From the NCBI GenBank assembly GCA_002710785.1, contig PAMC01000006.1:1-33320 (forward strand): 33,320 nt of DNA. Reading direction: 5' to 3'. Origin of the DNA: a bacterium (GTDB lineage: Bacteria; Patescibacteriota; Minisyncoccia; Phycocordibacterales; UBA918). The notes below the pieces were generated by a model. It ran no database searches and had not been told where the DNA came from. It saw nothing but the letters and a program-made list of their open reading frames with translations. Numbering within the stretch: position 1 is the first letter of the stretch; the number at the start of each line of letters is the position of its first letter. Below are positions 1 to 33,320 of the stretch, piece by piece. The position numbers and the translations under genes are program-made.

Positions 1-25
1 GTGGGATCACACCAATTTTTTAAGA

Positions 26-58
26 CAAAAAGCCAACTCATACAGAGTTGACTTTTTG
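26..58. terminator. Bidirectional intrinsic terminator-like hairpin 3' of tRNA-Glu
   Basis: CAAAAAGCCAACTC-ATACA-GAGTTGACTTTTTG inverted repeat with one mismatch, A/T tracts on both sides. Confidence 0.7.
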
Positions 59-71
59 TAAAAATATTGTG

Positions 72-143
72 TGACCCCACGGGGAATCGAACCCCGATTT
101 CCAGGATGAAAACCTGGCGTCCTAGCCGTTAGACGATGGGGCC
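72..143 (-). tRNA. tRNA-Glu (anticodon TTC)
   Basis: Reverse complement GGCCCCATCGTCTAACGGCTAGGACGCCAGGTTTTCATCCTGGAAATCGGGGTTCGATTCCCCGTGGGGTCA; anticodon loop TTTTCAT, T-loop TTCGATT, acceptor GGCCCCA/TGGGGTC. Confidence 0.95.
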
Positions 144-171
144 GGACGATGCTTTCGCATCGTCCGGCCCC
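138..171. other. 15-bp perfect hairpin overlapping the 5' end of tRNA-Glu
   Basis: GGGGCCGGACGATGC-TTTC-GCATCGTCCGGCCCC; GAAA tetraloop on the minus strand. Confidence 0.85.
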
Positions 172-258
172 CATCATTACGACGAGCTGTGACGCGCGAA
201 AACGTGCGCCAAATCATACCAGATCGCCTAAAAAAATCTAGCCTCGGGCGCACCATAG

Positions 259-289
259 CCAAAAACACCCGCCGAAGCGGGGTTTTTGG
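259..289. terminator. Intrinsic terminator-like hairpin
   Basis: CCAAAAACaCCCGC-CGAA-GCGGGGTTTTTGG. Confidence 0.65.
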
Positions 290-665
290 TGCCGGAGCAC
301 CGATACTGCTGGGATATGGGCGGAGAACCGCTCGCTGTGGGGTCGTACCACCACCACACCACATCACGGAGCCTCAGACCTCCAAGTGGCAACGTTCGTG
401 CCGTGAGACTCTCGGTACGCACCAGATCGATACCGAACCGTTGGATGCAACCGCCGAAGCGAATTGGACATTCCCACACTCACAAGTAATTGTGAATGTA
501 CGTACATAGTAGCGGACCTACACGACCCGTCAACGCACGATGCCAATCGATGGCTGCAGGTTGACAGATGTAGCTTGAGAAATAGTTGCCGTCTTGTCAA
601 TCGAGTAAAAATGGTGGCCGAGAAGTGACTTTCTCACAGCTTTTTCACCAAAGTTTTGTACGGGG

Positions 666-698
666 TTATACAACAGTTATACACAGACTTTTACACAA
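666..698 (+). promoter_or_regulatory. Cluster of three DnaA-box-like 9-mers
   Basis: TTATACAAC (666-674), TTATACACA (677-685), TTTTACACA (689-697) with 11-12 bp spacing in a gene-free interval. Confidence 0.45.
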
Positions 699-723
699 TG
701 GTGAGAAATAAAACTCGGACGCG

Positions 724-918
724 TCAGAGGCGCGCCCGGAGTTCTCCTGGGGTAAGGTTGGTCTTCGCTAGGAGAATATCCTCATGAAGGCCGACCCAAC
801 GTTCCCACTCAGGCAACGAGAGGCCATCAGCCGCTTTGTTACCTGAGTAAAGTGTTTGATACTGCGCAAAGACCGCTTGGAGAAGCGGGCATGCGCATTT
901 TCCTTCACAATGCACCAT
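724..918 (-). CDS. Small hypothetical protein (64 aa)
   Basis: ORF MVHCEGKCACPLLQAVFAQYQTLYSGNKAADGLSLPEWERWVGLHED..., same strand as and just downstream of glmS. Confidence 0.45.
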   Translation of the reverse strand: MVHCEGKCACPLLQAVFAQYQTLYSGNKAADGLSLPEWERWVGLHEDILLAKTNLTPGELRARL

Positions 919-937
919 GACCCGTCTCCTTTCTCTT

Positions 938-2773
938 TTATTCTACCGTAACTGACTTGGCCAGGTTGCGTGGCCTGTCGACATTGAAGCCTTTCTTGGT
1001 ACCAACGTAGTACGCGAAAAGATGGAGCGGTATAACGCTGATAATTGGCTGCAGGAGTGGGTGTACCTTTGGCACCTCAATCACATCGTCGGCCAAACGA
1101 GCCGCCTCAGTGTCGCCCTTATTAACCACGACAATCAGCGGTGCTTTGCGAGCTTTAACCTCTTCGATATTGGAAACCGTTTTTTCGTACACGCTGTCGT
1201 GCGGTGCTAGTGCCAGTACCGGAAAGTTCTCGTCAAGAAGCGCGATCGGGCCGTGCTTAAGCTCCCCGGCCGCGTAGGCTTCGGCATGGATGTAGCTAAT
1301 CTCTTTGAGTTTAAGCGCACCCTCAGCAGCAATTGGTGCGTGGCTGTGTCGACCAATAAACATCATGTGCTCATACTGGGCGTACTTCTCTGCCACCGCT
1401 TTTACCTGCTCGGCAGTTTTAAGTACCGTTTCGATAGCTTTGGGTAGTGCCGTAAGTGCGTCTACGAGCTCGGCACTCTGCACGCGCGAGAGGTGCTTAC
1501 TCTCGCGCCCAACCAACATGGTAATAAGCGCGAGGACCACTAACTGCGAAATAAATGCTTTGGTCGACGCTACCGCCACCTCGGGTCCTGCGTGGTTATA
1601 CACCCCAGCGTCGGTCTCACGCGCAATGGTGGAGCCAACCACGTTAACTACTCCCAGGGTGAGCATGCCGAGCTCTTTGGCTTCGCGTACAGCGGCAAGG
1701 GTATCGGCGGTCTCGCCCGACTGGGTGATGGCCAAGAGTGCGTGATTTTTCTCGGGCCAGTTGGTTTTGTAGCGGTACTCGCTAGCGAGCTCAACCTCCA
1801 CCGGAATACCAGCGTACTCTTCGAGCCAGTAGCGAGCCGTGTGGCCAGCCAAACACGCGGTGCCACAGGCGGCAATCGTCAGACGTTTGAGGCTTGTGAT
1901 CTCAGGTAGGAGCGGCTCGAGTCCACCGAGCTTGGCGTTGTCGCTCAGCAAACGTCCGCGCAGTGTGTCGCGCACGACCTGCGGACCTTCCATAATTTCT
2001 TTGAGCATGAAGTGCTCAAAGCCACCTTTTTGTACCGCTTCGGTGTCGCCCTCGATGGTTTCGGGCGCGAGCTCTCGTGCCGTGCCCTCCAAGGTCGCGA
2101 CGTGGTAGCTGGTGGCCGTGAGGTGCGCCACATCACCATCATCGAGGTAGACCATACGCTTGGTGTACGGCAGGAGGGCTGAAGAGTCTGAGGCGACGTA
2201 GTGTGCATCTTCGGCCACGCCAATGACGATTGGACTACCAAGCCGAGCAACCACAATCTCGTCCGGGTGCGCAGCGTGCATGGCCGCCAGGCCGTACGCA
2301 CCGCGTACCATGGTGAGCGCGCTGCGCACCGCTTTGAGCAGATCGCCCTCGTAATGAGCGCCAATTAGCTTCGCGAGCACTTCGGTGTCGGTGCGAGTAC
2401 TAAACTGCATACCCTGGGCTGAGAGACCTTCTTTGAGACTCTGGTAGTTTTCGATAATGCCGTTGTGCACGATATGAAGCTGCTCGGTCATGTCGGTGTG
2501 TGGGTGTGCGTTCTCGACCGTTGGCTCGCCGTGCGTTGCCCAGCGCGTGTGGGCAATGCCCGAAGGACCAGCAAAGGCTTCGCCTTTGCTGGTCACCTCC
2601 TCCTCTAAGTTAACAATCTCCCCTACGGCCTTAACCAGCCCACCCTCGGGGCCCGCCACAAACATACCGGCTGAGTCGTACCCGCGGTACTCAAGTGCTT
2701 TCAAGCCTGAGAGCAGTACGTCCACCGCTTGTGTACTATTTGTCTCGCCCACTACTCCGATAATTCCGCACAT
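938..2773 (-). CDS. glmS: Glutamine--fructose-6-phosphate aminotransferase (isomerizing)
   Basis: MCGIIGVVG N-terminus (class II GATase nucleophile Cys), EYRGYDSAG, SIS domains, C-terminal NLAKSVTVE. The ORF call adds two upstream residues. Confidence 0.98.
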   Translation of the reverse strand: MCGIIGVVGETNSTQAVDVLLSGLKALEYRGYDSAGMFVAGPEGGLVKAVGEIVNLEEEVTSKGEAFAGPSGIAHTRWATHGEPTVENAHPHTDMTEQLHIVHNGIIENYQSLKEGLSAQGMQFSTRTDTEVLAKLIGAHYEGDLLKAVRSALTMVRGAYGLAAMHAAHPDEIVVARLGSPIVIGVAEDAHYVASDSSALLPYTKRMVYLDDGDVAHLTATSYHVATLEGTARELAPETIEGDTEAVQKGGFEHFMLKEIMEGPQVVRDTLRGRLLSDNAKLGGLEPLLPEITSLKRLTIAACGTACLAGHTARYWLEEYAGIPVEVELASEYRYKTNWPEKNHALLAITQSGETADTLAAVREAKELGMLTLGVVNVVGSTIARETDAGVYNHAGPEVAVASTKAFISQLVVLALITMLVGRESKHLSRVQSAELVDALTALPKAIETVLKTAEQVKAVAEKYAQYEHMMFIGRHSHAPIAAEGALKLKEISYIHAEAYAAGELKHGPIALLDENFPVLALAPHDSVYEKTVSNIEEVKARKAPLIVVVNKGDTEAARLADDVIEVPKVHPLLQPIISVIPLHLFAYYVGTKKGFNVDRPRNLAKSVTVE

Positions 2774-2784
2774 ATACAAACATT

Positions 2785-2810
2785 ATTACATAGCGTCTGT
2801 GCTATGTAAT
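2785..2810. promoter_or_regulatory. 10-bp perfect inverted repeat upstream of glmS
   Basis: ATTACATAGC-GTCTGT-GCTATGTAAT immediately upstream of the glmS start. Confidence 0.5.
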
Positions 2811-2842
2811 ACCTCCAAAGCGGGTAATGGGTTGCGTATGCA

Positions 2843-3166
2843 CTATGCGTGACTACCTCGCTCGCGAGCAATTTGAATATTTTCATCCAAAGTGACGTCA
2901 AAGTAGTCTTTATCAAATTCAGTAAATACTTCCGTCCGCAGACTCAGTTTTCTACACAACAAATCAAATTCGCCAGTCGTTAGAAATTCGCTGTCTTTGT
3001 GGTAGTTAAGAATGTGAGAAGTGTAGTCGAGTTTTAACTGAGGCAGCCGCTCAAAAAATGCTTCGAGCCGATGCTGCAATTCACCCGCGTCAAGGCCCAC
3101 AACGGGGACCAGTCGATACTGTGCGAGTATTCTCTCTTGCGGCGATTGTGGTTTCTCTGGTGTCAT
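2843..3166 (-). CDS. Hypothetical protein (107 aa)
   Basis: ORF overlapping the stop of the upstream gene by 4 nt; operon-like. Confidence 0.7.
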   Translation of the reverse strand: MTPEKPQSPQERILAQYRLVPVVGLDAGELQHRLEAFFERLPQLKLDYTSHILNYHKDSEFLTTGEFDLLCRKLSLRTEVFTEFDKDYFDVTLDENIQIARERGSHA

Positions 3167-4308
3167 TGATACTGAATATACACCGGTTCGGGATGCAATC
3201 GCAAGGCTTCGGCCGGCGTGTAGATGCCGGTACTCGGTGGTTTGAGATCGTTTTTGTAGAAGATCTTGAGTCCCACAAACTGCACCGGCTCTGGCTCAAT
3301 CACCCGAGTGTACGTGCCAAGTTTAAGCTCCTTCGAGCCCCATCCATCCATATGAATCACGACCTGCACCTCTGGTGTCGGCTGAATATCTTGGTAGTTG
3401 GTAACCATATTTTGGGTAAAGCGGTGTACCACAAGCACCTTTGGTGGTAGCTGATGCTCGCGCACAATCTCCGAAAGCCAGTTGATAGCGAAGTTAATAT
3501 CTTTAGCATCATACGTGCCAATCACCGTCGCTGGCGCTCGACCTGATGGCGCCATGGCAAACTCCGGGTCAATCCCGAGATGCACATCGGGGCGGGTAAA
3601 GTACTCTCGAAACTGCGGCAACTCCCGCTGAATGGTGCTTAAGCCCACCTGCAAATCAAGAAACAGAATACCGTCGATCTCCTGCGCCATGTCGTAGGCT
3701 AGCTCAATCTGGTCGGCCGGCATAACCGCGCGGTACATGCCGTCTTCGCCCGCATCAGCTTGCGCCACCATGGCAATGTAGTGTATGGCTGGTACGACTG
3801 GTGTGTCAGGGTCGGCTGCCTCCCAGGCAGCGGTGGTACTCGCCAGGCGATTGAGCACCGTCTGGCGGTCAAACTCACCCAAAATACCCATAAACCGAGA
3901 GTAGAAGTTACCGTAGTACGCTACGATGCGCTCAAATGGCAAAATGGCTCCGCCGTGCGGGTACAGATTCTCTGGTGGCCAGCGTTTCCCCCGCACGGTC
4001 ACGTTGCTGCTACTGGCAAATACTAGGTCGCTCACCAGCGGCGTCGAAGTAGAGGTGGTCGCACGCACGGGTGGCACGTAGTCGACCAAATCAAGCAAAC
4101 GAGCATTGTACTCCTCACGATCGAGCTCAAGCGGCCACACAATTGGTGCCATCTCACCCGTCGTTGTTGAGGTAGCAGCGACGCCATTCTGCACGGCCGC
4201 CAGTTTGTGGTACTCGACACCCGAAAACAGCGCGTGCCCGGCAGCGTAGAGACTGCCCACAATGAGCGTGGTAGTGGCTATCATCACGGCTAAGTAACCT
4301 AACGGCAT
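3163..4308 (-). CDS. Membrane-anchored/secreted hypothetical protein (381 aa)
   Basis: N-terminal hydrophobic segment then a long soluble domain; TACTAT 6 nt upstream of ATG. Confidence 0.8.
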   Translation of the reverse strand: MPLGYLAVMIATTTLIVGSLYAAGHALFSGVEYHKLAAVQNGVAATSTTTGEMAPIVWPLELDREEYNARLLDLVDYVPPVRATTSTSTPLVSDLVFASSSNVTVRGKRWPPENLYPHGGAILPFERIVAYYGNFYSRFMGILGEFDRQTVLNRLASTTAAWEAADPDTPVVPAIHYIAMVAQADAGEDGMYRAVMPADQIELAYDMAQEIDGILFLDLQVGLSTIQRELPQFREYFTRPDVHLGIDPEFAMAPSGRAPATVIGTYDAKDINFAINWLSEIVREHQLPPKVLVVHRFTQNMVTNYQDIQPTPEVQVVIHMDGWGSKELKLGTYTRVIEPEPVQFVGLKIFYKNDLKPPSTGIYTPAEALRLHPEPVYIQYQ

Positions 4309-4346
4309 ACGCAGATAGTACCACGCATTTTATTGTTTTTTTGCGT

Positions 4347-6056
4347 CTACTCCTGCAAGAAGCCGCCGGCTTGGTGTTCCCAGAGGCGTTGGTAGGTGCC
4401 GCCGGCGTGGGCGAGGTCGGTGTGGGTGCCATCTTCCACAATTTGGCCGGCCTCAAGCACCAAGATGCGATCCATTTCTCGCAGGGTTGAAAGCCGGTGC
4501 GCAATGGCGACCACGGTCTTCCCAGCCATCAATTCGTGCAAAGCTTTTTGAATTGCTACTTCGCTTTCGGAGTCGAGGGCTGAGGTGGCCTCGTCGAGTA
4601 CCAAGATTGGCGCGTCTTTGAGCATCGCGCGCGCAATCGCTACCCGTTGTTTTTGCCCACCCGAGAGCTTAACGCCTCGCTCACCCACTAACGTGTCGTA
4701 CCCTTCCGGCAGCTCACTAATAAAGTCGTGTGCTTGGGCTTTTTTGGCTACTTCGATAATTTCCTCCTCGGTGGCATCTGGTTTGCCGTAGGCAATATTT
4801 TCGTGAATGGTGCGGTGGAAGAGGAGTGGCTCCTGCGGCACCACCGCAATATGCTCACGTAGTGAGTCCTGTGTGACCGTGGCGATGTTTTGTCCGTCAA
4901 TTTCAATGACGCCGCTGTCTAAGTCGTGCTGGCGCAGCAAGAGCGAGACAAACGTGGTCTTCCCTGCCCCCGACGGACCAACCAACCCTACCCGCTGCCC
5001 CGGTTCGATGGTGAGGTTGAAGTTATTGAAGACGGCATTCTCACCATACTCGAACGTTGCATCATGCCAGACCACCTTACCGCCTGCACCAACAAGCTCT
5101 GGCGCACCTGGAGCATCAATGATCTCGTGATTTATTAGAGTTTCATCTAGGCCTTCTTGAGCTTGACCGTACATCTTGGCTGTATTACTCAGAATACGCC
5201 CAAGAAAGATGACCATGTGTGAAGTGTAGGTAAGTAGTAGGATGAAACTGAGCAAACGCCCAGAGGTAATCTCTCCCATTAACCAACGGTCTATCATCAC
5301 GGAGAACATTATTACCGCAAAGCCGGTAAAAATAAGTGAGTTGATGACCATCATGTACTCAGAGTAGAGAAATGAGCGTGTGCCTTTACGGTAGACATCA
5401 CTTGTCTGCTCACGTACATTGACTCGCTCTTCCTTGATTTTGGTGTATTGACGTACTGCTTGGATATTCGTAAAAATATCAACGAGATATCCCGTTGTCT
5501 TGGACTGCGACTGAGCGAGCTCCAGTGAAAACCCTCGCTTACGCGGTAGTAAAAGCATGTTGACGATGACACTGAAAATGATCAGTCCAAAGTAGAGTAC
5601 CCCTACGACAAGGTCTGTCGCCAAAAAAATTATCCCTGTCACGACTAGTGGGATTCCGCTCTCGAGATAGCTCCACAAGAACAAGATTGCAAACTCCTCA
5701 TTTGCACGTGCGACATTATTTATCTTGTTACTAATTGAGCCAGCAAAGCGATTAGAAAAATACGCATGGCTGTGTCTATTTACATATTCCGTCAGCACAT
5801 TCACTGACGAACGAGCAACGCCCAGCAGCCAGCGAACACCAGTAACACCGCTCAAGCGCCACACAATCGATAGTCCGAAAAAGACAACTGGATACGCAAA
5901 AACCCACAGCGATACTTCCAAATAATTTTGCGCTTCAATGTTGTTGACGATCACCTCGACCAGGAGCCGCATTGCCACTGAACCTGACGCGGCAATAATC
6001 ACAAATGTCGAAGAGAGCAGGAACCACAGTCGGTACTGCCGTGTCACGTACCACAA
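4347..6056 (-). CDS. ABC transporter, fused permease/ATP-binding protein
   Basis: Walker [11 protein letters not shown], signature [16 protein letters not shown], Walker [14 protein letters not shown]-loop AIAHRLST; N-terminal TM region. Confidence 0.95.
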
Positions 6057-6145
6057 AAACCGCAGCGGGGTGTTCGGGATCTAGCCGGTGTACTCAGGTT
6101 TGTTATTTTTTTCTTCTACACGATTCACCATACAATAATACACAA

Positions 6146-6173
6146 TGCTGGCAGGCCCATGGGCCTGCCAGCA
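6146..6173. repeat. 28-bp perfect palindrome
   Basis: TGCTGGCAGGCCCATGGGCCTGCCAGCA equals its reverse complement. Confidence 0.9.
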
Positions 6174-6212
6174 AAGAACGTACTTACAATAGACGCTTAA
6201 ATTAGGTCTTTC

Positions 6213-6548
6213 TTACTGCATCGATTGCTTTTGACTTTCGAGCTTCTGAGCAAACGCTACTAGAAAAGCCGCCTGATTAGCCTCGGCCACGCCTTCTGGC
6301 ATCAATTTTTTAAGAAACGGTGTATTAATTAAAACTTGTTCTGCTAGCTTCACTTGTTTCTCTGCGTCAGTCATTTCTACCACTCGTACTAAAAAGTCTC
6401 CCTCACCTCCAAGAGCTGCAGCCAGCTGACTTGATAAAACTGCATTTTCGGCCAGACGAGCTACTTCTTCAATTTTCTCAGCTGCACCACCCTCGCCCCG
6501 TGCACGTTCGTACTGCTCTGCCGGATCTAAATATTTATTCTGCGGCAT
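6213..6548 (-). CDS. Hypothetical protein (about 111 aa)
   Basis: MPQNKYLDPAEQYERARGEGGAAEK...; Ala/Glu/Gln-rich, compositionally coding-like. Confidence 0.65.
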   Translation of the reverse strand: MPQNKYLDPAEQYERARGEGGAAEKIEEVARLAENAVLSSQLAAALGGEGDFLVRVVEMTDAEKQVKLAEQVLINTPFLKKLMPEGVAEANQAAFLVAFAQKLESQKQSMQ

Positions 6549-6636
6549 GATTTCCATACTTTTTTGATTTTATTTTTTACACACAGATTATATCATTTAC
6601 CGACTTTGTTCGAACTAAAGATGTTAACATGTATAC

Positions 6637-7335
6637 ATGCAATCTAAGTGGTCCTATTTAAAACCAGGGGCGATTAGGTTACGCAAGTTAGGTAAGTCGC
6701 TTCCTTATGTACATAAAAAACTTGGGATACCGAAGTCAACTCTTAGCTATTGGTTTAAAGACATAGAATTAACCAAAAAACAAAAAGAAAGATTGCATCA
6801 AAATTGGAAAAACGCTCTAGTCACCGCCCGCAAAGAGGCCGCTAAGTGGCACCGTGCCCAAAAGGCGCAGAGACTAGAGACAGCACGAACCGAGGCCTTA
6901 CGCACACTCGAGAGACTTAACATCAGCGACAACGACACCTTGGAAATTGCCTTGGCACTCCTCTATCTTGGGGAAGGGTCTAAAAAGAAGGTCGAAACAG
7001 CTCTTGGTAGTTCTGATCCCAAGACATTGCTGTTTTATGTAACAGCGCTCGAGCGCCTCTACGGTGTGCAAAGAGACACCTTGCGCTGTCAGCTTTATCT
7101 GCGAGCTGACCAAGACGCCGACAAGCTAAAACGATACTGGTCCAGAACACTACACATGCCGCTTTCGTGTTTTCGCTACGTACACCACGACACACGCACC
7201 GTCGGACGAAAGACGTATGCAGATTATAACGGCGTGTGTAGTATTGCCGGTGCCCCGGTGGCCATACAGCGAAAATTAGTGTATCTTGCTCACGGTTTTC
7301 TTGATACAATCATCGAAAATCAAATGTCCGGTTAG
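6637..7335 (+). CDS. HTH protein with LAGLIDADG-endonuclease-like C-terminal region
   Basis: N-terminal HTH (SLPYVHKKLGIPKSTLSYWFKDI), then LALLYLGEGSKKK...LGSSDPKTLLFYVTAL...YLRADQDADKLKRYWS. Stop codon lies inside tRNA-Val. Family assignment tentative. Confidence 0.7.
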   Translation: MQSKWSYLKPGAIRLRKLGKSLPYVHKKLGIPKSTLSYWFKDIELTKKQKERLHQNWKNALVTARKEAAKWHRAQKAQRLETARTEALRTLERLNISDNDTLEIALALLYLGEGSKKKVETALGSSDPKTLLFYVTALERLYGVQRDTLRCQLYLRADQDADKLKRYWSRTLHMPLSCFRYVHHDTRTVGRKTYADYNGVCSIAGAPVAIQRKLVYLAHGFLDTIIENQMSG

Positions 7336-7398
7336 CTCAGATGGTAGAGCGTTTGCTCGACACGCAAAAGGTCACAGGTTCGAGCCCTGTACCGGACA
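7326..7398 (+). tRNA. tRNA-Val (anticodon GAC)
   Basis: GTCCGGT/ACCGGAC acceptor, GCTC/GAGC D-stem, TTTGC/GCAAA anticodon stem, loop TCGACAC, ACAGG-TTCGAGC-CCTGT T-arm. CCA not encoded. Confidence 0.93.
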
Positions 7399-7409
7399 CC
7401 GTAGTAAAC

Positions 7410-7441
7410 TAAAACTCACCGAGTATTACTTGGTGAGTTTT
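7410..7441 (+). terminator. Intrinsic terminator after tRNA-Val
   Basis: AAAACTCACC...GGTGAGTTTTT. Confidence 0.75.
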
Positions 7442-7584
7442 TGGTTTAGTAAGCAAACTGCTTTGCTTATGGGCTGCGGTGACAGCCGGAGACATGTTTT
7501 TGCGCCTAGCCTAGCGCAAAAACAGTCGAGGCCGGGGAGAAAGTTCTTATGTGCGTAAGCGAATTAGAAACTTGACCCACACAA

Positions 7585-8457
7585 CTATTCCGCCGTTTTG
7601 GCTGCTTTAATGGCAGACTCTTTAGTTCGAGCGATAAACAAATAGCGATCTTTGTGGCAGAAAATTGCGTCCGCAATTCCTGAAACGGCTGCTAGCTCCT
7701 CATCACGCAACCCTGCCCAGGCTTCAGGAAAGCGTACTCGGGTGAGGTACTCAGTCTCACTAACCTGCACACCAACTGCAGACCAACCAGGATTATCATC
7801 GAAACGGGGTACCACTACCATGTTCACTTCTTCGTGTTGAACAAACTCACTACGTGGCACATACTCATCGCTCACTAAAATACTTTGTCCTGCCGAACGC
7901 TCGTATAACTCGGCGGCTTTCTGTTTTAAAACCTCTTTGATTTGTCTACGCTGTATAACTCGTTCTAGGTAGGCTCGGGCAACATCCACTGCCTGTAAAA
8001 ACTGTGTGTCCATGTCTTCGCCCTTCGTTGGTTCTGCACGCCATGTCTGCAGAATGTCATCCCACTCAAGTGGTGGTAAATCAAACTGACCAGGTTGCCA
8101 AATGTTGAGTGCGTTATCACTGGCATCGATTGGCACACAGAGTTTCTCTTCGATCTTGTCTGCTACCGCCTGCGAGCCACAAATTTTTTCACCGAAGTGC
8201 TTCCACACCAACCCAAAAGCGGCGTACGGAATACCATTTTCACGCACTGGTGCACCGGGTTGATGGTGGTCGAAGCGGTTTTGGGCGGCGTCGTAGACGC
8301 CACCCACGTCTACCACATAATCACCAGTGGCAATGACTGCCTCATCGCGCGACCGAATAACTTCAAGGTTTTCTTTCCCTAACAACAGCTGCAGCGTCGC
8401 TACGGCAAATACGTCATCGGCATGAAAGCTGCCACTGTGAGTCACGATTGTTGTCAT
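7585..8457 (-). CDS. MYG1 family (UPF0160) metal-dependent hydrolase
   Basis: MTTIVTHSGSFHADDVFAVATLQLL...VVDVGGVYDAAQNRFDHHQ motifs. Confidence 0.93.
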   Translation of the reverse strand: MTTIVTHSGSFHADDVFAVATLQLLLGKENLEVIRSRDEAVIATGDYVVDVGGVYDAAQNRFDHHQPGAPVRENGIPYAAFGLVWKHFGEKICGSQAVADKIEEKLCVPIDASDNALNIWQPGQFDLPPLEWDDILQTWRAEPTKGEDMDTQFLQAVDVARAYLERVIQRRQIKEVLKQKAAELYERSAGQSILVSDEYVPRSEFVQHEEVNMVVVPRFDDNPGWSAVGVQVSETEYLTRVRFPEAWAGLRDEELAAVSGIADAIFCHKDRYLFIARTKESAIKAAKTAE

Positions 8458-8514
8458 GTCGACATACTACCGTACCTGCTTTATTTTCAAAACTAGTACG
8501 GTATAGTGATGATC

Positions 8515-8649
8515 TGAGAAGTGGCGGAATAGGTAGACGCGCGAATAAGGGTTTGTAGTAGTGGTACGCGCAGAGTAACCCCGAAAAACCCGGTAACCAG
8601 TCCAGCTCATAAGCGTACTGTTGTGAGGTGCAAATCCTCACCTTCTCGT
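8515..8649 (+). tRNA. Aberrant tRNA-Leu-like sequence, possibly interrupted or a tRNA-like leader
   Basis: TGAGAAG-TG-GCGGAATAGGTAGACGC (Leu-type acceptor and D-arm) and GTGAGGTGCAAATCCTCAC-CTTCTCG (T-arm and acceptor). The interior is about 50 nt too long and lacks a canonical anticodon arm. TATAGT at 8502-8507. Confidence 0.5.
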
Positions 8650-8658
8650 AATTTGTGT

Positions 8659-9837
8659 ATGCGAATTCTCTCCATTGAAACATCGTGTGACGAGACCGCT
8701 GTGAGCGTCGTGAGCGTTGGTGGCAAGTTTCCGCACGCTACGTATGCAGTAGCTGGCAACGGCCTGTACTCACAGAGTGACATTCACGCCGAGTTTGGTG
8801 GCGTCTATCCCACGGTCGCCAAGCGCGAGCACGCCAAGGCGCTGGTGCCGATGATGTACAAGGCGCTCGAGGAAGCCGAGCTGGTTAGCGAAGAGCCGAG
8901 CGAACTCAGCAAAGCACAAATGGGCGAGCTGGCGGAAATTATCATCCGTGAGCCAGAGCTCTACACGCAGCTCACACAGTGGGTCGAGCGCTTCGCTAGG
9001 CCCGACATCGACGTCATTGCCGTCACCACCGGCCCAGGCCTGGCACCAGCACTCTGGGTAGGGGTAAATTTTGCCAAAGCGTTAGCAAAAGTATGGGACA
9101 TCCCGGTCGTGCCGGTTAACCACATGGAAGGTCACGTGCTGGCGAGTATTTTTGACGTCGACCAAGACGATATGCTCTCTGACATTACCTTCCCCGCCCT
9201 CTCGCTTTTAATATCTGGTGGACACACTGAGCTGGTGCTGATGCAGAAGTGGGGTCAGTACGAAAAAATTGGCCAAACCCGCGACGACGCCGTCGGTGAA
9301 GCGTTTGATAAAGTAGCGCGCCTCATGGGCTTACCCTACCCCGGTGGCCCGCAAATAAGCAAACTGGCGCAAAAAGCGCGGGTAAAAGAACTGCCACCGT
9401 ACAAAGACGACTTGCCCCGTCCGATGCTCAATAGTGGCGACCTCGACTTCTCTTTCTCGGGCCTTAAAACGTCTGTCCGGTATGCACTTGAGGGCAAGGA
9501 GCTCTCTGAGACCGAACAAATGGCCCTCGCCCGCGACTTCGAAGACTGTGTAGCTGAAACCCTGATTGGTAAAACCAAGCAAGCCCTTGAGCAGACCGGT
9601 GCGCAAACCCTAATTGTTGGCGGTGGCGTCTCAGCCAACCAGTACCTGCGGACTCAGTTTGAACTAGAGCTCACAACCGAGTACCCCGAGCTTACCGTCT
9701 ACTTCCCAATGCCAGGGCTCTCGACTGACAACTCGGTGATGATTGCGCTCGCTGGCCACGCCAAACTCGACGGTAAGCTCGCGCCGCAAGCCGCCGTGGA
9801 GCTCCTTAAAGCCGACGGAAATAAGTCGTTGTCGTAA
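8659..9837 (+). CDS. tsaD: tRNA N6-adenosine threonylcarbamoyltransferase
   Basis: MRILSIETSCDETAVSVV, GGVYPTVAKREHAK, VNHMEGH, SGGHTELVLM, DDAVGEAFDKVARLMGLPYPGGP. The ORF start at 8623 lies inside the tRNA-like sequence. Confidence 0.97.
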   Translation: MRILSIETSCDETAVSVVSVGGKFPHATYAVAGNGLYSQSDIHAEFGGVYPTVAKREHAKALVPMMYKALEEAELVSEEPSELSKAQMGELAEIIIREPELYTQLTQWVERFARPDIDVIAVTTGPGLAPALWVGVNFAKALAKVWDIPVVPVNHMEGHVLASIFDVDQDDMLSDITFPALSLLISGGHTELVLMQKWGQYEKIGQTRDDAVGEAFDKVARLMGLPYPGGPQISKLAQKARVKELPPYKDDLPRPMLNSGDLDFSFSGLKTSVRYALEGKELSETEQMALARDFEDCVAETLIGKTKQALEQTGAQTLIVGGGVSANQYLRTQFELELTTEYPELTVYFPMPGLSTDNSVMIALAGHAKLDGKLAPQAAVELLKADGNKSLS

Positions 9838-9879
9838 AAAACTTGCTTTTTAGGTTTGAAAGCGATATAAAGGCGTCAG

Positions 9880-9906
9880 GGAAAGGGCCTTCTTCGGGCC
9901 TTTTTG
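9880..9906 (+). terminator. Intrinsic terminator after tsaD
   Basis: AAAGGGCC-TTCTTC-GGGCCTTTTT (one internal mismatch). Confidence 0.8.
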
Positions 9907-9922
9907 TTATGTCTTACCGCCT

Positions 9923-9978
9923 ATAGACCAGCGTACTACAGTCTCATACGAGGCTCTTTCCCTAGTACGCTGGTCTAT
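9923..9978. repeat. 16-bp perfect inverted repeat, 24-nt spacer
   Basis: ATAGACCAGCGTACTA ... TAGTACGCTGGTCTAT. Confidence 0.85.
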
Positions 9979-10112
9979 CGGCAGTAAATGTGGTCGAATG
10001 GTGTGTTTCGCTGTTCGCCCAGTATTATACACGTATTGACAAAAAGCTTGTCCCCTTGTGTAACAGCTCAAAATATTGACTTTTTCTTGACAATTTTTAT
10101 AGGAGGAATACC

Positions 10113-10178
10113 ATGGGTATACAATTACTTGGATGGGGAAGCTGGGTAATCGGGCGTGTGTATGTTTTGGTTCCCTAG
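10113..10178 (+). CDS. Candidate 21-aa hydrophobic small protein
   Basis: AGGAGG (10101-10106), ATG, MGIQLLGWGSWVIGRVYVLVP, TAG; TTGACA-like hexamers upstream, strong terminator downstream. Confidence 0.45.
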   Translation: MGIQLLGWGSWVIGRVYVLVP

Positions 10179-10224
10179 AAAAATTGCATACCCTACCACT
10201 TTTCATACTAATTTTTGTCTTGCG

Positions 10225-10247
10225 CTGTACCTCGGTACAGGTTTTTT
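10225..10247 (+). terminator. Intrinsic terminator of the small-ORF unit
   Basis: CTGTAC-CTCG-GTACAG-GTTTTTT. Confidence 0.85.
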
Positions 10248-10450
10248 ATTTCCCTCGAGCAACTAGTGTCACCAACACATGGTGTTCACGTATGAGCTGA
10301 GAAATCCTACCTGGTTGCACTGACCGCAAAACCGCCCGACTTCCCCACTCGTACGTGGACGTGATGCACATCCGTCCACACTAACGTTGTGTTCGTAGAG
10401 GTGGGAACTCGAACAAAACGTTACCTTTACTACGTTAAGCTCTACAACTT

Positions 10451-11209
10451 ATGTCACGAACATATGCTCGTGTGGGTACTACAGTAGTGGCGGCAATCGC
10501 CGTTATCGCAGCACTCGCACTGTACGCGACACCAGCCGAAGCTCATCACCGTGGTGGTGGCGACGACACTCGGGTTCACGTATCTAACGGCGCCCAAGTC
10601 GACAACGACGTACGCGTCCGCGCTAACACTGGCGGCAACGACGCTACTGGCGGTCGCAGTGGCGCAGGTGGCGCTGGCGGTGACGCCCGTGGTCATCGCG
10701 GTGCTGGCGGCGACGGAGGTAACTCTGGTCGCGGAGGTAACGGTGGTTCTATCAACACTGGCGAAGCCATTGCAGTTGGAACAATCCGTAACGACGTCAA
10801 CCATAACAACCTTCGCGTTGAAGGTGGTGACGATGATGACTTCTTCCCGTTCCCTCGTTTCTTCCGTGGAAGCGATGATGACACTACGGTTACTGTACGT
10901 AACCGGGCCAGCGTAATGAACGACCTAGCAGTACGTGCCAACACCGGCGGCAACGTAGCCAACGGTGGCTCTACCGGCAGCGGTGGTGAAGGCGGTGACG
11001 CCGCTCGCTCATGGCAGCGTTGGTGGTGGTGGTGGAATAACGGAGGCGAAGGTGGTAACGGTGGCACCAGCGGAGGCGCTGGTACTGGCGGAACCATCCG
11101 CACTGGCGCAGCTGGTGCTGACGGCCTCGTTGTAAACACCGTCAACCGAAACGTTGTACGCGTTGAAGGTGGTGACGATGATGACAATGGAGTTCCAATG
11201 AACATCTAG
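10451..11209 (+). CDS. Secreted Gly-rich tandem-module protein (252 aa)
   Basis: Signal peptide (VVAAIAVIAALALYATPAEA), two modules of about 115 aa each ending RVEGGDDDD, Gly-rich spacers, WWWWW run. Confidence 0.85.
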   Translation: MSRTYARVGTTVVAAIAVIAALALYATPAEAHHRGGGDDTRVHVSNGAQVDNDVRVRANTGGNDATGGRSGAGGAGGDARGHRGAGGDGGNSGRGGNGGSINTGEAIAVGTIRNDVNHNNLRVEGGDDDDFFPFPRFFRGSDDDTTVTVRNRASVMNDLAVRANTGGNVANGGSTGSGGEGGDAARSWQRWWWWWNNGGEGGNGGTSGGAGTGGTIRTGAAGADGLVVNTVNRNVVRVEGGDDDDNGVPMNI

Positions 11210-11299
11210 TCACGTCCTAACACACACCGAGAGGTTTGGGACTTCGGTCCCACCCTCTCATAAGGCTTTGGTGTAAACGAAGTCTTAGTGAGGGTAGGT

Positions 11300-11641
11300 A
11301 TGAAAAAGCTTTTAAAAACATTCGTTGGAGTGATGGGCGTCTGCGTGCTCACGGCACCATTGCTCACACTTGCGTATACGTCGGTTAGTAACTCGGTGTC
11401 GGTTTCCGCCAGCGGCGGCGAGTCTTCGGCGAGCGTGACCACAATCATCAATGGCGACGTGGTCGAGTCGTTTGAAAAGACCACGACCGACGGCGAACCA
11501 ATCGAGTACCAACACACCGTCACCGCCACCTCCAACCAGTCAGTAACGACTATCGAAACGAATACAGTAACTCACGATCGGGCGGCCCTCATGCAACAAT
11601 TACGAGCTCTACTTCTTGCGTATGTTTTACGTTTTCAATAA
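11300..11641 (+). CDS. Small secreted hypothetical protein
   Basis: MKKLLKTFVGVMGVCVLTAPLLTLAYT signal peptide, Ser/Thr-rich mature part; ORF opens at 11288. Confidence 0.75.
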   Translation: MKKLLKTFVGVMGVCVLTAPLLTLAYTSVSNSVSVSASGGESSASVTTIINGDVVESFEKTTTDGEPIEYQHTVTATSNQSVTTIETNTVTHDRAALMQQLRALLLAYVLRFQ

Positions 11642-14447
11642 GCACAATACTGCCTTTCGCGTACTTGCGGCGCTGATGATCTTTGTGTACGCAGCGTGGC
11701 TCACACCAGGTGTAGTGGCCGCCAACGAGCCACCGATTGAAGAACCTGAACCGGTGGTGGCGGAGATTCTTGAGACTGAAACCGCTGAGCCGTCGAAAAC
11801 AGAGACTGGTGGCGGTGGAGACATTGAAACCGGCGACGCAGTCAGTGAGACAACACTCGAATCAAACCTCAACTACACCGAGACCGAAACAGCAACCAGC
11901 AGCGCGGGGGGATCGAGCGATGCCGAAGTAGAAGATGCGTCTGTCGAAACCACCGAACCGTCTGCTTCCACAACAGAAACTATCGCCACAGAGAATGGTT
12001 CAAGTACGGCGTCTACTACCCCTGCCCACGGCACAACCACAATCGCAATTGAAAACGCGGCCACCTCTACCACCAACGCCACAACAACCGCTAACAGTGG
12101 CGGCAACACGGCGGTGGGTGCAGACGGCAGCATCACCACCGGTGACGCAGTCGCCTACGTAGATGTTGTGAATGTGGTAAACACCAACATCACCGACTCC
12201 ACCGGGCTGATGGACTTTATCCATAACACCCTGGGACACCAAAACATTGACCTGCGAAACGACTTCGTCAGTACATTCGTTGACACCAACACGGCTGAGA
12301 GTACTTCTCCGTGCGGCGTGACTGTGTGTGGCGACACCGCAGTGCACGCCACAAACACCGCGGTCATCACCAACGACATTGTAGTCACCGCCAATAGTGG
12401 CGGTAACCAGGTGGGTGCAGACGGCAGCATCACCACTGGTGACGCGTACGCGAGCGCGAACATCATTAACGTTGCCAACACTAACATCACCGATTCTAAC
12501 TACCTGCTCTTGGTGTTTAATAACTTTAATGATCTCTCAGGCGATATTGTGCTGCCGAGCAGCTCCTTCTTTGCTGATATATTTGCTGGCCCACACGGTG
12601 GCACTCAAGCTGTAACCACTAGCAACGACGCAACGGTCACTAACGACGTAGCGGTTGGTGCGCATACCGGCGACAACAGTACTGAGAGTGGCACCGTGGT
12701 GACCGGCAGTAGTATCGCTACCGCAAACGTACTCAACCAGCTCAATACTAACCTTGTTAACACCAGCTCATTCTCAATGCTCATCCGGGTCCACGGCGAG
12801 TGGAGCGGCGACATTTACGGCCTCCCCGAAGGTATGAGCTGGGAGCAAACGAGCGACGGTGTCCGCGTCTACAGCACTAGTGGTGGAAGTGGTAGTGGTG
12901 GTGGTTCACACAGCTACACCAACCAAGCAACCATTAGCAACGACGTTGAGGTGTACGCACTCACCGGCGACAACCGCGCCGGCAACAACGGGAGCATTAC
13001 GACCGGTGACGCGGTGGCCGATGCCAACATCATCAATATCGCTAACACCAATGTGGTAAGTAGCAACTGGTCAAATCTTATCTTCTCTATCTACGGAGAT
13101 TGGAATGGCAATCTAAGCTTTGGTGCTACCGACTTGTGGCTCGGTGTACAAGCCGAGTCTGCGCGAACGCCACTCATGCCGGGTGATGAGGTGCGCTACA
13201 CCTACACCGTCTTCAACATGGGTGATGTGACTGCCCGCGACGTAATGCTCAACATCCAAACCGAGCTCGACAGCTTGCAGTTCACCTCTGGCACTGCACT
13301 AACCGGGGCAACCAGTACGTACACCCGCCAGTGGAACGTGCCTGACTTAGCTCCTGGCGAAACGTACGAGTTTACCGCGCCAGCAAGCATTCACGCCGGA
13401 CTGCCAAGTGACGTGCAGTCAGCGGTACCACTCTACGCCCACGTCTACTCAAGCGGTGTCGATGCCGACCCAGGCAACAATAGCGACGATATTATCGTCT
13501 ACGTTGGAGAAACGCGCAGCAATGACGCCAACTATAGCCCGCGCTTCCCTGCTAAGCTCACAGTGACGAAAACAGCCACAGCAGCTACTGCGCAGATCGG
13601 CGACACAATCGACTACACCATCACCATCCATAACCGCGGCGGCCAACTCTTTGAGGCGCTCTTAGTTGATACGCTCCGCGATAGTGCTGGTACCATTCTC
13701 AACGAGCAGGTATGGCCACTGGACACTATCCGCAACGACGACACCATTACCGTGGAGTACAGCATTGTTCTTGACGGTACTACCAACAACACTGAACTCA
13801 CAAACGAGGCACAGGTGGTCGGCTTTCATGGCAGCACAGTGCGCAAGTACCAGGTCGCGTACGAATCTGAAATTGCGTCACACACCCTTACTGTGGGTGA
13901 ACCGGAGGCCCGCGTGCTTGGCGCTAGTACCACCTGCACGCCGTACCTCACCACCTACCTGCGCTATGGTGCCGCCAACGACGCTACTGACACTGAGCGA
14001 CTTAACGCCTTCTTACAAGTGTATACCGACGAGCAGCTTGAAGTTACTGATCAATTTACGGCTGCAACCGAACGAGCTGTGCGCCAATTCCAAGCCGAGC
14101 AGGCTGCGGAGGTGCTGGCTCCGTGGGGAATTGCCGGGCCAACTGGCTACGTCTACTACACCACGCAAAAGCGAATCAACGAGATTATGTGTGAGGGTAC
14201 GGTCGCTTTCCCGCTCAGCAGTGTGCAGCTACAAGAAATTGCCTGGTACCGCAACCAGCGCCCAACTATCGCGAGCAACACTGGCGGCAACCCAACACCC
14301 GAAGCGTCAGTAGCACAAACTAACGTACGCGACGAAAACCAAACCCAGTGGCCGCTAGCACTGCCAAGCAGCAGCCTCCTTGGCGTTTGGCAAAACCGGG
14401 TGGAATCACTGGCCAAGCGAGTGCGCGACAGCCTTTCAATCCGCTAG
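11616..14447 (+). CDS. Large secreted surface protein: repeat modules, DUF11-like and peptidoglycan-binding-like domains
   Basis: Signal peptide; repeated NDVxVxAxTGxN...GSITTGDAxAxANIxNxxNTN; LTVTKTATAATAQIGDTIDYTITIHNRGG (DUF11-like); C-terminal YLRYGAAND...ATERAVRQFQAEQ (PG_binding_1-like). Start TTG 11616 or ATG 11622. Confidence 0.9.
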   Translation: MRMFYVFNKHNTAFRVLAALMIFVYAAWLTPGVVAANEPPIEEPEPVVAEILETETAEPSKTETGGGGDIETGDAVSETTLESNLNYTETETATSSAGGSSDAEVEDASVETTEPSASTTETIATENGSSTASTTPAHGTTTIAIENAATSTTNATTTANSGGNTAVGADGSITTGDAVAYVDVVNVVNTNITDSTGLMDFIHNTLGHQNIDLRNDFVSTFVDTNTAESTSPCGVTVCGDTAVHATNTAVITNDIVVTANSGGNQVGADGSITTGDAYASANIINVANTNITDSNYLLLVFNNFNDLSGDIVLPSSSFFADIFAGPHGGTQAVTTSNDATVTNDVAVGAHTGDNSTESGTVVTGSSIATANVLNQLNTNLVNTSSFSMLIRVHGEWSGDIYGLPEGMSWEQTSDGVRVYSTSGGSGSGGGSHSYTNQATISNDVEVYALTGDNRAGNNGSITTGDAVADANIINIANTNVVSSNWSNLIFSIYGDWNGNLSFGATDLWLGVQAESARTPLMPGDEVRYTYTVFNMGDVTARDVMLNIQTELDSLQFTSGTALTGATSTYTRQWNVPDLAPGETYEFTAPASIHAGLPSDVQSAVPLYAHVYSSGVDADPGNNSDDIIVYVGETRSNDANYSPRFPAKLTVTKTATAATAQIGDTIDYTITIHNRGGQLFEALLVDTLRDSAGTILNEQVWPLDTIRNDDTITVEYSIVLDGTTNNTELTNEAQVVGFHGSTVRKYQVAYESEIASHTLTVGEPEARVLGASTTCTPYLTTYLRYGAANDATDTERLNAFLQVYTDEQLEVTDQFTAATERAVRQFQAEQAAEVLAPWGIAGPTGYVYYTTQKRINEIMCEGTVAFPLSSVQLQEIAWYRNQRPTIASNTGGNPTPEASVAQTNVRDENQTQWPLALPSSSLLGVWQNRVESLAKRVRDSLSIR

Positions 14448-14516
14448 TAGTAATTGCCTCGCGAAGAACGCAGCAAACCTTTAAATGGCTACGCAGTCGT
14501 GCTACGATGGCACTCT

Positions 14517-16754
14517 ATGAGCGAGGAGCAAAAACAACCAGAAAAACAGGATATTCCTGAAGTTTTTCTGAGTCCGTACAACCCCAAAGAACACGAAGAT
14601 GCGCTCTACCACATGTGGGAAGAGAGTGGCTATTTTAACCCCGACGTGTGTATCGAAAAAGGTGTCACTGCACCCGACGCGGAGCCGTTTTCGATGGTGC
14701 TCCCGCCCCCAAACGTAACCGGCACGCTCCACATGGGTCATGCCGCAATGCTGGCTGTAGAAGACATCCTTACCCGGTACAACCGTATGCTCGGGAAGCG
14801 CACGCTGTGGATCCCCGGGACCGACTCTGCCGCCATGGCTACGCAGAGTAAGGTTGAAGGTCTCATCTACAAAGAAGAGAAGAAGCGTCGCGACGAGATT
14901 GGTCGTGAGGAACTTTTAAAACGTATTAATGCTTTTGCTGAAGAGAGCAAAGACACCATCATTGGCCAGACCAAGAAAATGGGCTCGAGTCTCGATTGGA
15001 GCCGCTATGCCTTTACGCTTGATGAAACCCGCTACAACGCGGTCATGGAGGCCTTTGTTCGTATGTACAATGACGGACTTATTTACCGCGGTGCCCGCAG
15101 CGTGAACTGGGACCCAGCCATGCAGACAACGGTGTCTGACGACGAGGTCGTCTACGAAGAAAAGAACAGTCCCTTCTACTATTTTAAGTACGGCCCGTTC
15201 ACGATTGGCACGGTGCGCCCGGAGACTAAGTTTGGCGACAAGTACGTGGTGATGCACCCCGACGACAAGCGCTACGCCGAGTACGAACATGGCCAGCAAA
15301 TTGATGTTGAGTGGATCAACGGTCCGATTACCGCCACCATTATTAAAGACGAAGCAGCCGACCCGGAGATGGGCTCGGGCGTCATGACTATCACCCCGTG
15401 GCACAGTGCTGTCGACTTCGAGATCGCGCAGCGGCACAACCTCGATATAGAGCAAGTTATTGATGAGCGGGGGTGCCTGATGGAAATTGCTGGTGAGTTT
15501 GCCGGCATGCACATCAAAAAAGCCCGGCCGGCCATTATTGAGAAAATGCAAGCCAAGGGACTCATCGAGAAAGTTGATGAGAGCTACACACACAACGTCG
15601 CCACCAACGAACGCGGCGGTGGCATGATCGAGCCGCAAATTAAAGAGCAATGGTTTATTGCGGTCAATAAAGAGTTTGCCATGGGGCACTCAGAGGTTCC
15701 GGGCGTGGCTGAAGGTGACACGGTAACCTTAAAAGAACTCATGATTAAAACCGTCGAATCTGGCGGTACCGAGATCTTCCCTGAGCGCTTCAAACGGGTG
15801 TACTACAACTGGATTAATAACCTGCACGATTGGTGTATCTCGAGGCAGATTTGGTACGGGCACCGCATTCCAGCTTGGTTTAAAAACAGCGAAGTGAAAG
15901 TGCAGGTAGAGAGCCCTGGCGCTGGCTGGGAGCAAGACCCAGACACACTCGACACCTGGTTCTCGAGTGGGTTATGGACGATGTCGACTCTCGGCTGGCC
16001 AGCGGCAACCGACGATTTTGCCACCTACCACCCAACGACAGTCCTCGAGACTGGTTACGACATTATCTTCTTTTGGGTGGCGCGCATGATTCTCATGACC
16101 ACCTACTTAACCGGCCAGGTACCTTTTAAAAACGTCTACCTCCACGGCCTCGTTCGAGACAAAAGCGGCAAAAAGATGAGCAAGAGCCTCGGCAACGTTA
16201 TTAACCCGCTCGACATGATTGAACAGTTCGGTGCCGATGCTACCCGCCTCTCGCTGATTGTTGGTGCGGCACCCGGCAACGATATGCCGCTCGGCGAAGA
16301 CAAGGTGCGGGCGTACAAAAAGTTTGCTAACAAAATTTGGAACATCAGCCGTTTTATCTTGACCAGCGTCGCTGACGCCGAGCAAAGCGCCACACCAGTC
16401 CTGAGTGAGCGCGATCAGGAAATCTTGGCCGGACTGGCTCGCACTGTGACTGAAGTAAGTGCTGAGATTGATAGGTTTAACCTCTACATCGCCGCAGAGA
16501 AGTCCTACCACTATGTCTGGCACGAGCTGGCTGATGTAATTCTCGAAGAATCGAAAGATATTATTAACGGTGACGACGCAGCAGCCAAAGCGGCGCGACA
16601 ATACGTACTCACTCGTTGTCTCATCGACTCACTCAAGCTGCTCCACCCGTTTATGCCTTTCATTACCGAAGCCGTTTGGCAAGAACTGCCTGAGGAAATG
16701 CGTGACGCTGAACAGCTGATGGTTGCACCGTGGCCAGTTGCGAAAGCTGAGTAG
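14517..16754 (+). CDS. valS: Valyl-tRNA synthetase
   Basis: PPPNVTGTLHMGHA (HIGH), GKKMSKSLGNVINP (KMSKS), DWCISRQIWYGHRIPAW. Start at MSEEQKQ, 8 nt after TACGAT. Confidence 0.97.
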   Translation: MSEEQKQPEKQDIPEVFLSPYNPKEHEDALYHMWEESGYFNPDVCIEKGVTAPDAEPFSMVLPPPNVTGTLHMGHAAMLAVEDILTRYNRMLGKRTLWIPGTDSAAMATQSKVEGLIYKEEKKRRDEIGREELLKRINAFAEESKDTIIGQTKKMGSSLDWSRYAFTLDETRYNAVMEAFVRMYNDGLIYRGARSVNWDPAMQTTVSDDEVVYEEKNSPFYYFKYGPFTIGTVRPETKFGDKYVVMHPDDKRYAEYEHGQQIDVEWINGPITATIIKDEAADPEMGSGVMTITPWHSAVDFEIAQRHNLDIEQVIDERGCLMEIAGEFAGMHIKKARPAIIEKMQAKGLIEKVDESYTHNVATNERGGGMIEPQIKEQWFIAVNKEFAMGHSEVPGVAEGDTVTLKELMIKTVESGGTEIFPERFKRVYYNWINNLHDWCISRQIWYGHRIPAWFKNSEVKVQVESPGAGWEQDPDTLDTWFSSGLWTMSTLGWPAATDDFATYHPTTVLETGYDIIFFWVARMILMTTYLTGQVPFKNVYLHGLVRDKSGKKMSKSLGNVINPLDMIEQFGADATRLSLIVGAAPGNDMPLGEDKVRAYKKFANKIWNISRFILTSVADAEQSATPVLSERDQEILAGLARTVTEVSAEIDRFNLYIAAEKSYHYVWHELADVILEESKDIINGDDAAAKAARQYVLTRCLIDSLKLLHPFMPFITEAVWQELPEEMRDAEQLMVAPWPVAKAE

Positions 16755-16797
16755 TTTGGTAAGTTGGGGTTAGGCGAGAAACATCAAGGTAAGACTG

Positions 16798-17022
16798 ATG
16801 GAAATTAAACAATTCAACGTTTGCCCCACAACTCTGGCTGTAAGATGTGTTGTAGGTACTAAGACGCTCGAAGGAACTCTCCGAAAGCGTCAACCAGCAC
16901 CAGACGGTTATATTCTGGTAATTGACCTGGGAAAAGAGTCGCCAAACCTAGTCCTGCATGAACCAGTTTGTCAAAAGGGTCGAGGGCACGTCACACATCA
17001 ACCGAATTTGGGCGCTCAGTAG
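16798..17022 (+). CDS. Small hypothetical protein (74 aa)
   Basis: ORF with coding-like composition between valS and a hairpin-rich intergenic region. Confidence 0.4.
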   Translation: MEIKQFNVCPTTLAVRCVVGTKTLEGTLRKRQPAPDGYILVIDLGKESPNLVLHEPVCQKGRGHVTHQPNLGAQ

Positions 17023-17038
17023 CGCGCCTTTTTCTTTT

Positions 17039-17070
17039 GCCCGGAGGCAGCCAACGGCCGTCTCCGGGCC
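17039..17070. terminator. GC-rich hairpin downstream of the small ORF
   Basis: GCCCGGAG...CTCCGGGC, preceded by a second hairpin GGCGC...GCGCC-TTTTTC near 17012-17036. Confidence 0.55.
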
Positions 17071-17224
17071 TGGTAAAATAAAACGTAAATGGATCCCACC
17101 ACTACTTTGTTGCAGTGGGCACCATAGCACATATGAAACGTAGCATCTGGTCGAAACAAATTACCAATACTGGCGTAACGGCGCGCGCGTCAGCTTTGCT
17201 GGCAGCGACAAAGTAAGGGTCGGG

Positions 17225-17932
17225 ATGGAATCGACGAACTTTGCCATTGCTTTTGTGGCTGGACTGGTGCCGACGTTGTTCTGGCTCTGGTTTTGGTTGC
17301 GTGAAGATCGTGAGCGTCCCGAGCCGTGGGGGCTGATCATCCTGGCATTCTTAGCTGGTATGGCGGTGGTACCGATTGCGCTACCGCTGCAGCGTGTCGC
17401 ACTCGACCTCTACAGCGGCAACAACCTGGTGTTGGCATGGGTGGTCATTGAAGAGGTTCTTAAATACGTCGCAGCTTTAGCGGTTATTTTTTGGCATAAG
17501 GCAGTTAATGAGCCAATTGATCTCATTATTTACCTGATTGTCATTGCCCTTGGCTTCTCTGCGCTTGAGAACGCGCTCTTCATCTTTAATCCGCTCATGG
17601 CTGGGGAGATACAAGAAATGCTCTTAACCAGCAAGTTTCGCTTCTTAGGTGCAACTCTGCTCCACGTCTTGGCGTCAGCGAGCATTGGTGTGTGTTTAGC
17701 TTTAGTATACTACCGATCAAATATCATCAAGCTGGTAGCTGGTACCATGGGTACGGGCATCGCGATTGTGTTACACGCGCTCTTTAATTTTTTTGTCATG
17801 GACGCCAATGGCGAGAGCATCTTGGCAGTATTCTTGTTCGTTTGGTTTGGTATAATCGTCCTCTTTTTGTTGTTTGAGCGCATCAAAATCTTAGAAGCAC
17901 GGCACTACGCCGCTCCTCCACACCGGTACTAA
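17225..17932 (+). CDS. PrsW-like intramembrane protease (M82 family)
   Basis: Multi-TM; WLREDRERPEPW, VIEEVLKYVA, ALGFSALENALFI. Confidence 0.88.
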   Translation: MESTNFAIAFVAGLVPTLFWLWFWLREDRERPEPWGLIILAFLAGMAVVPIALPLQRVALDLYSGNNLVLAWVVIEEVLKYVAALAVIFWHKAVNEPIDLIIYLIVIALGFSALENALFIFNPLMAGEIQEMLLTSKFRFLGATLLHVLASASIGVCLALVYYRSNIIKLVAGTMGTGIAIVLHALFNFFVMDANGESILAVFLFVWFGIIVLFLLFERIKILEARHYAAPPHRY

Positions 17933-17993
17933 CTACTCATAGTTATTCGCATAAAATGGTCAGCTGATTGGCCACAAGTGGTATACTGCAAGT

Positions 17994-18509
17994 ATGAAAA
18001 AACCGACGTTTTTAGAGCGTTTAACTGGTTCGGTTAACGTTGACGCCTACGACGAGGTGCTCGATAGCGACGAGTACCACGAGGAGACGCCGCATGAAGA
18101 GAGCACTGAGGACTTTGCCGAAGATTCCGAATGGCACGGCAACCAAGGGCCAGACGACGGAGACCCTCAAGAGGGTGAGCTGCCGGTCGATATGTACCAA
18201 ACAGGTGACGATGTTGTCATTCGTGCCCTTATCGCCGGTGTGTCTCCTGAAGATTTGGATATTTCAATTACCCGCGACATGGTAACCATTAAAGGCGCAC
18301 GGGAAGAAATGCAAGAAGCAGCCGACAACGATTACTACCACCGGGAGCTTTTCTGGGGATCGTTCGCCCGCACGCTGCTGCTGCCCGAAGAAGTGCTGAT
18401 TGACGAAGCTGAAGCGCAAGAAAAACACGGCCTGCTCGAAATCCGCTTACCGAAAGTCGACAAGAACCGCAGTACTAAACTGGCGGTGAAAAGCCACGCC
18501 CACAAATAA
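17994..18509 (+). CDS. Hsp20/alpha-crystallin family small heat shock protein
   Basis: DMYQTGDDVVIRALIAGVSPEDLDISITRDMVTIKGAREE...ELFWGSFARTLLLPEEV. Confidence 0.93.
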   Translation: MKKPTFLERLTGSVNVDAYDEVLDSDEYHEETPHEESTEDFAEDSEWHGNQGPDDGDPQEGELPVDMYQTGDDVVIRALIAGVSPEDLDISITRDMVTIKGAREEMQEAADNDYYHRELFWGSFARTLLLPEEVLIDEAEAQEKHGLLEIRLPKVDKNRSTKLAVKSHAHK

Positions 18510-18525
18510 AAAGTGATACTGCTTT

Positions 18526-19371
18526 CTAGGAGGCATTAAGTAACAGTCTGTACGCCGGCTCCTGCATAACGGCGTGGCCTGCACCGTACACCACAAGAAC
18601 TCGCTGACCCCTGAGCAACTCGTCAGAAATTCGCTTGATGATGTGTCGATCACGAAACGCTAAAGCTGTGCGGGTAATTTCGTTAAACACGGTTTGCTGC
18701 TCCCATCGGTTTGACCACGGAATTGGGTCGGTGTACTCAATTGCGCGATCAGCGTTATATAGATTTGGCTCTTGACTCAACACCGCGGCGGCGGTCTCGA
18801 GTGCTTGGTTGTAGGTAAAGGACACGTCACTCCAACTGGTCGCCTGCTCGAGGTATGAGAGAAACGGCGCTACGTACGCCACAAACGGCATGTTCTCTGC
18901 TCGGCGATGATACTGCCCCAGGAGGCGCAAGACATACCACGCGACGAGGGTCTCCCGGTCGTAGAAATGGAGCACCAGGTGACGCATCAACGCTGCGTCG
19001 CTCGGCTCAGGGCAAAACCACGGCACACCCTGCTCAAGCGCATGCTTAATGGTAAAAATCGATTCACCTCCCCGAGTAATGGCCTCTTGGCGGGTGAGTC
19101 CTGCAATAAAGCGCTCGGTGCCAGCAGCACCACTCATGCTCTGCACACCCTCTACCGCCACAACGTCTGGCTTAAAGCTATCAAAGTGTTCGGGAATAAT
19201 TGAAAACAGCTTGTCGTAAGGATCATTACTGTGCCGAGCACCTACAAACGTCAGAGCGTCTTCACCGCTACCGAGCGTGTAGAGATATGGAGTATCGTGT
19301 CGAGTTCGCGCATACTGCTCGGGAGTAAGTACAGCACTTAAAGCCCGCGCGACTCGCGTTTTCTTTCGCAT
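18526..19371 (-). CDS. Hypothetical protein, possibly TraB/ChaN-like
   Basis: VGARHSNDPYD, VVAVEGVQ, VVYGAGHAVM motif layout; family tentative. Confidence 0.75.
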   Translation of the reverse strand: MRKKTRVARALSAVLTPEQYARTRHDTPYLYTLGSGEDALTFVGARHSNDPYDKLFSIIPEHFDSFKPDVVAVEGVQSMSGAAGTERFIAGLTRQEAITRGGESIFTIKHALEQGVPWFCPEPSDAALMRHLVLHFYDRETLVAWYVLRLLGQYHRRAENMPFVAYVAPFLSYLEQATSWSDVSFTYNQALETAAAVLSQEPNLYNADRAIEYTDPIPWSNRWEQQTVFNEITRTALAFRDRHIIKRISDELLRGQRVLVVYGAGHAVMQEPAYRLLLNAS

Positions 19372-19380
19372 ATAAAAATT

Positions 19381-19422
19381 ATACCCCGCACCTCTTCCCG
19401 TGTTCGAAGAGGTGCGGGGTAT
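19381..19422. terminator. 17-bp perfect hairpin overlapping a -10 box
   Basis: ATACCCCGCACCTCTTC-CCGTGTTC-GAAGAGGTGCGGGGTAT. Confidence 0.9.
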
Positions 19423-19431
19423 TTGTGTTGA

Positions 19432-19611
19432 TTAGGCTGGTAATTCGTATACGGTCAGACCGATACGAATAGCCTTTTGTCCCACAAAGACTAAGCTGTC
19501 GACTACGGTACCGCTGGTGAAGTACTCAGCAATTTCATCAACCGTCTTACCTGCTCCGAAGAGCTGGCGAATGATCTCGTGTGGGCACGGGGTTTGTGCA
19601 TCAAACATTTG
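19432..19611 (-). CDS. Small hypothetical protein
   Basis: MFDAQTPCPHEIIRQLFGAGKTVDEIAEYFTSGTVVDSLVFVGQKAIRIGLTVYELPA; the ORF upstream to 19695 runs through a hairpin, so that start is doubtful. Confidence 0.6.
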   Translation of the reverse strand, partial: QMFDAQTPCPHEIIRQLFGAGKTVDEIAEYFTSGTVVDSLVFVGQKAIRIGLTVYELPA

Positions 19612-19702
19612 TGGCACTCCATCAAAGAACAATCTTTCTGAGACAAACAAAACGTCCGCCTCAGAAGGCGGACGTCTTAGGAGTACACAAAACAACCACC
19701 TT

Positions 19703-19768
19703 CTAGTGCGGACTCGTGGTTGCGGAGCAGAACATGCTCCAGGTAGCGATGGTTCGCGTGTGTTTCAT
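19703..19768 (-). CDS. Candidate 21-aa leader peptide
   Basis: ATG 6 nt after TACATT; MKHTRTIATWSMFCSATTSPH-stop, followed by terminator-like hairpin 19651-19674. Confidence 0.4.
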   Translation of the reverse strand: MKHTRTIATWSMFCSATTSPH

Positions 19769-19893
19769 ACTTTTAATGTAGCACAGCTGCTGTATAAAAA
19801 CATGTCTAATCAACACTTAATATTTACCGTGAATATGCTATGATGTCGGTCACTCGCTCAGGTAAGAAAAGTTTGTCGGAGCGATGTTCACCT

Positions 19894-19967
19894 GCTCAGG
19901 TAGCTCAGTTGGTTAGAGCACTGGTCTGAAGAACCAGGTGTCGGCAGTTCGAATCTGCCCCTGAGCA
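19894..19967 (+). tRNA. tRNA-Phe (anticodon GAA)
   Basis: GCTCAGG/CCTGAGC acceptor, CTGGT-CTGAAGA-ACCAG anticodon arm, GGCAG-TTCGAAT-CTGCC T-arm. Confidence 0.96.
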
Positions 19968-20004
19968 CAACATAAAACGCCCCGTTTGGGGCGTTTTATG
20001 TTGT
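19967..20004. terminator. Bidirectional intrinsic terminator
   Basis: ACAACATAAAACGCCCC-GTTT-GGGGCGTTTTATGTTGT. Confidence 0.9.
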
Positions 20005-20008
20005 ACCT

Positions 20009-20314
20009 CTACTCCCCGGTGTGGGCCTTAAAGTTGTCGATAGCGGCGTTAAATTGTTTCCAGCCGGGAATTTCCTGGATACCGGTGCTGAAAACTTCGT
20101 ACGAGGAACCAAGCGCCGCAAAGTATGGCTCGAGGAAGTAAAAGTAAAGCGCAAATGGCAACCCGATTAAGAAGATGTACCAGAACAAGCGCAACCAAAA
20201 GCCAAACAACGCATTGCGGTGTATTTTTCGTAGCAGGCCATTATTTTCTTCGAGAAGTTTGCGATTCTCCTCCATCAGCTCTTTAATCTGGGAATGCTCG
20301 TAACTTGGTGGCAT
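20009..20314 (-). CDS. Small membrane protein, coiled-coil N-terminus
   Basis: MPPSYEHSQIKELMEENRKLLEENNGLLRKI... plus TM segment; TACACT 6 nt upstream of ATG. Confidence 0.75.
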   Translation of the reverse strand: MPPSYEHSQIKELMEENRKLLEENNGLLRKIHRNALFGFWLRLFWYIFLIGLPFALYFYFLEPYFAALGSSYEVFSTGIQEIPGWKQFNAAIDNFKAHTGE

Positions 20315-20366
20315 ACGGTAAGTGTAGCACCCAAAATAACCAAATATGCTAGTATTGCCCAACGTT

Positions 20367-20441
20367 GCCCCTGTAGTTCAATGGATAGAACAGCGCACTC
20401 CTAACGCGCCGATCTAGGTTCGACTCCTGGTGGGGGCACCA
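20367..20441 (+). tRNA. tRNA-Arg (anticodon CCT), CCA encoded
   Basis: GCCCCTG/TGGGGGC acceptor, GTTC/GAAC D-stem, anticodon loop CTCCTAA, T-arm CTAGG-TTCGACT-CCTGG, ACCA. Confidence 0.93.
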
Positions 20442-20591
20442 GAATAGAACTTTCGGGTTCTAAACCAACTTTGTTATGGGCGGCGCTACGCGCCGCCCAT
20501 GCGTCTGTTGGTCAGACTAAAAAATCTACAATCTTGGTGCAGAAATACTGACCTTTGCTCGAACCTATTTCGAGATGCGTTGTATAAAGAC

Positions 20592-20621
20592 ACAAAAAAC
20601 CGCCGGTCGGCGGTTTTTTGT
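20592..20621. terminator. Bidirectional intrinsic terminator
   Basis: ACAAAAAACCGCC-GGTC-GGCGGTTTTTTGT. Confidence 0.9.
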
Positions 20622-20637
20622 TTTTGGTTGAAGAGCC

Positions 20638-20874
20638 TTACATGCCCAACAACTCCTTCACTTTCGCTTCGTCGTAGCCAACCACCACATCGTCACCAAT
20701 ACGAATGACGGGCACACCCATTTGGCCGGTCATCTCGATCATCTCTTGGCGCTTCTCGGCGTCGGTTGCAACGTCAATGTCGGTAAAAGCCACGTTATTC
20801 TCGGTAAAGAAGTCTTTGGCAGCGTGGCAGAAGTGGCACGCTGGCGTACTGTAAATCGTTACGGTTTTATCCAT
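20638..20874 (-). CDS. Glutaredoxin family protein
   Basis: YSTPACHFCHAAKDFF redox motif, GVPVIRIGDDVVVGYD. Confidence 0.92.
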   Translation of the reverse strand: MDKTVTIYSTPACHFCHAAKDFFTENNVAFTDIDVATDAEKRQEMIEMTGQMGVPVIRIGDDVVVGYDEAKVKELLGM

Positions 20875-20936
20875 ACAAATATCTATACGTTATAAGCACA
20901 TACTATCATACGTACCGACGAGTGTAAGCTTTCACC

Positions 20937-21311
20937 TTAGCGCCAAAACTGCCACCATGGTGCACGGGCCGGGCTTGTAGTAGCGACGTTATTAGCTGGG
21001 ATAGGTCGCTCATCTTCAGTAATAATGACAACCGACTCCCCCTCGCGAGCAACGTCGAAATGTTTACGAATTTCGGCCTCGAGGCTACGCTCGTCTTTGA
21101 GGTACTCGACGTCTTCTTTGAGTGCGTGATATCGCTCAAGTAGCGCTTGATACTCGGCTTCGACCGCGGCTCGCCGGGATGCCATCTCACGCTCAACCTG
21201 CCAGCGCACAACTACGCTCCACCCAACCAGTACACAAAGCGCCACAATCAATAACAGTAGAGCGCGGTTTTTCCAGAGTTTTATTTGATACTGTCTGTAA
21301 CCTAAGGCCAT
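20937..21311 (-). CDS. FtsB/DivIC-like septum formation protein
   Basis: Short N-terminus, one TM helix, coiled coil, DERSLEAEIRKHFDVAREGE. Confidence 0.75.
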   Translation of the reverse strand: MALGYRQYQIKLWKNRALLLLIVALCVLVGWSVVVRWQVEREMASRRAAVEAEYQALLERYHALKEDVEYLKDERSLEAEIRKHFDVAREGESVVIITEDERPIPANNVATTSPARAPWWQFWR

Positions 21312-21469
21312 ATGCTATGATGTGTTTCTGTCAAAAGTAGCGTATCTGCACTCGCTTCGTATCTTTGCCTCAGTCACTGTATACAACATACGTTTCTGTC
21401 GGCAAAACTACTACTACGAGCACAGCTCCATCTACTTTGTTTGAAACCAATTGTAACACTTTAAAAGGT

Positions 21470-21586
21470 ATGTCATTTCTCTACGATAAACGAACCAAAA
21501 AAGCGATTAAATGGGTGTGGGCGGTAATTGCAATTTTGATTGCCCTCTCGATGATCTTCGCCTTCTCTGGTGGAATTGGGTACTAA
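21470..21586 (+). CDS. Small single-TM membrane protein (38 aa)
   Basis: MSFLYDKRTKKAIKWVWAVIAILIALSMIFAFSGGIGY; AAAAGGT just upstream. Confidence 0.6.
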   Translation: MSFLYDKRTKKAIKWVWAVIAILIALSMIFAFSGGIGY

Positions 21587-21596
21587 AGTAGTACTC

Positions 21597-21721
21597 AAGA
21601 CGACTAAAATTGCGGCAGATACGAGGAAAAACGGGGTTTACGAGTGGAGGTGTGCTTTGTTACACACTGACTGAGTAAACCGCTGTTTTGACAAAGTAGA
21701 TGACGTTATTTTAGTCGTCTT
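21597..21721. ncRNA. Candidate structured RNA between a small-protein gene and lepA
   Basis: 14-bp perfect closing stem AAGACGACTAAAAT/ATTTTAGTCGTCTT, large near-symmetric internal loop, internal hairpin with GGTTTAC/GTAAACC and GTGTG/CACAC. Confidence 0.45.
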
Positions 21722-23498
21722 TTATCATTTTCATAAAGACATCGGGTGGTATATGCACATTGCCCGTACCGCGCGCCAACATCTTCTGCTTCCCTTTCTT
21801 TTGGTTTTCTAAGAGCTTCCGTTTGCGGGTAATGTCGCCACCATAGAGTTTGGCCGTCACATCTTTGCGCATGGCCGAAAGCCTTTTGGTCGCTGTCATT
21901 TTGCCCATTAGTCGAGCTTGGATCTTTGTTGCAAATTGCTGGCGCGGCAGCGTGTTGTAGAGCTTCTCGGTAATAGCTTTGGCGTCGGTTTCTGCCCGGG
22001 CAATACCTACCACACGTGAAAACGCTGGCACCAGCTCTTCGGCAACCAAGATATCGAGCCGTGTGACGGAGGCTGGTCGCAGCTCGGCAATCTCGTAGGA
22101 TAAACTCGCGTAGCCACTACTCGCGTTTTTGAGTTTATCGAAGAACCCGCGCATCAGCTCGCGCAGCGGCATCTCAATTGCCAACAGGGTGCGACCGTCG
22201 CCAAACACCTCAGTGTCGATGACGTTACCCTCGTGCTCATAAAGGAGCGTCATAATATTGCCCATGTACTCGCCGGGCATAATGATCTGACCCAGAATCC
22301 ACGGTTCGCGAATGGTTACCCGCTCGCCATGATCGGGAAATCGCGAGGCTGCGTAGATGTGCTCGACTTTCCCATCAGGCCAGGTCACCTCGTAGGAAAT
22401 CGAGGGGCTGGTGATGATAATTTCAAGATTAAACTCACGGCGCAATCGCTCAGTCACAATCTCCATGTGCAGCATACCCAAAAAACCACAGCGAAAGCCA
22501 CGGCCGAGCACACCAGAAGACTCTTCTTCGTAGGAGAGCGACGAGTCGGAGAGGCGTAGCCGATCAAGCGCTTGGCGCAGTAGCGTGAAGTCGTCTTGGC
22601 TCTCAGGAAACACACTGGCCCACACCACTGGGGGTGCTTCTTGGTAGCCAGGCAGCGGATCAGCGGTTGCTTTCTCGGGCATGAGCGTGTCACCGACGTT
22701 AGCAACACCCGGCTCTTTAATGCCCGTCACGATGTAGCCGATCTCACCTGCGCTCAAGCCATCGGCTGGCTGCTCTTGGGGAGTTAAGATGCCAACCTCG
22801 AGCGCCACAAACTGCTTGCCACTATTAGCGAAGCGTAACGCATCGCCTTTCTTAACGCTGCCATCAAATACCCGCTGGTAGACGATAATGCCGCGGTGGT
22901 TGCTGTACTCAAAGTCGAAAATGAGGCCACGGTAGGTATCGTTAGCGGCTACCTGCGGCGCAGGGATGCGGGTGCAGATGGCGTCGAGCAGCTCCGCTAC
23001 GCCCTCTCCGGTTTTACCCGAGGCTGCTAAAATGTCTTCTCGAGCGCAGTCAATGAGCGCCATAATCTCTTCTGCAACTTCGTCCAATCGAGCGTGTGGC
23101 ACATCGATTTTTGTTAAGACAGGGATAATAGTCAGCCCCTGGTCTTTGGCCATCTGGAGCGTTGTGAGCGTTTGCGCTTGCACTCCCTGGGTACTGTCGA
23201 CCAAAAGTAGCACACCCTCCACAGCATTGAGCGCGCGGGACACTTCGTACGAAAAGTCGATGTGACCGGGAGTGTCGATGAGGTTTAAAATGTACGGTGT
23301 ACCGTTGTGGGTGTATGACATTCGTGCGGGCTGCATCTTGATGGTAATGCCCCGTTCGCGCTCGAGCTCCATCGAGTCGAGCACCTGCTCTTTCATCAGA
23401 CGAGCCTCCACCGTCTGGGTCAGCTCAAGCATGCGGTCGGCCAAGGTCGACTTACCGTGATCAATGTGCGCAATGATACTGAAGTTGCGAATTTGCAT
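21711..23498 (-). CDS. lepA: Elongation factor 4 (LepA)
   Basis: MQIRNFSIIAHIDHGKSTLADRML, DTPGHIDFSYEVSRAL, RGFRCGFLGMLHMEIV, KKGKQKMLARGTGNVHIP. Confidence 0.98.
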   Translation of the reverse strand: MQIRNFSIIAHIDHGKSTLADRMLELTQTVEARLMKEQVLDSMELERERGITIKMQPARMSYTHNGTPYILNLIDTPGHIDFSYEVSRALNAVEGVLLLVDSTQGVQAQTLTTLQMAKDQGLTIIPVLTKIDVPHARLDEVAEEIMALIDCAREDILAASGKTGEGVAELLDAICTRIPAPQVAANDTYRGLIFDFEYSNHRGIIVYQRVFDGSVKKGDALRFANSGKQFVALEVGILTPQEQPADGLSAGEIGYIVTGIKEPGVANVGDTLMPEKATADPLPGYQEAPPVVWASVFPESQDDFTLLRQALDRLRLSDSSLSYEEESSGVLGRGFRCGFLGMLHMEIVTERLRREFNLEIIITSPSISYEVTWPDGKVEHIYAASRFPDHGERVTIREPWILGQIIMPGEYMGNIMTLLYEHEGNVIDTEVFGDGRTLLAIEMPLRELMRGFFDKLKNASSGYASLSYEIAELRPASVTRLDILVAEELVPAFSRVVGIARAETDAKAITEKLYNTLPRQQFATKIQARLMGKMTATKRLSAMRKDVTAKLYGGDITRKRKLLENQKKGKQKMLARGTGNVHIPPDVFMKMIKDD

Positions 23499-23529
23499 AC
23501 GATAGCGAGTACTCTACCCCATCGTCTCG

Positions 23530-25203
23530 TTAAAGTACATGTTTTTGTGTCGCCACAATGTCTGTCTTGAAAATACGTCGCGAGAGTGACGCAGTCGTCT
23601 CGCTAAGCTCAGCCGAACCAAGCAGCGCGTAGGTACCAACCACACCAGCACAGCCTAACAAGCCCGCCAGAAGCCCTTGCAGGAAGATGCCGAGGAAAGT
23701 ATCGACGTTGAGCCCAGCAACAAAAAAGTTAAGTGCGAGGTACGCCACGAGCGCGCCCACAAAGCCAGCCAAAAGTGCGTGGGCGGTTACCCGCAGTGGC
23801 TCACGCCACGCAATAGCGTAGCGGTAGTGTGCGACGAGCGCAAAACAAGCCAGCTGCAGCCAAATGCCAGCAGTGTACGCAACTGCCAAGACAACTACTT
23901 CGGTGCCTGCCACGTCGCTTACCCGCAGCGCGTCGGCCACCAACGTCTGAAAGGCGCTGTGCGCAAGGTATACCGAGTGAATCCACAGTGCCAAGGCTAC
24001 CGTAGCCAGGGTGGTGCCCAAACTCACCAAAAACGGCGTCTTTGTGTCCCCGCCAGCGTAGAGAGCTCGCAAGAGGAGTAAGTTTATGCCGTGAGCGACG
24101 AGCGAGATAATGAGGAGCGCGAATACGGCGGCGGTGAGCCGCGTGTCCTCCCAGTTAAAGGCGCCAGCACCCAAAATAACCCGAACCAGCTGAGCACGAA
24201 GTACAATACACAACGCAATAATCGGCACCAACCAGAAAATTATGTGCCGCAACGCAGTCACAATGTGCTGCTGAAACTGCTCGAGCTCATTGCCGGCGTA
24301 TAGTTTGGCTAGCGTCGGAAACGCCGCAACCGAGTAGCTCACACCAATGATCGCCAACGGTACCGACTGCAGGTTAAAAGCAAATTGAAAGACGGCTACT
24401 GAGCCTACTGCCATAGCACTGGCGAGACTAACCAGCACCAACAGCGTCACCTGATTAAGCGAAAGTGTAATCGCACGCGGTACCGAGGTGGTGAGCACGT
24501 CGTAGAGCTCCGACCAGTTAAAGTACCGCTGTGGGCGAAACGAGAGCGTGCTCCCCCGAATGAGCGGCCACTGCACCGCAACGTGCCCAAGCGCACCGAG
24601 CACAACACCAAACGCAACTCCCGACAAGCCCAAAAGCGGGTACAGTGCCACAATGCCAAAAATGATACCGATGTTATAGACCAGCGGGCTAATTGCGTGG
24701 AGCACAAACCGGTTGTGGTACTGGGTAACAACACCGCAGAGGCTTGAGAGACCGAGAAATACAGGCTGCAGCAGCAAGATGCGCATCACGGTGACGAGAA
24801 GCGATTGGTCAACAATGTGCGGAAAGAGCATCTGCATGAGCCACGGCGCGGCGAGCGCCACGACGGCAGCAAGGACAGTGTACGACGCCAGAAAAAGGGT
24901 CATAATTTGCCCTAAGAGTGCTCGAGCGCGGTTTGCGTCGGCGGTTGCTTGGTGGCGCGTTACAAACGGTAGGAGAACGTACACCGAGAGTGAGGATGCA
25001 AAGAGGACAAAGAGAAGGTCGGGCACACGAAACGCTGCGTAGTAGATGTCGAGCGTGGCACCCGCCCCAAACTCACTCGCCAAGATACGGTCGCGAATGA
25101 GTGCCAGGAGCTGCGAACCAACGGCAAATATAGCCAGCACGTACGCCGCTTGGTGCAACCCTGCAACTTCCTTATACACCAAGCCCAGTACGCGTCGTAC
25201 CAT
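23530..25203 (-). CDS. murJ: MurJ/MviN lipid II flippase family protein
   Basis: Polytopic; RDRILASEFGAGATLDIYYAAFRVPDLLF, LLLRALYAGGDTKTPF. Confidence 0.93.
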   Translation of the reverse strand: MVRRVLGLVYKEVAGLHQAAYVLAIFAVGSQLLALIRDRILASEFGAGATLDIYYAAFRVPDLLFVLFASSLSVYVLLPFVTRHQATADANRARALLGQIMTLFLASYTVLAAVVALAAPWLMQMLFPHIVDQSLLVTVMRILLLQPVFLGLSSLCGVVTQYHNRFVLHAISPLVYNIGIIFGIVALYPLLGLSGVAFGVVLGALGHVAVQWPLIRGSTLSFRPQRYFNWSELYDVLTTSVPRAITLSLNQVTLLVLVSLASAMAVGSVAVFQFAFNLQSVPLAIIGVSYSVAAFPTLAKLYAGNELEQFQQHIVTALRHIIFWLVPIIALCIVLRAQLVRVILGAGAFNWEDTRLTAAVFALLIISLVAHGINLLLLRALYAGGDTKTPFLVSLGTTLATVALALWIHSVYLAHSAFQTLVADALRVSDVAGTEVVVLAVAYTAGIWLQLACFALVAHYRYAIAWREPLRVTAHALLAGFVGALVAYLALNFFVAGLNVDTFLGIFLQGLLAGLLGCAGVVGTYALLGSAELSETTASLSRRIFKTDIVATQKHVL

Positions 25204-25206
25204 AGC

Positions 25207-27651
25207 TTACTCTTCAGTTGTTACGGCCTCGGGGGTGTTGGTAGTGGTGGTTACCAAGTCGGTCTCGGCAGCCGCCTCAGAGACGCTCTCGGGTGTTCGG
25301 TCGAGCTCTGCCTCATCGAACGGTTCCAGCGCATCAGGAGTAGAGGTTGCCGCTGCAGCAACGTCGAGCTGGCTTAGCTGCGCCGTCACCACTTCGTTAC
25401 CTGGATTAAGCTCTTGGACGCGCATGAGGTCAGCCCGGGCAGCATCGAGCTCACCAAGGGCAGCTAGCGCTAAACCACGTACGTAGCGGGCGTTAGCGTA
25501 ATCTGGGTCAAGTCGCACCGCTTCGCTAAGGGCAGCGACAGCTCGCTCAAGATCATTGTTGGCTTGGTAGAGCACACCGAGCTGGTACCAGCGAGCTGGG
25601 TTACTCGGCTCAAACGAGAGCACCGACTCAGTGACGGTGATAGCGTCGGTGACGTTACCGTCGTTGATTTCAATCTGGGCGAGCAGCAAGAGAGCTGGCG
25701 TGTAGTCACGCTTTTTCTGAATCGCTGCACTAGCTGCCTCACGAGCTGTTGCCGCGTCACCCGCAATAAGCGCCAGCTCTGCCTGGATGTAGTCTGGCTG
25801 CGGGCTCTTTGGGTCGCGCGAGCGCACCTCCTCAGCCGCTGCTTGCGCGAGCTCTAGCGCCCCCTCGACCTCTGCCTGTGCGAGCAGTGAGTACGCCTGC
25901 ACGCGAGTGTACCAGTTAGCTGGCTCAGTGGGATCGAGCTGAGTTGCGGTGTCACTCGAACGTACTGCAGCCACAGCAGAGCGTTGGAAGGCTTGCTGCT
26001 GCTCAGCGGTTGGTTCGGTTACACCAAGGAGCTGTCGCACCCGGGCAGTATGCAAAAGCGCATCGGTACGAGCGGTAGCGTCGTCTTGGTAGAGTGCAAA
26101 CGCTTCAGCAAGTTGCTGACTGATTTCTTCAACAGTACCGCCAGCTGTTAGCGCCTGGTTCTGCTTAGCTATCGCCATCAGCTGCTCAGTCATCTGCTGT
26201 AGCACCCAGATTACAGCGATCATAATAAGCACCAAGCTCGCAACCACCACAAAGCTGAGGCGTTGATTGTTAATGAGTGAGAGTGAAAAGAGCTGGCGTG
26301 GTCGGATCGAGAAGCTGAGCCCAATGTAGAGGCCAGTGAGCGCACAGCCGAGCACAAATATGGTGACACTTGGGTTTGCAAAGAACGTGCTCACCCACAT
26401 GAACATCGCGAGTACGTAGCTCGTTTGGGCTAAGCGGTAGCGGACATCTTTGTGGACGGTTTCGGTGAGTAGGAACGTGCGCACTCCCGAAATGACCAAC
26501 AGTGCCATAAAGAGCAACCACGCGGCCACACCCAAGATGCCGTTCTCGGCGGCTTGGGTCAGCGTAAAACTGTGCCCACTACTGAAGTTGGTGTCCCAGA
26601 AGATGGTCTGGTTGATAGTGTCCGATTTGTGGACACGCCAGGCATCAGCGTAGCGCCCCGGACCAACGCCAGTTAACGCATCCTCGCCCCAGACACCACG
26701 TACCACATCGAGCGACGCACGCACTGACGGACGAACCTCTACGTACGAGCTGTCAGTTGCGTTAGCGAGCCAGGTTTGCAATGTGTTACCACCTAAAAAC
26801 ACGACCATTGCGCCAAAGAAAACAACACCGGCAAACACCAGAAGCCAGCTAACACCGAATTTTGTTTCAGCTAAAAATGCCGGGGTGGGCTCGCTCTGTC
26901 GGCGCGTAATTGCCATCACCACCACCGAGAGTGAGATAATACCCAAGAGTACCCATAGCGCAGTGTTATTAATCACCAGAAGGACAAATACCGCTGCCAC
27001 AAGCGCTACGAGCATCGCCCACCGCTGCCAGCGCCTGCCGCCAGCGTGCGTGATGCTAAGCAAGAGCGCTAACACGAGGCCCGCTGCCAAAATGGCAACG
27101 TCACTCCAGCTACCGAGCGGGCTCGACGCCTGAGCTGGAAACAGGCCAAACGACAGGTCAAAACCAAGGAGGAGACGAAGCGTATGCCAAAACATCAGCA
27201 CTGCACTCGTAACCAAGAGTAACGTTGCTACCCACACTGCGGTAGCAGTGTGACGAGCAGTAATAGCCATCACCGTCAGCGTAAATATGCCGACGCCAAT
27301 TACTCCAGCCGTGTACGTACCACCAAGTATTGAGCTAAGACTGTCGCTCACGTCACCCGAGAGACCGGCGGTAACAAGCGCCGCCAAAAACACCAGCCAG
27401 CCAGCTGCCAGCGTGGCTGATGTTGGTACTTCGAGGGTACCCAGTCGCAACACCAAGAGTGCACTGACTACCAGCGCCACACAAAGAAGCACCGCCACAA
27501 TGTAGAGCTTTCCGTCCAGGAGCGGGACCGAGGTAACAGGAATAAACATAATTGGCGCAAAGCTCACCGCGCCAATCAAGCTCAGACGTGCAACCCAGGT
27601 TAAGATGCGAGCAACCGCGTCGTGTTCACTCGTCGCTTGTGGTGTAAACAT
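25207..27651 (-). CDS. O-antigen ligase-like membrane protein with C-terminal TPR repeats
   Basis: Multiple TM segments, GVGPGRYADAWRVHKS...SSGHSFTLTQAAENGILGVAAW, C-terminal TPRs. The ORF start at 27834 extends falsely into RNase P RNA. Confidence 0.88.
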   Translation of the reverse strand: MFTPQATSEHDAVARILTWVARLSLIGAVSFAPIMFIPVTSVPLLDGKLYIVAVLLCVALVVSALLVLRLGTLEVPTSATLAAGWLVFLAALVTAGLSGDVSDSLSSILGGTYTAGVIGVGIFTLTVMAITARHTATAVWVATLLLVTSAVLMFWHTLRLLLGFDLSFGLFPAQASSPLGSWSDVAILAAGLVLALLLSITHAGGRRWQRWAMLVALVAAVFVLLVINNTALWVLLGIISLSVVVMAITRRQSEPTPAFLAETKFGVSWLLVFAGVVFFGAMVVFLGGNTLQTWLANATDSSYVEVRPSVRASLDVVRGVWGEDALTGVGPGRYADAWRVHKSDTINQTIFWDTNFSSGHSFTLTQAAENGILGVAAWLLFMALLVISGVRTFLLTETVHKDVRYRLAQTSYVLAMFMWVSTFFANPSVTIFVLGCALTGLYIGLSFSIRPRQLFSLSLINNQRLSFVVVASLVLIMIAVIWVLQQMTEQLMAIAKQNQALTAGGTVEEISQQLAEAFALYQDDATARTDALLHTARVRQLLGVTEPTAEQQQAFQRSAVAAVRSSDTATQLDPTEPANWYTRVQAYSLLAQAEVEGALELAQAAAEEVRSRDPKSPQPDYIQAELALIAGDAATAREAASAAIQKKRDYTPALLLLAQIEINDGNVTDAITVTESVLSFEPSNPARWYQLGVLYQANNDLERAVAALSEAVRLDPDYANARYVRGLALAALGELDAARADLMRVQELNPGNEVVTAQLSQLDVAAAATSTPDALEPFDEAELDRTPESVSEAAAETDLVTTTTNTPEAVTTEE

Positions 27652-27702
27652 CCCCATACGTTTCTGACTGTTTATCTTGTATCGCTTTAGCATACCACAA
27701 CC

Positions 27703-27727
27703 AAAAACTCCCCCCGAGAGGGAGTTC
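27703..27727 (-). terminator. Intrinsic terminator of rnpB
   Basis: Minus strand AACTCCC-TCTCGG-GGGAGTT-TTT. Confidence 0.8.
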
Positions 27728-28140
27728 TGGGCACCTATAAGCCGAATTCTGTCGCTTTTCACGAGTGAAAAGCGGATGATCATATACCTGGGGTCGACAT
27801 TGCTGTCGAGCTCCTGCGGCTCTCCTGGCACCACTTATACTTTGAAGCCTTCAAAGTATAAGTGGTGCCGGCACGGCCTTGCACACCGGTAAGGATTTAG
27901 CCGTTTCACTTCGCGTGTTGCCACGCGAGCTACTCCCAGAGGGAGCTCCATTGCTTTCGCGCCGGACGTCTCTGCTCGCACCTCTCTGCCGGTAACCGAC
28001 AGCGACGGGTGTTACCCGCTACCTTGCTACTGGTGCCGGTGGCACCAGTGTGTGTTCGGACTTTCCTCCGTGTCCTGGCGGATGCACTCTAGCGTGACTC
28101 GAGTGCATTCGCCAGGACACGGCGACCATCAGATGCCTGG
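27727..28140 (-). ncRNA. rnpB: RNase P RNA
   Basis: Minus strand contains GGAGGAAAGTCCG, GAAACGGCTAAATCC, GCAAGGCC, ACAGAATTCGGCTTATAGG, and P1 pairing GGCATCT/AGGTGCC. Confidence 0.96.
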
Positions 28141-28154
28141 ATACTATACCACAA

Positions 28155-28658
28155 TTATATTGGTTGTAAATCATCAGGCAGAACGTCCACCGGAATCGAG
28201 GCTTGCTGTCCAACTTGTATTTTGAATGATTCCACGGTAAAAGCTGGTACTTCGAGCACAAACCGGGCTGGTACCGGAGAGCTAAAGGTGGTTGGGTACG
28301 TGTCTGGTGTCACGTTCTCCTCGATATGCACCACGGTGAAGTTTTCGTCGATCCATATCATATCGAGTGCGTAACGCATATCCTTCATCCACATACCGTA
28401 GCGATCAGATGTGTCAAAGACAAAAAGCATACCAGTCTGGTCTACCAGCGGCGCTGTATTCGAGAGACCGCGTCTCCACTCGGCTGGCTCATCGGCGACA
28501 GTAACCGAGAAGAAGACCTCAGAGATAAACATCGTGTACTGCACCCGTACCCCGAGCCAGTCGTAAATCTCTTGGTGGTAGTTAGCGTACACGTACCACA
28601 AGCTGACTAGCAGAACGCCAGCCAGAACTACAAATGAAATGATCGAATTACGTAACAT
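28155..28658 (-). CDS. DUF192 family protein
   Basis: N-terminal TM; RRGLSNTAPLVDQTGMLFVFDTSDRYGMWMKDMRYALDMIWIDE. Confidence 0.92.
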   Translation of the reverse strand: MLRNSIISFVVLAGVLLVSLWYVYANYHQEIYDWLGVRVQYTMFISEVFFSVTVADEPAEWRRGLSNTAPLVDQTGMLFVFDTSDRYGMWMKDMRYALDMIWIDENFTVVHIEENVTPDTYPTTFSSPVPARFVLEVPAFTVESFKIQVGQQASIPVDVLPDDLQPI

Positions 28659-28664
28659 ATCGAT

Positions 28665-29045
28665 TTACCACGGCCACCACCACACCAGGAGCGCGGCGCT
28701 CAGCAAGAGGACACCATGCCAGAGCAGCTGTCGAGCGGTAGCGCTGCCCGCTACCTGCTTAGCGGCGTATCGCTCGAGCGTTGGCACAGACATAAGGGCA
28801 TACACTAACCCGATTAAGAGCAACATCGAAGTAGTCGTCGTACGCGCTACGTACGCGAGTAGTCCAATTGCTGTGGTTAAAACGAGGTACGGCACAAGCA
28901 AACGTGCCGTCTCAAGACTAAAAAGATCACTACCGATAAGTTGTGGTTGAGTCCATCCAAGCGCATGCCACGCTGTAGAAAGGGCAACCAAAAAGAGTGT
29001 CGTACCGACAATTGCTGGTTCGTTCAGTAATGTTGATAGTTCCAT
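28665..29045 (-). CDS. Membrane hypothetical protein (126 aa)
   Basis: Hydrophobic multi-TM ORF between DUF192 and DUF2177 genes. Confidence 0.7.
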   Translation of the reverse strand: MELSTLLNEPAIVGTTLFLVALSTAWHALGWTQPQLIGSDLFSLETARLLVPYLVLTTAIGLLAYVARTTTTSMLLLIGLVYALMSVPTLERYAAKQVAGSATARQLLWHGVLLLSAALLVWWWPW

Positions 29046-29048
29046 ACG

Positions 29049-29453
29049 CTAGATAAAATTGAGATACACGGCTACACTCAGCGCCGATACGCTGGCGCCC
29101 AAGATCATGCCCCACGCCATGTCGACTATCGTCATAAGAAGTGGCCAGTCCTTGAGCGTAGCCATGTTGGTTAGGTCGTAGGCGGCGTAGATGAAAAATC
29201 CGTACAACCCACCGAGCAGCGCAGCAGTAGCAATCGAGCTGGCCGTAGCCGCTGGGTACACGGCAAAGTACGTTAAGCCAGCCAAGAAGATAAAGTAAAA
29301 CGCCAACGCAGCTGGCCAGTTAATGTCACCTCGCAGGTGGCCTATTTGGTTCGTGTAAAAACTATTGGCAAACACACCAATCCAGAGCAAATCAACCACT
29401 AAGAAGACCGGGAGTGAAATTGCGTAGAGGGCAAAGAATTGCGACCACTGCAT
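29049..29453 (-). CDS. DUF2177 family membrane protein
   Basis: VDLLWIGVFANSFYTNQIGHLRG, GLYGFFIYAAYDLTNMATLKDWP. Confidence 0.9.
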   Translation of the reverse strand: MQWSQFFALYAISLPVFLVVDLLWIGVFANSFYTNQIGHLRGDINWPAALAFYFIFLAGLTYFAVYPAATASSIATAALLGGLYGFFIYAAYDLTNMATLKDWPLLMTIVDMAWGMILGASVSALSVAVYLNFI

Positions 29454-29510
29454 ACGCTACTAGTATAACAGACCTGCCCTACGCACCCGCTGGTTGCTAT
29501 ACTAGACGGC

Positions 29511-30524
29511 ATGTGGCAAACCCCGCTCATTAACCTATCGCGACCATGGCGTTTTTTCGTACGTGGTTTATTTGTCGTGCTCGTACTGTTGATGACCGTA
29601 GCGTCGGTTGGTGTCGTTAGCCTACTGCAAAACATTGAGTTTGCCGTACACACGGTGACCGAGCCCGACCGCCCTCCGTTTCCACTCGGTGTCGACCCTG
29701 CTGCAGAAGCAATTATCGAGCAACCAGAGGTAGACTCCTTCCGCGAGGTGTTCGTTGCCCAGAGTCCGCGACAACCAGTTAAAAACAACTGGTTTGACCG
29801 GGTAGTGGGTGTGCTCGCGCAGTCCGCGTGGTTACAAAATCTGGCGCTCAGCAGCAGCCGAGTACTGGTTGTGTACGCGGGCGAGCGGCACGAGGAGGTG
29901 GCAGCCAATTTTGCCGGCATTTTACACTGGGATGCAGCAGAAAAAGCGCAGTTCATTAGCCTCGTGCAAGAGGCGCAACCGGATTTACCCGAGGGCACCT
30001 TCTTACCTGGTAAGTACGTGGTCGCCAAAGATGCCGACCCAAGCACAGTCGCACAAATGCTCATCGACGGCTTTGCCCGCGAGGTCCAACAGCGTTACCC
30101 GAGCAACATCGAAGCCGTGGTGCCACTCAACGAAGCGCTCACGATCGCTTCCCTCTTAGAACGCGAGGCGTACGACTTTACCGACATGCGTGAAATTTCG
30201 GGTGTTATCTGGAACCGCCTCTTCCTCGACATGCCGTTGCAGTTGGACGCTACACTGCAGTACGTGCGGGGCAGCGAGCCAACCGGTCCGTGGTGGCCAA
30301 CTCCCCGTTCGAAAGATAAATGGCTCGACTCGCCATTTAACACGTACCAAAACGAAGGACTCCCACCTCACCCAATTGCCAATCCATCAGTAGAGGCCAT
30401 TTTGGCAGCTCTAAATCCCATCGAAACCGACTGCCTCTTTTACATCCACGCCCCTGGTGGTGCGTTTTACTGCGCTGCCACATACCCAGAGCACCAAGCA
30501 AACATTAATCGCTACCTCCGATAG
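29511..30524 (+). CDS. mltG: Endolytic transglycosylase MltG (YceG-like)
   Basis: LLEREAYDFTDMREISGVIWNRLFLDMPLQLDATLQYV, SPFNTYQNEGLPPHPIANPSVEAILAALNP. Confidence 0.96.
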   Translation: MWQTPLINLSRPWRFFVRGLFVVLVLLMTVASVGVVSLLQNIEFAVHTVTEPDRPPFPLGVDPAAEAIIEQPEVDSFREVFVAQSPRQPVKNNWFDRVVGVLAQSAWLQNLALSSSRVLVVYAGERHEEVAANFAGILHWDAAEKAQFISLVQEAQPDLPEGTFLPGKYVVAKDADPSTVAQMLIDGFAREVQQRYPSNIEAVVPLNEALTIASLLEREAYDFTDMREISGVIWNRLFLDMPLQLDATLQYVRGSEPTGPWWPTPRSKDKWLDSPFNTYQNEGLPPHPIANPSVEAILAALNPIETDCLFYIHAPGGAFYCAATYPEHQANINRYLR

Positions 30525-30950
30525 CTATTCTTCGCGCTCGCACTCGGCTACCGCAATCATTCGGTACACGGTACGAATGTTGTAGATATCTTCATCAATC
30601 TCGACGAGGGTAACCTGATCGTTTTCAATGCAAACTTCCATGAGTTCGACAAAGCGTTTGGTGGCCTTTTTAATGGCGTACTCGGTTTGCGCTTCTTCGA
30701 GTGCCCCGAGCAGTAGCTTAAACTCCATCGCTACAATGTCGCGCGTGCGCAGGTAGTCTTCGGTCGCTTTTACGTACTGCTGGCACGCCTCCTCCGTCAT
30801 CTCCCAGTCGCTGTGGAATGGCCCGTATTGTTTATGAAAGTCTCCAGCAATGTCGGTGAGGCAGCGCGTAAAAAAGCGGAGGCGACTCTCAAAACGTTGT
30901 CGCTCGAGGTCGAATCGGTGTAACGAGGTTTGGAGGGTGCTCGTTTCCAT
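30525..30950 (-). CDS. Hypothetical helical protein (141 aa)
   Basis: ORF with TATCAT 6 nt upstream of ATG; directly abuts the mltG stop. Confidence 0.7.
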   Translation of the reverse strand: METSTLQTSLHRFDLERQRFESRLRFFTRCLTDIAGDFHKQYGPFHSDWEMTEEACQQYVKATEDYLRTRDIVAMEFKLLLGALEEAQTEYAIKKATKRFVELMEVCIENDQVTLVEIDEDIYNIRTVYRMIAVAECEREE

Positions 30951-31053
30951 ACCTTCATGATAGGGAGACCCCTCCCGCTTGGCGAGTGCCTGCCGGTGAT
31001 AACTTTTTACTAATCAACCAAGGCTGGTTGACGAGAGCGCTAATCTACGAAAC

Positions 31054-31797
31054 TCAGAAGCGCACGTAACGCACTTCAGCGCCGGCTTCGGTCATCTGCC
31101 CCTGCACCGTCACCTTGGTTGTCTCAGCAAACTGCTCAGGGTTGCAAGTTGTCTCAATTTCGTCTGCACTCACGCAGGTGCTCTCAGCAGAGAAGAAAAG
31201 TGGCACCACGCCAGCTGGCTGGCCAGGGGTGAGAAACACCAGATGCCAGTACTCCGAGTTATAGGGGGCTGGTACGCTCTTTAGGAGTTGGCCCGTTTGC
31301 TCAAAACTAAATTCACGCTCTGGTGCCGACTCCCCCGACTGACACATAATCTCGCTAATTTGCCATTCGCCATCAACCGCGGTGAGCGAAACAACCGCGT
31401 AGTTGGGTGACTTCTCAGGTAAACCGCGGCTCAGCACCTGTACCTGGGCGGAGAAATCTTGCTGAAAGAGCGGCTTAGCACCAACTCGTTCCGGTAGCAC
31501 CGTTTGACAAAGCACGGGTTCAACCTCGCTCTCGCGATTGTCTGCCAAGTATAGTTGAGCAGCTGTCCCCAAAACTGAGCTTTCAGCCAAGCCAGCGTCG
31601 TACGGGTTGGTAGTGGTGCTCAAACGAGCATCGAGCCACGGGTTGTAGAAGTCGAGGACTACATCAATTGGATCGACGGCAGGTGGGGTTTGCTCCCCAG
31701 CCGGCTGTGTTGGTTGTAGCACTTCCCCACCACGACCAAAGACAATGACTAAGATAATTGCCATCAGTAACACCAGGATTATCAGATTTCGTTTCAT
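31054..31797 (-). CDS. Membrane-anchored hypothetical protein (247 aa)
   Basis: N-terminal TM MKRNLIILVLLMAIILVIVFG, Pro-rich linker, extracytoplasmic domain. Confidence 0.75.
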   Translation of the reverse strand: MKRNLIILVLLMAIILVIVFGRGGEVLQPTQPAGEQTPPAVDPIDVVLDFYNPWLDARLSTTTNPYDAGLAESSVLGTAAQLYLADNRESEVEPVLCQTVLPERVGAKPLFQQDFSAQVQVLSRGLPEKSPNYAVVSLTAVDGEWQISEIMCQSGESAPEREFSFEQTGQLLKSVPAPYNSEYWHLVFLTPGQPAGVVPLFFSAESTCVSADEIETTCNPEQFAETTKVTVQGQMTEAGAEVRYVRF

Positions 31798-31883
31798 AGA
31801 AAATTACTTAGAGCTTAAGAGTAGCATGGTTTTAGGGGTTGTGCTGATGTTTGGGAGGGGTTGGGGCTGCTATCCCGGTTAAT

Positions 31884-33122
31884 TTAATTTGGAATAAATG
31901 TTAGTGCCATGCCACGCTCGTTGCCACGGCCAGTGCGACCGATGCGGTGCACGTAATCCTCGAAGGTGTTCGGTAGGTCATAGTTGATGACATGTGAGAC
32001 ATTATCGACATGAATGCCACGAGCGGCAACGTCGGTTGCCACCAACACCTTAGCATGACCACTTTTGAACCGTTTGAGTGAGTGCTGTCGCTGGTTATGA
32101 TTCTTGTTGCCATGAATTGATTCAGCTTTAATGCCGCTTTGATTTAGGGCTTTTCCTAGTTTCTCAACAGTATGTTTCATTGCTCCGAAAACGATAACGC
32201 GTGAGAGCTCGTCCCGACCCAGGAGCTCTACCAGCGTTTCGTACTTTTTATCTTTGTCGTGTTGTACGACATCTTGCATGATGCTGTCAGCAACCTCTTT
32301 TTTCTTCACGGAGATAACAACCGGTTCAACCATAAAGTCATGGATTAGGTTCTCGGTCTTTTTGTCCATAGTTGCGGAGAAGAACAGTGTATGTCGCGGC
32401 TCTGGTAATTCAGTCAAAATTGTACGCATGTCGTGAATAAAGCCCATGTCGAGCATACGATCGGCCTCATCCAACACAACTGAGTTGATACGCTCAACTG
32501 GTAATCGCCCCCGTTCCATCAGATCTTTAATGCGTCCTGGCGTACCGATGATGAAATGGTTGGTGCGGCGTAACTGACGAATTTGCGGACCGATGCTGGT
32601 ACCGCCGACACAGACGGTTGAAAAGAAGCGGAAGTTTTTACTGAGCTTACGCAACTCCGTGTCTACCTGAATTGCCAGCTCGCGGGTTGGCGTCAGAATG
32701 AGCGTGATTTTCTTAACATCTCTTTTCTTCAGTTCGATCAGAGGAATTAGAAAGGCAGCCGTTTTGCCGGTGCCAGTTTCTGCCAAACCAACCACGTCTG
32801 TACCTTCAAGGATATGCGGGATGGCCTGATCCTGAATCGGTGACGGAGTGTTGAGACCCATTCCGGCCAAAGCTTTCTTTAGGCGTCCATCAATAGCAAA
32901 ATCGGCAAAAGTGTGTTTAGGAACATACACCTCTTCTGTAGCTTCAATCGGGTTCTTGTTAATGAATTGTGTCGGATCAAAAGTTGGCATGACCCTTGCA
33001 TTCCCTCGGCGGGCCCTCGTTGGCCGCCCTGCACGAGAACGGTTTCCTCTTGGGCGCTCCGAAGAAGAATACGAACGACGGCGTCCACGCAGGCGTGGAC
33101 CACGATTTCTGGTAGTTTGCAT
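31884..33122 (-). CDS. DEAD/DEAH box RNA helicase
   Basis: AETGTGKTAAF, PTRELAIQ, GTPGRIKDL, VLDEADRMLDMGF, FSATMD, HRIGRTGR; Arg-rich N-terminal tail. Confidence 0.97.
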   Translation of the reverse strand: MQTTRNRGPRLRGRRRSYSSSERPRGNRSRAGRPTRARRGNARVMPTFDPTQFINKNPIEATEEVYVPKHTFADFAIDGRLKKALAGMGLNTPSPIQDQAIPHILEGTDVVGLAETGTGKTAAFLIPLIELKKRDVKKITLILTPTRELAIQVDTELRKLSKNFRFFSTVCVGGTSIGPQIRQLRRTNHFIIGTPGRIKDLMERGRLPVERINSVVLDEADRMLDMGFIHDMRTILTELPEPRHTLFFSATMDKKTENLIHDFMVEPVVISVKKKEVADSIMQDVVQHDKDKKYETLVELLGRDELSRVIVFGAMKHTVEKLGKALNQSGIKAESIHGNKNHNQRQHSLKRFKSGHAKVLVATDVAARGIHVDNVSHVINYDLPNTFEDYVHRIGRTGRGNERGMALTFIPN

Positions 33123-33250
33123 TATGTTGTAGTTAGGAGCAGCAACATGCTGCTCTGGGCGGTGCAGGTAGTAAATGGAGAGACAAGAAGCGGATCTAGC
33201 GTCACCTGCTTAAGAGCCCTACACGAGTTTCTTTAGCTCAACAAAAATAA

Positions 33251-33267
33251 CATATAAAGTTTATATG
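33251..33267. promoter_or_regulatory. Palindrome and TTGACA-like promoter upstream of the helicase
   Basis: CATATAAA-G-TTTATATG overlapping minus-strand TTGACATATAAACTTTATATGTTATTT. Confidence 0.45.
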
Positions 33268-33320
33268 TCAAATATGCTGGCGGACAGGGATCGAAGCTTA
33301 CAGCTTCAGTACAGGTTGTC

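Follow-up and report, generated by a model that had tools for sequence, protein, structure and literature searches.

Directly 5' of tsaD, a CPR bacterial genome (G000; 822 kb in 19 contigs) carries an element of about 134 nt, a Leu-type tRNA body of acceptor, D and T arms that encloses about 80 nt of foreign RNA. As judged by comparative sequence analysis, this interior is a conserved pseudoknotted RNA domain; it recurs in well over 100 viral contigs, mostly inside same-strand tRNA arrays, and represents a large RNA family that is found in no Rfam entry. We consider it rather probable that the element is a stable structured RNA, probably acting in trans, that uses its tRNA body as a scaffold for processing and stability. 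Its features within the window (the whole stretch of 33,320 nucleotides analysed here) are listed in Table 1, and every piece that the initial annotation had described at 8502-8690 is present at its stated position.

Table 1. Features of the tRNA-bodied element and of tsaD (positions in the window)
Feature	Positions	Strand	Remarks
Whole element	8515..8649	+	Leu-type tRNA body; phage-type RNA domain replaces anticodon and variable arms
-10 box TATAGT	8502..8507	+	putative ancestral tsaD promoter, now 7 nt 5' of the tRNA-like RNA
Acceptor 5' strand TGAGAAG	8515..8521	+	pairs with 8642-8648
Leu-type D arm GCG-GAATAGGTAGA-CGC	8524..8540	+	89-100% identity to the D arms of genuine tRNA-Leu genes elsewhere (other genomes)
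P1 5' strand CGC	8540..8542	+	pairs with GTG 8561-8563; C8540 common to P1 and D stem
Strand A, conserved loop GAATAAGGGTTTGTAGTA	8543..8560	+	
Pseudoknot 5' strand GGGTT	8549..8553	+	pairs with AACCC 8577-8581
P2 5' strand GTACGC	8564..8569	+	pairs with GCGTAC 8613-8618
P3 GAG	8573..8575	+	pairs with CTC 8606-8608
Strand B AACCCCGAAAAACCCGG	8577..8593	+	pseudoknot 3' strand (8577-8581) and conserved tail GAAANACCC
Strand C GCTCATAAGCGTAC	8605..8618	+	P3 3' strand, conserved WTARG, P2 3' strand
T arm GTGAGG-TGCAAAT-CCTCAC	8623..8641	+	6-bp stem; G where U55 is normal
Acceptor 3' strand CTTCTCG	8642..8648	+	acceptor and T stem give 13 stacked pairs versus the usual 12
tsaD	8659..9837	+	ATG 10 nt 3' of acceptor; neither terminator nor -10 box intervenes

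The domain is built from three conserved strands: A (GAATAAGGGTTNNNAGTA), a loop closed by the helix P1; B, (G/C)AGNAACCCYGAAANACCC; and C, GCT(C/G)WTARG. Helices P2 and P3 connect strand C to the stretch 5' of B, and the pseudoknot forms between GGGTT in A and AACCC in B. The CTCATAA that had been taken for the anticodon loop of CAU tRNAs is instead part of strand C, the domain's conserved GCTC(A/T)TA(A/G)G strand. The strands follow one another as C-A-B in most enterobacterial phages and as A-B-C in CPR, Rhizobium and other copies, the two orders being circular permutations that leave a different helix open. An alignment of 23 sequences was rotated to one order and its linkers were trimmed by hand; in this set, from which the structure itself was derived, 94.8% of pair cells are standard, double changes occur at 10 of the 16 pairs, and the covariation score is 0.489 (0.126 when shuffled and at most 0.109 when slid). 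An unrotated alignment restricted to phage copies scores 0.834, against 0.220 when shuffled. Compensated forms of the pseudoknot are AGGTT/AACCT, seen in Morganella phage Rgz1 and in the CPR genome G390 (L126 and L360), and AGTCT/AGACT, seen in the second of two copies on viral contig L110; P1 is highly variable among phages; and P3 takes the form GAG/CTC, CAG/CTG (several relatives) or CTG/CAG (other CPR copies). The folding energy of the single sequence, computed without the pseudoknot, is unremarkable (z -0.61).

The element has all the hallmarks of this phage tRNA-array pseudoknot RNA, namely the A loop with P1, P2, P3, the A-B pseudoknot, the C strand and a match to the covariance model R1, which gives 72.0 bits for the G000 element and 72.6 for the copy in a second genome of the genus, G013. 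Since the R1 training set included the element itself and most listed members (and the model's E-values are rough), the independent link to phages is a blastn match: a sensitive search with the element found its interior in Rhizobium, Klebsiella and Proteus phages. Further support from outside the training set comes from later CPR matches and from B-pattern loci that had no part in it.

Carriers identified by pattern scans and further searches include T4-like phages (Mosigvirus mogra, FL31, PM2 and Morganella Rgz1), T5-like phages (My1, DU_PP_V, IME260 and Stubb), Vequintavirinae, the jumbo phages RaK2 and Hallingskeid, and many uncultured phages. Two B-strand patterns, which are exact and not saturating, match 114 and 116 viral contigs, and AAGGGTT stands just 5' of B in 137 of the scanned B matches. 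Annotated phage genomes have one copy each. Viral contig L110 has two copies, at 3201-3312 (-) and 3961-4058 (-), and also encodes a tmRNA and a tRNA-Leu-like gene whose interior is long and aberrant. Of the 131 distinct viral copies, tRNAs lie within 400 nt on both sides in 56, on one side in 24 and on neither in 51; all 491 tRNAs within 1.5 kb of viral copies share the strand of the copy, with 0 on the opposite strand. An earlier count placed a same-strand tRNA within 500 nt at 98 of 148 loci, as compared with 13.9% of random positions.

The outer scaffold that holds the domain is variously a plain helix, a tRNA body, a tmRNA or an intron. Four phage tmRNA genes contain it 3' of the tag frame (L156, L167, L245 and L321), and in Klebsiella phage VLCpiM5b two DNA polymerase frames are separated by a group I intron that has the domain inserted in its P6 (L100 2362-2666), the only one among the loci examined for a group I core with such an intron. 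The tmRNAs with the domain have unusual tags (EVEYAYAA, and the 26-residue DNAQIEANMNKVFSLLNEDVILGVAA). In a Clostridiaceae locus the copy abuts the CCA of a tRNA-Leu, within a tRNA array that also holds ROOL and a tmRNA; co-occurrence of these two RNAs with the domain is recorded at L118. In CPR genomes of another family the domain forms a separate small gene with no tRNA body. The G420 copy lies between murB and a peptidase gene (names read from the ORFs), has a TTGAAA-N17-TACAAT promoter match of a kind no more frequent than chance in a simple scan, and ends in a hairpin followed by T's, read from the sequence and unlisted by a simple terminator scan; the 3' end of the G390 copy is likewise a hairpin with a T-run. 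A further copy, in G790, has the exact phage-like strands GAAACACCC and GAGTACGCTG.

Within the genus, BLAST and the covariance model detected the element in only 2 of 38 genomes, G000 and G013, whose two copies are the sole tRNA-bodied ones known. The G013 copy occupies the same site, is tRNA-bodied, and is 85-86% identical to that of G000, a level above the nucleotide identity of either tsaD (66.6%) or the nearby tRNA-Val (68.9%) between the two genomes. Pairing is retained where the copies differ: in G013 the T stem GTGAGG/CCTCAC is replaced by GTATGG/CCATAC, with compensation at two pairs, P1 changes from CGC/GTG to CTC/GAG, the acceptor reads TGAGAGG/CTTCTCA, and P2 has changed as well. 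In the tsaD tree the sister of G013 is G024 (88% protein identity), with G000 distant; G024 is missing the element, which is therefore dispensable. Either the element is old and has often been lost, or it has moved between lineages and landed at the same site.

The preservation of the core over enormous distances, on outer scaffolds that are free to change and among varied neighbours, argues for action in trans on something conserved, and a role as a single-gene switch is disfavoured for the domain. We infer the following course of events in G000. Transcription from the tsaD promoter would take in the element, whose 5' end would be made by RNase P; tRNA 3' processing would split the element from a near-leaderless tsaD mRNA; and the tRNA body, as a natural maturation scaffold, would supply defined ends and stability. 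The domain, a decoy or modulator RNA that is carried by phages and has been retained by some CPR bacteria, would then act in trans by binding a widely conserved component that probably belongs to the translation or tRNA machinery. The choice of a translation or tRNA-machinery target is a guess, favoured by how strictly the domain keeps to the vicinity of tRNA genes and tmRNA. More tentatively, and with somewhat less than even confidence, we hypothesize that a very widespread and unlisted class of pseudoknotted RNAs acts in trans on conserved bacterial translation or tRNA machinery, that phages carry it in tRNA operons, tmRNAs and introns, and that CPR bacteria took it over as a gene of their own, which in one lineage is mounted on a tRNA.

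The most serious mechanistic rival is a small self-cleaving or self-processing ribozyme that would aid the cutting of tRNA transcripts and would here cut within the tRNA-like RNA. Hammerhead and twister ribozymes occur as circular permutations, as this domain does, and a compact pseudoknotted core with many invariant bases, situated in tRNA operons, would suit such an activity. We nevertheless consider a ribozyme unlikely: cleavage would do damage at two of the places in which the domain resides, tmRNA and P6 of a group I intron, the separate CPR genes have hairpin and T-run ends of their own, and the arm pairs that flank the domain stay intact. It is also unlikely that the domain is a small selfish or mobile RNA-gene insert, of no useful function and tolerated in structured RNAs. 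The permissive nature of its sites (tRNA operons, the tmRNA pseudoknot region and intron P6), its two permutations and its patchy presence are consistent with such an insert; the single copy per annotated phage genome, the conservation of the sequence core from CPR bacteria to T4-like phages, and the slower evolution of the element than of the adjacent tsaD and tRNA-Val speak against it.

The position of the element raises a further alternative. A TATAGT-like -10 box is found 6-14 nt 5' of the tsaD start in 24 of the 29 tsaD genes of the genus (chance expectation 0.6, from random upstream 24-mers), which supports the reading that the element occupies the site between the tsaD promoter and the start codon, at the tsaD promoter position. 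In G000 neither a -10 box nor a terminator lies between the element and the tsaD ATG, and because the element is located between promoter and ATG, tsaD transcription in this genome should run through it. The initial annotation had suggested a near-leaderless tsaD mRNA released by tRNA 3' processing: the promoter position that this calls for is borne out in G000 by the -10 data, and the processing itself is putative. Regulation of tsaD in cis, with the element as a leader and for example a tRNA-like sensor of t6A or of TsaD, would fit this placement, shared by G000 and G013, and the uninterrupted path to tsaD in G000. However, in G013 a strong terminator comes straight after the element and is followed by a new -10 box and then by tsaD; the element was not found 5' of tsaD in those other members of the genus that have readable upstream DNA; and the same domain is found in phages and CPR loci with no tsaD nearby. 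We therefore disfavour a general tsaD leader or t6A sensor, which had also been proposed for this site, and regard it as quite unlikely. That a tRNA can naturally adjoin tsaD is seen in G019, where a tRNA-Val gene ends directly 5' of the tsaD ATG (L047). Two other loci (L068 and L069) have a tRNA-Val and partial repeats of tRNA-Val upstream of tsaD.

The preferred reading, that of a structured RNA on a tRNA scaffold, is distinct from that of a tRNA in its own right. Although its acceptor, D and T arms are those of a tRNA (RF00005), with compensatory changes in G013, the element yielded no covariance-model score above the gathering threshold and no ARAGORN call, and no RNA was called there by ARAGORN or Rfam scans even at permissive thresholds. 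It is not a decoding tRNA, because it has no anticodon arm, has G55, and has an acceptor/T stack of 13 bp; from general knowledge of tRNAs, G55 and the 13 stacked acceptor/T pairs make ordinary use of elongation factor unlikely. Nor did the element show a group I intron (RF00028) catalytic core, a tmRNA (RF00023) model match with a tag-encoding frame, or, in Rfam scans of element and domain, a match to the ROOL or GOLLD models. The pseudoknotted domain is absent from Rfam 15, and neither its sequence nor descriptive phrases for it were found in the literature searched, so that an earlier description may exist elsewhere.

An intron-interrupted tRNA-Leu gene, with the interior spliced out as the initial annotation had inferred, would explain the tRNA-like ends and the excess interior length of about 50 nt, and is very improbable. 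Trial excisions of at least 25 nt in the interior gave no ARAGORN tRNA among 1653 for G000 and 1540 for G013, while a tRNA-Leu with an artificial intron was recovered in the control; a 5-bp anticodon arm with a 7-nt loop is present neither in the element, its flanking arms included, nor after any trial excision; and the interior, a conserved RNA, recurs at other loci with no tRNA ends around it. A spliced product is also not needed, the Leu set being complete without it: tRNA-Leu genes for TAA, TAG, GAG and CAA are all encoded elsewhere in the genome. A role for the element as a substitute for a missing tRNA-Leu was rejected in view of these ordinary genes. G000 also has an ordinary tmRNA elsewhere (at C15), and with its tRNA-Leu set this indicates that the element is not a disguised essential tRNA. 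Plasmid carriage was considered and rejected. A decayed tRNA gene, which would account for the failure to be recognised as a tRNA, the G55 and the 6-bp T stem, is exceedingly improbable, as compensatory changes retain the acceptor, T, P1 and P2 pairs, the copies are 86% identical over a large divergence, and no relative has a normal tRNA-Leu at the site.

Compared with known RNAs, the element resembles tRNA-Leu in its acceptor, D and T arms and differs from it in the replaced interior. It resembles tmRNA in having tRNA-like ends around pseudoknots, and some phage tmRNAs hold the very same domain; unlike tmRNA, it has a D stem, has no tag reading frame and is only about 134 nt long. Bacterial Y RNAs (YrlA) and engineered tRNA scaffolds join a tRNA module to another functional RNA module, and Rfam scans revealed no sequence relation between these and the element, which is a natural example of an RNA domain on a tRNA body. 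The small stable RNAs rnaC and rnaD of T4 are similar to it in lying in a phage tRNA cluster. They were rejected as members of the same family, as neither has the conserved A, B and C strands or matches the models. In T4 rnaC (species 1 RNA; L131 1409-1547 (-)), a long foreign interior is framed by a T arm and by a 3' end that resembles an acceptor, which makes it a further tRNA-bodied RNA of unknown function. ROOL and GOLLD are structured phage or prophage RNAs of unknown function that often occur near tRNA islands (PMC12286853); they are cages of about 600-800 nt, whereas the domain measures about 80 nt and lies within other RNAs.

One RNA module connects the tRNA operons of phages with tmRNA and with CPR genomes, and the family is relevant to a long-standing problem, the role of the orphan RNAs that lie in phage tRNA clusters. 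The function is open to immediate test, as phages of laboratory E. coli carry the family (Mosigvirus mogra and FL31 are recorded from E. coli K-12 MG1655). Deletions that allow escape from ToxIN fall in phage tRNA regions (PMC5449768); this was set aside as a functional lead, the Serratia phages concerned being absent among the matches listed.

Two other unusual tRNA-like genes were seen. In E. coli phage JLBYU43 (L120 22308-22442), an annotated tRNA-Phe(aaa) of 135 nt resembles a tRNA whose D arm is of the Leu type and whose interior exceeds the normal length by about 50 nt; it lacks the domain motif of the tsaD-upstream element. A second odd tRNA-like gene of G000 itself (C12:76417-76501, reverse strand; L094) has a class-II, Leu-like tRNA body with the anticodon GCC and a degenerate acceptor stem, is called as tRNA-Gly by ARAGORN, and scores only 33.6 bits.
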